A DNA stretch of 53,073 bases. Origin: Flavobacteriaceae bacterium. Lineage in GTDB: Bacteria > Bacteroidota > Bacteroidia > Flavobacteriales > Flavobacteriaceae. The notes beneath the pieces are model-generated. The model saw nothing but the letters and a program-made list of their open reading frames with translations. It had not been told where the DNA came from and ran no database searches. A program made the translations under genes and the position numbers. The stretch is from positions 1-53,073 of the forward strand of contig JAQWHT010000048.1 in NCBI GenBank assembly GCA_029249225.1. The letters run 5' to 3'. Below, piece by piece: positions 1 to 53,073 of the stretch (position 1 is its first letter; each line of letters begins with the position of its first letter).

Positions 1-1
1 C

Positions 2-112
2 TTTCAGGTTGAAGCGGTAGTATCTCTGCTTCCCATTCTACTACCTTTTATTATATTTAGTCCGAACCGAGTTTTAAGACGCATAAAACTAAATCTATAT
101 ATATATAACTGA
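2..112 (+). CDS. Possible C-terminal tail of a gene cut by the window start
   Basis: A reading frame is open from base 2 to a TGA at 110-112 and encodes about 36 residues. The first half is hydrophobic (…VVSLLPILLPFIIF) and the end is basic (RVLRRIKLN). It could be the end of a membrane protein, but a frame of this length is open by chance fairly often in AT-rich DNA. I recognise no family. From 113 to 255 I see no gene; an 8-bp sequence (ggtctact) occurs twice, 12 bp apart, at 234 and 246. Confidence 0.2.
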   Translation, partial: FQVEAVVSLLPILLPFIIFSPNRVLRRIKLNLYIYN

Positions 113-255
113 TATGTATATAAAGTGTTCAGGTCAATAAAATCAGGCTTCTGAGGGTTTGTTGTTTATCAAAAACGCCAGATAAACGTTTTAGTCGTTT
201 AAAAGCTGTAAAATAGACTCTCTAAGTCAAATCGGTCTACTATTTGGTCTACTTG

Positions 256-293
256 AAACAAAAAAAGCACCTACACTATTAGTGTAAGTGCTT
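256..293 (-). terminator. Intrinsic terminator of the tRNA-Ala transcript
   Basis: Arms 265-270 and 288-293 (aagcac/gtgctt) and 273-277 and 281-285 (acact/agtgt) form an interrupted hairpin with a 3-nt loop. On the minus strand it is followed by a run of seven T. It lies 12 nt after the tRNA end, so it most likely ends that transcript. Confidence 0.85.
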
Positions 294-304
294 GATTTAC
301 AAGG

Positions 305-378
305 TGGAGAAGATGGGACTCGAACCCACGACCTCTTGACTGCCAGTCAAGCGCTCTAGCCAGCTGAGCTACATCCCC
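305..378 (-). tRNA. tRNA-Ala (anticodon GGC)
   Basis: Read on the minus strand, the sequence folds as a cloverleaf. The acceptor GGGGATG pairs with CTTCTCC, the anticodon stem is CTTGA/TCAAG with loop CTGGCAG (anticodon GGC), and the T arm is GTGGG/CCCAT with TTCGAGT. G3 faces T70, which gives the G3-U70 pair that identifies alanine tRNAs, and the discriminator base is A. The acceptor has one T-T mismatch at 6-67. CCA is not fully encoded (CCT follows). Reads GCC and GCU codons. Confidence 0.93.
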
Positions 379-545
379 AAGTCAATGTCATTAAGGGTTT
401 CAGGAAACTACTACTATTTACAAAAAACCTAGTTTCGTATAAATTTAAGTATTTCTTCAACAGACACCCTTTTTTACTAAAAATTGACGACCTGTCAATT
501 AGAGTCAAAAGTAAATAAAAGAAGTGTAAAGACTAGACACTCATT

Positions 546-797
546 TTAGGATTTTACATCATCAAAGGTATTTAGTATTTCAACTTCTATTTTCTGGGAC
601 TCAGTTTCAAACTCGTTTTTGACCACCATAGCTTGCAGTCTAGGCAATGTGCATTGCAGAGCAATTTGCAATATGTTATTGCGCTAGTTGACTGTTAGCT
701 CTTTTGAGTAGATAAAATCTACTAAATCTGCTATTAGACTTTCTAGCTTGCCTCTGACCTCTGTCATTATTTTGTTTGGTGTTCCTGATGTTCTTCC
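546..797 (-). pseudogene. Remnant of a small GTPNK-type gene with an in-frame stop
   Basis: On the minus strand one frame reads [20 protein letters not shown], continues to …SKELTVN, hits a TAG, then continues RNNILQIALQCTLPRLQAMV to a TAA at 546-548. The first ATG is at 767, inside the conserved block, and no start is visible upstream. Small proteins opening with GRPxGTPNK and containing a LPKLQ-like stretch are common in bacteroidotal accessory DNA and are sometimes linked to phage terminase small subunits. The stop and the missing start suggest a decayed copy. It overlaps the leader of the Kazal gene on the other strand. From 379 to 545 I see no gene, only a short inverted repeat. Confidence 0.4.
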
Positions 798-818
798 AAA
801 TTTTTTTAACCTTCATCA

Positions 819-994
819 ATGAAATATCTTTTTATTCTCTTTTAATTATAGTTTGTTCTTGTACAGATGAGGACTGCCCTATGATGTATGCACCAGTTTG
901 TGGCGCTGACGGAATAACTTATGGGAATGATTGTTTAGCGAGAAATACTGGAATAAATGAAAATGTAACAGAATGCTCTAATTACAAAAATTAG
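819..994 (+). CDS. Kazal-domain lipoprotein, reading frame apparently shifted
   Basis: The conserved part encodes [20 protein letters not shown], the core of a Kazal-type serine protease inhibitor domain (CPxxYxPVCGxDGxTYxNxC). Kazal domains block serine proteases by presenting a tight-binding loop. An ATG at 819 starts MKYLFILF and then meets a TAA. Adding one T to the run at 840-843 joins it to [12 protein letters not shown] and would give a normal lipoprotein signal with a cysteine acceptor. The uninterrupted frame instead begins at TTG 776 without a sensible signal peptide. Either a one-base assembly error or a real frameshift explains this. If intact, the product is an envelope-anchored inhibitor of about 58 residues. 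Confidence 0.65.
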
Positions 995-1122
995 ATCCTT
1001 GAATCATATTTTTTTGATTCATTCTGACCAAGCAATGTGTTATCGATTTAGGTAAATTAAATGATATATAAAAACAAGGTTTAGTAGTTTGGGATTAGGG
1101 TAGAATTAGTATTTTAGAAGAT

Positions 1123-1473
1123 ATGAAGAAACTACTATTAATACCATCAATATTATTGTTTTTTTCTTGTTACAATAAAATTCCTGACGGTGAGTTTCGA
1201 CTAATTAATTGGAATGGGCAAACGGAGTATTTACCAGAACAATATTACACATTTAAAGGAAATGAATTTGGGGCATTTGTCATTGACGATCATGGAGATC
1301 ACGGAGATAAAATAGCCTATGGAACAAAAACAATAGCTTACCAATTGAATAATATTTTTTCGTTTTCAAGAAATGACTCAATTTATCGCTGGAAATTTTC
1401 ATTAAATAATGACACATTAACTATGAAAAGCCAAAACATTGATATGTATATCATTTGTTTAAAAACGGATTAA
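1123..1473 (+). CDS. Small putative lipoprotein, function unknown
   Basis: 116 residues. It starts MKKLLLIPSILLFFSC, a lipoprotein signal peptide with the acceptor cysteine at residue 16. The mature part is polar and rich in Asn, Asp and Tyr and carries a His/Asp cluster (DDHGDHGDK) near residues 55-63 that could bind a metal. I recognise no family. The alternating hydrophobic pattern suggests a small beta-sheet fold, which is inference only. It stands alone; 1474-1743 holds no gene I can support. Confidence 0.6.
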   Translation: MKKLLLIPSILLFFSCYNKIPDGEFRLINWNGQTEYLPEQYYTFKGNEFGAFVIDDHGDHGDKIAYGTKTIAYQLNNIFSFSRNDSIYRWKFSLNNDTLTMKSQNIDMYIICLKTD

Positions 1474-1743
1474 ATCGTGTATCCCTGAATGTATTTTTTG
1501 ATAAATCAAGTGGTTTTGAATACTCAATTTACTACCGACAAACGAGTTCAGCCACAAACTGTTTTTTAAAACAGAAAAGCATGTAAATTATCCAGAAGTG
1601 TTTTAATCATGATATATGATCTACATCACCAGATTGAGTTATTCAGATGGCAAAGCGTATTTTTTTATTTAGTTAAATAATTCTTTTGGAAGATTTTGGC
1701 ATCCTGCTGCAAACTATAATTTATATATTTATTAAATACAATT

Positions 1744-2433
1744 ATGAAAAAAACTCTGCTTAAATACACGTTGGAATTCATTGTGATTGTCATTGGAATT
1801 TCCTTATCGTTTTACGTTGAAAAATTAAATGAAGACCACTACAAGCGAAATTTAAAAAATCAATCACTTAAAAGAATATTAAAAAATATTGAAGTAGACA
1901 CCGGAGATTTCCAGTTCAATTTAATTGCAACAAAAAGAGCATTATACTCAATCGATTGGATCGAAAAGAACAAAGACAATTTAAATAGTTTTTCACAAGA
2001 TTCTATAGGATACCACCTCAACAGAGCTATTTATTTTAATACCATATTTGTTGACAATCAAGAGGAGTACAGAGGTCTTCAAAATTCTGGACTTATAGAG
2101 ATTATTGAAAATGAAAATGTAGTGGTAAAACTTCAGGAGAAATACATTACGCACGGTTTTATAAAAAAAATCGAGGATATTATTTTAAAAAAAGCAGAAA
2201 AGTTTGATGATTTTATTTTTCAAAACCTCAAATATCAGAGTTCTAAGACAAATGATTTAGGCTTTCAATACGACAGAACTTTTATTGGATTAAAAAAGCT
2301 GCCAAATCCCATTTTTGAAATGTTAAGGGAAATTGGTTTTTTTCGAAATTTTTATTTGAGTAGAATTGTCAACAGAAAAAAAAATGATAAAATTTTGATT
2401 AAGGAAATAGAAAACGAGATTAATCTAAATTAA
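1744..2433 (+). CDS. Single-pass membrane protein resembling DUF6090
   Basis: 229 residues. One N-terminal membrane helix (about residues 8-25, LEFIVIVIGISLSFYVEKLNE) is followed by a charged, helical soluble part. The pattern of a short basic start, a helix rich in I/V with EFIVIVIGI and then a WNE-like KLNE is the design of the bacteroidotal DUF6090 proteins, which sit in the inner membrane with unknown function. The ATG at 1744 is the natural start. The next gene begins directly after the stop, so the two are probably co-transcribed. Confidence 0.6.
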   Translation: MKKTLLKYTLEFIVIVIGISLSFYVEKLNEDHYKRNLKNQSLKRILKNIEVDTGDFQFNLIATKRALYSIDWIEKNKDNLNSFSQDSIGYHLNRAIYFNTIFVDNQEEYRGLQNSGLIEIIENENVVVKLQEKYITHGFIKKIEDIILKKAEKFDDFIFQNLKYQSSKTNDLGFQYDRTFIGLKKLPNPIFEMLREIGFFRNFYLSRIVNRKKNDKILIKEIENEINLN

Positions 2434-3081
2434 ATGAAAAAACATCACGCCCTTGTATTCGGAGCCACTGGTGCAACAGGAAAAGAAATTGTTTGTCAGC
2501 TTTTAAAAGATATTACGTTTGATAAAGTGTCAATTTTTGTAAGAACAAAGTCAGGTATTAAGCATGAAAAATTAGTACAACACCAAATTGATTTTTCCAA
2601 GCTCGAAAGCTATAAAGAATTTATTCAAGGAGATGTTTTATTTTCTTGTTTAGGAACTACGCTAAAAGATGCAGGAAGTAAAGAACAACAATTCCTTATT
2701 GACTACACCTATCAATATGAATTTGCTAAAATGGCTTCAGAGAATGGAGTTACTAAATATTCGTTAATATCCTCAGCTGGAGCTAACAAAAGCTCCTTTT
2801 TTTTCTATCCAAAAATTAAAGGACAACTGGAGGCGTCTGTTCAAAAACTATCATTTAATTCAATCCAAATTTTTCAACCTCCAATTCTGATTAGGCCTCA
2901 AGAATTGATAAGAAAAGGAGAAAAAATTGCAATCGCATTTTTTCAAAAGTTAAATGAATTTGGACTATTTAAATCACAAAAACCGTTACCAGTTTCAATT
3001 TTAGCTCAACGAATGATAAGTGAGATAAAGACTCCTCAAAAAGAAAAAATTAAAATCTTCAAGCCTACAGATATTTTTTAG
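2434..3081 (+). CDS. NAD(P)-binding Rossmann protein, HTATIP2/atypical SDR-like
   Basis: 215 residues. It begins with a Rossmann strand-loop-helix, ALVFGATGATGKEIV (residues 6-20), which matches the GxxGxxG dinucleotide site of atypical short-chain dehydrogenases. Further family features are FSCLGTT near residue 70, a SLISSAGAN block near 112 and YPKIKG, a YxxxK-like pair. The length and motifs match the HTATIP2/NAD(P)H-binding epimerase-like group, usually 210-220 residues. The substrate is unknown. It abuts the DUF6090-like gene with no gap and is soluble. Confidence 0.75.
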   Translation: MKKHHALVFGATGATGKEIVCQLLKDITFDKVSIFVRTKSGIKHEKLVQHQIDFSKLESYKEFIQGDVLFSCLGTTLKDAGSKEQQFLIDYTYQYEFAKMASENGVTKYSLISSAGANKSSFFFYPKIKGQLEASVQKLSFNSIQIFQPPILIRPQELIRKGEKIAIAFFQKLNEFGLFKSQKPLPVSILAQRMISEIKTPQKEKIKIFKPTDIF

Positions 3082-3193
3082 TTTTCCACTTTTTTTCTAA
3101 ATAAAACTATTCGAAAAATTTATTTTAAATACTCATTGAGTAACAAATAAATTTTGATTGCTCATCTTTAAATTCTGATTATCTTTAACAGAA

Positions 3194-3973
3194 GTGAAAA
3201 GTCGTATAACATCATTTTTAGGGGAAAAGTACAGCCGCTCATTTTTTGAAGATGCATCCCACTATCAAAAAATTCTTGGTTCAGAAGGAATTCTGGTTTT
3301 ACCACACTTTATAAATAAACTTGGATTAAAAAAAATTGTGGAAGAAGCAGATAATTTAAAAAATGTATCCTTTCAATCGGTTTCAAAATATAATGTTTAC
3401 GTTCTTCCTACTGATCCTAATCAAAGTATGAAAAGTGCCAGGAATCGAATCATGAAAACGACTAAAAAGTGTATCTCAAATGATTTGATTGCGTCGGACT
3501 CACTCCTGATGGAGGTGTACAATGATCCAACCATAAAAACATTTTTTGCCACTCTATTTGGAGTTGCTGAACTCTTTCCTTATTCTGACCCGCTTTCCAG
3601 TGTAAATATCAATTACTACGACCAAGGAGATGCCTTAGGTTGGCACTTTGATAATTCAGACTTTACCATCACATTACTGGCCAAAAACTGTAATAAAGGA
3701 GGTATATATCAATATCACACAGATATGCGATATAAGGAAGATGGAACTGAAAATTTTGATTTGGTGGAATCTATTTTGGACCAAAAAGTGGAACCTGAAA
3801 CACAGAAAGCATTTGCCGGGGATCTGATGGTTTTTAGAGGGAATAAATCTTTACACCAAGTCACTGAAGTATTAGAGGGGGAACGAATTCTAATTACCTT
3901 TAACTACAATACCAAAGAGGGGGTCTCACTTTCTGAAAAGTCAAGAAAGACTTTTTTTGGTAGAATTGCATAA
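3194..3973 (+). CDS. HalD/BesD-family Fe(II)/2-oxoglutarate enzyme, probably a hydroxylase
   Basis: 259 residues from a GTG start. The core ALGWHFDNSDFTITLLAKN (about 147-165) carries the first metal ligands, His151 and Asp153; His221 in SLHQVTEV is the third, and Arg231 in GERILITFNY is placed to bind 2-oxoglutarate. The overall pattern (GGIYQYHTDMR, FAGDLMVFRG, FNYNTKEGVSLSEKSRKTFFGR) matches the family of the free amino acid radical halogenases BesD and HalD. In the true halogenases the Asp ligand is replaced by Gly so that chloride can bind iron. Here the Asp is kept, so hydroxylation or desaturation of an amino acid is more likely. No amino acid pathway genes are next to it. The substrate is unknown. 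Confidence 0.8.
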   Translation: MKSRITSFLGEKYSRSFFEDASHYQKILGSEGILVLPHFINKLGLKKIVEEADNLKNVSFQSVSKYNVYVLPTDPNQSMKSARNRIMKTTKKCISNDLIASDSLLMEVYNDPTIKTFFATLFGVAELFPYSDPLSSVNINYYDQGDALGWHFDNSDFTITLLAKNCNKGGIYQYHTDMRYKEDGTENFDLVESILDQKVEPETQKAFAGDLMVFRGNKSLHQVTEVLEGERILITFNYNTKEGVSLSEKSRKTFFGRIA

Positions 3974-4042
3974 ATCTTAAAAAACTCTCCTTAGAGTAAA
4001 ACTTTAACATTTTCATGGGGAAATCTATTTGATTAATGGATT

Positions 4043-4405
4043 TTAGATAAAATCGAGTAAAAGGACTATCCAGCCAACAACTAAAAACATTCCTCCAATT
4101 GGTGTAACAGGACCTAGCCACTTAAGATTGAGTTTTAAGATAGGCTGAAGAGAGAGAAAAAAAATACTAAAAGAAAAAAGGACTGTTCCTCCTATAAAAA
4201 ATTTTGAAATCCAGCTTTTTTCTTCTACAGGTAAAACTGAGAGTAGCAATAAGGCAAGTCCATGGTACATCATATATCGGACTCCAACTTCAAAAGATTG
4301 TAAGGCCGACTCAGGGAGTAATTTTTTGAGTAGGTGAGCACCAAAAGCTCCAAAAATAACGGAGAGTAAGGCAAAAGAGGATCCAAACAGTTGGATAGTA
4401 TTCAT
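4043..4405 (-). CDS. DUF423 family small membrane protein
   Basis: 120 residues from ATG 4405. A longer frame begins at 4456, but the family starts at the internal Met. It shows four membrane helices, with the DUF423 signature GAFGAHLLKK near residue 16 and GVRYMMYHGLALLLL near residues 37-51, and ends in GWIVLLLDFI. Members (E. coli YgdD) are inner-membrane proteins of unknown role. It is convergent with the HalD/BesD-family gene and stands alone. Confidence 0.85.
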   Translation of the reverse strand: MNTIQLFGSSFALLSVIFGAFGAHLLKKLLPESALQSFEVGVRYMMYHGLALLLLSVLPVEEKSWISKFFIGGTVLFSFSIFFLSLQPILKLNLKWLGPVTPIGGMFLVVGWIVLLLDFI

Positions 4406-4803
4406 GACTATTGAGTTTATCTTTCTTGGATCTAAAATTACAAAAATCCAGCTCACTTAGAATTGACACTTTATGAGAATGTATCCCCTGTGTTTTAACC
4501 AACTTTTTCAATTCTTTCTTTGGATTAAGTTTTTAGGGAAAAGCGAGTATAGACTAAATCAAATTTAATAGAAGGCACGGATGTAGAACTATTAATGCCT
4601 TGAAAAAAAGCAACCCAAGAAGAGTTTCAGTGCGTAGGATTGATTTCAGTAAATGGACCATTTTATCTAGAAACAGAAATTGGAATCAAATTAATTTCTA
4701 CAAGATTATTCATAAGCAAACGTCTCATAAAAGCCCAAAAGAATTCTCCTTTGCTGGAGAGAATACGTTAAATTACATTTACTAAAATCTAAAATGAGTT
4801 ATA
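4406..4803. other. Intergenic stretch with a possible decayed gene
   Basis: No intact gene is convincing here. A 61-codon frame at 4600-4785 is rich in Lys, Arg and Asn and looks non-coding. In another plus frame the translation …GTDVELLMP, a TGA, then KKATQEEFQCVGLISVNGPF and onward to a stop near 4770 looks more protein-like. It may be a broken gene, but I recognise no family. Confidence 0.25.
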
Positions 4804-5229
4804 ATGACTATTGATCCAAGCATTATTTTAAGTGTTGAATTAATGGATATAGCATCCCTGATTCCTCACGAAGAAATTATATTCAAAAAGAAGGAAGAGA
4901 AGAAATCTAAATTTTTAGAGACAGATTTATTTTTATTTACAACAATTATTGTTTGTAGTAAAACCAATGTGATCATCGATGGGCATCATCGTTACACAGC
5001 TTTAAAAGAATTGGGATTTACTAAAATTCCTACGACCCGAATTAATTATTTTTCCCAAAAAATAATCACTAATGAAAAAGACAGTATTTTAAAATCAGAG
5101 ATTATTTCAAATGCACAAAACCATAATTTATATTCTCCAAAATCAACCAATCATTTAATCTATAGTGATTGGGAGGATAGATGGCTTCCACTGAATACGA
5201 TTTCATCTACCTACGAGCTTAAGCGATAA
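4804..5229 (+). CDS. ParB/Srx-fold domain protein
   Basis: 141 residues. The central motif VIIDGHHRYTALKELGFTKI (about residues 56-75) is the GHHR signature of the ParB/sulfiredoxin fold, as seen in ParB-like CTPases and in SbnI-type serine kinases. No HTH or DNA-binding domain follows, so this is not a chromosome-partition ParB. The N-terminal LSVELMDIASLIPHEEI resembles the strand that opens the fold. No partner genes of a known pathway are adjacent. A free-standing nucleotide-dependent kinase is one option, by inference only. Confidence 0.6.
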   Translation: MTIDPSIILSVELMDIASLIPHEEIIFKKKEEKKSKFLETDLFLFTTIIVCSKTNVIIDGHHRYTALKELGFTKIPTTRINYFSQKIITNEKDSILKSEIISNAQNHNLYSPKSTNHLIYSDWEDRWLPLNTISSTYELKR

Positions 5230-5307
5230 TAAGGAAGATTGAAAATGTTGCAAAACAGAGTCTTAGCTGAATTAAATAGTATATTTGAGAGAATAAAGTT
5301 ACTCGAC

Positions 5308-6816
5308 ATGAAAAAATTAGTCCAAGGAATTACCATGATGTTATTCTTTTGTTCATTCAATTTGAAAGCTCAAAAGCAACTTGATACTGTACCAAAAGCA
5401 CAAGTTTTTAAAAGTGTACAAACCTCAAAAATTAATGGTCAAAACCTTAAGTTTAATACTTTAGCTGGCACCATGGAATTAAGGGACGAGAAGAACAAGC
5501 CCATTGCCTTACATGGTTTTACTGCTTATTTCAAAGAAGGAGGAACACAAAATAGACCGATCATATTTTCATTCAATGGGGGCCCAGGGTCTTCTTCATA
5601 TTGGTTACACATGGGTATTATGGGGCCCAAAAGAATTGTAGTGAATGATCCGCATTATACTCCTGCAGCACCTTACACGCTGGAGGACAACATAAATTCA
5701 ATTTTAGATGTGGCAGATGTTGTGATGATGGACCCAATAGGGACAGGTCTAAGCGAGTTAATAGGGAAAAGTAAAGGGAAGGATTTTTGGGGTGTGGATC
5801 AAGACATTCGCGCTACAAGCTTATTTATTATGCAATTTTTAAAGCAGTATGACAGATTGCAATCACCTAAATATCTTTTGGGAGAAAGTTATGGAACGTT
5901 TCGTAATGCAGGAGTTATGGATTATCTTCTAAACCGAGGTTATGCTCTAAATGGGGTAATTATGGTCTCAGCTGTTTTTGATCTCAGAACACTCACCTTT
6001 CCTCCCAATGACGATTTACCCTATGTTGTACATTTTCCAACATATGCTGCTACAGCCCATTATCATAATCAGCTTAATTCAGAAATGCACGCTAAAGATT
6101 TGGAAACATTTATTGATGAAGTTCGTGAATTTACTGAAGATGAATACTCAACAGCACTTTTTAAGGGAACACGTATTTCAATAGAAGAAAAAAAGAAGAT
6201 TGCCCAGAAATTAGTTGATTACGCAGGTTGTTCTATTGATTTTTGGATGGATGCAAACTTAAAAGTAAAAGCAGGGGAATTTTTCAATGAGCTTTTAAAA
6301 CATACAGGAAAAACGGTTGGGAGATTAGACTCAAGATACGTTGGGATTAACGAAAACCTCACGAATCAATATGCAATAACAGATCCGCAAAGCGATGCTA
6401 TATCACCGGCTTATACTGTCGGATTTTTAGATTACCTCTATGGGAATTTAGGTGTTTCAAAAGATTTAAATTATAAAACTACTGCAGGAGTGGACCCTGA
6501 GTTTAAATGGGATTGGAGTCATAAAGGGAATAAAGGTTGGGGAACTCAAATTGCAATTAATACTTCTATTGATATGGCGAGTGCGATGAGTAAGGATCCG
6601 AACTTGAAAGTTCTGATAATGAACGGTTATTACGATTTAGCAACTGTTTTTTATGGCGTTGAGCATACTGTAGATCACATGAATTTAGCTCCTGAAATAC
6701 AGGATAATATTACGATGACCTATTATGAATCAGGTCATATGATGTATATTCATCCCCCTTCAATGGTAAAATTTAAAATTGATTTAAAGTCGTTTATTGA
6801 GGCCACTCTAAATTAA
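5308..6816 (+). CDS. Secreted serine carboxypeptidase, peptidase family S10
   Basis: 502 residues from ATG 5308. That start gives a signal peptide (MKKLVQGITMMLFFCSFNLKAQ) that the longer frame from 5239 would bury. Family S10 features are FSFNGGPGSSSYWLHMG (about 88-103, oxyanion region), the nucleophile Ser194 in LLGESYGTFR, Asp near 443 in MNGYYDLAT and His near 477 in YESGHMMY. It should trim C-terminal residues from peptides in the periplasm or outside the cell. It lies 55 bp before the sialidase-like gene in the same direction and may or may not share its transcript. Confidence 0.88.
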   Translation: MKKLVQGITMMLFFCSFNLKAQKQLDTVPKAQVFKSVQTSKINGQNLKFNTLAGTMELRDEKNKPIALHGFTAYFKEGGTQNRPIIFSFNGGPGSSSYWLHMGIMGPKRIVVNDPHYTPAAPYTLEDNINSILDVADVVMMDPIGTGLSELIGKSKGKDFWGVDQDIRATSLFIMQFLKQYDRLQSPKYLLGESYGTFRNAGVMDYLLNRGYALNGVIMVSAVFDLRTLTFPPNDDLPYVVHFPTYAATAHYHNQLNSEMHAKDLETFIDEVREFTEDEYSTALFKGTRISIEEKKKIAQKLVDYAGCSIDFWMDANLKVKAGEFFNELLKHTGKTVGRLDSRYVGINENLTNQYAITDPQSDAISPAYTVGFLDYLYGNLGVSKDLNYKTTAGVDPEFKWDWSHKGNKGWGTQIAINTSIDMASAMSKDPNLKVLIMNGYYDLATVFYGVEHTVDHMNLAPEIQDNITMTYYESGHMMYIHPPSMVKFKIDLKSFIEATLN

Positions 6817-6871
6817 TTTCTCCAAAAGAATCGTTTTAGGTTAAGCTTTTCGTTTCATACTCAAAAAAAAA

Positions 6872-7909
6872 ATGAAAATAGGATTACCAACTTTACAACT
6901 CAGTATCTTCTTAATCTGCAACTTTGTTAGCAGTCAAACCTATATCGAAAAGATCCAAGAGTCACTGCTCTACACCACACCTCCTTTTGAAGAATGCCAC
7001 GCCTCTACAATAGTTGAATTATCCAATGGTGTTTTTATAGCGGCTTCATTTGGAGGAACACGAGAAGGAAATAAGGATGTCTCGATATGGCTTTCAAAAT
7101 ACGAAAACTCGCAGTGGCAACCCCCGTTAAAAATTGCTACAGGTCAATCAGAAGACGGGTTATTGTATCCAAACTGGAACCCTGTGCTTTATAAAATAAA
7201 TTCTGAAGAACTATATCTTTTTTATAAAACAGGTCCTTCTCCTAGGTCATGGTGGGGAATGTATAAAAAGTCAACAGATAATGGAGTTAGCTGGTCTCGG
7301 TCTCAAAGGCTTCCTAATGGTATTTTAGGGCCAATCAAGAACAAACCAATAACTTTAGACAATGGTACGATACTGTCTCCTTCTAGTACAGAAACAAGAA
7401 CTTCAAAAGGACTTTCTTGGAAAATACATGTTGAAAAAAGTGAGGATCAAGGAAGCAGTTGGGAAAAGATTGAAATTGATCCTTATACATCATTTGATGT
7501 GATTCAACCAAGTATTTTGGTTCATTCTCAGCAAAAATTGCAACTGCTTTGTCGAAGTAGAAACGATACGTTAATGCAAGCTTTTTCATTGGATGGTGGG
7601 AACAGTTGGAGTAAGGTTACCAAGACAAAGTTACCTAATCCTAATTCAGGGACAGATGCGATAACATTGCATAATGGCAAACATGTATTAGTATATAACC
7701 CAACAACAAAAGGTAAAAATGATCGCGCAAAACTAGCCATGGCTGTATCTGAAGATGGTCTTGAGTGGGAAAATATTCTGACACTTGAAGATCATAAAAG
7801 GGGGGAATTCAGTTATCCTGCTTTAATTCAAGCCAATAACGGCAACCTCCATTTGACTTATACTTTTAACAGAAAGAACATAAAGCATTTGGTATTCAAG
7901 ATTGATTAG
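6872..7909 (+). CDS. Exported BNR/Asp-box sialidase-family protein
   Basis: 345 residues with an N-terminal signal peptide ending near SSQ (residues 20-22). Three clear Asp boxes (SxDxGxxW) are present: STDNGVSW, SEDQGSSW and SLDGGNSW, plus a weaker SEDGLEW; they mark a six-bladed beta propeller. The opening ECHASTIVELSNG and FGGTREG are typical of the predicted neuraminidase group (BNR_2), whose substrates are only partly known. It is 2 bp from a DapA/NanA-family aldolase and is followed by an SSS symporter. This fits release, uptake and cleavage of a sialic acid-like or other keto-deoxy sugar. Sialic acid itself is not proven. Confidence 0.8.
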   Translation: MKIGLPTLQLSIFLICNFVSSQTYIEKIQESLLYTTPPFEECHASTIVELSNGVFIAASFGGTREGNKDVSIWLSKYENSQWQPPLKIATGQSEDGLLYPNWNPVLYKINSEELYLFYKTGPSPRSWWGMYKKSTDNGVSWSRSQRLPNGILGPIKNKPITLDNGTILSPSSTETRTSKGLSWKIHVEKSEDQGSSWEKIEIDPYTSFDVIQPSILVHSQQKLQLLCRSRNDTLMQAFSLDGGNSWSKVTKTKLPNPNSGTDAITLHNGKHVLVYNPTTKGKNDRAKLAMAVSEDGLEWENILTLEDHKRGEFSYPALIQANNGNLHLTYTFNRKNIKHLVFKID

Positions 7910-7911
7910 TT

Positions 7912-8835
7912 ATGAAACAAACCATGTTTTTTGAGGGGATTGTGTGTCCAATGATTACACCACTTAACGAAGATTATAGCCTTGATATTATTTCAACTCA
8001 GAATCTGATTCAGCATATAATTTCTGGAGGTGTAGGTGGAATCTTTATTTTGGGAACAACTGGTGAGGCTTCAAGCCTTTCGTTTAGAATGAAAAAGGAG
8101 TTAATACAGGTTTGTTCTGAAGTGTTGAAGCAAACAAATTGTCAATTGCTAGTAGGTGTTGGTGATACTTCATTACAACAAAGTCAAGAACTTGCAAGAG
8201 TAGCAAGATTAAATGGCGCCGACGCGGTTGTAGCCAATCCCCCTTATTATTTTGATTTGGATGAAAAAGATGTTTTAAATTATTTTATCACTCTAGCAGA
8301 CACTGTTTCACTCCCATTATTTTTATATAATTATCCAAAAAGCACCCATTTTAATATCACTATTGAGACCATACGTCAATTGGCATCGCATCCAAATATT
8401 ATTGGAATAAAAGACAGTTCAGCAAATCTTGAATATATTGAAAAGGTAGCAACTGTCTGTAGGGAGACAGGTTTTAATTTTTTAATAGGACCCGAAGAAC
8501 TATTGATTGAATCACTTAAAATGGGAGTTCATGGAGGTGTTAATGGCGGGTCTAATTTATTTCCAAACTTATTTACTGAATTATTTTTGGCTGCAATAAA
8601 CAAGGAGGACAAGAAAGCAAAAAGTCTAAATGCTATTGTAAACAAACTCTCGGCTGAGGTTTATGCTAAAGAAGGTGGAGCAAATAGTTACCTCAAAGGA
8701 CTAAAAGCAGCAGCCAGTTCATTAGGACTTTGTAAAAATATTTTATTACCCCCACTTTCAGCTGCAAACAATGCAGTTATATCGGATATTGAAAATTCTA
8801 TTCAAGTTTTAAAAACACAATTAAAATCAATTTAG
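7912..8835 (+). CDS. DapA/NanA-family pyruvate-dependent aldolase
   Basis: 307 residues, a full-length class I aldolase of the dihydrodipicolinate synthase/N-acetylneuraminate lyase family. Key sites are the TT pair in GTTGEASSLS (about 48-57), Tyr139 in LFLYNYPK and the Schiff-base Lys167 in IIGIKDSS. DapA has GTTGE and NanA has GSTGE, so the first motif is closer to DapA. The operon (sialidase-like enzyme before, sugar-type SSS symporter after) argues for a catabolic aldolase, such as N-acetylneuraminate lyase or a 2-keto-3-deoxy acid aldolase, over lysine biosynthesis. Cytoplasmic. Confidence 0.85.
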   Translation: MKQTMFFEGIVCPMITPLNEDYSLDIISTQNLIQHIISGGVGGIFILGTTGEASSLSFRMKKELIQVCSEVLKQTNCQLLVGVGDTSLQQSQELARVARLNGADAVVANPPYYFDLDEKDVLNYFITLADTVSLPLFLYNYPKSTHFNITIETIRQLASHPNIIGIKDSSANLEYIEKVATVCRETGFNFLIGPEELLIESLKMGVHGGVNGGSNLFPNLFTELFLAAINKEDKKAKSLNAIVNKLSAEVYAKEGGANSYLKGLKAAASSLGLCKNILLPPLSAANNAVISDIENSIQVLKTQLKSI

Positions 8836-10329
8836 GTGAAACTATTGGATGTCGCTGTTATAGTTCTCTATCTGGTCATAATCATGTTTCTAGGGGGCTC
8901 ATTTTTTTCAAAAAATAGAACTGCAGTACATTTTACACTGGGATCTGGAAAAGTTCCTTCTTGGGTTGTAACACTTTCAATATTTGCAACCTTTGTAAGC
9001 AGCATAAGTTATTTAGCCCTTCCAGGAAGTGCTTTTACTGGAAATTGGAATCCGTTTGTTTTTAGCTTATCCATTCCAATAGCTGCGGTAGTAGCAGTAA
9101 AATATTTTGTTCCAATCTACCGAAAAATCAATAGTCCTTCAGCCTACACTTTTTTAGAATTGCGTTTTGGCCCCTGGGCAAGAATGTATGCAGCTGCCTG
9201 TTACTTATTAACACAACTAATGCGGATAGGCACAATTTTATATTTGTTAGCAGTAGCGATTAATGCAATTGTTGGATGGGATATAATATGGATAATCATA
9301 ATTACAGGGATCTTTGTTTCTGTCTATTCAATTTTAGGAGGTATAGAGGCAGTATTATGGGCGGACGCCATTCAGGCAATACTATTAATTTTTGGGGCTA
9401 TCGCTTGTTTGTTATTTATTCAATTTCAATTACCTGAAGGTTTTCTTGGAATTGTAGAATCAGCTACAAAAGAAAATAAATTTAGCTTAGGGAGTTTTAA
9501 TTTCAGATTGGATACTCCCACATTTTGGGTAGTATTGTTTTATGGGATTTTTATTAATCTACAGAATTTCGGAATTGATCAAAATTATATTCAACGTTAT
9601 ATGGTACTTTCATCAGATAAAAAAGCTAAGTATGCTGCATTTTTTGGAGGACTTATTTATCTTCCTGTTTCAGCACTGTTTTTATTTATTGGAACGGCCC
9701 TCTATGTTTTTTTTCAAAAGACCAATAGCCTGCCCTTTGCACTTCAAGGCCAAGGGGATAAGGTATTCCCCTATTTTATAGCTCAAGAACTTCCATCTGG
9801 TTTTTCAGGACTTCTTATCGCATCTATTTTTGCTGCAGGGATGAGTACTATCTCAACCAGTTTCAATAGTATGGCTACAGTGTATCTAACAGACTTTTAT
9901 AGGACAAAAAATAAAGCTTCAATTTCTGAACTATCTCAAGTCAAAATACTTTATCGAGTCTCAGCAATTATTGGTTTTGTAGGGATCGGTGTCGCATTGA
10001 TTATGATAGATGTTAAAGGGGTTTTAGACTCCTGGTGGAAATTTGCCTCTATCTTTAGTGGAGGGATGTTAGGTTTGTTTTTATTGGGGATTACTTCTAC
10101 TGTAAAAAGTTTTAAAATCCCACTATATTCTGTCTTATTTGGTGTTATAGCGATTTTATGGATGACTGTATCTCCCTATTATCCTGAACAATTTTGGGCC
10201 CTAGAGGCGCATGCGTATTTGACAATAATATTCGGAACAGCAGTAATTTTTATTTTGGGTTTTGTTCTTCTTTGGGCTAAAAATCAAAATTTATTTAAAA
10301 GGGCTCGCATGAAAGGGAGCTCACGTTGA
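8836..10329 (+). CDS. Sodium:solute symporter (SSS family), probably for a sugar acid
   Basis: 497 residues with about 13 membrane helices. The GTG start directly follows the aldolase stop. SSS features include GSGKVPSWVVTLSIFATFVSS near residues 36-56 and ASIFAAGMSTISTSFNSMATV near residues 331-351, which contribute sodium ligands. This family includes the SiaT sialic acid symporters as well as glucose, proline and pantothenate carriers. As the last gene of the sialidase-aldolase operon it is best read as the importer of the released monosaccharide. The substrate is inferred from context. Confidence 0.85.
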   Translation: MKLLDVAVIVLYLVIIMFLGGSFFSKNRTAVHFTLGSGKVPSWVVTLSIFATFVSSISYLALPGSAFTGNWNPFVFSLSIPIAAVVAVKYFVPIYRKINSPSAYTFLELRFGPWARMYAAACYLLTQLMRIGTILYLLAVAINAIVGWDIIWIIIITGIFVSVYSILGGIEAVLWADAIQAILLIFGAIACLLFIQFQLPEGFLGIVESATKENKFSLGSFNFRLDTPTFWVVLFYGIFINLQNFGIDQNYIQRYMVLSSDKKAKYAAFFGGLIYLPVSALFLFIGTALYVFFQKTNSLPFALQGQGDKVFPYFIAQELPSGFSGLLIASIFAAGMSTISTSFNSMATVYLTDFYRTKNKASISELSQVKILYRVSAIIGFVGIGVALIMIDVKGVLDSWWKFASIFSGGMLGLFLLGITSTVKSFKIPLYSVLFGVIAILWMTVSPYYPEQFWALEAHAYLTIIFGTAVIFILGFVLLWAKNQNLFKRARMKGSSR

Positions 10330-10399
10330 ATGAGTTAGATTTTGATTCTTTCTAGAGTAGTAGTTAAATGTATAAGTTAAAGAAAAGTATCTTGTATAA

Positions 10400-10433
10400 C
10401 TCAAAAAAGCAACTGTAAAGTTGCTTTTTTGAG
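10400..10433. terminator. Bidirectional intrinsic terminator
   Basis: Fourteen-base arms (10400-10413 and 10420-10433, ctcaaaaaagcaac and its complement) form a perfect hairpin with a 6-nt loop. The A-rich and T-rich flanks give a U tract in both directions. It lies between the symporter gene and the converging OmpA-type gene and can end both transcripts. Confidence 0.9.
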
Positions 10434-10455
10434 ACTATTTCTAAGAGTTAACAAA

Positions 10456-11436
10456 TCATTTTATAGAGATTCGAACGACTCTATTTTTAGCTCTATTTTC
10501 TTTTGAATCGTTTGCATAAAGAGGTTCTTTTTCTCCTTGACCAACACTTTCAAGTCGACTTGAGTCAATTCCTAAGGCTTCTAAAGCAGCTTTTACGCTG
10601 GCAGATCTTTTCTCAGACAATAACTGATTGTATTGCTCTGGTCCTTCGTTAGAGGCATAGCCTGTAATTAGTAAATTCACATAAGAATATTTTTTCAGTA
10701 ACATTGAAAGGTCGCTATAATTCGAATCACTTCCATCTAAGGGTTGGACTCCATTAAAGCTAAATAGGATATTCGTTCTTTTAAGTAAATCGGTGATGGA
10801 ATTCGGTTGATCTGGGCAACCCATATTTTTTGCACTCCCAGCTTCGTCAGGACAATTGTCCTTATTATCATCTACTCCATCTTCATCTCGATCTGTAACT
10901 GGACATCCTCCTTTTTCTTTTACACCTGCTACTTCAGGGCAAGCATCATCTTTATCTAAAACCCCATCGTTGTCTGTATCAGGCCAAGGGCAACCTTTAT
11001 TTTCTTCTACACCAGCTGTTTCAGGGCATTCATCATCTAGATCCAATACACCGTCTCCATCTGAATCAGTTGTCCGTTCTGCAATGATTTGATCAATTGT
11101 TTCTTGTTCACAATCCAATTGGATTTCATAGCTGGTTACATTTTTGTCCTTTTTAACCTTTACGATTTTTCGCTTACATCCCTTTTTCGTCACGACAATC
11201 TGAAGTGGATAATCGTAATTTGTTGTAGTTTTAAAGGTTCCGTCTCGTTCAGTTAACTTACCAGTAAAATAACCACTGCCAGAGATTCTTAGAGGCTTTA
11301 CCGTGACCATGGCACCCTCTAATTCTGTTCCTGTTTGGGAATCTTTAATAAGACCCTCAAAACTTAATTGGGCGATTGACAAAGTGGGTAAAAGCATTAA
11401 AAGCGCAAGTCCCTTTTTTAAAGAAAGTGATTTCAT
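10456..11436 (-). CDS. OmpA-family outer-membrane protein with thrombospondin type 3 repeats
   Basis: 326 residues. A signal peptide (to about residue 22, LSIAQ) is followed by a carboxypeptidase regulatory-like beta sandwich (LIKDSQTGTELEGAMVTVKP). Next come three calcium-binding TSP3 repeats (DSDGDGVLDLDDECPETAGV and two similar, about 123-210). The C-terminal OmpA domain (about 225-326) includes LLITGYASNEG and LSEKRSASVKAALEALGI, which bind peptidoglycan. There is no N-terminal beta barrel, so the protein probably links the outer membrane or surface to the cell wall. It ends in KNRVVRISIK, as usual for the domain. It is a single gene facing the terminator at 10400. Confidence 0.9.
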   Translation of the reverse strand: MKSLSLKKGLALLMLLPTLSIAQLSFEGLIKDSQTGTELEGAMVTVKPLRISGSGYFTGKLTERDGTFKTTTNYDYPLQIVVTKKGCKRKIVKVKKDKNVTSYEIQLDCEQETIDQIIAERTTDSDGDGVLDLDDECPETAGVEENKGCPWPDTDNDGVLDKDDACPEVAGVKEKGGCPVTDRDEDGVDDNKDNCPDEAGSAKNMGCPDQPNSITDLLKRTNILFSFNGVQPLDGSDSNYSDLSMLLKKYSYVNLLITGYASNEGPEQYNQLLSEKRSASVKAALEALGIDSSRLESVGQGEKEPLYANDSKENRAKNRVVRISIK

Positions 11437-11559
11437 AAGATGAATATTAGTTATTTAATAAAAATATTGAATTAAATTTTACTTACTATAATATTTAAAG
11501 ATTAATTTTCCTATGATTCAAGTTTATATAGTTTGGTTAAGAGCATAATGAAAGCATGC

Positions 11560-12771
11560 TCAGTTGCTAATTTGCACAAATCGAAAAGTACACAACACAC
11601 CCAAAATAGAGAAAGCAGCTAAATAAATAAAAACATACTGATGCCCCAATAGACCTGGGAATTTATCTAAGTAATACCCCATTAGTGGTCCCGCAAAAAT
11701 ATCGGGAGTGTAGCCTGTTAGTGAGATAACCCCAACCGCTGTACCAGTTAGTGCGAGTGATATTTTCCCTTCTTGTAAAATTGCAAAATATAATGCCCTA
11801 ATAGAATAGGTTCCCACAGCCAGTATGATTAAAGAGAGAAAAAACATTGTATTTAGTCCAGATTGAATCAAACCTGAAGCAAAAATGATTGATCCTGTGA
11901 GCATAATTAGAAAACCTATTAAAATCCAAAATGTACTTTTAGATCGATCCGCTAGAAAACCAAAAAGAATACAAGCTATGGGTCTAAGGTACAATTGAAG
12001 TGACCCCACATTGGCCGCTTCAATCTCATCGTAATTCATTACTTCTGAAGCATATAGAGAATAAATATCAGTTACTTTATAGCCAAAGTAAGCACAAAGG
12101 ATAATCATCATTAATAACCAGACTGATTCTAACTTTAGCACTGCTAGGATATTTATAAAAGAATGGGAGGTGTTTGAGGGTTGTTGTTCCTCGGCTTTAA
12201 TATTCAACTTGAAGAAAACGAATACACCTATAACACCAATAACTAAAGAGGCAAAAAGAATGACATAACGAAAAGCATGCTGTCGATCTACAATATTTGC
12301 AGCTTGTACATCGGTTTCTAAAAAGAGGGAATAAATAAAAACCCCAATACTACCCATAAATGCAGCAACCATACCTCTACCTCCGTCCAGAAAACCAAAT
12401 GCTTGACCTTGATTTTTAGTACCTCCCCACATTCGTGTTCCCTTGATCATGGCGCCCCAAAAAAGAAACACTGTGGTAAAGCCCCAGTATCCATAAAGGA
12501 TTTGAAGGACTAGAAAGGAAGGGTAGGTAGCTAGAAGCAACCCTCCAAAAGCAGTGGTAACTAGTGAAATTGCAATGAGCTTTCCAGGTAAAAATCGGTC
12601 TGCCAAAGACCCACCGAAAATGTATGAAAATAATGCTACTGATCCATAGACAGAAAATAAACTCCCTAATTCAATATTTGTTAAATTAAAAACTTCTAAA
12701 AAGGTTGGTCTAAAAACCCTTGACAAAAAGTAGGGAAGTATAAAGACTAATTCTCCAGAAAGAATTAGCAA
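11560..12771 (-). CDS. Major facilitator superfamily transporter
   Basis: 403 residues, 12 predicted membrane helices and an MFS loop (YIFGGSLADRFLPGK, about 50-64) that matches the conserved GxLaDrxGrk motif between helices 2 and 3. The first possible start is a TTG at 12771, inside the first hydrophobic segment. The frame stays open upstream (IENESQNKKGGFLSIF) without ATG, GTG or TTG, so an ATT/ATC start or an upstream sequence error is possible. The substrate is unknown. A charged loop with poly-Gln character (KAEEQQPSN) separates the two halves. It stands alone on this strand. Confidence 0.82.
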   Translation of the reverse strand: MLILSGELVFILPYFLSRVFRPTFLEVFNLTNIELGSLFSVYGSVALFSYIFGGSLADRFLPGKLIAISLVTTAFGGLLLATYPSFLVLQILYGYWGFTTVFLFWGAMIKGTRMWGGTKNQGQAFGFLDGGRGMVAAFMGSIGVFIYSLFLETDVQAANIVDRQHAFRYVILFASLVIGVIGVFVFFKLNIKAEEQQPSNTSHSFINILAVLKLESVWLLMMIILCAYFGYKVTDIYSLYASEVMNYDEIEAANVGSLQLYLRPIACILFGFLADRSKSTFWILIGFLIMLTGSIIFASGLIQSGLNTMFFLSLIILAVGTYSIRALYFAILQEGKISLALTGTAVGVISLTGYTPDIFAGPLMGYYLDKFPGLLGHQYVFIYLAAFSILGVLCTFRFVQISN

Positions 12772-12933
12772 AAAAATACTTAAAAAACCACCTTTTTTAT
12801 TTTGACTTTCGTTTTCGATAAAAGTAAATTTTGTAGAATGACTTTAAAGTACCTTTTATTTTAGACTTGAACCCACTTCTGTCATACTTTTTTGTTCATT
12901 TGTCTAGAGAAGTGCAAAGACAATTCAACTTTT

Positions 12934-13098
12934 ATGAAAAGAACTAAGAGCTGCCCAATTTGTGATAAAAAATTTGACGTAATGTATAGGGTGCAATACC
13001 AAGAAAACCGTCAATGGGTTTTTGTGTGTAAAGCTTGTGTCCTAGATGTTAAACCAAAAAACAAGAACTATCGCTATGGTGGAACTTGGAAGGGTTAA
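12934..13098 (+). CDS. Small zinc-ribbon protein
   Basis: 54 residues from ATG 12934. The frame can be extended to 12892, but that adds nothing conserved. Two CxxC knuckles, CPIC near residue 6 and CKAC near residue 32, spaced about 23 residues apart, indicate a zinc ribbon. The middle (FDVMYRVQYQENRQWVFVC) is aromatic-rich, and the tail YRYGGTWKG is basic. Proteins of this size and pattern occur in many flavobacteria without a known role. RNA or protein binding is possible. Isolated gene. Confidence 0.72.
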   Translation: MKRTKSCPICDKKFDVMYRVQYQENRQWVFVCKACVLDVKPKNKNYRYGGTWKG

Positions 13099-13273
13099 AA
13101 CAAAACGACTGATTTTAAACAAACTCATCTACATTTATCATTTTTATCGATTCATTCCTTTTTAAGTTCACAAAAATGACTTTGGTTCAATCTCCATTAC
13201 GAAATTACAAAGGGTAGAGTGATTTTATAGTTTTGTTCAATATCAAAAAGGGTATAACTTACGTTGATATCGT

Positions 13274-14653
13274 TTAAATTGTTGAGAATATTTTTTTAAT
13301 AGCTGCATATATTTTTTCCTGCCATACATTATATCCACTTGAACTCAAATGTAAATTGTCTTTCAAGAAATAGTCGTCGATAATTTTATCATTCTTGTCT
13401 AAGAATGAATCAAAAATATTAACATAAACTGCATTTTGAATTTTGTTTAATTCATTTTCCATCAGTTGGTTTAAGAGTCTTATTTTTTCTAATTGTTCGA
13501 TACGATGACGACTAGGCTTTATGGAGACACAAAAGATATAAGTATCTGGAAATCTTGATTTGATACAGTATAAAAGTGTTTTAAAGAGTTCGTTAATTTT
13601 TTCCGGACTATACCCTAGAGAAATATCATTTCCCCCTACATAAAGTACTAAAGCAGTAGGATTTATTGCAGCAAAAAGAGTATCAAAATAGTTAATACAG
13701 TCTTCAATAAATGATCCACCAAAGCCAAAATTTAAGACATTAAAAGGCTCAAAGTCAGTAGCGATATTTTCCCACAATCGAAACGTTGAACTTCCATAAA
13801 AAACAAAAAGATTTTCTTTGGGCTTATGATTTTGTCGTTGTTTAATAAGTTGCTTTATGTCCTGATCATAACCTGGGGTTGTGCTTCTTAGGGCTTCAAC
13901 CCATTGGCTGTATCGGTTATTAAAATTTACAAGGAAATCGTTTAACTGTTCCTTACTGCTATAATCATTAACAACTTCAGAGAGACGAAAAGGCTTTTTT
14001 ATTTCGCAGCGGTAGGTGGTCTTTGAGTTGAGTTTATCAAAATTGACCATTACTAAAGGAACAATTAAAGGATCCAATTTTGAATGGATAATCATTTTAA
14101 AAACACCTGCTTTAAAATCACCAGGGGAATCTTCTGTAGAGAACGATTTGCCTTCGGGATTAATAATGAGATTCTCTCCATTTTCCAATGCTATTTTTGA
14201 CTGCAGATAAAACTGTTCTTTCCAATTTTTCATGTGTGTTGGGGTCACATTTTTAGGCAAGAATTGTTTTGAATACACTTTAATAAAGCCAAATTTATCA
14301 TAGTAGGTATTGTGTGCATTTTCAGAGGGGAGTCCATGCCTGACCACTCTTAATCCTGGGGTATTGTAGTAAGTATAGGATATAAGACTACTGATAAAAT
14401 GACTGTCTAAGGTAATTTGAAAATCGTTTTCTAGAATGTATTCTTTGTTATTCGATATGTGATTGTAAATAAACACTACACCCGTTTCAGGGGGTAGGTT
14501 TTCGGTTCCCCTAAGGTCAAATTTGTTTGAAGCAAATAATTCTTTTGAAAGTTTAGCAGCTTCAACTCTAGCGTCAGCTTTAGAAGAATAGGACTTAGAA
14601 ACTACTTTTTGATAGTATTGTTCAAGAGAATTTTTAAAATGGAGTTCGTTCAA
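13274..14653 (-). CDS. Fusion of PlsC-like acyltransferase and SGNH hydrolase
   Basis: 459 residues in two parts. Residues about 40-250 resemble a glycerophosphate acyltransferase: VFIYNHISNNK (61-70) stands at the HxxxxD catalytic site, and NPEGKSF is the EGxxxS-like glycerophosphate site. Lys70 occupies the position of the usual Asp, so activity there is uncertain. Residues about 280-459 form an SGNH/GDSL esterase: block I FYGSSTFRLW, block II NFGFGGS, block III VGGND, and block V DNLHLSSSGY with the catalytic Asp-His. No signal peptide is seen. A joint acyl-transfer and deacylation role in lipid remodelling is inference. It is followed on this strand by nothing closer than 500 bp; 13099-13273 is empty. 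Confidence 0.78.
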   Translation of the reverse strand: MNELHFKNSLEQYYQKVVSKSYSSKADARVEAAKLSKELFASNKFDLRGTENLPPETGVVFIYNHISNNKEYILENDFQITLDSHFISSLISYTYYNTPGLRVVRHGLPSENAHNTYYDKFGFIKVYSKQFLPKNVTPTHMKNWKEQFYLQSKIALENGENLIINPEGKSFSTEDSPGDFKAGVFKMIIHSKLDPLIVPLVMVNFDKLNSKTTYRCEIKKPFRLSEVVNDYSSKEQLNDFLVNFNNRYSQWVEALRSTTPGYDQDIKQLIKQRQNHKPKENLFVFYGSSTFRLWENIATDFEPFNVLNFGFGGSFIEDCINYFDTLFAAINPTALVLYVGGNDISLGYSPEKINELFKTLLYCIKSRFPDTYIFCVSIKPSRHRIEQLEKIRLLNQLMENELNKIQNAVYVNIFDSFLDKNDKIIDDYFLKDNLHLSSSGYNVWQEKIYAAIKKIFSTI

Positions 14654-14686
14654 AACTAGTCTCTGAAAATTAAATTGATAAAATGT

Positions 14687-15319
14687 CTATTCGCCTCCGC
14701 CACCACCAGCATCGCCACCACCAGCATCGCCACCACTAAAATCACCTCCATCAGACGAACTACCGGCATCGTAAATTGGGAAAAAACCAGAATCAGAAGA
14801 ATTTATGGTATTAATATTCATCTGGAATTCATCGATCACAAAGTAAATTTCTTTTGGATCTAGTTTTGAATCAAGTTTGGTTTCAGTCAAAGCTCCTGTC
14901 TTTAAATTTAAGCTTACTGTTTTCTTTTTTGAGAATAAATAGATTTTTTTGTTTATTAGAGCCATCTTTGGACTGGTCCATCTGAACCCTGTTTTTACCC
15001 GAAAGTTTTCAACTCCTGTCTTGAGCGAAATGGACACAACCTCCTTGGTTGTATCTAAAAAGATGATTGAATCACTGAAGATATGGACATTGTATAATAC
15101 CTTAGCAATCTTCCATTTTATGTGACCTGTTTCATAATCTACCATAGAGGTAGATATAGATCCCCAACTGCTGGTTAAAACAAAAATAAAATTTTCAATT
15201 CTTGAAATCCCTAAAATTTTATCTTCAAAAGCGGTATTCCATTCTTTTTTTTGATCATGACTATTGTATTTAAACAATTCCTTTTTTTCACTGACTATAA
15301 TGATGCCTTGTTGTTTCAT
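14687..15319 (-). CDS. PQQ-like beta-propeller fragment protein with Gly/Asp tail
   Basis: 210 residues, without a signal peptide. The first ~165 residues show repeated short strands such as GIIIVSEKKELFKYN, YETGHIKWKI and SLKTGVENFRVKTGF, typical of PQQ-like propeller blades, but only about three or four blades are present. The C-terminus is a low-complexity tail with repeated GGDAG units ending in GGGGGE. The tail is encoded by 15-bp tandem repeats. It lies 33 bp downstream of the divergent point of the acyltransferase fusion gene's start region, on the same strand and upstream of it. Function unknown; a calcium-binding or surface-display tail is speculation. Confidence 0.6.
   Translation of the reverse strand: MKQQGIIIVSEKKELFKYNSHDQKKEWNTAFEDKILGISRIENFIFVLTSSWGSISTSMVDYETGHIKWKIAKVLYNVHIFSDSIIFLDTTKEVVSISLKTGVENFRVKTGFRWTSPKMALINKKIYLFSKKKTVSLNLKTGALTETKLDSKLDPKEIYFVIDEFQMNINTINSSDSGFFPIYDAGSSSDGGDFSGGDAGGGDAGGGGGE
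14699..14743. repeat. 15-bp tandem repeat, three units, inside a coding tail
   Basis: Units at 14699-14713 and 14714-14728 are identical (gccaccaccagcatc). The third, 14729-14743, differs at a few bases. In frame on the minus strand each unit encodes five residues of the GGDAG type. Such in-frame repeats can change copy number by slippage without breaking the gene. Confidence 0.85.
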
Positions 15320-15362
15320 TTCATTAGTTTTTGGTTAAAGACTGATTTAAATGATCTGAATT

Positions 15363-16499
15363 TTAATTATCTAATGAGCTGTAAACGGCTCTCCTAAATT
15401 CTTTTTGAATATCGAAAGAAAATTCCCTTGCTCTTGTCATAAATAATCCGAAAAGATTTTTTTCTTGGTCAATCCAAAAGTGGGTATTGTGATATCCTGA
15501 CCAGCCAAAGATTCCCTTGGAACTATTTGCACCATCAAGGAGTGGATCCGATAAAACAAATAAGGAATAGCCATAATCAAAGGGATCATTAGAAACTGTG
15601 GAGTAGGATTGGGTCATTTCGTCAATACTTTCTTGTGAAATAATTCTAGTTCCATTATAGACGCCACCATTAACTAACATTTTACATAGATGTGAATAAT
15701 CAGCCATGGTTGAGGTCAGTCCCTCTCCTCCAAAATATGCTTTATTATTTATGTCATAGGTTAATTCGTCAAGATCATTTGTATATCCTTTGAGTGATCC
15801 ATTGTTTATATAGAGAGGCTGAAATCTTTCTCGATCGCTAGCTGTCAGATAGAATTTAGTATCTTTCATTTGTAACGGGTCAAAAATTTCATCCTTTAAA
15901 TACTCATAAAATGTTTTTTTTGTAATCACTTCGACGATTCGACCTAAGATGGCCATATTAATACCGTATAAGTAATTAGACCCCGGTTCAAATTCTACAG
16001 GATGATTTGCAACATCCTCACTGAACTCGTCTAGGGTATTATATTTTACAGTACTTGTAAAAAATTGTGGATTACTGTAGTAACCGTATCCAGAACGATG
16101 CGTTAAAAGGTGAAATATAGTCAATGCATTTTTACACCTGTAAACAGATCCATCTGGATTTTTACATCTTAGGTTCTTAAATTCTGGAAGATATTTGGAA
16201 ACGTTATCCTCAAAGTCAATAAGCCCTTTTTCTTTCAAGGTCATCATGGCAACTATAGTTATGGGTTTTGACATCGACCAAATCGGAAAAATGGAATTAG
16301 TGTTGATCGCTTTTCCTTTAGAGTGAAAACTGTTTTCTATATGGTGATAAATTTCCTGTCCGTCCTGCCAAACCATGGCGACATTACTTCCTGTAATTTC
16401 ATTTTGAATTAGTTTTTTTTGAAATGAATTTATTTCTTCAAATTGGGAAAATGTTAACTGAAAAATAAAGAGAGAGACTGGGAAAAATAGTTTTTTCAT
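15363..16499 (-). CDS. Secreted beta-lactamase-family serine hydrolase (class C-like), copy 1
   Basis: 378 residues from ATG 16499, which gives a signal peptide (MKKLFFPVSLFIFQLTFSQ); the longer frame from 16526 hides it. The SxxK motif is Ser75-Lys78 (PIWSMSKPITI), and the YxN-type motif is YLYGIN. Near the C-terminus SGYHNTHFWID stands where the HxG/KTG motif is expected. Members hydrolyse esters, D-amino acid peptides or amides; true resistance lactamases are a minority. It is 32 bp downstream of a paralogue and probably co-transcribed. Confidence 0.85.
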   Translation of the reverse strand: MKKLFFPVSLFIFQLTFSQFEEINSFQKKLIQNEITGSNVAMVWQDGQEIYHHIENSFHSKGKAINTNSIFPIWSMSKPITIVAMMTLKEKGLIDFEDNVSKYLPEFKNLRCKNPDGSVYRCKNALTIFHLLTHRSGYGYYSNPQFFTSTVKYNTLDEFSEDVANHPVEFEPGSNYLYGINMAILGRIVEVITKKTFYEYLKDEIFDPLQMKDTKFYLTASDRERFQPLYINNGSLKGYTNDLDELTYDINNKAYFGGEGLTSTMADYSHLCKMLVNGGVYNGTRIISQESIDEMTQSYSTVSNDPFDYGYSLFVLSDPLLDGANSSKGIFGWSGYHNTHFWIDQEKNLFGLFMTRAREFSFDIQKEFRRAVYSSLDN

Positions 16500-16531
16500 T
16501 TGGCTTATATTAAGTTGTAAATACATTTGAT

Positions 16532-17806
16532 TTATTCGTTTGTTTGGATTAGGGATTGGTAAGTTGCAACTTTAAGGTCCTCTCTTAAACTCCATGGAGA
16601 ACCCATTAATTGGATCATTGACACCACAACTAGGTCCTCCGCAGGATCAATCCAAAAAACGGTTCCTGCTGCTCCGCCCCAATTATATTCTCCATCGCTA
16701 CCAATTACTCTGTTGTTGATGCTATTGGTTACGATTCCAAAACCGAGTCCAAAACCAAACCCATCAGACTGTGCCTTAGATAGAGGATTTTCTCCAGAGT
16801 TAACGGTATTGGTTAAACTTCCTTCGAGGTGGTTTTTAGTCATGAATTGAACAGTTTTAGGACCTAAAATTCGTTTTCCATTATAGATCCCACCATTTCT
16901 TAGACATTCAGTAAAAATCATATAATCCATCGCAGTAGAAACTAAACCTCCACCCCCTGAATACAGGCTTACTTTTTCATAATTACTCATTGCACTGTTC
17001 GGGTCAATCGGGAGGGTTTTGGGGGATTTCGTAGAAGCGTCAAAATAATGATTGGGTAAAAAACGGTCTGATTTATTTTTTGGGACTTCAAAAAAGGTAT
17101 CCTTCATTCCTAAAGGGTTAAAAATATGATCTTGAAAATAATCTTCTAACGATTTTCCAGACAGGCGTTCAACTATCAATCCAGTTAAATCAACCGCAAT
17201 TGAATAATGCCACTTTGTTCCGGGTTCAAACTTTAAAGGAAGCGCAGCAATCTTTTCTGTAAAATCATCTAAATCTTTTGATTCCCAAAGTTTTGCCTCA
17301 CCATACTTCTGATCTACCATGTCATTTGGATTGAATCCGTAGGAAAATCCAGCTGTGTGGGTAAGTAATTGCTGCATTGTCATTTTTTCTTCAGAAGAAA
17401 CGACTACACCTTTATCATTTAATACTTTAATATTTTCAAATTCAGGAATAAATTTTGTCACGGGATCGTTCAAATGAAATTTACCCTCTTCGTAAAGTTG
17501 CATAGCTGCTACAGCAGTTATTGGCTTGGTCATGGAGTAGATTCGGAAGAGATCATCTTTTTTCATTTTTGACTGATCATCAGCACCTCGATTACCAAAA
17601 GCTTCATAATATACAATTTTTCCATTCCTTGACACCATGGTAACAATGCCAGGAACCTTATTTGATTTTACATATTCTTCTGAAAGACTGGTAATTCGAT
17701 TGATCCTTTGGGAAGAAATACCAACTTTTTCAGGAGTGACTTCTTCTAACTGAGCAAGGGCACCCATCGTAGTAAAGAAAAATAAAAGAAAGAGATTTTT
17801 TTTCAT
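16532..17806 (-). CDS. Secreted beta-lactamase-family serine hydrolase (class C-like), copy 2
   Basis: 424 residues with a signal peptide to about residue 19 (GALAQ). The nucleophile motif SxxK is Ser91-Lys94 (IYSMTKPITAVAAMQ), the Tyr motif is WHYSIAVD and the third motif region is GGAAGTVFWIDP. Several EstB-like family members of this length act as esterases. It is first of a tandem pair, so the pair likely arose by duplication and then diverged. The upstream gene is the SOUL protein on the same strand, 61 bp away. Confidence 0.87.
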   Translation of the reverse strand: MKKNLFLLFFFTTMGALAQLEEVTPEKVGISSQRINRITSLSEEYVKSNKVPGIVTMVSRNGKIVYYEAFGNRGADDQSKMKKDDLFRIYSMTKPITAVAAMQLYEEGKFHLNDPVTKFIPEFENIKVLNDKGVVVSSEEKMTMQQLLTHTAGFSYGFNPNDMVDQKYGEAKLWESKDLDDFTEKIAALPLKFEPGTKWHYSIAVDLTGLIVERLSGKSLEDYFQDHIFNPLGMKDTFFEVPKNKSDRFLPNHYFDASTKSPKTLPIDPNSAMSNYEKVSLYSGGGGLVSTAMDYMIFTECLRNGGIYNGKRILGPKTVQFMTKNHLEGSLTNTVNSGENPLSKAQSDGFGFGLGFGIVTNSINNRVIGSDGEYNWGGAAGTVFWIDPAEDLVVVSMIQLMGSPWSLREDLKVATYQSLIQTNE

Positions 17807-17867
17807 GACGTTTGATTTACAGTTTGACTAAAAGTGGCATGAAAATATAAAATTTAAAGGGAGTATG

Positions 17868-18416
17868 CTAATTGTAAAGGACTTCAATAATAATTTCATT
17901 TCGACGATTATAAAATTTATAGGGGGAATTATATCCTAAGACAATAGGGTTGCCAATGACCTTGATTCCCAATTCTTCAAGAGACCCTTTGAGTAGATTG
18001 GAATAATAGTCTACTTTATTTAAATTAGAATAACCCCCGTATTGGATTACAGCGAAGTAAGCTTCTTTTGATTGAATAATTTCTACATTTTTATTTCTTG
18101 GACTGGGGGGTTTCTTTAAGTTGCCTGGCAATACAAACGCCATTTTATTTTTGTCTTTAGTTTGTTCCATGTGAACAGGAGTGGTCATTGCAATTTTAAG
18201 ATTGGATTCGTTTGCCCCTGAAATATATCGAAACAATTTTCTAAAATTTTGGGTTGAGCCAGGGCTACTTTCAGTCTGTGCCATAATAACCGATGGATAG
18301 TATCTCAGCTCGAAATCGTCGTAGTTTTTAAGAAGTTCATACGGTTGGGTTTCATAGCCTTGTATCATAACTAAAAAAATTAAATAGGAAAAAAAATGCA
18401 CTACTAGAAATTTCAA
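17868..18416 (-). CDS. SOUL heme-binding family protein
   Basis: 182 residues. A short hydrophobic N-terminus (about 5-19) could be a signal or anchor. The rest follows the SOUL/HBP pattern: YELLKNYDDFELRYYPSVIMA near residues 26-46, IAMTTPVHMEQ near 75-85, MAFVLPGNLKKPPSP, then FAVIQYGGY and GYNSPYKFYNRRNEIIIEV at the end. SOUL proteins bind heme or other tetrapyrroles; a bacterial role is not settled. It is divergent from the fucose operon, with 259 bp between them. Confidence 0.87.
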   Translation of the reverse strand: MKFLVVHFFSYLIFLVMIQGYETQPYELLKNYDDFELRYYPSVIMAQTESSPGSTQNFRKLFRYISGANESNLKIAMTTPVHMEQTKDKNKMAFVLPGNLKKPPSPRNKNVEIIQSKEAYFAVIQYGGYSNLNKVDYYSNLLKGSLEELGIKVIGNPIVLGYNSPYKFYNRRNEIIIEVLYN

Positions 18417-18531
18417 ATCAAATTCAAGTTAGTGAATTCAATAAGGATGTAATGAGTAAACGCAGTGAAACATTTTATAAATAAAAGCGAAAGTAGGTGA
18501 TAAATGGGTTCCTAATGTCTATTTTTGCCAT

Positions 18532-18556
18532 GTAGGGCTTCACACCCTACTTTTTT
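18532..18556 (+). terminator. Terminator-like hairpin in the fucose operon leader region, first
   Basis: GTAGGG (18532-18537) and CCCTAC (18545-18550) form a perfect 6-bp stem with a 7-nt loop, followed by TTTTTT on the plus strand. No plus-strand gene lies upstream, so it should serve either a small RNA from the 18420-18530 interval or an attenuated leader. A TATTTTTG box at 18520-18527 lies just before it. Confidence 0.6.
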
Positions 18557-18604
18557 AAAAGGGTAACAAGGCTATGGTTGGCTTGAATTACCCTTTTATT
18601 TTTT
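18557..18604 (+). terminator. Terminator-like hairpin in the fucose operon leader region, second
   Basis: AAAAGGGTAA (18557-18566) pairs perfectly with TTACCCTTTT (18588-18597) around a 21-nt loop, and ATTTTTTT follows. It sits directly after the first hairpin and just before the operon promoter, so it may be a back-up terminator insulating the operon. Confidence 0.6.
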
Positions 18605-18611
18605 TAAAAGG

Positions 18612-18641
18612 TTGTGGAAGTCGTTCTATTGTGTATTTTTA
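18612..18641 (+). promoter_or_regulatory. Bacteroidota-type promoter of the fucose operon
   Basis: TTG at 18612-18614, a 19-bp spacer and TATTTTTA at 18634-18641 match the -33 TTG / -7 TAnnTTTG consensus at seven of eight -7 positions if the last base is not counted. Transcription would begin near 18647, giving a leader of about 30 nt before the ATG at 18676. Confidence 0.6.
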
Positions 18642-18675
18642 GTGTTGCAGAATAACTTAAACGAAAGCAGTTGAA

Positions 18676-19458
18676 ATGGCTATATTCAATCTAAAAGGGA
18701 AGACGGCAATAATTACAGGAGGGGGAAGCGGTATAGGAAAAGCAATTGCAAGCACTTTTGCAGAAAATGGAGCCTCAGTTCATATTTTAGAATCAGACTT
18801 AAATGCTGCTAACCAAACACTCAACGAAATTCAAAAATCAGGCTTTAAAGCGATTGCTCATTGCGTGGATGTTTCAAAATACGAACAAGTACTTGATGTT
18901 GTTCAGGGTATAGGATCACAAGAATCTGTAGATCTTTTGGTTAATAATGCTGGGATAGCACACGTTGGAACAGTTGAATCAACTGAGGAAGCAGATTTTG
19001 ACCGATTATATAGCGTCAATGTAAAGGGAATTTTCAATTGCATAAAAGCATGTATCCCTTTGATGAAAAAAGCAGGAAAGGGATCTATACTGAATATGGG
19101 CTCAGTCGCGGCTTCAGTAGGGATCAAAGATCGCTTTGCATATTCAATGACCAAAGGGGCTGTATTATCTATGACTTATTCTATAGCCAAGGATTATTTA
19201 GCTTCAAATATTCGTTGTAATTCTATTTCACCTGCTCGAGTACACACTCCTTTTGTAGAAGGCTTCATCAAAAAAAATTATCCTGGACAAGAAGATGAAA
19301 TGTTTGGAAAACTTTCAAAAACACAACCTATTGGTAGGATGGGTACACCAATCGAAATTGCCTCACTTGCCTTATTTTTATGTTCAGATGAGGCAGGGTT
19401 TATTACAGGAACAGATTATCCTATAGATGGAGGATTTATAAAATTAAACGGAAAATAA
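18676..19458 (+). CDS. SDR dehydrogenase, probable 2-keto-3-deoxy-L-fuconate dehydrogenase
   Basis: 260 residues, a classical short-chain dehydrogenase: TGGGSGIG at 14-21, NNAG at 90-93, Ser143, and Tyr156-Lys160 in YSMTK. Its position at the head of an operon with a lactonase, an FAH-family hydrolase, a second SDR and FucP points to oxidation of 2-keto-3-deoxy-L-fuconate to 2,4-diketo-3-deoxy-L-fuconate, the step before cleavage in the non-phosphorylative fucose route. First gene after the promoter at 18612; the next gene starts 12 bp after its stop. Confidence 0.82.
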   Translation: MAIFNLKGKTAIITGGGSGIGKAIASTFAENGASVHILESDLNAANQTLNEIQKSGFKAIAHCVDVSKYEQVLDVVQGIGSQESVDLLVNNAGIAHVGTVESTEEADFDRLYSVNVKGIFNCIKACIPLMKKAGKGSILNMGSVAASVGIKDRFAYSMTKGAVLSMTYSIAKDYLASNIRCNSISPARVHTPFVEGFIKKNYPGQEDEMFGKLSKTQPIGRMGTPIEIASLALFLCSDEAGFITGTDYPIDGGFIKLNGK

Positions 19459-19470
19459 AGATTTAATAGA

Positions 19471-20334
19471 ATGAAATTAATTCGATTTGGAAATAAGGGA
19501 AATGAAAAGCCAGCAATTCAACTTCAAAATGGTAAACGTATCGATGTTAGCAGCTTTATAACGGACTACGATGAAAATTTTTTTGGAACTGGTGGAATAC
19601 AAAGACTCCAAGCTTGGTTAGAAAACAACCAATCGAAATGTCCTGAAATAAATGAAGACATTCGCTTGGGAGCACCTGTAGTACGTCCTTCTAAAATAGT
19701 ATGCGTAGGGTTAAATTATGCCAAACATGCTGAAGAAAGCGGAATGGAGCCTCCAAAAGAACCGGTTTTATTTTTTAAAGCAACCTCAGCTATTGTTGGG
19801 CCTCATGATGATATTGTTATACCCAAAGGGAGTGTTAAAACTGATTGGGAAGTTGAACTGGCTATTGTCATTGGAGCAAAAGCCTCATATGTAAGTGAAA
19901 AAGAAGCATTGAATCATGTGGCAGGATATGTACTTCACAACGATGTGAGTGAACGTGAATTTCAGATAGAGCGTTCCGGCCAATGGGTAAAGGGAAAAAG
20001 TTGTGATACTTTTGCACCTCTAGGGCCATTCATTGCTACTCCCGATGAGGTGGGTAATCCAAATAATTTACGACTGTGGTTAAAATTGAATGGTCAAACC
20101 ATGCAAGACAGTAATACTTCTGATTTTATTTTTAATGTTCAAGAGGTAATCAGTCACATAAGCCAATTTATGACCTTACTCCCTGGAGATATTATTTCCA
20201 CCGGGACACCTTTTGGCGTAGGTTTAGGGCTAAATCCCCCAAAATATTTGATCCCCGGTGATGAAGTTGAACTAGGAATCGAAGGTTTGGGGATTTCAAA
20301 ACAAAAAGTAGTTGCATATTCAGCAAAAGTATGA
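19471..20334 (+). CDS. FAH-family hydrolase, probable 2,4-diketo-3-deoxy-L-fuconate hydrolase
   Basis: 287 residues, fumarylacetoacetate hydrolase fold. Family features are IVCVGLNYAKHAEE near residues 72-85, FFKATSAIVGPHDDI, DWEVELAIVIG (metal-binding acidic residues), GYVLHNDVSERE and the late GDIISTGTPFGVG. In the non-phosphorylative L-fucose pathway this enzyme splits the diketo acid into pyruvate and L-lactate. Many members are misannotated as ureidoglycolate lyase. Its last four bases overlap the start of the next gene (ATGA), so the two are translationally coupled. Confidence 0.85.
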   Translation: MKLIRFGNKGNEKPAIQLQNGKRIDVSSFITDYDENFFGTGGIQRLQAWLENNQSKCPEINEDIRLGAPVVRPSKIVCVGLNYAKHAEESGMEPPKEPVLFFKATSAIVGPHDDIVIPKGSVKTDWEVELAIVIGAKASYVSEKEALNHVAGYVLHNDVSEREFQIERSGQWVKGKSCDTFAPLGPFIATPDEVGNPNNLRLWLKLNGQTMQDSNTSDFIFNVQEVISHISQFMTLLPGDIISTGTPFGVGLGLNPPKYLIPGDEVELGIEGLGISKQKVVAYSAKV

Positions 20335-21161
20335 GAATAGATTCCCATCAACACTTTTGGAAGTTTGATAAATCCAGACATGCCTGGATAGATGATTCAA
20401 TGGTTGTCCTCAAAAGAGATTTTCTTCCTAACGATTTAGAAACTCATTTAGACCAGCATTCTCTTGACGGTTGTGTATTAGTTCAAGTAGATCAGTCAGA
20501 AGCTGAAACAGAATATCTACTTTCCTTGGCAGCTCAACATTCATTTATCAAAGCAGTAATTGGATGGGTAGATCTAGGCGCAAAAAATGTGAACGACCGC
20601 TTAAGGTTTTATGCTCAAAACCCTTATTTCAAAGGTGTAAGACATATTGTTCAGTCTGAAAAGCCTGATTTTCTTTTGGGGGCTGACTTTCAAAATGGAA
20701 TTAGTAAGCTGGAAAGTTTAAATCTTACGTTTGATGTTTTAATCTACCCGAGTCAGTTGGAATCAGCAATCCAACTCGCTACTTCATTTCCAAATCAAAA
20801 ATTTGTCTTGGATCATTTAGCCAAACCCTATATTAAAGATCAGAAAATTTCAGATTGGAAAGAAAAGATTCAACGATTAGCATTATCACCTTTTGTGTCA
20901 TGTAAAATTTCAGGACTGCTTACTGAAGCAGATCTTAATCAATGGGAAAAAGACGATTTTATTCCCTATTTGGATATCGTCTTTGAGGCTTTTGGTGAAG
21001 ATCGTGTCCTTTTTGGATCTGATTGGCCAGTTTGTCTTCTTGCTGGGACTTACGATGAGGTTCTTGATTTGGTTTCCTCTTATTCAGCAAGTTTTTCAGA
21101 AGAAAAAAAGAAAAAGCTTTTTGGAGACAACGCTGTAAGAATTTATAATATCACAGAATAA
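20331..21161 (+). CDS. Amidohydrolase, probable L-fucono-1,5-lactonase
   Basis: 276 residues, amidohydrolase_2 family. The opening RIDSHQHFWKF (residues 2-12) carries the HxH metal/catalytic motif. FKGVRHIVQSEK, FVLDHLAKP and VLFGSDWPVCLLAG hold the later His and Asp residues. Members of this size in fucose and rhamnose clusters open the sugar lactone to the acid. It would hydrolyse L-fuconolactone made by the downstream SDR. It overlaps the FAH gene by 4 bp and is 6 bp from the next gene. Confidence 0.85.
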   Translation: MRIDSHQHFWKFDKSRHAWIDDSMVVLKRDFLPNDLETHLDQHSLDGCVLVQVDQSEAETEYLLSLAAQHSFIKAVIGWVDLGAKNVNDRLRFYAQNPYFKGVRHIVQSEKPDFLLGADFQNGISKLESLNLTFDVLIYPSQLESAIQLATSFPNQKFVLDHLAKPYIKDQKISDWKEKIQRLALSPFVSCKISGLLTEADLNQWEKDDFIPYLDIVFEAFGEDRVLFGSDWPVCLLAGTYDEVLDLVSSYSASFSEEKKKKLFGDNAVRIYNITE

Positions 21162-21167
21162 GAAAAA

Positions 21168-21947
21168 ATGGACTTACAACTAAAAGACAAAGTAATCATT
21201 GTAACTGGGGGGTCTAAAGGAGTCGGTTTTGGGATTTGTGAACAATTGATTAAAGAGGGTGCCCTACCAGTAATAGTTGGAAGAAATAAAACCACTATAC
21301 TTCAAGCGATAAAGACCCTTGAGACTTCTGGAGCAAAAGTTGGACATGCTTATGCTGAACTTACCGACCCAGAAGCATGTAGAAATGCAGTAGAACAAAT
21401 AGAACAGCAATACGGGATGATTGATGGCTTGGTTAACAATGCAGGAGTCAATGATGGAGTCAGTCTTGAGAAAGGTGATTTTGACTCATTTACTCAATCC
21501 ATTCATCGCAATCTGACGCATTATTTTATGATGGCACACTATAGTCTTCCTGCCTTGAAAAAATCAAAAGGTGCAATTGTCAACATAGGTTCAAAAACTT
21601 CAGTTACAGGCCAAGGTGGAACTTCAGCATATGCGGCAGCGAATGGAGGAAGAAATGCCTTGACACGAGAATGGGCGGTAGAGTTATTACCTTACTCAAT
21701 TAGGGTCAACGCTGTTATCGTAGCAGAATGCTACACACCGCTTTATCAAAAATGGATTAAAACTTTTCCAAATCCCGAGGAAAAATTAAAAACAATTGAA
21801 GCCAACATCCCCTTAGAAAATAGAATGACTTCTGCTTCAGAAATTGGGAGTGCAGTTGCCTTTCTTCTTTCAAGACAATCAAGTCATACGACTGGTCAAC
21901 TTTTTTTCGTGGATGGGGGGTATACCCACTTAGACCGATCACTATAA
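21168..21947 (+). CDS. SDR dehydrogenase, probable L-fucose dehydrogenase, YxxxN variant
   Basis: 259 residues. The Rossmann site TGGSKGVG is at 13-20, NNAGV at 90-94 and Ser at about 142-145. The catalytic Tyr is Tyr155 in SAYAAANGGRNALTREWA, but the residue four positions later is Asn159 (codon aat) where nearly all active SDRs have Lys. By position in the operon it should oxidise L-fucose to the lactone. The flanking motif (GQGGTSAYAA…ALTREWAVEL) is typical of sugar dehydrogenases of this subgroup. Either another residue replaces the Lys or the protein has altered activity. Confidence 0.78.
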   Translation: MDLQLKDKVIIVTGGSKGVGFGICEQLIKEGALPVIVGRNKTTILQAIKTLETSGAKVGHAYAELTDPEACRNAVEQIEQQYGMIDGLVNNAGVNDGVSLEKGDFDSFTQSIHRNLTHYFMMAHYSLPALKKSKGAIVNIGSKTSVTGQGGTSAYAAANGGRNALTREWAVELLPYSIRVNAVIVAECYTPLYQKWIKTFPNPEEKLKTIEANIPLENRMTSASEIGSAVAFLLSRQSSHTTGQLFFVDGGYTHLDRSL

Positions 21948-21956
21948 GCTATAAAT

Positions 21957-23273
21957 ATGAATTTAAATAAAAAAGTTGCAGTAGTTCCAAAAGAATTGTT
22001 CGTTCCGTTTATTTTAATTACTTCTCTATTTGCACTCTGGGGTTTTGCAAATGACATTACCAATCCCATGGTTTCTGCATTCAAAAAAGTATTGGAACTC
22101 AATAATACTGAAGCCTCTTGGGTTCAAGCGGCTTTTTACGGAGGGTATTTTACTATGGCGCTTCCTGCTGCTTTTGTAGTTAAAAAATATTCATACAAAA
22201 CAGGAATATTAGTAGGTCTTGGCCTCTATGCTATCGGGGCACTTTTATTTTATCCTGCAACAGCTCTAGAAAATTACATCTTCTTTTTAGCAGCCTTGTA
22301 CATTCTCACTTTTGGGTTAGCTTTTTTAGAAACGACTTCAAATCCTTTCATTCTCTCTATGGGCGATGAAGCTACAGCAACACAGCGTTTGAATCTTGCA
22401 CAGGCATTCAACCCTATGGGAGCTCTAATGGGTTTACTAGTTGCTCAAACTTTTATCTTAGGATCTTTACAGTCCGATGATGTTGATGCTCAAGGAAATG
22501 GAATTTATGAAACTTTATCTTCCTCTGCTAAAGCTGCGGTAAAGACAGCAGATCTTGAATTGATTCGGAATCCATACGTAGCTCTTGGTGTTTTTGTAAC
22601 GGCACTTTTAGTGCTTATAGCTTTTGTCAAAATGCCAAATGAAACCGAGCATAAAAAGGTTACAAGTATGTGGGACTCCATCAAGAGAATTTACAAGAAA
22701 GAGCATTTTGTAGGAGGAGTTATTGCACAACTCTTTTATGTTGGTGCACAAATTATGTGTTGGACTTACATATACCAATACGCCGAAAATATAGGAATCG
22801 AGAACAAAAATGCAGTGAATTATGCTTATGCTGCACTGATACTTTTTTTACTTGGAAGATTTTTATGTACATATTTATTAAAATTTATCAATTCAGGGAA
22901 GTTGCTGATGACCTTAGGACTCCTGGCTGTGGTATGTTGTATTGGAATAATTTTTATTCAAGGGATTGGAGGGCTGTATGCTCTAGTTTTAACCTCGTTT
23001 TGCATGTCGTTGATGTTCCCAACCATCTATGGAATTGCACTAAACGGATTAGGGGAAGATGCCAAACCTGCTTCTGCATTTTTGGTAATGGCAATTGTAG
23101 GAGGTGCATTTATGCCGATTCTACAGGGTATGATTTTGGATATTGGTGGTCAGGGGTATAGCGATGTTTCAATTGTCGGTGTTTCAGAAGTTAATTTTTC
23201 ATTTATTTTACCTTTAGTCTGTTTTCTTGTAGTTTCTGTGTACGGTTTTAGAAGCTTAAAATGGACTACTTAA
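21957..23273 (+). CDS. fucP: L-fucose:proton symporter, FucP type
   Basis: 438 residues, MFS FHS family with about 12 helices. It opens with PFILITSLFALWGFANDITN (19-38), the family motif of sugar-contacting residues, followed by FKKVLELNNTEASWVQAAFYGGY. Other family blocks are GLAFLETTSNPFI and SLMFPTIYGIALNGLGE near the C-terminal half. It imports L-fucose in symport with protons. The operon supplies the enzymes that act on it, which supports fucose over glucose or galactose. Nine bases separate it from the dehydrogenase. Confidence 0.88.
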   Translation: MNLNKKVAVVPKELFVPFILITSLFALWGFANDITNPMVSAFKKVLELNNTEASWVQAAFYGGYFTMALPAAFVVKKYSYKTGILVGLGLYAIGALLFYPATALENYIFFLAALYILTFGLAFLETTSNPFILSMGDEATATQRLNLAQAFNPMGALMGLLVAQTFILGSLQSDDVDAQGNGIYETLSSSAKAAVKTADLELIRNPYVALGVFVTALLVLIAFVKMPNETEHKKVTSMWDSIKRIYKKEHFVGGVIAQLFYVGAQIMCWTYIYQYAENIGIENKNAVNYAYAALILFLLGRFLCTYLLKFINSGKLLMTLGLLAVVCCIGIIFIQGIGGLYALVLTSFCMSLMFPTIYGIALNGLGEDAKPASAFLVMAIVGGAFMPILQGMILDIGGQGYSDVSIVGVSEVNFSFILPLVCFLVVSVYGFRSLKWTT

Positions 23274-23274
23274 G

Positions 23275-23616
23275 ATGAAAAATAAAAGAAAAAAATATTG
23301 TTTTGCCCTAGACCTAAAAAATAAACCAGAGTTGATTGACACCTATGTCGAACAGCATCAAAAAGTATGGCCTGAAATACTTGATCAGATCAAGTCAACA
23401 GGGGTTTTATCTATGGAAATATACCAGGTTTCCAACCGATTATTTATGATTATGGAAACCGAACCTGATTTTTCACTTGCAAAGAAGCAGCAACAAGATT
23501 CAGCCGACCTCAAAGTTCAAGAGTGGGAAACCTTAATGGCCAAATATCAGCAAGCATTGCCTTGTGCAAAACCTGGAGAAAAGTGGGTCTTGATGGATCA
23601 AATCTTTAAATTATAA
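23275..23616 (+). CDS. L-rhamnose/L-fucose mutarotase family protein
   Basis: 113 residues. YCFALDLKNKPELIDTYVEQ (8-27) and HQKVWPEI with the conserved His and Trp, then MEIYQVSNRLFMIMET, match the RhaM family (usually about 104-115 residues). It interconverts sugar anomers. Next to fucP, 1 bp after its stop, the substrate is probably L-fucose. Cytoplasmic, dimeric alpha-beta barrel by family. Confidence 0.85.
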   Translation: MKNKRKKYCFALDLKNKPELIDTYVEQHQKVWPEILDQIKSTGVLSMEIYQVSNRLFMIMETEPDFSLAKKQQQDSADLKVQEWETLMAKYQQALPCAKPGEKWVLMDQIFKL

Positions 23617-23618
23617 AA

Positions 23619-24746
23619 ATGTTGAGTTATTGGGAACAATCAGCAATGCTTGATTATGACTTTATTGTTTTGGGAGGAGGTATAACAGGAATGTTTTGTG
23701 CTTTGACCTATCGAAAGGAATACCCTAAAGCAAAAATTGGAATCTTAGAGCGTGGGCTATTTTCCTCAGGTGCGAGTACTAAAAATGCTGGATTTACTTG
23801 TTTTGGATCACTTTCTGAATTGGTAGACGATACACGTCACATGAGTACTCAAGAACTCATTGGTCTAGTTCAGTTAAGACTCGAGGGCCTTTCACTTCTA
23901 AAGCAAACTTTAGGAGAAAAAAATATTGATTTCCAAACATATGGTGGGTACGAACTCTTTTTCGATAAAGCACCGAAGTCACTTGAACGAATCGATGAAA
24001 TTAATAGGCTTTTATACCCCCTCTTTGATGCCAATGTTTACCAATCTAGTAATGCCAAAATTGAATCTTATGGATTGAGTAAAACACATATTCATCATTT
24101 AATTGAAAACCCATTTGAAGGTCAGATTCATACCGGTAAAATGATGCGTACCCTAAGAGCAAAAATTAACCTAAAGGATATTGACTTTTTTTCTCAAGTT
24201 GAGGTTACAGCGTTTGATTTGAATAAAAATAAATCAGCCCTTAGCCTCAAATTAAAAGATCAACAGATTGAATTACAAACTCGAAAGTTGGCTCTTTGTA
24301 CTAATGCATTTACAAAACGGTTTTTTCCACAAATCGAATTGAATCCTGGGAGAGGCATGCTCATCCTTACAAAACCTTTAACAAACTTAAAACTAAAAGG
24401 CGCATTTCATTATAAAGAAGGATATTATTATTTCAGAAATATTGAAAATAGAATTTTGTTGGGAGGAGGAAGAGAATTAGATCTTCAGCAAGAGACCACT
24501 ACAGAATTTGGTTTAAACCAGAGGATAAAACAACAATTAATTGACGATCTAGACCATTTTATTTGCCCTGAGAAAAGCTATGAAATAGAAACTGAATGGT
24601 CTGGTATTATGGCTTTTGGGAAAAAAAAATTACCATTAATTGAAAAAAAAGGAGATCACATTGCCTTGGGAGTTCGTCTGGGTGGAATGGGAGTTGCCAT
24701 TGGCAGTAAGATTGGAGAAGCAACTGCCAAGCTTTTATTTGATTAA
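23619..24746 (+). CDS. FAD-dependent oxidoreductase, DAO family
   Basis: 375 residues. The FAD-binding start is DFIVLGGGITGMFCALTY (about 13-30), and the end RLGGMGVAIGSKIGE is the second FAD contact of the D-amino acid oxidase fold. NPGRGMLILTKPL and GYYYFRNIENRILLGGGRELD are typical of DAO-family sugar-operon members. It closes the fucose operon (2 bp after the mutarotase). Its substrate is unknown; since the pathway ends in L-lactate and pyruvate, oxidation of a hydroxy acid is one idea. A weak hairpin with a T run at about 24800-24825 may end the operon. Confidence 0.75.
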   Translation: MLSYWEQSAMLDYDFIVLGGGITGMFCALTYRKEYPKAKIGILERGLFSSGASTKNAGFTCFGSLSELVDDTRHMSTQELIGLVQLRLEGLSLLKQTLGEKNIDFQTYGGYELFFDKAPKSLERIDEINRLLYPLFDANVYQSSNAKIESYGLSKTHIHHLIENPFEGQIHTGKMMRTLRAKINLKDIDFFSQVEVTAFDLNKNKSALSLKLKDQQIELQTRKLALCTNAFTKRFFPQIELNPGRGMLILTKPLTNLKLKGAFHYKEGYYYFRNIENRILLGGGRELDLQQETTTEFGLNQRIKQQLIDDLDHFICPEKSYEIETEWSGIMAFGKKKLPLIEKKGDHIALGVRLGGMGVAIGSKIGEATAKLLFD

Positions 24747-24849
24747 GTTCCTCCTCAGAAGTTAAGAGTAAGATCATTCTCGTTTTGTAATTTTAATCGA
24801 AGTCTAAAAATTCGACTTTTTATTTTAAATAAATTCAATTTCTATTTTA

Positions 24850-26262
24850 ATGAAAAATTACGTTATCATCTCCATTGTTATTTTTTTTACTGCTTGCAGT
24901 CAGAATAACAGTATCCAACCTCCAAACATTATTTTTATTTTGACAGATGATCAAGGTTATGGCGATTTAGGTATTTATGGTGCAGAAGATATTACTACAC
25001 CTCACCTTGACCAAATGGCAAAAGAAGGAGCATATTTTACATCTTATTACGCTACTCAACCTGTATGCTCTGCATCAAGAGCTTCCATTTTAACTGGGTG
25101 TTATCCTGATCGAATAGGAATACATAATGCGTATAGCCCAGGCTCTAAAGTGGGGCTTAATCCTGACGAAACTACTATCGCAGAACTGCTTAAAGAGCGA
25201 GGTTACAAAACAGGGATTTTCGGGAAATGGCATTTGGGAGATGCACCTAAGTTTTTACCTCGTAAGCATGGTTTTGATGAATTTTATGGGATTCTTTATT
25301 CTAATGATATGTGGCCCAAACACCCCCAACAAGGAAGTATTTTTAATTTTCCAGAGATTTATCTTTATGAAAACGAAACTCCGCTCCGTGTATTAGAAGA
25401 TCAAACATTCTTGACTGGGGCATTGACTCGAAAAGCAATTGAGTTTATCAAAAGAAATAAAAAAGATCCCTTTTTTGTGTATCTGCCCCATCCTCAACCT
25501 CACGTGCCTTTGTTTGCGGGTCCTAAATTTCAAAACACACAAGACAGAGGACTTTACGGTGATGTCATTGGCGAGATTGATGATTCTGTTGGACAAATAC
25601 TTAGCACCCTTAAAAAAGAAGGATTGGATGAAAATACGATTGTAGTTTTTACTTCTGATAATGGTCCTTGGCTTTCTTATGGTGGTCACGCTGGCTCCGC
25701 AGGAATTTTTAGGGAAGGTAAAGGAACCAATTGGGAGGGTGGACATCGAGTTCCAGGAATTGTACGCTATCCTAAGTCAATCCAACCAAACACACGTATA
25801 GACGCACCTGCTATGGGAATTGATTGGCTACCTACATTGGTTGAATTTACCAAGAGTGCTACTCCCAATAAAAAAATTGATGGCGCCTCATTAGTTCCAC
25901 TTCTTACTGGAGAAACAACTCATTCCCCTCACGAAAACTTTTTCTTTTATTATCGAACTAATGAATTACATGCCGTCCGTCATAAGGATTGGAAATTATA
26001 TGTTCCTCATACCTACAGAAGTTTGAACGGTAGGGAAGCGACTAACGATGGGTTTCCAGTTCCTTATGATAGAAATGAGGTTAAAATGCCTGAACTGTAT
26101 GATCTGAGTTTGGATCCCGAAGAACAAAACAATCTGGCCAATATACATCCTGAGTGGGTATTTAAAATTACTAAAATTGCAGATTCTGTTCGAGCAGTGC
26201 TTGGAGATCGCTTAACAGGCATTAAAGGCACTGAGAATCGCCCTGTTGGTCTTGTCGACTAG
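24850..26262 (+). CDS. Lipoprotein sulfatase, S1 family (formylglycine type)
   Basis: 470 residues. The lipoprotein signal is MKNYVIISIVIFFTACSQ with acceptor Cys16. The sulfatase active site is Cys73 in PVCSASRASILTG, the CxAxR motif whose Cys is converted to formylglycine. Metal ligands are in FILTDDQGYGD (29-39) and VVFTSDNGPW, and GKWHLGD follows the family. It removes sulfate esters from a polysaccharide at the cell envelope. Position right after the fucose operon suggests a sulfated fucose-containing glycan. Its 3' end overlaps the convergent gndA gene by 41 bp. Confidence 0.88.
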   Translation: MKNYVIISIVIFFTACSQNNSIQPPNIIFILTDDQGYGDLGIYGAEDITTPHLDQMAKEGAYFTSYYATQPVCSASRASILTGCYPDRIGIHNAYSPGSKVGLNPDETTIAELLKERGYKTGIFGKWHLGDAPKFLPRKHGFDEFYGILYSNDMWPKHPQQGSIFNFPEIYLYENETPLRVLEDQTFLTGALTRKAIEFIKRNKKDPFFVYLPHPQPHVPLFAGPKFQNTQDRGLYGDVIGEIDDSVGQILSTLKKEGLDENTIVVFTSDNGPWLSYGGHAGSAGIFREGKGTNWEGGHRVPGIVRYPKSIQPNTRIDAPAMGIDWLPTLVEFTKSATPNKKIDGASLVPLLTGETTHSPHENFFFYYRTNELHAVRHKDWKLYVPHTYRSLNGREATNDGFPVPYDRNEVKMPELYDLSLDPEEQNNLANIHPEWVFKITKIADSVRAVLGDRLTGIKGTENRPVGLVD

Positions 26263-27670
26263 ACTCTTTTTTAGACCATGGACCATGCTGTAACACGTCA
26301 CTCTGGCTATCGACTTTCAGAAAACCATGAGCACCAAAATAATCCCGTTGAGCTTGAATTATATTGGCAGAGCTTTTGTCTGTTTTAAGTGCAGTAAAAT
26401 ATGACCAAGCACTTTGGATACAGTGAATTGAAATTTCACTCTCAATTGCGCTTTTGAGTGTATTTTTCCATGCAGCCTTTCCCTCCATTAAAAGTAGTTT
26501 AAACTCTTTACTGTAAAGAAGTGAGCTCTCGTTCTTAAATAAAGACGCACAGAGTTCCATAAGGTCTGATTTAATGATACACCCCTCTGACCAAACCGAA
26601 GCAACTTGACTTAAATCGAGGTTCCAGTTATATTCTTTTGCAGCGATAGCGAGCATTTCAAAACCCTGGTGATGATTGATCCAGCGTGATAAATCGTAGC
26701 TTTTTTTGAGTTGAATTAATGTGCTTTCTAATGGGGTATGTTCCTCGTTAAATTCGTTACTAAATGCTACTCTTGCCTTTTTAAAAGAGGAAATATAACG
26801 TGCATGGAGCGCACTAGCCATAAGTGAATTTGAATAGCCCAGAGTAGTCCCTGTTGCTGTAGCCCAAGCACCTGTCCCCTTGCTTGACGCTTGGTCTTGA
26901 ATCAGGTCAATGAAAGGAAGTTGACCTTCTTTATGATGTAATAGTGCCGCTGTAATTTCTAGTAGATAACCTTTACTTTTTGTTTTATTCCATTGAATTA
27001 GTGTGTTTTGTATATCATCATGTGAAGTATTAGATCTAATTAATGCATACACTTCGGCAAGTAATTGCATTTCAGCATATTCAATACCATTATGAACCAT
27101 TTTAACAAAATGCCCCGCTCCTCCAGTTCCAAAAAAAGCACAACAAGGTTTGTTTGTTTTATTTTGGGCTGCAATTTGAAATAAATCGTTTTTGACTATT
27201 TCATAAGCTTCAGGATCGCCACCCACCATTAGTGAAGGTCCATTTAAAGCTCCTTCTTCACCTCCAGACACTCCAATACCTAGAAACAAAATGCCTTTTT
27301 CTTGAAGTGTTTTTGATCTTTTTTCAGTTTCTTGATAATGTGTATTGCCCCCATCCATAATGATATCACCTTTTGAAAGCAAGGGAACGAGTTGAGCTAA
27401 AAATTGATCAGTCGGTTTTCCAGCGGGGAGCATAAGTAAAATTTTTCTTGGAGCCTCCAGTGCGGAAACAAAGCCAATCAACTCCTCAAATACTTCAGCA
27501 GTTTGGAGCTCTGAGAACAAGTTTTTCTTTTTTAAAGCTACGTCTTCTTCTAGTCCTTTAACTCGCCGATTATATAATGCTAGTTGAATTCCTTTTTGCG
27601 CAAAATTCCTGCTTAAACTAGTCCCCATTACACCCATACCCGCAATTCCCCATCCCGATTTTTTATTCAT
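26222..27670 (-). CDS. gndA: NADP-dependent 6-phosphogluconate dehydrogenase
   Basis: 482 residues. It has the NADP site WGIAGMGVMGTSLSRNFA (about 7-24), the substrate motif GVSGGEEGALNGPSLMVGG near residue 133 and the catalytic KMVHNGIEY near residue 190. It converts 6-phosphogluconate to ribulose 5-phosphate with release of CO2. The C-terminal ~15 residues (KKESSRQDQQGDSQCL) extend past the usual end, are polar and overlap the sulfatase gene on the other strand. It overlaps the gluconokinase gene by 8 bp, so the pair forms a gluconate entry route. Confidence 0.88.
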   Translation of the reverse strand: MNKKSGWGIAGMGVMGTSLSRNFAQKGIQLALYNRRVKGLEEDVALKKKNLFSELQTAEVFEELIGFVSALEAPRKILLMLPAGKPTDQFLAQLVPLLSKGDIIMDGGNTHYQETEKRSKTLQEKGILFLGIGVSGGEEGALNGPSLMVGGDPEAYEIVKNDLFQIAAQNKTNKPCCAFFGTGGAGHFVKMVHNGIEYAEMQLLAEVYALIRSNTSHDDIQNTLIQWNKTKSKGYLLEITAALLHHKEGQLPFIDLIQDQASSKGTGAWATATGTTLGYSNSLMASALHARYISSFKKARVAFSNEFNEEHTPLESTLIQLKKSYDLSRWINHHQGFEMLAIAAKEYNWNLDLSQVASVWSEGCIIKSDLMELCASLFKNESSLLYSKEFKLLLMEGKAAWKNTLKSAIESEISIHCIQSAWSYFTALKTDKSSANIIQAQRDYFGAHGFLKVDSQSDVLQHGPWSKKESSRQDQQGDSQCL

Positions 27671-28151
27671 AAAGATGGGGTTTAAGTTGATAAATCATTT
27701 TTTCTATACTTAGTGAACTGTCAATTGTTATTGCTTTTTTGGGAGCCTCAAGGGTTTCAAGCTGACTTTTAAGTAAACTTACTGGCATGAAATGATCGCG
27801 ATTCTCCATCCGTTTTTTTAAAACTGAAAATTCGCTCTTTAAATATACCCACAACACTGTTTTTTGCGCTAACTTTTGTTGGAGAAGTTCTCGATAATTT
27901 TCCTTTAGTGCAGAACAGGCCAAAACAATCTTTACTCCTTTTTTACTTTGAAGTGTTTGGTTGATTTTTATCAACCAAGGTAAACGATCCTGATCGGTCA
28001 ATGGGATTCCTTTTTTCATTTTTTCTTTGTTTAATTCAGAATGAAAAGCATCACCTTCTAAAAAAACATAGTTAAATTTTTTTGCTATGGCATTTCCCAG
28101 TGTGGTTTTACCGCTTCCACTTACCCCCATAACAATTATAATTCTTGACAC
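27663..28151 (-). CDS. gntK: Gluconokinase, GntK family
   Basis: 162 residues. P-loop GVSGSGKTT (8-16), then FLEGDAFHSELNKEKMKKG and DQDRLPWL, all hallmarks of the thermoresistant gluconokinase family (about 160-175 residues). It phosphorylates D-gluconate at C6. Its product is the substrate of the overlapping downstream gene. No gluconate transporter or glucose dehydrogenase is in the window. Confidence 0.88.
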   Translation of the reverse strand: MSRIIIVMGVSGSGKTTLGNAIAKKFNYVFLEGDAFHSELNKEKMKKGIPLTDQDRLPWLIKINQTLQSKKGVKIVLACSALKENYRELLQQKLAQKTVLWVYLKSEFSVLKKRMENRDHFMPVSLLKSQLETLEAPKKAITIDSSLSIEKMIYQLKPHLYE

Positions 28152-28313
28152 GGGGTAAAGTTAAAAAACCTATACAAATAATGACTACAATGAATCACAG
28201 GAAGGAATTTTAAGCTGATAATATTTTTTTTGTAGCAAAAGCCATGACTTCTTCTAACAAAGGGAATTAGTTTAAAATGAAACTTATTCTAAGCTTTTGG
28301 GGTACTAGATTAT

Positions 28314-29240
28314 CTATAATTTAAAAGTTTGCCCCTCCCTAGCGATATTAAATCCTTGTTTAAGAACCCATTTAGTTGCCTCACTTTTTCTATCCAACAT
28401 GGGGTTCGTATGATTCATGTGTATAAAGAATACTTTGTTTTTAAGTTTTTTAGATAGTGGCTGAAGTAAGGATATCGTTTCTTTGACAAGGGGATGAGGA
28501 ATTTCCTCAATAGGCCTGTAATTCAATTCAGATTCATCAAAGAATGTAGCATCGATAAAGGCGTAATCTACTTCTTTTAAAATTTCAGCTAAATCATTTT
28601 CCCATCGACTCCACTTATCGATATCAGGTAAGAATAACACTGTTTTTTTTGGCCCTTGGATTTGGTAGGCTACAGTTTCAGAAAATTCATCACGATGAGG
28701 AACTAGAATAGGAGTGATATAAAGTTGACCGATTTTATTTTTAACATTATCCTCAAGTTCAATCAGATTAATATTTTCAAGTTCAACCAATTGACTCCAA
28801 GGGGCATTTTGTTTTAGAAATGATTTCATTCTTGGCATGACTAAGACAGGTATGTTTTTTGCTCCTAAAGCCTCCCTGCCGAGATGCAGCAGTCCAGCAT
28901 AATGTCCCATATGTGCATGGGTTAAAAAAATACCTGAGGGAATGTTTGGAAGTTGCCCCCACTGAGAAATGATCTCTGGGGTTGCTTCAAAAAGAAGTGT
29001 GGAATTAATTTTAGGCTGGGTTACAGATAGAGCTGTTACTTTTAAGGAATTTTGTTGGGCAAGAGATGCGTTGGCACAACATGTTTTTTGACATCCAATA
29101 TGAGGTAGACCTCCATCTTGAACAGTTCCCAATACAGTAAGGTAGGGCTTATCTGGGGTTACATTTGATTGCGAATAACCAGCAAAATGAATGGCTATAA
29201 TTGAGATGAAGATGAAAACCTTAAAAAAAATAGGTTTCAT
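28314..29240 (-). CDS. Exported PqqB-like metallo-beta-lactamase-fold hydrolase
   Basis: 308 residues with a signal peptide to about residue 24 (FAGYSQ). VLGTVQDGGLPHIGCQKTCC (37-55) is the PqqB-like opening, followed by FLTHAHMGHYAGLLHLGREA (105-124); the usual HxHxDH reads HAHMGH here, which is also normal in this subfamily. Later metal ligands are FLPDID, FIDATFFDE and FFIHMNHTNP. No PQQ biosynthesis genes are near, and the protein is exported, so a PQQ role is unlikely. The substrate is unknown. The upstream gene, 3 bp away, is a plug-like protein; together they form an operon. Confidence 0.8.
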   Translation of the reverse strand: MKPIFFKVFIFISIIAIHFAGYSQSNVTPDKPYLTVLGTVQDGGLPHIGCQKTCCANASLAQQNSLKVTALSVTQPKINSTLLFEATPEIISQWGQLPNIPSGIFLTHAHMGHYAGLLHLGREALGAKNIPVLVMPRMKSFLKQNAPWSQLVELENINLIELEDNVKNKIGQLYITPILVPHRDEFSETVAYQIQGPKKTVLFLPDIDKWSRWENDLAEILKEVDYAFIDATFFDESELNYRPIEEIPHPLVKETISLLQPLSKKLKNKVFFIHMNHTNPMLDRKSEATKWVLKQGFNIAREGQTFKL

Positions 29241-29243
29241 TTC

Positions 29244-29708
29244 TTAGTCAGTATTGTTTACTGTCTTGATTTCAATAACACCCGAACGTCCCTGTTGCCC
29301 CCATTTGTTGGTCTCTGCCAGAGATTCATAGACAATAACCTCACGAATATTTTGATAGGCGATGTTGTTGGGAGGGTAACTGTACTGCTGTCCGTCAACA
29401 ATCCATAATGGAAAGGGTTGACCATTTGAAAAAGACTCTGACTGGCGAATGATTACAAGACCCTTTTGAAAATCTATTCTGGCTGATCCAAGATGTTCTC
29501 GAACTGCGACAACTAAATTTGGGGCATTTTCATTTATTCCCCAATCATTTAGACCTCTTTTTGCATATCTCGCTTTTTGTTTTTCAAAACTTTTTTGTTT
29601 CTTAAGGGCTCTAATTTCCTTTTTGCTTAGCTCTTTGGCCTCAATTTCCATCTGACCAGACACTGAAAAGCTGACCATAATTAATAAGAGTAAAGACATT
29701 TTTTTCAT
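29244..29708 (-). CDS. Stand-alone TonB-plug-like exported protein
   Basis: 154 residues with a signal peptide (to about residue 19, VSG). A charged helix (ELSKKEIRALKKQKSFEKQK, 26-45) precedes a domain ending PLWIVDGQQY…NIREVIVYESLAE…GRSGVIEIKT. The VDG and the GxxGVIxIxT pattern match the plug domain of TonB-dependent receptors, in which this segment blocks the pore. No barrel follows, so it is not a receptor itself. Similar small plug-only proteins occur in Bacteroidota and may act as periplasmic adaptors. First gene of a two-gene operon with the PqqB-like hydrolase. Confidence 0.65.
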   Translation of the reverse strand: MKKMSLLLLIMVSFSVSGQMEIEAKELSKKEIRALKKQKSFEKQKARYAKRGLNDWGINENAPNLVVAVREHLGSARIDFQKGLVIIRQSESFSNGQPFPLWIVDGQQYSYPPNNIAYQNIREVIVYESLAETNKWGQQGRSGVIEIKTVNNTD

Positions 29709-29871
29709 AGAAAGTGATTTTTAATAATACATTAAATAAATCCAAACTTTTGCAAAATTAACTATTATATCTGGACCCAATTACCAAATACCAAGATTAT
29801 TTATTTCAAGAAGTTTTTTAAATAAACCTTTCGGCAATATATTTTTTAATAATTTTGCGTAAAATAATATC

Positions 29872-30348
29872 ATGTACCCAAAAACGCTACTAAAGACCTT
29901 ATCATTATCATTTATACTTCTTTTTCTAAGCTGTGGCGTAGAGGAACCCTTACCAGACACCTCAATTGGAGAATGGGAGGTCTATTCAGTAACAGATGAG
30001 AGTGGAATCACTACAATATGGGAGGAAGTCAAAACGTCTTTGATTGATCTTATACCTGAGTATTCTTGTATGGAATTTACAGCTACCATTACCAGTCAAA
30101 TTGTAAGCACTAAGTATGTTTTTGTCGATGTAAACTCACGAGGTTGTTTAAGTCCCTCCATTTCAGTTTTTACTTGGGCTAAAGATCCAGATACTGGACT
30201 TTATAATTATACTCAGGGATCAAATTTAGTCACTTATTTGATTAGTTTTTCGAATAATGATAACCGCATGACTTGGAACGATCAAACAAGTGGTGCAATA
30301 ACAGTTTGGGACAGAGTAGTTGATGAATCACAAGAAAGTACAGAATAA
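29872..30348 (+). CDS. Lipoprotein, possibly lipocalin-like
   Basis: 158 residues. The lipoprotein signal is LSLSFILLFLSCGVEEPLP with Cys21 as acceptor. IGEWEVYSVTDESG (about 32-45) is a GxWxv start like that of lipocalin-like proteins in Bacteroidota, and the end IMTWNDQTSG-like strand (MTWNDQTSGAITVWDRV) fits a closing strand. Function unknown. Two cysteines (Cys63 and Cys86, approximate) might form a disulfide. The following lipoprotein gene starts close behind. Confidence 0.6.
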   Translation: MYPKTLLKTLSLSFILLFLSCGVEEPLPDTSIGEWEVYSVTDESGITTIWEEVKTSLIDLIPEYSCMEFTATITSQIVSTKYVFVDVNSRGCLSPSISVFTWAKDPDTGLYNYTQGSNLVTYLISFSNNDNRMTWNDQTSGAITVWDRVVDESQESTE

Positions 30349-30385
30349 AAAACGTATATTAGGGTATAACTTAAATCATATAACT

Positions 30386-30757
30386 GTGAAATTTTATTTT
30401 TCTCTATTGACCGTACTCTTCTTTATTTCCTGTGGAGTACAAAAAAACATTGTCAAAGATCCTTATGTTGGCTCTTATGAAATGACAGTATTTGAGGTAG
30501 ACAATTTTGGTGATATTCCTCTATTTTTAGACTTAACAAAAGAAGGAGACCAGTACAAAGCTGCAATTACTCCTCAAGAAGGTAGTGAAGATGTTGCATT
30601 TGAGGTTGAGGGAACAACATTTGATGAAGGGACTTTTACTGTAGAGGCTTATGCCGCTGGCTATGATATTTATTTTGAATTGACCATTGAAGAAGACACC
30701 GTAACAGGTTCTTTGATGGGGATGTTTGATTTAGAAGGAAGTAGAATTAAAAATTAG
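30386..30757 (+). CDS. Small acidic lipoprotein
   Basis: 123 residues from GTG 30386, which places a lipoprotein signal (VKFYFSLLTVLFFISCG) at the N-terminus. The ATG-like frame start at 30320 would overlap the previous gene and push the signal inward. The mature part is acidic and beta-rich (VGSYEMTVFEV, AAYDIYFELTIEEDTVTGSL-like strands), resembling the extracellular small domains that measure fold-stabilised deviation from a sugar or lipid. I recognise no family. Probably co-transcribed with the lipoprotein 37 bp upstream. 30758-30930 has no gene. Confidence 0.6.
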   Translation: MKFYFSLLTVLFFISCGVQKNIVKDPYVGSYEMTVFEVDNFGDIPLFLDLTKEGDQYKAAITPQEGSEDVAFEVEGTTFDEGTFTVEAYAAGYDIYFELTIEEDTVTGSLMGMFDLEGSRIKN

Positions 30758-30930
30758 ATTTAGTAGGAAGTAGGATTTATATACTACTGTAATTTTGTGA
30801 ATCTATTTAGGGCAATTTTATCTGTTGTACTTAATAATAGAACAGCCAGATTAATACACCAATTTTTTTTACAATACTTAAAGCAAAGAGGATTTTACAA
30901 TTTTTTCTTGTTAGCTTTTTCACTACAATG

Positions 30931-31029
30931 TTACTTTTTATTTCTCATTCCTTTAACTGCTGCATAGAGCATCCAAAGCACAAATGCAATGGCACCATAT
31001 ACCAAAATATTCCTCAAAAAATACCCCAT
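30931..31029 (-). CDS. 32-residue single-helix membrane protein
   Basis: The sequence starts MGYFLRNILVYGAIAFVLWM and ends VKGMRNKK with three basic residues near the end. One membrane helix spans about residues 8-25 with positive charges at the C-terminal side. Its ATG lies one base after the stop of the upstream 29-codon ORF, which is the tight spacing of coupled genes. Too short for standard gene callers. Function unknown; small subunits of transporters often look like this. Confidence 0.5.
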   Translation of the reverse strand: MGYFLRNILVYGAIAFVLWMLYAAVKGMRNKK

Positions 31030-31030
31030 A

Positions 31031-31120
31031 TTAATTTAAATGTCGCTCTTTGAGCTCAATCAGGATCCCAATAACAAGACAAATTACCACACTGGCCAAA
31101 ACTGTTCCACCTACTCCCAT
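31031..31120 (-). CDS. 29-residue single-helix membrane protein
   Basis: It starts MGVGGTVLASVVICLVIGIL and ends in a charged IELKERHLN. One helix (about residues 5-22) is rich in small and beta-branched residues, with GxxxG-like spacing at the N-terminus. It is the first gene of a two-gene unit with the 32-residue protein and is divergent from the GH109 gene. Membrane-helix coding potential in both ORFs, plus 1-bp spacing, is the evidence; there is no homology claim. Confidence 0.5.
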   Translation of the reverse strand: MGVGGTVLASVVICLVIGILIELKERHLN

Positions 31121-31262
31121 AGTTTTTAATTTATTTAAATATAATAACTTTTCGCAAAAAATTAGTTTAAAATATTATTTAAAATAAGGTTGATTATGAG
31201 AGATTTTTTAACTTAGAAAAACATTCTAGAAGTACTTAACTTTAAACAAAATAAGTCATATT

Positions 31263-32660
31263 ATGAAATCGCTCAACAGAAGAAATTTTTTGAAAAAAAC
31301 CTCATTGTCAACAGCTTCACTTTACTTAGCAAGTTCAATTGCTTGCTCGCAAGAGAAAGAGGCGACCCCATCAGGAGGATCTTACATGGGAGATTTCAAG
31401 GACAAAAAGCTAGAGAAAGTCAGAATTGCACTTATTGGAGTAGGAGCTAGAGGCAGTGGTCACGCAAGACAGCTAGCCGCTATTGAAGGAACTGAAATTG
31501 TCGCAATTTCTGATTTATATGAAGATTTAGTTGATCGTTCTGTACGTAATTGTGAGGCTGTAGGAGAAGGCAAACGTCATCAAGAAATACAACGTTTTTT
31601 TGGAGATGAAACCCAATGGAAAAAAATGCTCGAAACGATTAAACCAGACGCCGTTTTTATTGCTACAAATTGGAAAAATCATGCGCCAATGGCCATTGAA
31701 GCGATGAAACAGGGTGCTCATGCCTTTGTTGAGGTCCCTATTGCTGTAACTTTAGAAGAAATGTGGGATTTGGTTGATACTTCTGAGCAAACCAAAAAGC
31801 ATTGTATGATGATGGAGAATGTGAATTACGGAAGGGAAGAGCTTCTTTATTTGAACCTCTGTAGAAAGGGTGTAATTGGAGAAATTCTTCATGCAGAAGC
31901 TGCTTACATTCACGAACTTCGATTTCAAATGGAAGAGCAGGAACGTGGAACAGGTTCATGGAGAACACCACATTACGCAAACCGAAATGGAAATTTATAC
32001 CCAACTCATGGCTTAGGCCCAGTTGCTCAATACATGAATTTAGGACGTGGAGAAGATCAGTTTTCAACTTTAGTTTCCTTTTCTAGTCCTTCTAAAGGTA
32101 GGGCATTGTATGCTGAAAAAAATTACCCCGAAAACCATAAATGGAATCAACTTAAATACAATGGGGGAGATTTAAATACCTCCATACTGAAAACAGCTTT
32201 GGGAAGAACGATTATGATTCAGTGGGATGAAACAAGCCCACGTCCATACACTCGACACAATTTAGTCCAGGGGACCAAGGGGACATTGGCCGGCTACCCA
32301 ACTCGTGTTGCGCTAGAAGGAGGTGTTAAGGGTGCTACTGATAGTCACCACCGCTGGGCTCAAGGAGAACAAATAGACCTGCTTTACGATCAGTATGAGC
32401 ATCCGATGTATACTCGACTAGGCGCCTTAGCAAAAAAAATGGGGGGTCATGGGGGAATGGACTTTATGATGTTATACAGAATTGTTGAATGCCTAAGAAA
32501 AGGAGAAGCACTTGATCAAAATGTTTATGAAGGGTGTTTATGGAGTGCTGTCGCTCCCTTAAGCGAAGCTTCTGTAGCTCAAGGTGGAATGCCACAACAA
32601 TTCCCAGATTTTACCAGAAAACAATGGACCTCTACAAATCCTTTGGGAATTATTTCTTAA
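31263..32660 (+). CDS. GH109-type Gfo/Idh/MocA glycosidase, alpha-N-acetylgalactosaminidase-like
   Basis: 465 residues. NRRNFLKKTSLSTASLYLAS (5-24) is a twin-arginine (Tat) signal, and SSIAC adds a lipobox. The Rossmann site IALIGVGARGSGHARQLA (about 55-72) binds NAD. NLYPTHGLGPVAQYMNLGRG, HKWNQLKYNGGDLNTS and SPRPYTRHNLVQGTKG are characteristic of family GH109, which uses NAD-dependent redox chemistry to cleave alpha-GalNAc. The Tat route suits an enzyme that must fold around its cofactor before export. It heads an operon with a GHMP kinase (18 bp) and a nucleotidyltransferase, which could recycle the released sugar. Confidence 0.85.
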   Translation: MKSLNRRNFLKKTSLSTASLYLASSIACSQEKEATPSGGSYMGDFKDKKLEKVRIALIGVGARGSGHARQLAAIEGTEIVAISDLYEDLVDRSVRNCEAVGEGKRHQEIQRFFGDETQWKKMLETIKPDAVFIATNWKNHAPMAIEAMKQGAHAFVEVPIAVTLEEMWDLVDTSEQTKKHCMMMENVNYGREELLYLNLCRKGVIGEILHAEAAYIHELRFQMEEQERGTGSWRTPHYANRNGNLYPTHGLGPVAQYMNLGRGEDQFSTLVSFSSPSKGRALYAEKNYPENHKWNQLKYNGGDLNTSILKTALGRTIMIQWDETSPRPYTRHNLVQGTKGTLAGYPTRVALEGGVKGATDSHHRWAQGEQIDLLYDQYEHPMYTRLGALAKKMGGHGGMDFMMLYRIVECLRKGEALDQNVYEGCLWSAVAPLSEASVAQGGMPQQFPDFTRKQWTSTNPLGIIS

Positions 32661-32678
32661 TAAAATTAACTAATAATA

Positions 32679-33752
32679 TTGCTTATCAAAACTCGAATAA
32701 TTGTCCAAGCACCAGCAAGGATATGTTTTTTTGGAGATCATCAAGATTATTTAGGTCTTCCTGTTATTGCGGGTGCAATTAATCGTTTCATCAAGGTCAA
32801 AGCAGTCCCAACTACTGATTCAAATTATACTATTCAATTACTTGATTTACAAGAAGAAATATTTATAGATCTAACTCAAAACTATAATTTAAAAGATGCA
32901 ACTAATTACTTCCAATCCTGTATGGCAGTTTTAGCCCAAAAAGGGGCTGTTTTTTCCCAAGGATATTCGATAGAAATATCTGGAACCATTCCTGTCAATG
33001 CGGGAGTTTCCAGCTCTTCGGCTTTGGTTGTAGCTTGGCTTCGTTTTTTAGTGCAAGCTCAAGAGGGTCAATGGACGGTCACTGATGCTCAAATTGGGGA
33101 ATGGGCATATGAAGCAGAAGTACTCTATTTTGATCAGCCAGGAGGCTTAATGGACCAGTACACTATTGCACGAGGGGGTATGGTTTATATTGATACAAGA
33201 AAGGGGACTACTACCATGTTGACTCCTAGGATGGGGACTTTAATTCTAGCGGAATCTGGAATCGCAAAACAAACATTGTCCGTACTTCAGAACGCCAGAA
33301 ATTATGCTCAAAATGCAATTGAAGAAGTTAAAAGAAAGCTTCCCCATTTTGATCTTCATAAAGCAGGTAAGAATGATTATAAAAAGTACTTAGCTTTTGT
33401 ATCAAGTAGGCATAAACCTTATTGGTATGCAGCAATACACAACCATTTAATTACACAAAAAGCCAAGGAAGAGCTTGCAAAACTATCTCCAGATTTGAAA
33501 CAACTCGGGCAGCTCATGAACGCTCATCAGAAGATTTTACAGGAGTGTATTCAGAATACTCCCGTTCAGATGGTCGAGCAGTTGGAAGCCGCCAAAAAAG
33601 CAGGTGCATTAGGGGCTAAAATAATTGGTTCTGGAGGAGGAGGCTGTATGGTAGCACTAACAACCAACGAATTGAAGACTCAAGTAATTGAGGCATTTAA
33701 TAATGCGGGATCAATTCAGGCCTATGAGGTAGAATTAACTTCACATGTATGA
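32679..33752 (+). CDS. GHMP-family sugar kinase
   Basis: 357 residues from a TTG start. APARICFFGDHQDY (11-24) corresponds to the galactokinase-type signature around the sugar pocket. IPVNAGVSSSSALVVAW (104-120) is the GHMP phosphate-binding loop, GGLMDQY follows it, and KIIGSGGGGCMVAL is motif 3 near the C-terminus. The kinase would form a sugar 1-phosphate. Which sugar is unknown; next to a GalNAc-releasing enzyme, N-acetylgalactosamine or galactose are the natural candidates. Its stop overlaps the next start (ATGA). Confidence 0.82.
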   Translation: MLIKTRIIVQAPARICFFGDHQDYLGLPVIAGAINRFIKVKAVPTTDSNYTIQLLDLQEEIFIDLTQNYNLKDATNYFQSCMAVLAQKGAVFSQGYSIEISGTIPVNAGVSSSSALVVAWLRFLVQAQEGQWTVTDAQIGEWAYEAEVLYFDQPGGLMDQYTIARGGMVYIDTRKGTTTMLTPRMGTLILAESGIAKQTLSVLQNARNYAQNAIEEVKRKLPHFDLHKAGKNDYKKYLAFVSSRHKPYWYAAIHNHLITQKAKEELAKLSPDLKQLGQLMNAHQKILQECIQNTPVQMVEQLEAAKKAGALGAKIIGSGGGGCMVALTTNELKTQVIEAFNNAGSIQAYEVELTSHV

Positions 33753-34597
33753 TTGAAAATAAAGCTTTACTGATTATGGCTGGAGGTGCTTCATCTCGTA
33801 TGAAACGCTCTCTAGCCACTAGCACACTTGACGATACAATAAAAAAACAAGCTCAAGAAGTACATAAAAGCTTGATTCCGTTGGGAGCTAATTCTCATCC
33901 ACTTTTGTATTTCCTTATTAAAAATGCGGAAACAGCGGGTTATGACACTATTTATCTGATTACAAGCCCAGAAAATAAGGGCTTTCGTCTTCGAATAGAA
34001 CAATGGAAGACTCTTGATATCTTTTCAAATATTACTATTCGTTTTGCAATTCAGCACATACCAGATTCAAGAGAAAAGCCACTTGGAACAGCAGACGCTG
34101 TTCAGCAAGCCCTTGAACAGTATCCCGAATTAATGAATACTACTTTTACAGTTTGTAATGGAGACAACTTATATTCCAGTACGGTTTTTAAGTTGTTGCG
34201 TACTTCAAGAGAAACACCACATGCCCTCATCAGTTACGCAAGGTCAGGCTTGGCTTTTTCAGACGAGAGAATCTCAAAATTTGCTGTTATGGACATAGAC
34301 GCTCACGGATTTCTTAAGAATATTATCGAGAAACCTGATCCTCTAGAGGTAGAACGTTATAAAGATCATACAGACGAAATCAGGGTGAGTATGAATATTT
34401 TCAGTTTTAATGGAAAATTATTGTACCCTTATCTTAAAAATTGTCCGATCCATCCTGAACGAAATGAAAAAGAACTTCCCGAAGCTCTCAGAATTTTGAA
34501 TCACTCTGAACTTAAACAAACAATTTGTTTACCTGTGAAAGAACATTTGCCGGATTTGACTTCTGCGGAGGATATAAAAAAAATTATTGTGGATTGA
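33749..34597 (+). CDS. Sugar-1-phosphate nucleotidyltransferase
   Basis: 282 residues. ALLIMAGGASSRMKRS (6-21) is the nucleotide-binding GG…R loop of the family, though the spacing to the conserved KxLxPL (KSLIPLG) is longer than usual because of an inserted polar segment (22-44). KPLGTADAVQQAL and TVCNGDNLY carry the base and metal contacts. Overlapping the kinase by 4 bp, it probably charges the kinase product to an NDP-sugar. Base and sugar specificity cannot be read from the sequence. Confidence 0.82.
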   Translation: MIENKALLIMAGGASSRMKRSLATSTLDDTIKKQAQEVHKSLIPLGANSHPLLYFLIKNAETAGYDTIYLITSPENKGFRLRIEQWKTLDIFSNITIRFAIQHIPDSREKPLGTADAVQQALEQYPELMNTTFTVCNGDNLYSSTVFKLLRTSRETPHALISYARSGLAFSDERISKFAVMDIDAHGFLKNIIEKPDPLEVERYKDHTDEIRVSMNIFSFNGKLLYPYLKNCPIHPERNEKELPEALRILNHSELKQTICLPVKEHLPDLTSAEDIKKIIVD

Positions 34598-34691
34598 AAA
34601 GTAGAACTAAGAATCTGTATTTTCTGCTAGTTGCAATTGTCAAATAAGGATTACATTTTCCTTATTAAACCGAACTAAAAATGGTGATTTG

Positions 34692-35903
34692 ATGTTAAAA
34701 ATTAGAGTTTTTTTACTTGCGTTTCTAATCGCATTTATGACACTTCAACGTGAGCGTTCAAAACCCATTTTAGATGAGGTAATGACAAATTCAAATGATG
34801 CTATCCAAAGGGTAGTTCAGCAGCTTGAAAAACACGAGATTCAATTACGCTTAACTCAGGTTGATTCTGGGTCCAATTCAAAAATCAATTTCCAATCCTC
34901 GTCATATCAGTTGGACGAAGAACGATATTTTTATCCTGCGAGTACTGCAAAATTACCTATTGCTGCTCTTGCACTCCAAAAAGTAAGACAGCTCAATGCT
35001 CAAGGTGTAAAAATAAATACTAATACAGCTTTTGAAATTCGAGATAAATCAGGGGAGCCTATTCAATTTAAAGATAGCACTCATCAACAAGGAAAACTTA
35101 CAATTGCTCACCTTATCAAAAAAATATTTTTGGTCAGTGACAATAACGCTTACAATTATCTATTTGATTTTTTGGGAAGGGACTATATCAATCTAGAATT
35201 GCAATCTAAGGGTTTAGAGCACACCCAAATTTTCCATAAATTCCTTTTGGGTGCAGATAATACAACAACTTGGGAATATACTTTTTTTGACTCAGAAGGC
35301 GATACGTTATATCATCAACAATCTCTTTCTTCCCAATTCAATAAACAGAATAAGCATCTAAAAGGGATAACTAAAGGCAAAGGATTTTTAAAAGAAGGTG
35401 TTTTAGTTCCTAGACCGATGGATTTTAAAGCTAAAAACAGAATTTCTCTTTTGGATCTTGAAGGGATCATGAAGCGGTTAATTTTCCCTGAAAGCTTTTC
35501 AGTAACCGAGCAATTTGGTTTGTTAAAAGAGGATTATGAATTTTTGCGTTTCTGGATGAGTAGGTCTACTTTGGAGAGTTCTTTTCCAGATTATACTGGT
35601 GATACATATTGGGATAGCTATAATAAATTTTTTATCTATGGCGATCAGAAAGGGAAAATGTCCGATCAAATTAGAATTTATAATAAAGTCGGCTATGCTT
35701 ACGGCACACTTACTGATGTCGCTTATATCCACGACCAAGAGAATGATTTGAAATTCTTCCTCACAGCAACAGTTTTAGTCAATGAAAATCAAATTTATAA
35801 TGACGATCTATATGAATTTGAATCGGTTGGAATTCCTTTTTTAGCAAATTTAGGAGCTCTTGTCTTGGAAGCGATCAGATCAGAGAAAGCTTCAGGACTC
35901 TAA
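34692..35903 (+). CDS. Class A beta-lactamase-like serine hydrolase
   Basis: 403 residues from ATG 34692. The short hydrophobic N-terminus (about 5-18) is a signal or anchor. The SxxK motif is Ser84-Lys87 (YPASTAKLPIA), SDN is 149-151 (LVSDNNAYN) and YNKVGYAYG stands at the KTG position as KVG. The protein is longer than class A lactamases (about 290 residues) because of an inserted region near 165-280. Such relatives often act on peptidoglycan or peptide substrates. It stands alone; its 3' end overlaps the convergent oxygenase gene by 12 bp. Confidence 0.78.
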   Translation: MLKIRVFLLAFLIAFMTLQRERSKPILDEVMTNSNDAIQRVVQQLEKHEIQLRLTQVDSGSNSKINFQSSSYQLDEERYFYPASTAKLPIAALALQKVRQLNAQGVKINTNTAFEIRDKSGEPIQFKDSTHQQGKLTIAHLIKKIFLVSDNNAYNYLFDFLGRDYINLELQSKGLEHTQIFHKFLLGADNTTTWEYTFFDSEGDTLYHQQSLSSQFNKQNKHLKGITKGKGFLKEGVLVPRPMDFKAKNRISLLDLEGIMKRLIFPESFSVTEQFGLLKEDYEFLRFWMSRSTLESSFPDYTGDTYWDSYNKFFIYGDQKGKMSDQIRIYNKVGYAYGTLTDVAYIHDQENDLKFFLTATVLVNENQIYNDDLYEFESVGIPFLANLGALVLEAIRSEKASGL

Positions 35904-36842
35904 AAGGCCCAAGGCAACAAGTCGCTGGTGTAAGAAGTTACCAGCAGTAATATCATTGTATTTTTTAGGATGCTCCTCATTGATAGTTTGTGGCAAACAA
36001 TTTAGAGGCATATGGGGAACAGGATGCATAAAAAAAGGAAGAGAATACCGTGCTTTACCCCAATTTTTTTCTGGAGGGTTTATTACTCGGTGAATGGTAG
36101 AGGGAAGTTTATTATTGGTCAATCTAGAGAGCATATCTCCTACGTTGATAATCAATTCATCAGTCTCTGCTATGGCATCGATCCATTCATTATTTCTATT
36201 TAACACTTGTAAGCCACTGCCTTGAGCTCCCATTAAGAGGGTTATTAAATTAATATCTCCATGAGCAGCTGCTCGTTCGGCCTCTTTTGGGGGCTTGGTG
36301 ATGGGCGGGTAATGGATGGCTCTTAAAATAGAATTACCTTCTAAGATAAATCGGTCAAAATAAGTAGCTTCAAGATTTAGATATAACGCTATAGCTTGAA
36401 GAACAACCTGTGCTGTTTTTTCAAGTCGTTTGAATACTGTGTTCCCAACGGAATTAAAAGTATTTAGTTCAGCTACATTTATATTTTCAGGATATAAGTA
36501 CTTGAGTTTAGGATCGCTGTCTAGATCTTGACCAAAATGCCAAAATTCTTTTAAATCACCTACTGTCCTTCCTTCTGCATGTTCTTTACCAAATCCAGTA
36601 TATCCTCTTTGACCGCCACCTCCCTGAACTTCATACTTGTTTTTTGTAGTTTCGGGTAAGGCAAAAAAAGCTTTGATTTCTTTGTATAATGACTCTTGAA
36701 GCACTCTATCCAAAAAGTGTCCCTTGAGTGCTAAAAATCCAATTTCTTCGAATGAACTTCCTATTTTTTGAACAAAATCTTTTTTTCGAGTATGATTATC
36801 TGAAAGAAAGTCAGTTAGATCAGCCTGGGGAATCTTTTGCAT
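35892..36842 (-). CDS. Isopenicillin N synthase-type Fe(II)/2OG oxygenase
   Basis: 316 residues. The N-terminal DIOX_N-like part (1-110) includes GFLALKGHFLD and YTGFGKEHAEG. The catalytic core has His194 and Asp196 (AAHGDINLITLL), His251 (STIHRVINPP) and Arg265-Ser267 (RYSLPFF), which bind iron and 2-oxoglutarate. It resembles the plant-type and IPNS-like oxygenases; the substrate is unknown. The start codon lies only 12 nt after a strong terminator and behind a 20-codon ORF with a Shine-Dalgarno site, so expression is probably controlled by read-through of that terminator. Confidence 0.85.
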   Translation of the reverse strand: MQKIPQADLTDFLSDNHTRKKDFVQKIGSSFEEIGFLALKGHFLDRVLQESLYKEIKAFFALPETTKNKYEVQGGGGQRGYTGFGKEHAEGRTVGDLKEFWHFGQDLDSDPKLKYLYPENINVAELNTFNSVGNTVFKRLEKTAQVVLQAIALYLNLEATYFDRFILEGNSILRAIHYPPITKPPKEAERAAAHGDINLITLLMGAQGSGLQVLNRNNEWIDAIAETDELIINVGDMLSRLTNNKLPSTIHRVINPPEKNWGKARYSLPFFMHPVPHMPLNCLPQTINEEHPKKYNDITAGNFLHQRLVALGLLES

Positions 36843-36854
36843 TTTTTAGAGTTT

Positions 36855-36882
36855 AAAAAAAGCGAACCCATCGGCTCGCTTT
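36855..36882 (-). terminator. Strong intrinsic terminator between leader ORF and oxygenase gene
   Basis: On the minus strand a 10-bp stem (AAAGCGAGCC with GGTTCGCTTT, one G-U pair) closes a 4-nt loop (GATG), and a U run follows. It starts 18 nt after the leader ORF stop and ends 12 nt before the oxygenase ATG. A terminator in this position, with the gene directly behind it, is the arrangement of an attenuator. Confidence 0.88.
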
Positions 36883-36900
36883 ATAAATAGATAAGGAATG

Positions 36901-36963
36901 TTACAGCGGTCCGATATTAGGTACCTGCCGTCTCCAATTCCTCAAATGATTATTATAAGACAT
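36901..36963 (-). CDS. 20-residue leader-type ORF with a near-perfect Shine-Dalgarno site
   Basis: The ORF encodes MSYNNHLRNWRRQVPNIGPL and a TAA. AAAGGAGG lies 6 nt upstream of the ATG (36970-36977 on the plus strand), which is exceptional in a genome where ribosome sites are mostly absent; Bacteroidota ribosomes keep the anti-SD tail sequestered by bS21, bS18 and bS6. It is followed by the terminator at 36855. The peptide has a Trp-Arg-Arg core and ends Gly-Pro-Leu-stop, a context where ribosomes can pause. It may be a regulatory leader peptide or a small expressed peptide. No family recognised. Confidence 0.65.
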   Translation of the reverse strand: MSYNNHLRNWRRQVPNIGPL

Positions 36964-37025
36964 AAGACACCTCCTTTCTAAATTTAGTTAGACTTTACTG
37001 TTGTCACAGCTTGAACTTCTCAATT

Positions 37026-37033
37026 CAAATATA
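37026..37033 (-). promoter_or_regulatory. Candidate -7 box for the leader ORF
   Basis: The minus strand reads TATATTTG, a full match to TAnnTTTG, about 60 nt before the leader ATG. I see no TTG at the expected -33 distance. The leader region would therefore start near 37020. Confidence 0.4.
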
Positions 37034-37058
37034 GGAATCACAATCTTTGGAAGAAACT

Positions 37059-38327
37059 TTATTTTACAATTTTTTTCAGGGTAAGCCCTTGAACTAAAAT
37101 CGTAAACAAAACAACACCGTAGGTCAAGATTAAAATTAAATCTTTACCAGTACCAATACTGTCAGGAAGATTCAATGCCAAGGCGATACTTAATCCACCT
37201 CTCAATCCTCCCCAAGTAATAATAAGGGCTGTATTTTTTTCAAAAGTTTTTTTAATGGAGAGTATTTTGATAGGGACAAATACACCTATACCTCTTGAGA
37301 CAACCACCAAAATAATGACTAAAACAATAATAAGAATATAGCTTAAGTCAAAGTTTTGAAGGATGGGAATAATTTCCAAACCAATAAGAATAAATAAGAT
37401 AGCATTTAAGGTCTCATCAATCAAGTGCCAAAATTTATACACATAATCTCCCATTGCTTTTTGAACCCCATCGGCTTCTTTGTCTGTATCGATGTTTTGA
37501 TTTAAAAAGAGCCCCATCATAACAACACCTAACACAGCTGAGAAATGGAATATATGAGAAATAACAGGAACTAATAATACCATTGAAAGTGTAATAAGGA
37601 CTTCCAGTTCTACATGCTCGTTTTCAATATATTTAACAAGTTTTAAACCCAAATAACCCATCACAGAACCAAGAAAAATACCTCCAATGACTTCGGTTGC
37701 AAATAAAGAAGTTACACTCTGAGGGGTAATATTTTCAATGCCCTCCATTTTCATGCTTAATAAAGTCAAAAACACCACGACACCTATTCCGTCGTTAAAA
37801 AGTGATTCCCCTGCAATTCGGGTTTCTGTAACTATTGAAAGGTTCATTTTTTTAACCATTGCCAATACTGCTATAGGATCTGTTGGTGCAATAAGCGCAC
37901 CAAATAAAAGGCAGTCCACATAGGTAAGGCTTACATCACCCATGCCTAAAAAGGGTTGACTAACAAGCCAAAAAAGCCCTGTTCCAACAGCAAATGTAGA
38001 AAACACCACTCCAAAAGTCGCTAAGAGAAGGATGGTTACTTTATCTTTTAATAATTCGTGAACATTAACACTAATAGCTCCTGCAAATAATAAAAATGGG
38101 AGCATGACGTCGATCAACAAAACACTGAAATCAAATTCTTCTGTTAGCGATGTAGCAAATGAGAGAAAATCAGGTACAATTAAGCCAATAATTAAAACCC
38201 CTAAGGACAGAAATATGGCCAATACCATTAGCCCTATGGTCTGAGGGAGTTTTAAAATTCTTAAATTAATAATGGAAAACACCGATGCTAAAAGCAGCAA
38301 CAGTGCAGATAATTCGAGTAAATTCAT
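37059..38327 (-). CDS. Cation:proton antiporter, NhaP/CPA1 family
   Basis: 422 residues with about 12 membrane helices. The conserved CPA1 motif FNDGIGVVVFLTLL (about 177-190) carries the Asp used for ion exchange. A second feature is WGGLRGGLSIALAL near the C-terminus. GALIAPTDPIAVLAM (about 143-157) also matches. It exchanges Na+ or K+ for H+ across the inner membrane. No cytoplasmic regulatory tail is present. Not linked to a pathway by its neighbours. Confidence 0.88.
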   Translation of the reverse strand: MNLLELSALLLLLASVFSIINLRILKLPQTIGLMVLAIFLSLGVLIIGLIVPDFLSFATSLTEEFDFSVLLIDVMLPFLLFAGAISVNVHELLKDKVTILLLATFGVVFSTFAVGTGLFWLVSQPFLGMGDVSLTYVDCLLFGALIAPTDPIAVLAMVKKMNLSIVTETRIAGESLFNDGIGVVVFLTLLSMKMEGIENITPQSVTSLFATEVIGGIFLGSVMGYLGLKLVKYIENEHVELEVLITLSMVLLVPVISHIFHFSAVLGVVMMGLFLNQNIDTDKEADGVQKAMGDYVYKFWHLIDETLNAILFILIGLEIIPILQNFDLSYILIIVLVIILVVVSRGIGVFVPIKILSIKKTFEKNTALIITWGGLRGGLSIALALNLPDSIGTGKDLILILTYGVVLFTILVQGLTLKKIVK

Positions 38328-38357
38328 TTTGATATAGTTTACCTAAATATATAAAAA

Positions 38358-38945
38358 TTAACGGTTTAAATATAATTTAGATAAATATTTACCAATTAAA
38401 TCAAATTCAAGATTGACAGAATCTCCAAGTTTAAGTTGGTTAAAATTGGTATGCTCGAAAGTATAAGGGATAATAGCTACTGAAAACTGATTTTTTTTAG
38501 AATTTACGACGGTTAGACTGACGCCGTTGATTGTAATCGATCCTTTTTCAATTGTAATATGATCCGAATTTATATCGTACTCAAAAGTATAGCTCCAGCT
38601 TCCATCTTGAGTTTCAGCCATGATACAAACAGCCGTTTGATCGACATGTCCCTGAACCATATGTCCATCCAATCGATCTCCTAGCTTCATTGCACGTTCC
38701 AAATTCACTAATGATCCCAGCCTCAAGGAACCTAAGTTAGTTTTTTTAAGCGTTTCGTCAATTGCTGTGACTGTGTAGCCTGAAGCGTTACATTTTACAA
38801 CGGTAAGACAGACGCCATTGTGTGCAACACTTTGATCAATTTTTAGTTCACTCGCGAGTTCACTTTCAATTCTTATATGAAGATTTTCACCCTCTTTTTC
38901 AAGCGATTTAACACGACCAAAAGCTTCAATTATTCCTGTAAACAT
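38358..38945 (-). CDS. ribE: Riboflavin synthase, alpha subunit
   Basis: 195 residues from ATG 38945; the frame runs on upstream but MFTGIIEAFGRV is the universal start of the family. Two homologous lumazine-binding halves (about 1-97 and 98-195) each carry a GVCLTVV / GVSLTVV motif. It joins two molecules of 6,7-dimethyl-8-ribityllumazine to give riboflavin. It is divergent from pdxA, with only 52 bp in between, and both promoters appear to overlap there. Confidence 0.95.
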   Translation of the reverse strand: MFTGIIEAFGRVKSLEKEGENLHIRIESELASELKIDQSVAHNGVCLTVVKCNASGYTVTAIDETLKKTNLGSLRLGSLVNLERAMKLGDRLDGHMVQGHVDQTAVCIMAETQDGSWSYTFEYDINSDHITIEKGSITINGVSLTVVNSKKNQFSVAIIPYTFEHTNFNQLKLGDSVNLEFDLIGKYLSKLYLNR

Positions 38946-38960
38946 GCATTTTAAATTAGT

Positions 38961-38980
38961 TACATTTGTGTTCAAAAATA
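38961..38980. promoter_or_regulatory. Overlapping divergent -7 boxes between pdxA and ribE
   Basis: TACATTTG at 38961-38968 (plus, for pdxA) and TATTTTTG on the minus strand at 38980-38973 (for ribE) both match TAnnTTTG and lie 4 bp apart. Start points near 38975 and 38967 would make the transcripts overlap at their 5' ends, so the two promoters probably compete. No TTG boxes at the right spacing. Confidence 0.4.
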
Positions 38981-38997
38981 AGTATAAAAGATAAGTA

Positions 38998-40005
38998 GTG
39001 AATGAAATCCCTAAAATAAAAGTTGGACTTTCTGTTGGCGATCCTAATGGAATTGGGATAGAAATAATATTAAAGACGTTCCAAGACAAACGTATTTTTT
39101 CTTTTTTCACTCCCATAGTATTTGCACATAGTGAAAGTTTGGATAAAGAGTCAAAACGGATGGGGTTTAATACACCGATTTTTCCACTTAAAGATTTAAA
39201 TTCGCCCAAACAAGGTCAACTAAATGTTTTCAATTCTTGGGAAACACCTTTTAATTTTAAGCATGGCAAAGAGGTGCCTGCGGGTGGTATCGCAGCCTTA
39301 AATTCACTTAAATCAGCTACGGATGCATTGCAAAAGAGTCAAATTGCTACTCTAGTTACAGCTCCTATTCACAAAAAAAACATACAAACGAAAGACTTTC
39401 ATTTTCCAGGACATACAGACTTCTTGAATTCCCAGTTAGAGGGTGAAAGTCTGATGTTTATGATTACAGAGGGGCTTCGAGTTGCCTTAGTGACTGATCA
39501 TATTCCTCTTAGGGAAATCCCCAACCAACTTTCAACAGAAAGCATTGCGCACAAACTTTCGCTTTTATCGAAAAGTTTAATTTCTGATTTTGGTATTCAG
39601 CGACCTAGGATAGCAGTTTTAGGGATTAATCCTCATACTGGAGATCAAGGGGTAATTGGAAAAGAAGATGATCAGATCCTTCGCCCTTTGATTAAGCAAT
39701 TGATAGAAAAAGGGGAGTTAGTATTTGGTCCATTCCCCGCTGACGGTTTTTTTGGAAGCCAGTCCTATTCCAAATACGACGCAGTTTTAGCCATGTATCA
39801 CGACCAAGGACTTATTCCATTTAAGACACTTTCCTTTGGGAAAGGAGTTAATTTTACTGCTGGATTAAATCGAGTAAGGACCTCACCCGACCACGGAACA
39901 GCTTTTGATATTGCAGGTCAGGGGAAAGCCGACGAAAGTTCTTTCAGAGAGGCCTTATATGCTTCCCGATCGATTTATCTCCAAAGAAAAGAGTCCAAAA
40001 TATAG
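38998..40005 (+). CDS. pdxA: 4-hydroxythreonine-4-phosphate dehydrogenase
   Basis: 335 residues from a GTG start. VGLSVGDPNGIGIEIILK (9-26) is the PdxA opening, with GHTDFL and a His metal ligand, LGINPHTGDQGVIGKED near residue 213 and AMYHDQGLIPFK near residue 260. It oxidises 4-phosphohydroxy-L-threonine in pyridoxal phosphate biosynthesis. Divergent from ribE; the stop is 3 bp from the end of the convergent sulfatase gene. Confidence 0.95.
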   Translation: MNEIPKIKVGLSVGDPNGIGIEIILKTFQDKRIFSFFTPIVFAHSESLDKESKRMGFNTPIFPLKDLNSPKQGQLNVFNSWETPFNFKHGKEVPAGGIAALNSLKSATDALQKSQIATLVTAPIHKKNIQTKDFHFPGHTDFLNSQLEGESLMFMITEGLRVALVTDHIPLREIPNQLSTESIAHKLSLLSKSLISDFGIQRPRIAVLGINPHTGDQGVIGKEDDQILRPLIKQLIEKGELVFGPFPADGFFGSQSYSKYDAVLAMYHDQGLIPFKTLSFGKGVNFTAGLNRVRTSPDHGTAFDIAGQGKADESSFREALYASRSIYLQRKESKI

Positions 40006-40008
40006 GAG

Positions 40009-41610
40009 TCAATTTAAGGTTGATATTGAACTATCATCATACCCAATTCTTACAGCCTTAGCTTGAAGAGATTTTGAGGTATCAAGGGGTTTAGAGTAAA
40101 TTGACCAAACGGTATCTTGATTTTTTTTCCATACAATAGTTGCCCCTTTGTCTGGATGTTCTAAAACGATTTTATCTGCTTGTATTTTAGTAGTCACAGG
40201 TACAAGTTTTTGACGTTTTCCCTCAGGAAACCACTTATTGATTAGTGTTTTTTCTGAAAATTCTCCTAAATCTTGAGTTTCAAAGATCCATTTATCCATC
40301 TGAGTTCTTAAAAAAGTCAAGGTGTCTTGGAGTCCAACTTCACTTGCTAAATTATTCAGCTCGTATGGATCTTGTTCTAGGTTGTAGAGTTCTTCTTTTG
40401 GTTTGGGAGTTTTAAACCATGCAGCGGCATTGGGCTCCAGTTCTTGAGCTTCCCATAGTTGATTTAAATATTGCATCATTGGCATTTGCTCCCTGTAAGA
40501 AACAGCCATGGCATTACTGATATCAGGGTTAAAGTTTCGGATGTATTTGAATTTCCCGAAGCGAAGTGCCCTCAAACGATCAACTTGTTCATCAAAACGA
40601 TCAGAAGAAGCAAAAATAAACTCTGATTTTTCTTTTACTTCATAGGGTCCAAACTGGGCTTTACCTTGCATAATGGGGGGTGGTTTTATTCCCGCTAGCG
40701 AGAGTACCGTAGGGGCATAATCGATAAAACTGACAAAATCAGTATTTGCTGTACCTGCTTTTTCTTGGTTCGCAAATTTGACAATTAGAGGAACTTTGAT
40801 TCCTGTTTCATAGAGCGCTCTTTTATATCGTGGGAATGGACCCCCGTGATCACCATAAAAAAAGATGATACTTTTTTCATAAAGTCCATCTGTTTTGAGC
40901 TGTTCAATTACTTTTCCAATTTGTTTATCTAGCCGTATAAGGTTGCTGTAATTTACAGCAAGGTCTTTTCTTACTTCAGGACTATCAGGAAACAACGGAG
41001 GAACAGGAACTGTTTTGGGGTCTACTAGAAGAGGTTGATCACCTTGTCCCCATATTTGTGACTCGTGCGTAATTCCAAAATTGAAAACAGCAAAAAAAGG
41101 TTGGTTGGTATTTCGATTTTGCCAATGAGCTCGAGGGCTACTTTCATCCCAAACACCGTCAGTTTTTTTAAAATTATAATCTTCTTTTGCATTGTTTGTA
41201 GTATAATATCCTTTAGCTCGAAGATATTGAGGAAACATTTTGACCCCTTCAGGGACGGGGGGAGAATAGCTGGGAATTCCAATACTTGGCTCATTTTCCT
41301 TTTTATACGCATTATAGGTTCTCATGTTGTGTGTGCCTAGTGTTGAAGGGTACATACCACTTATTAGAGCACTGCGTGCAGGAGCACACACAGGAACTGG
41401 ACTGTATGCATTGGTAAATACCACTCCATCTTTTGCTAAACTTGAGAGGTAGGGAAGTTCAGTTGTTGAATCACCATACATGGGTAAAAATTCAGGAGAT
41501 TGATCCTCTGCGACTAACCAAATGATATTTGGTGTTACAACTTTGGTTTTCTCCTCTGTACAAGATATTAAAAGGAATATACAGCCTAACAATAATTTAA
41601 TAATTTTCAT
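40009..41610 (-). CDS. Lipoprotein sulfatase, S1 family, second copy
   Basis: 533 residues. Lipoprotein signal MKIIKLLLGCIFLLISC with Cys17. The active-site Cys75 is in PVPVCAPARSALISGMYPS (the CxPxR form of the formylglycine motif), with metal ligands in WLVAEDQSPEFL and YGDHGGPFPRYKR. SIGIPSYSPPVPEGVKMFPQ is an insertion seen in some carbohydrate sulfatases such as the S1_8 group. Substrate unknown. It is not close in sequence layout to the sulfatase at 24850. Confidence 0.87.
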   Translation of the reverse strand: MKIIKLLLGCIFLLISCTEEKTKVVTPNIIWLVAEDQSPEFLPMYGDSTTELPYLSSLAKDGVVFTNAYSPVPVCAPARSALISGMYPSTLGTHNMRTYNAYKKENEPSIGIPSYSPPVPEGVKMFPQYLRAKGYYTTNNAKEDYNFKKTDGVWDESSPRAHWQNRNTNQPFFAVFNFGITHESQIWGQGDQPLLVDPKTVPVPPLFPDSPEVRKDLAVNYSNLIRLDKQIGKVIEQLKTDGLYEKSIIFFYGDHGGPFPRYKRALYETGIKVPLIVKFANQEKAGTANTDFVSFIDYAPTVLSLAGIKPPPIMQGKAQFGPYEVKEKSEFIFASSDRFDEQVDRLRALRFGKFKYIRNFNPDISNAMAVSYREQMPMMQYLNQLWEAQELEPNAAAWFKTPKPKEELYNLEQDPYELNNLASEVGLQDTLTFLRTQMDKWIFETQDLGEFSEKTLINKWFPEGKRQKLVPVTTKIQADKIVLEHPDKGATIVWKKNQDTVWSIYSKPLDTSKSLQAKAVRIGYDDSSISTLN

Positions 41611-41690
41611 AATTCAAGTAAATAATTGAACCTTAATATACTATTAAGTTTTTAATAGTTTTTGAGAGACTCTTGATTTAAGAAATTGAT

Positions 41691-42602
41691 TTAATTTTTA
41701 TTCTTAAATATTTTCACAAAAAAACTTCCTAAAAGGGAGTGAATTAAACTTGAGATAGCAGCAGGGATAGCTACAGAAGGACTGCTGAAATTTTCTCGAG
41801 CCAATACTACTCCTAGACCTGAATTTTGCATACCAACCTCAATGGAAATCGTTTTAGCTACGTTCCAATTTTTTAAAAGCCCCAAACTGACTAAAAATCC
41901 TAGGGTAAAACCTAAAAGATGGAGACAGATTAACGCAATGATTAAATTAATTCCTGAACTTAAAATAATCTCTTTCCCCTGTCCTACGATACTCGCTACA
42001 ATCAGGCAAATTAAAAGTACGGCTACAGGTGGCGCAAAGGGGATTATTTTGTCTGCCGTTTTAGGCATATAGCGGTTAAATAGCACCCCAAGTGTAATTG
42101 GGAGTAATACGACTTTGAGTGTACTAAAAAACAAACCTTCAGCCGGAATTTCAAGATAACTTCCTGAAAGCTGCAAACTTAAAAAAGGGGTTAAAAAAAT
42201 CGCCGCAAGTGTTGAACAAGCAGTCATGGTAACTGATAGGGCAACTTCAGCTTTAGCTAAATAAGCGATTACATTTGATGCGGTACCTCCAGGGCATGAT
42301 GCTACTAAGATTATGCCTACAGCAAAGAAAGGGGGTAATTGAAAGAGTTGTGCTAAGCCCCAACCCAACAAAGGCATGATTAGAAATTGCATAAGCAAGC
42401 CAAGCAGAACCCATTTAGGATGTTGTACAATCTGAACAAAATCTCTTCCTTTGAGCGTGAGCCCCATACCAAGCATTATACCACCTAACCCTAAGGTAAT
42501 TAATGGGCCCTGAAACCAAGTGAAAATTGGCGGATAGAGAAGGCTTAGCAGAGCAGAAACCGATACAATCCATGGAAATGCAGATGTTATTTTATGTGAC
42601 AT
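41691..42602 (-). CDS. BASS-family (bile acid:sodium symporter-like) transporter
   Basis: 303 residues with about 10 membrane helices. GLGGIMLGMGLTLKGRDF (36-53), VASCPGGTASNVIAYLAKAEVALS (about 100-123) and EVGMQNSGLGVVLAREN (about 258-274) match the BASS fold's crossing helices and sodium sites. Bacterial members import organic anions such as pantothenate or other keto acids; bile acids are not expected here. It is divergent from the GH20 gene. Confidence 0.88.
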   Translation of the reverse strand: MSHKITSAFPWIVSVSALLSLLYPPIFTWFQGPLITLGLGGIMLGMGLTLKGRDFVQIVQHPKWVLLGLLMQFLIMPLLGWGLAQLFQLPPFFAVGIILVASCPGGTASNVIAYLAKAEVALSVTMTACSTLAAIFLTPFLSLQLSGSYLEIPAEGLFFSTLKVVLLPITLGVLFNRYMPKTADKIIPFAPPVAVLLICLIVASIVGQGKEIILSSGINLIIALICLHLLGFTLGFLVSLGLLKNWNVAKTISIEVGMQNSGLGVVLARENFSSPSVAIPAAISSLIHSLLGSFFVKIFKNKN

Positions 42603-42672
42603 GACTTTTCTTATTGAAAATTATGAAATATAGTGACTGTTTTTTGTAATTTGTTATTTAAAAATTTACATC

Positions 42673-44796
42673 ATGCAATATTTTAGACCGCTCAAATTAG
42701 TAGTTTTTATAGTATTTCTTGCTATTGGAAGCTGTTCTTCACCAAGCACAACAACATCAAATTCTCTCCTATTACTTCCTTCAGTTGCTGAAGGGAATTT
42801 CACAAAAGGAAATTCTACGATCGATTTAAGTACGCTAGCGTTTGCTTTCAGTCCGACTGGCGATTTACTTCCTATTCGATACGGTTCATCTAAAAAAATT
42901 AAAATAGCTAATCGTGATGAGAACTTCCAGCTTGAGTTTAGTATTCGCCCGCAAGAAAATCAAACCGCGGAATCCTACTCTCTTAAAATTGATTCCAATA
43001 AAATTAAAATTGTGGCTCAAGATAAAGCAGGTTTGTTTTATGCTTTCATCACCCTTGATCAATTGTTAGAAGATAGTCAAGAACAGCAGGGAACACTCCC
43101 TTTAATTGAAATAAAGGATGAGCCTAAGATTGCATTTCGTCCGATACAAATAGATGTTAAACATCATTTGGAAAAGAAAAGTTACTACTATGATTTAATT
43201 GACGAGCTGGCCCAACTCAAAATCAATGGAATTATTATCGAGATTGAAGATAAAATTCAATATGAGCGAAGACCTGAAGTTGCTTCGGCAGATGCACTAT
43301 CTATAGAAGAGTGGAGCGCTTTAAGCGAGTATGCACTCGCAAGAAACATTAGAATTAGTCCGTTAGTACAAGGCCTTGGGCATGCTTCTTATATTTTGAA
43401 ACACGATAAAAATAAAGCACTACGAGATGATCCAGAAAGTGATTGGGCATTTAATCCTCTTGATCCAGAAACCTACACTCTTCAATTTGATTTATATTTA
43501 GATGCTATGGAGGCTTTTCCTCACGGGAAGTATCTTCATGTTGGAGGTGATGAGGTTCAAACTACAGGAAGAGAAAGCGGAAAAAGTGCTTTAGAGTTAA
43601 ATTTGATTTGGTTGAATAAAGTCTGTGCTTTTGCTGCAGAACACAATCGGACACCTATTTTTTGGGACGATATGCCACTCAAACAAGCTGGTTTAATGAG
43701 GCCCATATACAATTCAAAGATGTCATCGCAGACAGTGGATTCTCTTTGGCAAGCTAATGAATCCAAGCTCAATAGTTTTATTGATCAATTCCCCAAAAAC
43801 TGTGTCTACATGCGTTGGAATTACCATATGGCAGAATCTTATGGAAATGGAAAAGCTATGGATTGGTTTTCATCAAATGGATTTAGTGTTATGGGTGCAA
43901 CGTCAGGTCAAACGCGTTGGACTTTAATGCCTCAAAGAGAGAGTAATATTGATCAGATACGAATTTTTGCTGAGCAATCAATTTATAGAAACTACAATGG
44001 TTTATTGCTTACACTTTGGGACGATGACTCTCCCCATTTTGAATTGTATAAAAGGGGTATTTCCGCTTTTGCTGAATTTACATGGGGGGGACTAAAGCGT
44101 TCCAAAAAAGAGTTCAAAGCAGTGTATCGTCACCGTAAGTTTGGACCTCGCTTCAGGTCTGAGGAATATGCATTTATTGATGATCTGGACAAACCTGTTG
44201 CGTTATGGACCAATCTTTTGGTTGAGGAAGCCACACACCGAAATGCTTTAAATCAGTTAGAAAACCCGATTGAAGAGCACATTATTGACCTTCCTGAATT
44301 TGATAAAAAGGGTGCTTGGATTCAAAAATATGAAAAACGACTTGCCGAACTAGAAGAGCAAGACCTTACTTTAAAAGAAGTACAAAAAACATTAAATTTA
44401 TTTCAAACGCCAGAAACTAAGGAGAGATACAATTTGGAGGTTTACAATGAGGTGACTAATCTGGTTGACTTTAATTTTAAATTAATGCGTTCTCTTAAAG
44501 CCTTTGATGAGGCTCAGACAGCAGCAGAGGAAAGTGAAATAATTGATGGGTTAAAAAAATTAACTGTTGAATTCAAAAATGTAAGAGGTCAATTTGAAAA
44601 CATATATAGTAAAACCCGAATACTCAATAAACCCGAGGGTTATATTTTAGATCAAGACCATCATCGACATCCTGCGAATCAGTCTATAACCTATGATTGG
44701 CAATTTACTGCGGAGTTAATGTTGCTTAAAAAAATGAATAATCATTTTAAAACTCACAACTCTTGGATGGAAGGAACGAGCACTAGCCTTCAATAA
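42673..44796 (+). CDS. GH20 family beta-N-acetylhexosaminidase-like lipoprotein
   Basis: 707 residues. Lipoprotein signal to Cys21 (FLAIGSCSS). A GH20b-type N-terminal domain (about 30-150) precedes the TIM barrel. The catalytic pair is Asp293-Glu294 in YLHVGGDEVQ, where Asp orients the substrate N-acetyl group and Glu is the acid. Other barrel motifs are PLVQGLGHASYIL and PIFWDDM. After the barrel (about 470) a long helical C-terminus (to 707) is not usual for GH20. It removes terminal GlcNAc or GalNAc from glycans at the envelope. Divergent from the BASS gene; 44797-44830 is empty. Confidence 0.85.
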   Translation: MQYFRPLKLVVFIVFLAIGSCSSPSTTTSNSLLLLPSVAEGNFTKGNSTIDLSTLAFAFSPTGDLLPIRYGSSKKIKIANRDENFQLEFSIRPQENQTAESYSLKIDSNKIKIVAQDKAGLFYAFITLDQLLEDSQEQQGTLPLIEIKDEPKIAFRPIQIDVKHHLEKKSYYYDLIDELAQLKINGIIIEIEDKIQYERRPEVASADALSIEEWSALSEYALARNIRISPLVQGLGHASYILKHDKNKALRDDPESDWAFNPLDPETYTLQFDLYLDAMEAFPHGKYLHVGGDEVQTTGRESGKSALELNLIWLNKVCAFAAEHNRTPIFWDDMPLKQAGLMRPIYNSKMSSQTVDSLWQANESKLNSFIDQFPKNCVYMRWNYHMAESYGNGKAMDWFSSNGFSVMGATSGQTRWTLMPQRESNIDQIRIFAEQSIYRNYNGLLLTLWDDDSPHFELYKRGISAFAEFTWGGLKRSKKEFKAVYRHRKFGPRFRSEEYAFIDDLDKPVALWTNLLVEEATHRNALNQLENPIEEHIIDLPEFDKKGAWIQKYEKRLAELEEQDLTLKEVQKTLNLFQTPETKERYNLEVYNEVTNLVDFNFKLMRSLKAFDEAQTAAEESEIIDGLKKLTVEFKNVRGQFENIYSKTRILNKPEGYILDQDHHRHPANQSITYDWQFTAELMLLKKMNNHFKTHNSWMEGTSTSLQ

Positions 44797-44830
44797 AACC
44801 GGGAGGACGAAAAAAAAACACGCATTATTT

Positions 44831-44861
44831 GCAAATATGATAGTAATACTATTATATTTGC
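44831..44861 (+). promoter_or_regulatory. 31-bp palindromic operator overlapping the tetR promoter
   Basis: Arms gcaaatatgatagta (44831-44845) and tactattatatttgc (44847-44861) are reverse complements at 14 of 15 positions around a single central base. The right arm contains TATATTTG (44853-44860), a perfect TAnnTTTG box, and TTG at 44829-44831 lies 21 bp before it. A bound dimer would cover the promoter. Transcription would start near 44866, just before the ATG at 44869. Confidence 0.75.
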
Positions 44862-44868
44862 TCCCTCT

Positions 44869-45540
44869 ATGAATGAATTGCAGATCAATATTGCTACTGA
44901 TTCCAAACTTTATTTCAAGGACCCCGAATCTTCGGACCTTGGAAAAAGGATAGTTGAACATGGAATAGAAATGATTCATGAGCTTGGTTATGAGTCCTTT
45001 ACCTTCAAAAAATTAGGAGATCGAATTCATTCTAACGAAAGCTCTATTTACCGTTATTTTGAGAGTAAGCACGCATTTTTGATTTATCTTTTAAATTGGT
45101 ATTGGAGTTGGATTGAGTATAAGTTGGTATTCGCAACTACAAACATGGAGAGTGCCGAAGATAAATTAGAAACTGCAATTCAGCTTTTAACGGAGGAAGT
45201 TAAAGAGGATACATCTTTCACCTTTATTAATGAATTTATCCTTAATAAAATTATTATCATAGAATCTTCGAAAGCCTATCACACTAAGGGCGTTGATAAA
45301 GAAAATGAAAAAGGATTTTACAAGACATACAAACGTGTTGTTCAGCGTGTGTGTGATTTTGTTTTAGAGGTTAACCCCACCTTTGATTATCCACACATGT
45401 TAGTTTCTACTATTATCGAGGGGGCGCATCATCAGAAATACTTTTCGGATCATCTTCCTGCTCTTACGGACTGTGAGGACGGTAAAAATAATATCGTTAA
45501 GTTTTATAAACAACTAGTCAAAGACGTTTTAAGAAAGTGA
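44869..45540 (+). CDS. TetR/AcrR-family transcriptional regulator
   Basis: 223 residues. The N-terminal helix-turn-helix (about 22-70) includes LGKRIVEHGIEMIHELGYES, FTFKKLGDRIHSNESSIYRYF and ESKHAFLIYLL, the typical TetR DNA-reading unit. The rest is a helical ligand domain with no recognisable family. The mRNA probably has an almost absent leader. The palindrome at 44831 suggests autorepression. Its gene overlaps the next by 4 bp (GTGA) and leads into the SulP-carbonic anhydrase set, which may be its regulon. Confidence 0.88.
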   Translation: MNELQINIATDSKLYFKDPESSDLGKRIVEHGIEMIHELGYESFTFKKLGDRIHSNESSIYRYFESKHAFLIYLLNWYWSWIEYKLVFATTNMESAEDKLETAIQLLTEEVKEDTSFTFINEFILNKIIIIESSKAYHTKGVDKENEKGFYKTYKRVVQRVCDFVLEVNPTFDYPHMLVSTIIEGAHHQKYFSDHLPALTDCEDGKNNIVKFYKQLVKDVLRK

Positions 45541-45875
45541 AAAATCGAATTTTCTTTTCGTTAAATACTGTAAAATACCTTTTTGTCATTGGTATTCTTG
45601 CCTCACTTACGCTGTCAACTACCCTCCAGTCACTGTCATTGTTGAGTGAAAATTCTTTTGAAATTCTTAAGGTAGAATGGCAACAAGATTCAGAAGAAGA
45701 GAAGGAAGATCAAAGAGAAAATAATGAGAATAAAATTCAGCCACAGTTGATTGCGCTGAATCACTTGTGCATTGAAAACCCTACTAGAGAATTGAATTCT
45801 TTATCTTTTTTCTTTAGTGATTCATTCATTGAGATTTATATTCCACCTCCTAAATTCGGAAGCACTTTTTCCTAG
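45537..45875 (+). CDS. Small exported or anchored protein, unknown
   Basis: 112 residues from a GTG that overlaps the TetR stop. One hydrophobic segment (about 12-30, VKYLFVIGILASLTLSTTL) is followed by a strongly charged stretch (QQDSEEEKEDQRENNENK, 49-66) and a tail ending IYIPPPKFGSTFS. I recognise no family. By position it belongs to the TetR transcript and may be a membrane-bound partner of the transporter 74 bp downstream. Confidence 0.6.
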   Translation: MKNRIFFSLNTVKYLFVIGILASLTLSTTLQSLSLLSENSFEILKVEWQQDSEEEKEDQRENNENKIQPQLIALNHLCIENPTRELNSLSFFFSDSFIEIYIPPPKFGSTFS

Positions 45876-45949
45876 GAGCCCCTTAACTAAAATTATTTTT
45901 ATCAATCTCTCAAACCATTACATTCAACTTGGTTTGAAAAAACATTTAT

Positions 45950-47542
45950 ATGAAAAACTCAAATTTATTATCAAATTTAAAACAGGACATTCCTGCGAGT
46001 ATAGTTGTTTTCTTCGTAGCTCTTCCTTTATGTCTTGGGATCGCTTTAGCTAGTGGAGCACCCTTATTCTCAGGTCTAATTGCAGGAATAATAGGTGGAA
46101 TTGTTGTTGGATTGCTTAGTGGATCTCAGCTAGGGGTAAGTGGACCTGCTGCAGGTTTGGCAGCAATAGTTCTTACTGCAATTGGAAGTCTTGGAGGTTT
46201 TGAAAACTTTCTTCTAGCTGTCGTTTTAGGAGGGCTTATTCAGTTCGTTTTTGGAATTCTAAAAGCAGGGATTATAGGCTATTATTTCCCATCTTCAGTT
46301 ATTAAAGGAATGTTGACGGGCATTGGAATTATTATTATCCTGAAACAAATTCCTCACTTTTTTGGCTACAATAGTCCCGAAGGAGATTTCTCATTTTTTC
46401 ATTCAAATGGAGAAAATACTTTTTCAGGAATATTTAACGCACTCAATTTTATAAGTCCAGGAGCAACTTTAATTGCAATTTTAAGTTTAGGAATACTCCT
46501 TTTATGGTCAAACGTATTGAGCACAAAAGGAAGGCTATTTCAGCTGATTCAAGGACCTTTAGTTGCTGTGGTAGTTGGGATTATTTATGTTTTAATTTCA
46601 GGTGAAAATTCCATGTGGCAAATTAAGGCAGAGCAATTGGTTTCTGTTCCTGTTCCAAGTGATCTAAATTCATTTTTTGGTCAATTTAGTTTTCCCAATT
46701 TTGCTGGAATTAGTAATCCAGAGATTTGGATTACTGCATTCACAATTGCCTTGGTGGCTAGCTTAGAGACTTTATTGTGTGTTGAAGCGACAGATAAATT
46801 AGATCCAGAAAAAAGAGTAACTCCTACCAACAGAGAATTAATTGCCCAAGGGACAGGAAACTTTATCTCAGGAATGATCGGTGGATTACCATTAACTCAG
46901 GTTATTGTTCGAAGTTCTGCAAATATTCAATCAGGGGGTAAATCAAAAATGGCGGCCATCATACATGGCTTTTTTCTTCTTATTTCGGTTCTACTAATTC
47001 CAACTATATTAAATAAAATACCCCTTTCTGTTCTTGCAGCAATTCTATTTATTGTGGGATATAAATTAGCGAAACCGAGTTTATTTAAAACAATGTATCA
47101 ACTAGGTTGGAAGCAATTTACTCCGTTTATTGTTACAATTTTAGGAATTGTCTTTACAGATTTATTGGTAGGTATTGGGCTGGGATTGGTCGTAGGCGTG
47201 GCTGTTATATTAATAAAGAGTTTTCAGAATTCACATTTCCTCCATATTGAGGACAACAGTAATGGAAAACATAAGATAAAAATGACATTGGCCGAAGAAG
47301 TAACATTTATTAATAAAGGAGCTATTCTCAAAGAGCTAGAATCAATACCAAGGGATACGATTTTAGAATTAGATGTAAGAAACACACGTTTTTTAGATTA
47401 TGACATAGTTGAAATATTAGAGGATTTTTCTGAAAAAGCACGGCAGAGAAATATTAACATAAAAGTTACTTCTGAAAAAGATGTTGTTGATAATCCAACG
47501 AGTTTCATTGAGATTTTCAAAAAATACACCAAGAGTGCTTAG
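45950..47542 (+). CDS. SulP-family anion transporter, probable bicarbonate importer
   Basis: 530 residues. About 12-14 membrane helices with PASIVVFFVALPLCLGIALASGAP (15-38) and GSQLGVSGPAAGLAAIVLTAIG (58-79), the SulP anion-site motifs, then a C-terminal STAS domain (about 435-530, DTILELDVRNTRFLDYDIVEILEDF). A carbonic anhydrase gene follows two genes later, and in marine flavobacteria SulP-carbonic anhydrase pairs are understood as bicarbonate uptake for anaplerotic CO2 fixation. Sulfate cannot be excluded from sequence alone. Confidence 0.88.
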   Translation: MKNSNLLSNLKQDIPASIVVFFVALPLCLGIALASGAPLFSGLIAGIIGGIVVGLLSGSQLGVSGPAAGLAAIVLTAIGSLGGFENFLLAVVLGGLIQFVFGILKAGIIGYYFPSSVIKGMLTGIGIIIILKQIPHFFGYNSPEGDFSFFHSNGENTFSGIFNALNFISPGATLIAILSLGILLLWSNVLSTKGRLFQLIQGPLVAVVVGIIYVLISGENSMWQIKAEQLVSVPVPSDLNSFFGQFSFPNFAGISNPEIWITAFTIALVASLETLLCVEATDKLDPEKRVTPTNRELIAQGTGNFISGMIGGLPLTQVIVRSSANIQSGGKSKMAAIIHGFFLLISVLLIPTILNKIPLSVLAAILFIVGYKLAKPSLFKTMYQLGWKQFTPFIVTILGIVFTDLLVGIGLGLVVGVAVILIKSFQNSHFLHIEDNSNGKHKIKMTLAEEVTFINKGAILKELESIPRDTILELDVRNTRFLDYDIVEILEDFSEKARQRNINIKVTSEKDVVDNPTSFIEIFKKYTKSA

Positions 47543-47552
47543 ATAGCGTAAG

Positions 47553-48350
47553 ATGAATAATTTAAAACCAAATTATAGAATCTTAGTTTTGTACAATCCA
47601 GAGAATGAAAAGGCAACGTCACTTTTAACAGGGGTTGCCTTGGCTAAAAGGATAAATGGAGCAGTAGATTTGTTAAGTGTAAGCTCAATAAAAAAGCTCA
47701 ACAACCAGCCTAATCAAGTAGCATTGATTAGGTCGTTCAAGGAAGACAAAGCGGAATTAAAGTCACATTTGAGCAAGGTAGGTGAAGAATTAATTGACAA
47801 AGAAGATGTTCCCTTAATTTTTAATTCAAAAGTAGGTCTAGTTAGAGAAGTAATAGAAAGTCATATTCGATTGACTAAGCCTGACATTGTCATTTTGGGA
47901 AATTCAAAAAGTCTTCGAAAAAAATTGCAAAGTTCAAGTATCCTAAAAATCGTTATTGATAATCATAAGGGGATTACCTTACTTTCTAATTCTAACTCAT
48001 CTTTGGACGAAAAACTACCTCTAGCTTTCGGTTTTATAGATTATTTGTCGCAAAAACATCCATTTATAAAATCTCTATCAAAAAATTCAAAACAACCCTT
48101 TAAGCTTTTTCAATTTTCTGCAGAATCGCCTACAGAAGATTTTAAGCCTCAAAAGGATATTGTTGTCTATAATTTTGAGGATAGAGCAAAAATGTTTTCA
48201 AACTTTTTAAGATATATTGAACAAAGCAACATCAATCTGCTATGTATTCAAAAGACCTTACTTTCTTTTAAAACATTTCAACCTCAAATCAAAAAAGAAA
48301 TTATTAATAAACTAACTAACCTCGAAACGCCTATTCTGGTGTTTCCCTAA
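47553..48350 (+). CDS. Universal stress protein-like protein
   Basis: 265 residues. The first half (YRILVLYNPENEKATSLLTG … PDIVILGNSKSLRKK) follows the strand-and-helix order of a Usp fold, and the second half is a diverged repeat. The nucleotide loop GxxGxxG is not obvious, so ATP binding is uncertain. It sits 10 bp after the SulP gene and 13 bp before the carbonic anhydrase gene, suggesting a regulatory subunit of the transporter system. Confidence 0.6.
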   Translation: MNNLKPNYRILVLYNPENEKATSLLTGVALAKRINGAVDLLSVSSIKKLNNQPNQVALIRSFKEDKAELKSHLSKVGEELIDKEDVPLIFNSKVGLVREVIESHIRLTKPDIVILGNSKSLRKKLQSSSILKIVIDNHKGITLLSNSNSSLDEKLPLAFGFIDYLSQKHPFIKSLSKNSKQPFKLFQFSAESPTEDFKPQKDIVVYNFEDRAKMFSNFLRYIEQSNINLLCIQKTLLSFKTFQPQIKKEIINKLTNLETPILVFP

Positions 48351-48363
48351 TAAAATAACGATT

Positions 48364-48990
48364 ATGAAAGCACAAACAAAAGAAACACAAAATCAGATGA
48401 CCCCATCAACAGCTTTACAAGAACTAAAAGATGGAAATCAAAGATTTATTGAAAAAAAGCAATTGAACCGTGACTTGATGCAGCAGGTTTCTGAAACTAG
48501 TACAGGACAATTTCCCTTTGCAACAGTGTTAAGTTGTATTGATTCTAGAGTTTCCTCTGAACTCATTTTTGATCAAGGGATTGGTGATATTTTTAGTGTT
48601 CGTATTGCTGGAAACTTTGTAAACGAAGACATTTTAGGGAGTATGGAATTTGCTTGCAAACTTGCAGGGACAAAATTAGTTCTTGTAATTGGACATACTG
48701 CCTGTGGGGCAGTAAAAGGAGCATGCGATCATGCTCGACTTGGAAATCTTACTGCCTTGATAAATAAAATTGAACCAGCTGTTGAGGCGGTTAAAGAACC
48801 TGTTGACGAGGATTTGAGAAATTCTTCGAATATTGATTTTGTAAACGATGTCGCAGCAGTTAATGTCAACATGACCATTGAAAATATTCGTGCTCAAAGT
48901 GAAGTACTTAAGGCAATGGAAGATGCAGGTGAAATTGCAATCTTAGGTGGGATGTACGACATCAATACTGGCGAAGTTCATATTTATTAG
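48364..48990 (+). CDS. Beta-class carbonic anhydrase
   Basis: 208 residues. Zinc ligands are Cys58 (LSCIDSR), His111 and Cys114 (GHTACGAVKGA), with the Asp60-Arg62 dyad of the active site. It interconverts CO2 and bicarbonate in the cytoplasm. As the last gene of the SulP operon it would convert imported bicarbonate to CO2 or keep it available for carboxylases. It is followed by the terminator at 49013. Confidence 0.93.
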   Translation: MKAQTKETQNQMTPSTALQELKDGNQRFIEKKQLNRDLMQQVSETSTGQFPFATVLSCIDSRVSSELIFDQGIGDIFSVRIAGNFVNEDILGSMEFACKLAGTKLVLVIGHTACGAVKGACDHARLGNLTALINKIEPAVEAVKEPVDEDLRNSSNIDFVNDVAAVNVNMTIENIRAQSEVLKAMEDAGEIAILGGMYDINTGEVHIY

Positions 48991-49012
48991 TTTCCAACTA
49001 AGTGACATTCAC

Positions 49013-49054
49013 AAAAAACCTTTTTCTTCAATATGTTGAAAAAGGTTTTTTTTT
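49013..49054 (+). terminator. Intrinsic terminator after the carbonic anhydrase gene
   Basis: AAAAAACCTTTTTC (49013-49026) pairs with GAAAAAGGTTTTTT (49038-49051) around an 11-nt loop, then a T run follows. It closes the SulP-Usp-carbonic anhydrase transcript. It lies inside the longest reading frame of the next gene (from 49002), which argues that this gene really starts at 49089. Confidence 0.88.
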
Positions 49055-49088
49055 AAAAGTTATGTACCTTGAAGGAAACATTTTTCTT

Positions 49089-51227
49089 ATGAAACCTTTA
49101 TACCACATCGTACTTATCACTTTCTTATTCTCTTGTTCGGAATCACCACAAAGCTTGGTTTATCCCGAAACGAATAAAATTCCCGTAACCGACAACTATT
49201 TTGGTGAAGACGTAGTAGATAATTACCGTTGGTTAGAAGATGATAATAGTGAGGAAACAAAAGAATGGGTCTCAGCTCAAAATAAAGTCACATTTTCTTA
49301 TTTAGAAGAGATTCCTTTTAGAAGCCAACTTAAGAGCCGACTTGAAAAACTATGGAATTACGAAAAACTTTCAGCGCCATTTGAAGAAGGATCTTTCACC
49401 TATTATTATAAAAATGATGGTCTTCAAAATCAGTATATTGTATATAGAAAAGGTGAGGATGGTAAGGAAGAGGTTTTTCTTGATCCCAATACTTTTTCTT
49501 CAGACGGAACCACCTCATTGGCAGGTCTAAGCTTTTCTAAAAGTGGAAAACTTGCTGCCTACTCAATCAGTGAAGGGGGAAGTGATTGGCGGAAGATAAT
49601 TGTTATAGACGCGCTTAAGAATGAAGTGATAGAGGACACTTTAGTTGATATTAAATTCAGTGGAATTGAATGGAAAAATGAAGAAGGGTTTTTTTACTCC
49701 AGCTATGATAAACCCGTGGGGAGTGAATTGAGTGAAATGACAGACCAGCACAAGCTTTATTACCATAGCGTGGGAACTTCTCAGAGCAAAGATCAACTGA
49801 TTTTTGGCGGGACAACTGAAGAGAAACATCGCTATGTAGGAGCCAGTGTAACAGAAGATGGACATTATTTGTTCATTTCTGCATCCAAGACAACATCAGG
49901 GAATATCAGCTTTTTAAAAGATCTAGAACGCCAAAACAGTCAGTTAGTTGCTGTAGATGAGGATTACAGCACAGACAGCTATTTACTTGATAGCCGAGGA
50001 GATAAACTTTATTTGGTCACCAATAAAGACGCACCAAATCAAAAACTTATTGAAACAACCGCCAATCAGCCAAATGAGAAGTACTGGAAAGATGTGATTG
50101 AAGAAACAGAAAATGTATTATCAGTTAGTACTGGAGGAGGTTATTTCTTTGCACGTTATATGATTGATGCGATCACCCAAGTAGTTCAATATAATTTTGA
50201 AGGTGAAAATCTGGGAAAAATTGAATTACCTGGAGTGGGAACTGCTCGTGGATGGAACGGCAAAAAAAATCAAGAGAAACTCTATTTTAGCTATACGAAT
50301 TATCATTCTCCAGAGGTAATCTATGCTTATAATCCTGAAGAAAAAACATCAGAAAAATACTGGTCTCCTGAAATTGATTTTGACCCAGAAAGCTATATTT
50401 CAACTCAAGTTTTTTACACCTCTGCTGATGGAACAAAAATACCTATGATCATTACGCACAAAAAGGGGCTTGAATACACCGGTAATAATCCAACTATTCT
50501 ATACGGCTACGGAGGGTTTAATATTAGCTTACAACCTTCTTTTAGTATTGCACATGAAGTTTGGATGGAACAAGGAGGGGTTTATGCAGTCCCTAATTTG
50601 AGAGGAGGAGGTGAGTATGGTAAAGACTGGCATGATGCAGGAGTTCAGCAAAATAAACAGAATGTTTTTGACGATTTTATTGCTGCTGCGGAGTTCCTTA
50701 TTTCTGAGCAAATTACAAATCCAGAGTATTTGGCTATTCGGGGAGGATCAAATGGAGGGCTTCTGGTAGGTGCAACAATGACCCAACGCCCTGATTTAAT
50801 AAAAGTAGCATTACCGGCTGTTGGAGTTCTTGATATGTTGCGCTATCACAAGTTTACCGCAGGTGCAGGCTGGTCTTATGACTACGGTACAGCTGATGAT
50901 TCAAGAGAAATGTTTGATTATTTAAAAAACTATTCACCTCTTCATAATGTTGAAAATGGAACACACTATCCAGCTACCCTAATAACCACTGGAGATCATG
51001 ATGATCGCGTAGTACCAGCACACTCTTTTAAATTTGCTTCAGAGTTACAAGACAAACATCAAGGGATGAATCCTGTTTTAATAAGAATTGAAACAAATGC
51101 AGGACATGGTGCTGGTACACCTGTATCAAAAAGGATTGATCAATATGCTGATCTTTTTGGCTTTACCCTATTTAACATGGGGTATAAAGTATTGCCCGAA
51201 AGCTTGAAAAGTAAAATCAAAGGTTAA
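49089..51227 (+). CDS. Prolyl oligopeptidase, peptidase family S9A, lipoprotein
   Basis: 712 residues from ATG 49089, giving a lipoprotein signal (LITFLFSCSE). An N-terminal seven-bladed propeller (about 80-410) gates a C-terminal hydrolase with Ser554 (RGGSNGGLLVGA), an Asp in GDHDDRVVP and His673 (NAGHGAG). PVTDNYFGEDVVDNYRWLED is the family's opening. It cleaves short proline-containing peptides. The frame can run to 49002, but that part overlaps the terminator. A single gene after the carbonic anhydrase operon. Confidence 0.92.
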   Translation: MKPLYHIVLITFLFSCSESPQSLVYPETNKIPVTDNYFGEDVVDNYRWLEDDNSEETKEWVSAQNKVTFSYLEEIPFRSQLKSRLEKLWNYEKLSAPFEEGSFTYYYKNDGLQNQYIVYRKGEDGKEEVFLDPNTFSSDGTTSLAGLSFSKSGKLAAYSISEGGSDWRKIIVIDALKNEVIEDTLVDIKFSGIEWKNEEGFFYSSYDKPVGSELSEMTDQHKLYYHSVGTSQSKDQLIFGGTTEEKHRYVGASVTEDGHYLFISASKTTSGNISFLKDLERQNSQLVAVDEDYSTDSYLLDSRGDKLYLVTNKDAPNQKLIETTANQPNEKYWKDVIEETENVLSVSTGGGYFFARYMIDAITQVVQYNFEGENLGKIELPGVGTARGWNGKKNQEKLYFSYTNYHSPEVIYAYNPEEKTSEKYWSPEIDFDPESYISTQVFYTSADGTKIPMIITHKKGLEYTGNNPTILYGYGGFNISLQPSFSIAHEVWMEQGGVYAVPNLRGGGEYGKDWHDAGVQQNKQNVFDDFIAAAEFLISEQITNPEYLAIRGGSNGGLLVGATMTQRPDLIKVALPAVGVLDMLRYHKFTAGAGWSYDYGTADDSREMFDYLKNYSPLHNVENGTHYPATLITTGDHDDRVVPAHSFKFASELQDKHQGMNPVLIRIETNAGHGAGTPVSKRIDQYADLFGFTLFNMGYKVLPESLKSKIKG

Positions 51228-51232
51228 ATTTC

Positions 51233-51476
51233 ACAGCGATTTGTCAAGCAACTCTAGAGGATTGCAACCTCCATTTGTGCTATTTACAATCATTACATCC
51301 CAAATTCTACAATTCCTTTTGAAGAGAAAGCAGTTGATGAATAAGAAATTCCTGAAAGTATTCGGTTTTATGAAACCCTTGGATTCCAAAAAGTCGGGCA
51401 ACTTGAAAAAATTGGACCAAAGCTTAACCAGTGGACTGATCTAATTTATTTGGAACTAAATTTTAATGCAAATTAA
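51233..51476 (+). pseudogene. GNAT acetyltransferase remnant with frameshift, stop and deletion
   Basis: Read in two frames, the N-terminal piece is QATLED then, after a shift near 51260, ICAIYNHYIPNSTIPFEEKA; a TAA at 51342-51344 interrupts it. The same frame continues PESIRFYETLGFQKVGQLEK and WTDLIYLELNFN to a stop at 51474-51476. These match the start and end of phosphinothricin acetyltransferase-like GNAT enzymes (about 165-180 residues), but the acetyl-CoA-binding middle (about 90 residues) is gone. The 67-codon ORF from 51241 is an out-of-frame shadow. The 3' end runs 4 bp into the accC stop on the other strand. Confidence 0.6.
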
Positions 51477-51902
51477 TCTTCCATGGAAAAATCTTCCATG
51501 AATTTTGTGGTATAGTTTCCTTTGATATACTCTGGATGACTCATTAACTTTAGATGGAAAGGAATCGTTGTTTTAACCCCTTCGATAATAAATTCTTCTA
51601 ATGCTCTTTTCATTTTACTTATAGCCCCCTCTCTTGTTTGCGCTGTGGTTATAAGTTTGGCTATCATTGAGTCGTAATGTGGTGGGATAACATAGCCACT
51701 ATATACATGGGTATCGAGCCGGATACCATGCCCGCCAGGGAAGTGAAGTGTTGATATAATTCCTGGGCTTGGTCTAAAATCATTATAAGGATCTTCAGCA
51801 TTAATTCTACATTCAATGGAATGGAGTTTAGGGAAATAATTTTTCCCTGAAATCTTTTCTCCTGAAGCAACTTTGATTTGTTCGTGTATCAGATCAAAGT
51901 CA
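51473..51902 (-). CDS. accC: Biotin carboxylase AccC, C-terminal part only, cut at the junction
   Basis: About 143 residues of acetyl-CoA carboxylase biotin carboxylase: FDLIHEQIKVASGEKIS, then HSIECRINAEDPYNDFRPSPG with the active-site ECRINAEDP motif, YVIPPHYDSMIAKLI and the end MEDFSMED. AccC is normally about 450 residues, so roughly 300 are missing at the N-terminus. Upstream of FDLI the sequence turns into phage DNA on the opposite strand and the frame continues only by chance to 51952 (MYPTIPKVISLPLPSGI is not AccC). An accB partner cannot be seen. Confidence 0.9.
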
Positions 51903-51908
51903 ATGCCT
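51895..51908. other. Head-to-head junction between chromosomal accC and phage DNA
   Basis: On the left the minus strand matches AccC up to about 51901. From about 51903 the plus strand is phage capsid coding sequence, itself starting inside the gene. No repeat, att-like sequence or integrase flanks the point. Most likely an assembly or whole-genome-amplification chimera. Confidence 0.7.
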
Positions 51909-52769
51909 GAAGGTAAAGGTAAAGATATGACTTTTGGTATGGTTGGATACACAGGAACAGCAGTAACTGGCGATAGTGCATTAGAAAGTAACGAACAGAA
52001 TCTTACCTCTAATGAAGTAACAGTTACTACAGATCAAAGACGATTTGGTGTGATTAATGCTGGTAATTTTGATGATAGTAAGGTTCTGTACAACTTTCGT
52101 ACAGAAGCACTTGCTCAATTAAAAAGACAGTATGCTGAAGATCACGATGCACAAATCTTTAGTGCAGTTACAAAAACATCAGGTGCTGGTGCATATTTAA
52201 GAGCTGATTCAGCAACCGCTGGTTCTGTATATGCAGCTAGTGACCCAAAGGCTGCTGTAGCTGCTACAGACTTAGCAACAGTTGCAGATATATCTAAGTT
52301 AAAAAAGATGGCAATGCTAGGTACAACTAAAAGTTACAAAATGAAACCTATCAGAATTGATGGTAAGGATCATTACGTTCTTTTAATTCACCCTGAAGTT
52401 GCATTTGATTTAGCACAAACAGATGAATGGCAAAATGCACAAAGAAATGCTAATGTTAGAGGATCAGATAATCCAATCTTTTCTGGAGCATTAGGTATGT
52501 ATGATGGAGTTATTGTCCATGAGCATGAAGGAATTACTACTGCTGCAGATGGTGGTGGAGCTTCTGTTGCTTATGCTCGTAACCTATTTTTAGGTGCAGG
52601 TGCTGCTTGTCACGCGAAAGTGGATGACATGACTTGGGTTGAAAAAACCTTTGATTATGGCAATAAGCTTGGTGTAGCTGCAGGTCAAATCTATGGTGTA
52701 GGTCTAAGTACGTTTGACAGTAAGGATTATGCTGTTATTCAGTACCTAACAGCAAGAACTGATCTCTAA
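51903..52769 (+). CDS. Phage major capsid protein, N4-gp56 type, N-terminus missing
   Basis: About 289 residues remain. DMTFGMVGYTGTAVTGDSAL near the start, then SNEVTVTTDQRRFGVINAGN, DHYVLLIHPEVAFDL and GALGMYDGVIVHEHEGI correspond to the order of motifs in the N4-gp56 capsid family. Members start with about 40-60 more residues, absent here because of the junction. The ATG at 51903 lies inside the mature domain, and the ORF extension to 51873 is antisense accC. The terminal part is rich in Ala, Gly and Asp. The hairpin at 52785 follows the stop. Confidence 0.82.
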   Translation: MPEGKGKDMTFGMVGYTGTAVTGDSALESNEQNLTSNEVTVTTDQRRFGVINAGNFDDSKVLYNFRTEALAQLKRQYAEDHDAQIFSAVTKTSGAGAYLRADSATAGSVYAASDPKAAVAATDLATVADISKLKKMAMLGTTKSYKMKPIRIDGKDHYVLLIHPEVAFDLAQTDEWQNAQRNANVRGSDNPIFSGALGMYDGVIVHEHEGITTAADGGGASVAYARNLFLGAGAACHAKVDDMTWVEKTFDYGNKLGVAAGQIYGVGLSTFDSKDYAVIQYLTARTDL

Positions 52770-52784
52770 TCAGTAACTAACTAA

Positions 52785-52806
52785 GGGGCGGGTTTCGGCT
52801 CGCCCC
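52785..52806 (+). terminator. GC-rich hairpin after the capsid gene
   Basis: GGGGCG (52785-52790) pairs with CGCCCC (52801-52806), with possible extra pairs in the loop. It stands out in an AT-rich setting. Only a weak T run (gcttta) follows, so it may slow or partly end transcription between capsid and downstream genes. Confidence 0.65.
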
Positions 52807-52819
52807 GCTTTAGGACATT

Positions 52820-53073
52820 ATGACTTTAACAGAAATAAGAGCAGAAATTAGAAATATTACAGGGGTAGATGATACCTCTGTTGTTGCAGATTCAGTATTA
52901 ACTGATTTAATTAATAAAGGTCAAAACCTATTAGCAGATGAAGCTAATCTTTTTTATGGATATGCTACTACGGACACATCTGCTTTGAATGGAGTTGTAA
53001 AATTAACTTATGCATTATTTAATGGGAATGGTGTTACCGATTTAGATTTATGGGAAGTATATGAAAATAGTGG
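52820..53073 (+). CDS. Phage structural protein, probably head-tail adaptor-like, cut by window end
   Basis: 84 codons are visible and the frame is open at the end. It begins MTLTEIRAEIRNITGVDDTS, then DLINKGQNLLADEANLFYG. The short helical start with an N-terminal TEIR…LINxGQ…LAxE pattern is common in small phage proteins that follow the capsid gene, such as head-tail connector or adaptor proteins. No motif makes this certain. It starts 50 bp after the capsid stop, just after the hairpin. Confidence 0.6.
   Translation, partial: MTLTEIRAEIRNITGVDDTSVVADSVLTDLINKGQNLLADEANLFYGYATTDTSALNGVVKLTYALFNGNGVTDLDLWEVYENS

Follow-up and report, generated by a model that had tools for sequence, protein, structure and literature searches.

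A conserved RNA element with an extended Shine-Dalgarno sequence in the Flavobacteriaceae: a possible autonomous small RNA gene translated by ribosomes with a free 16S tail

Introduction

In the Flavobacteriales, Shine-Dalgarno (SD) control of translation has been suggested to be confined to rpsU, the gene for ribosomal protein bS21 (PMC9976891). The same study reports that ribosomes without bS21 prefer strong SDs, that the SDs of Bacteroidia rpsU genes lie between -14 and -21 kcal/mol, and that the survey behind the rpsU-only suggestion scanned annotated protein-coding genes (PMC9976891). Annotations of that kind may well omit a frame as short as 20 codons. A frame of this kind, led by a strong SD and followed by an intrinsic terminator and an oxygenase gene, lies on the minus strand of contig JAQWHT010000048.1 of Flavobacteriaceae bacterium (assembly GCA_029249225.1), the 53,073 nt of which are referred to below as the window. 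The locus raises the question of what a short, SD-led frame with its own terminator is for, and whether it serves the gene that follows it.

Results

Architecture of the locus

Re-measurement of the layout given in the initial annotation, running from the SD through the ATG, the 20 codons and the terminator to the oxygenase ATG, reproduced every distance: 18 nt separate the ORF stop from the terminator stem, and 12 nt lie between the T-run and the oxygenase ATG (36842). The terminator (P3) is formed by arms AAAGCGAGCC and GGTTCGCTTT, with one G-U pair and a GATG loop, the stem-loop occupying 36882-36859 and the T-run extending to 36855. The parts described at the outset are real, but the extent assigned to them was too small, for the element, running from 37033 to 36855, includes hairpin P1, another hairpin and a promoter-like site as well (Table 1). 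TAnnTTTG, which the promoter-like site fits, is the -7 promoter consensus of the Bacteroidota.

Table 1. Features of the element and of its neighbors, in positions of the window.
Feature	Positions	Strand	Remarks
Promoter-like -7 element TATATTTG	37026-37033	minus	fits TAnnTTTG, upstream of P1
Putative transcript start	near 37020	minus	from the position of the promoter-like site
Hairpin P1, GCTGT-GACA-ACAGT	36997-37010	minus	compensatory changes
Extended Shine-Dalgarno TAGAAAGGAGGTGT	36967-36980	minus	complements the 16S end ACACCTCCTTTCTA
SD core AAAGGAGG	36977-36970	minus	followed by 6 nt to the ATG
Short ORF, 20 codons and stop, MSYNNHLRNWRRQVPNIGPL	36901-36963	minus	ATG 36963-36961, TAA 36903-36901
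P2a 5' strand TGAGGAAT, within the ORF, fold A	36937-36944	minus	partner 36899-36892
Hairpin P2b (ACGGC...GCTGT)	36903-36931	minus	second half of the ORF through the stop codon
Post-stop strand ATTCCTTATC	36890-36899	minus	partner is P2a (fold A) or SD 36978-36972 (fold B)
Intrinsic terminator P3 and T-run	36855-36882	minus	10-bp stem, compensatory changes
2OG-Fe(II) oxygenase (IPNS-like), downstream gene in the genus	35892-36842	minus	PF14226, PF03171; outside the element
Na+/H+ antiporter gene (nhaP-like), usual upstream neighbor	37059-38327	minus	PF00999; outside the element

The leader folds with a z-score of -3.3, and one of 200 shuffles folded equally well. Terminator P3 is absent from the list returned by a consensus scan of the locus, and no Rfam 15 family reaches its gathering score between 36600 and 37200, where the best matches score 18 bits (gathering score 75) and 11.4 bits (gathering score 60). 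No further exact match to the pattern of a GAUG-loop terminator occurs within the window, and a phage origin was set aside after two exact patterns gave 0 matches among viral contigs.

Conservation and distribution

The oxygenase was detected in 41 of 60 relatives, and every one of the 33 orthologous oxygenase loci of the genus whose upstream DNA is usable carries the element, with SD, ORF and terminator conserved together; alignment upstream of orthologous oxygenases was a check that the initial annotation had proposed. A motif scan found no element at the nine other oxygenase loci of this search, one of which is a second, 60% identical copy in a genus genome (L055), the other eight (L052, L056-L061, L064) coming from other families of the order. 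The alignment of genus elements (A1) comprises 31 of the 33, L039 being left out for a contig end and L051 for a leader identical to that of L049, and its SD block is almost invariant. Changes were counted by parsimony on a 28-taxon tree of the oxygenase gene, L053, L062 and L063 having been dropped for oxygenase pieces that were too short. Per site, these counts are 0 in the terminator loop, 0.54 in the SD block, 0.7-0.8 in the terminator arms and 0.93 in P1, rising to 1.8 in the post-stop stretch, 2.8 in the ORF and 4.6 between promoter and P1; the corresponding figures for the oxygenase gene itself are 2.9 for first, 1.4 for second and 7.8 for third codon positions, and 10.6 for 58 fourfold sites. 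The oxygenase matches at L038 and L041 each contain one in-frame TAA inside the matched range. Among at least 80 contig loci that carry the oxygenase, the SD and T-run layout occurs at six of those listed (L065-L070), some of which may come from organisms already represented among the genus genomes; at the other 74 listed, the 330 nt upstream contain no such layout.

An RNA model (R1), built from alignment A2, matches 34 of 38 genus genomes, each at E <= 4e-24, with a single strong copy per genome except in G118, which has two; the four genomes without a match are 56-82% complete, and the oxygenase was likewise not found in them. Strong R1 matches also occur beyond the genus among 397 genomes of the family, and a later model (R2) locates the element in 17 of these genomes, which belong to 9 of the 237 genera sampled (E 1.8e-29 to 1.2e-13), with no further family genome below 1e-4. 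Among 395 genomes sampled from the order, only the genome of the window matched at 1e-4; these large searches were samples with strict filters, which weak or rare relatives could escape. R1 matches of about 42 bits and lower, often on both strands at one place, were dropped as chance hairpins. A tblastn search of 100 family genomes with the 20-residue peptide, as the initial annotation had advised, recovered the peptide's own locus (E = 1.5e-10) and otherwise weak matches; the latter, 20 in 18 other genomes with E of 0.03 to 4.1, were not taken as homologues, and the one in G020 sits elsewhere than that genome's element. Eight close orthologues of the antiporter (71-100% identity, that of the window included) were found in 120 genomes. 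The element adjoins five of them and is absent beside three (L244, L245, L248), so that some lineages manage without it; another genome (G358) of the genus of L244 (g100) has the element.

Relation to neighboring genes

The antiporter gene lies directly upstream of the element in all 16 wider loci, and the antiporter C-terminus was found upstream of 45 of 47 elements, with P1 starting 44-67 nt past the nhaP stop codon in these 45. This regular spacing favors reading the element as merely the terminator of the antiporter operon, accompanied by a chance ORF. Such a reading is scarcely credible, given a conservation far exceeding that of a terminator and the presence of a promoter-like site of the element's own; it is already contradicted by the conserved promoter, P1 and SD, and the element persists without nhaP at L054, where promoter, element and oxygenase come after riboflavin synthase. 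The other element without an upstream nhaP match (L033) is cut by a contig end.

Downstream of the element, the oxygenase is found at 38 of the 47 loci (one scan gave 37, to which L210 is added), and among the wider loci this holds for L202, L203, L206, L210, L211, L212 and L217. Nine of the 16 wider loci have no oxygenase downstream: the next gene is convergent in five (L205, L207, L208, L209, L215), and other genes follow in L204, L213, L214 and L216. A search at E <= 1e-30 gave no oxygenase match in five element-bearing genomes that are 85-91% complete (G052, G330, G307, G065, G339) or in element-bearing G124, a genome merely 58% complete, and in G243, G236 and G409 the oxygenase is on a contig other than that of the element. 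TAnnTTTG occurs 14-17 nt upstream of P1 in 43 of 47 elements. At L203:4058-4220, a new promoter-like TATCTTTG lies between the terminator of the element and the oxygenase. On the evidence of these gene orders, the element depends on neither the oxygenase nor, in one genome, the antiporter, and with a putative promoter and a terminator of its own it has the makeup of an autonomous RNA gene.

The initial annotation had proposed a leader-peptide attenuator, in which translation of the short ORF would set terminator read-through and, through it, oxygenase expression. At genus loci the oxygenase starts 0-18 nt past the T-run, and none of 32 loci has TAnnTTTG within the final 110 nt of the element or in the gap to the oxygenase, so that some read-through into the oxygenase is probably needed in the genus. 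In the 74 element-free loci listed, by contrast, TAnnTTTG lies 5-59 nt before the oxygenase ATG in 68 (shuffles average 4), and the comparison again indicates that the genus gene probably needs transcription through the terminator. As an account of the element, however, attenuation is decidedly improbable: the oxygenase is missing downstream in more than half of the wider loci, five of them with convergent genes; the oxygenase of L203 has its own TAnnTTTG past the terminator; the ORF shows no run of one codon kind; and the single antiterminator pairing tested, described below, does not covary. Judged from the genomes compared, the attenuator fails for the family as a whole, and the view that the unit exists to set oxygenase read-through is not supported, with the element persisting where the oxygenase is missing and the antiterminator candidate lacking covariation. 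Oxygenase expression by read-through may instead be a local consequence within the genus.

RNA structure

Covariation across genera was assessed in 30 of the 47 elements, picked for diversity. P1 and P3 are each paired in 99.3% of cells, with both sides changed at three of five pairs in P1 and at five of ten in P3. P2a is paired in 85.6% of cells, with double changes at three of eight pairs, and P2b, in a single fixed register, in 71.1%, with double changes at five of nine; the sequence of the P2b stretch varies widely between genera, and a hairpin of at least four pairs is confined to it in 28 of 30 minimum-energy folds. The terminator loop reads YGATGG in 46 of 47 elements, the exception being the decayed L215. 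Such constancy of the GATG (36869-36872) over a covarying stem is more than an ordinary terminator should need. In the decayed element (L215:3985-4139), SD, P1 and terminator are damaged and the 21-codon frame is still open.

RNAalifold alone returned a fold in which the SD is buried, and single-sequence folds gave either this or another, so that both were tested for covariation. Fold A contains P2a and P2b; fold B buries the SD, pairing it with the post-stop strand and with codons 13-15. The two are of similar predicted energy, differing by at most 4 kcal/mol in 26 of 30 sequences (energies without a shuffled control). Fold A is paired in 87.9% of cells and has 70 doubly changed cells, as against 27.6 in shuffles, and fold B is paired in 96.5% and has 46, as against 14.0. 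P1 and the terminator, common to both folds, account for 44 doubly changed cells and P2 for 26. The helices proper to fold B hold two of its 46 and are otherwise almost invariant: the SD helix is paired in 96.7% of cells chiefly through invariance, with one pair double-changed, in two sequences. The alignments thus argue for covarying secondary structure in P1, P2 and P3, and weakly for the helices of fold B. In the predicted ensemble the SD core is mostly paired under either fold (mean unpaired 0.08-0.80), so that the case for an SD set free in fold A is weak.

One candidate antiterminator, pairing columns 148-155 of A1 with columns 181-188, is paired in 80.6% of cells, as against 80.4% in shuffles, and 222 of 500 shuffles were as good on cells paired and 75 of 500 on the covariation score. 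This pairing, of the P2 3' arm with the terminator 5' arm, had looked promising in a few sequences and was rejected for want of covariation. A pseudoknot between the GACA of the P1 loop and a UGUC past the SD, noticed by eye, is missing in several sequences and was likewise discarded.

The short open reading frame

The ORF starts with ATG and is open over 19-21 codons in all 47 elements, whereas stops interrupt the +2 frame in all 47 and the +1 frame in all but one. In alignment A4, gaps within the ORF are of 3 nt only, at two places, and those outside it measure 1, 2, 4, 5, 6, 7 and 12 nt. Each of the three inferred stop-codon changes replaces one stop by another, and the peptide start M[SF]Y...LRN is common within the genus. 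The constant start, the preserved frame, the gap pattern and this shared beginning favor an ordinary small-protein gene, that is, an mRNA for a peptide of 19-21 residues with a terminator that keeps it apart from its neighbors. Selection on the peptide, however, is not apparent: synonymous changes number 62, the no-selection expectation being 61.2 (P = 0.45, in a test that takes the change count of each site as given and in which RNA structure is a confounder), and purifying selection on amino acids is not detectable. The C-terminal half of the peptide diverges widely between genera, with ends such as QLF, TVF, KAS, EAF and LVI among others, yet it is in this stretch that the P2b hairpin forms, and the SD block, P1 and the terminator change less than the ORF does. 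A gene kept for its peptide is on this evidence unlikely.

Third codon positions have changed only somewhat more often than the other two, with 65 changes against 48 and 46 (28 taxa). Reconstructed ancestors contain three transient stops where 4.0 are expected, so that the absence of stops from present-day sequences is not strong evidence by itself. The sequences thus make a modest case for coding, and our reading of them is that the frame is kept for translation, with the peptide itself not under selection. Two proposals of the initial annotation fare poorly in this light. The Gly-Pro-Leu-stop ending is not conserved, which argues against ribosome stalling there, and the peptide is unlikely to be an oxygenase substrate, since it is also present where the oxygenase is missing, and selection on its amino acids is not detectable.

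Shine-Dalgarno sequence and the 16S tail

The 16S gene of the genus ends in GGCTGGAACACCTCCTTTCTAGAG (5 of 38 genus genomes; no 16S end was found in the window's own assembly). With the tail of this 16S, ACACCUCCUUUCU, the SD of the element pairs over 13 nt at -21.2 kcal/mol, in line with the early impression of an SD exceptional for the Bacteroidia, and the complementarity extends one base beyond UUUCU, into the next A of the 16S gene region. The usual 16S end is GGATCACCTCC; that of the genus (L237-L241) is GGAACACCTCC, and the altered base gives the SD of the element one extra pair. Against the same tail, the SD of the genome's own rpsU, GAAAGGAGATG (L236), pairs at -13.2 kcal/mol, just beyond the published rpsU range, which was obtained with another program. 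SD energies were computed for 11 of the 47 elements with ViennaRNA, unlike the published program, and all against the genus 16S tail, other genera included; they run from -14.0 kcal/mol, in the decayed L215, to -21.3 kcal/mol, and all 11 are stronger than the -13 kcal/mol that defines an extended SD. The core motif followed by ATG within 3-10 nt occurs 18 times in the genome, against 13 times for the reversed control, and 10 of the 18 sites fall inside open frames of at least 843 nt. The motif by itself is not clearly enriched, and the site of the element is distinguished by its length and conservation.

The genome encodes a bS21 with Tyr at position 54 and an SD-bearing rpsU. Together with the strong SD and the joint conservation of the parts, this makes ribosomes lacking bS21, which the initial annotation had named, a plausible reader of the element. 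The match to 16S rRNA is also compatible with a trans-acting small RNA that works independently of translation, in which AAAGGAGGUGU or the GAUG loop would pair with mRNAs, or the RNA would bind the 16S tail or its precursor during assembly. The promoter-like site, the terminator, the conserved motifs and loop, and the extra base of complementarity all speak for such an RNA. It leaves unexplained, however, an ORF of near-constant length with start and stop kept in 47 of 47 elements, and is for this reason judged unlikely.

Discussion

The reading that best accommodates these observations, and to which an even chance may be given, is that of an autonomous small RNA gene: its transcript, about 165 nt long, would be translated chiefly on bS21-deficient ribosomes, in which the anti-SD is free. 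Conservation, covariation in P1, P2 and the terminator, the promoter-like site, the match to 16S rRNA, the open frame and the independence from neighbors can be read directly from the genomes; that the gene is transcribed and its frame translated, how it is linked to bS21 and what its RNA does are proposed here from that pattern. In these bacteria the 16S tail would normally be held by bS21, bS18 and bS6, and the RNA would hence find its readers mainly among 30S subunits in which the anti-SD is free (bS21-deficient). In the absence of a ribosome, the SD would be partly buried through pairing with the post-stop strand. A free anti-SD could open it, and once translation reaches the stop codon, the terminating ribosome would sit over the post-stop strand and hold the SD open, the two events together constituting a self-reinforcing switch. 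The selected feature seems to be the act of translation rather than the peptide. The output would most likely be exerted in trans, by capturing, or responding to, ribosomes with a free anti-SD, for which the element would compete with rpsU, a gene with a far weaker SD in the genome of the window. In its fullest form, the proposal describes a bistable RNA sensor and sink for such ribosomes, opened mainly by bS21-deficient 30S subunits, held open by terminating ribosomes and able to out-compete rpsU; this further step is tentative and should be regarded as doubtful.

If the proposal is correct, the element represents a second target of specialized ribosomes in the Flavobacteriales, one that encodes no ribosomal protein, in an order where rpsU alone had been thought to be under such control. 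It would also offer a natural reporter for when ribosomes with a free anti-SD occur in marine flavobacteria, and would constitute a family of RNAs unmatched in Rfam 15. In the open-licence literature, no report was found of the RNA of this element or of a second extended-SD locus in the Flavobacteriales.

Several known systems share part of this architecture. Leader-peptide attenuators of the trp type combine a short ORF, RNA hairpins and an intrinsic terminator ahead of a gene; unlike them, the element has no conserved downstream gene, no covarying antiterminator (one was tested) and no run of control codons. Dual-function small RNAs join regulatory folds and a short-peptide ORF in a single RNA, and the element differs from them in lacking detectable peptide selection and in having an SD exceptional for its phylum. 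In Flavobacterium psychrophilum, where intergenic small RNA units have a median length of 176 bp, Rfp18 is reported to be a base-pairing small RNA (PMC9723704). The element resembles Rfp18 in being an apparently independent short transcription unit with a strong predicted fold, and is set apart from it, by description, through its extended SD and an ORF that has been kept open. The closest parallel is the rpsU mRNA of the Flavobacteriales, in which an SD with predicted pairing below -13 kcal/mol directly precedes the ATG in a setting where the 16S tail is otherwise occluded (PMC9976891). Unlike the rpsU mRNA, the element encodes no ribosomal protein and consists of a structured RNA that combines a frame of 19-21 codons with a terminator of its own and has a predicted alternative fold in which the SD would be buried; its SD, at -21.2 kcal/mol, is considerably stronger than the -13.2 kcal/mol of rpsU in the same genome.
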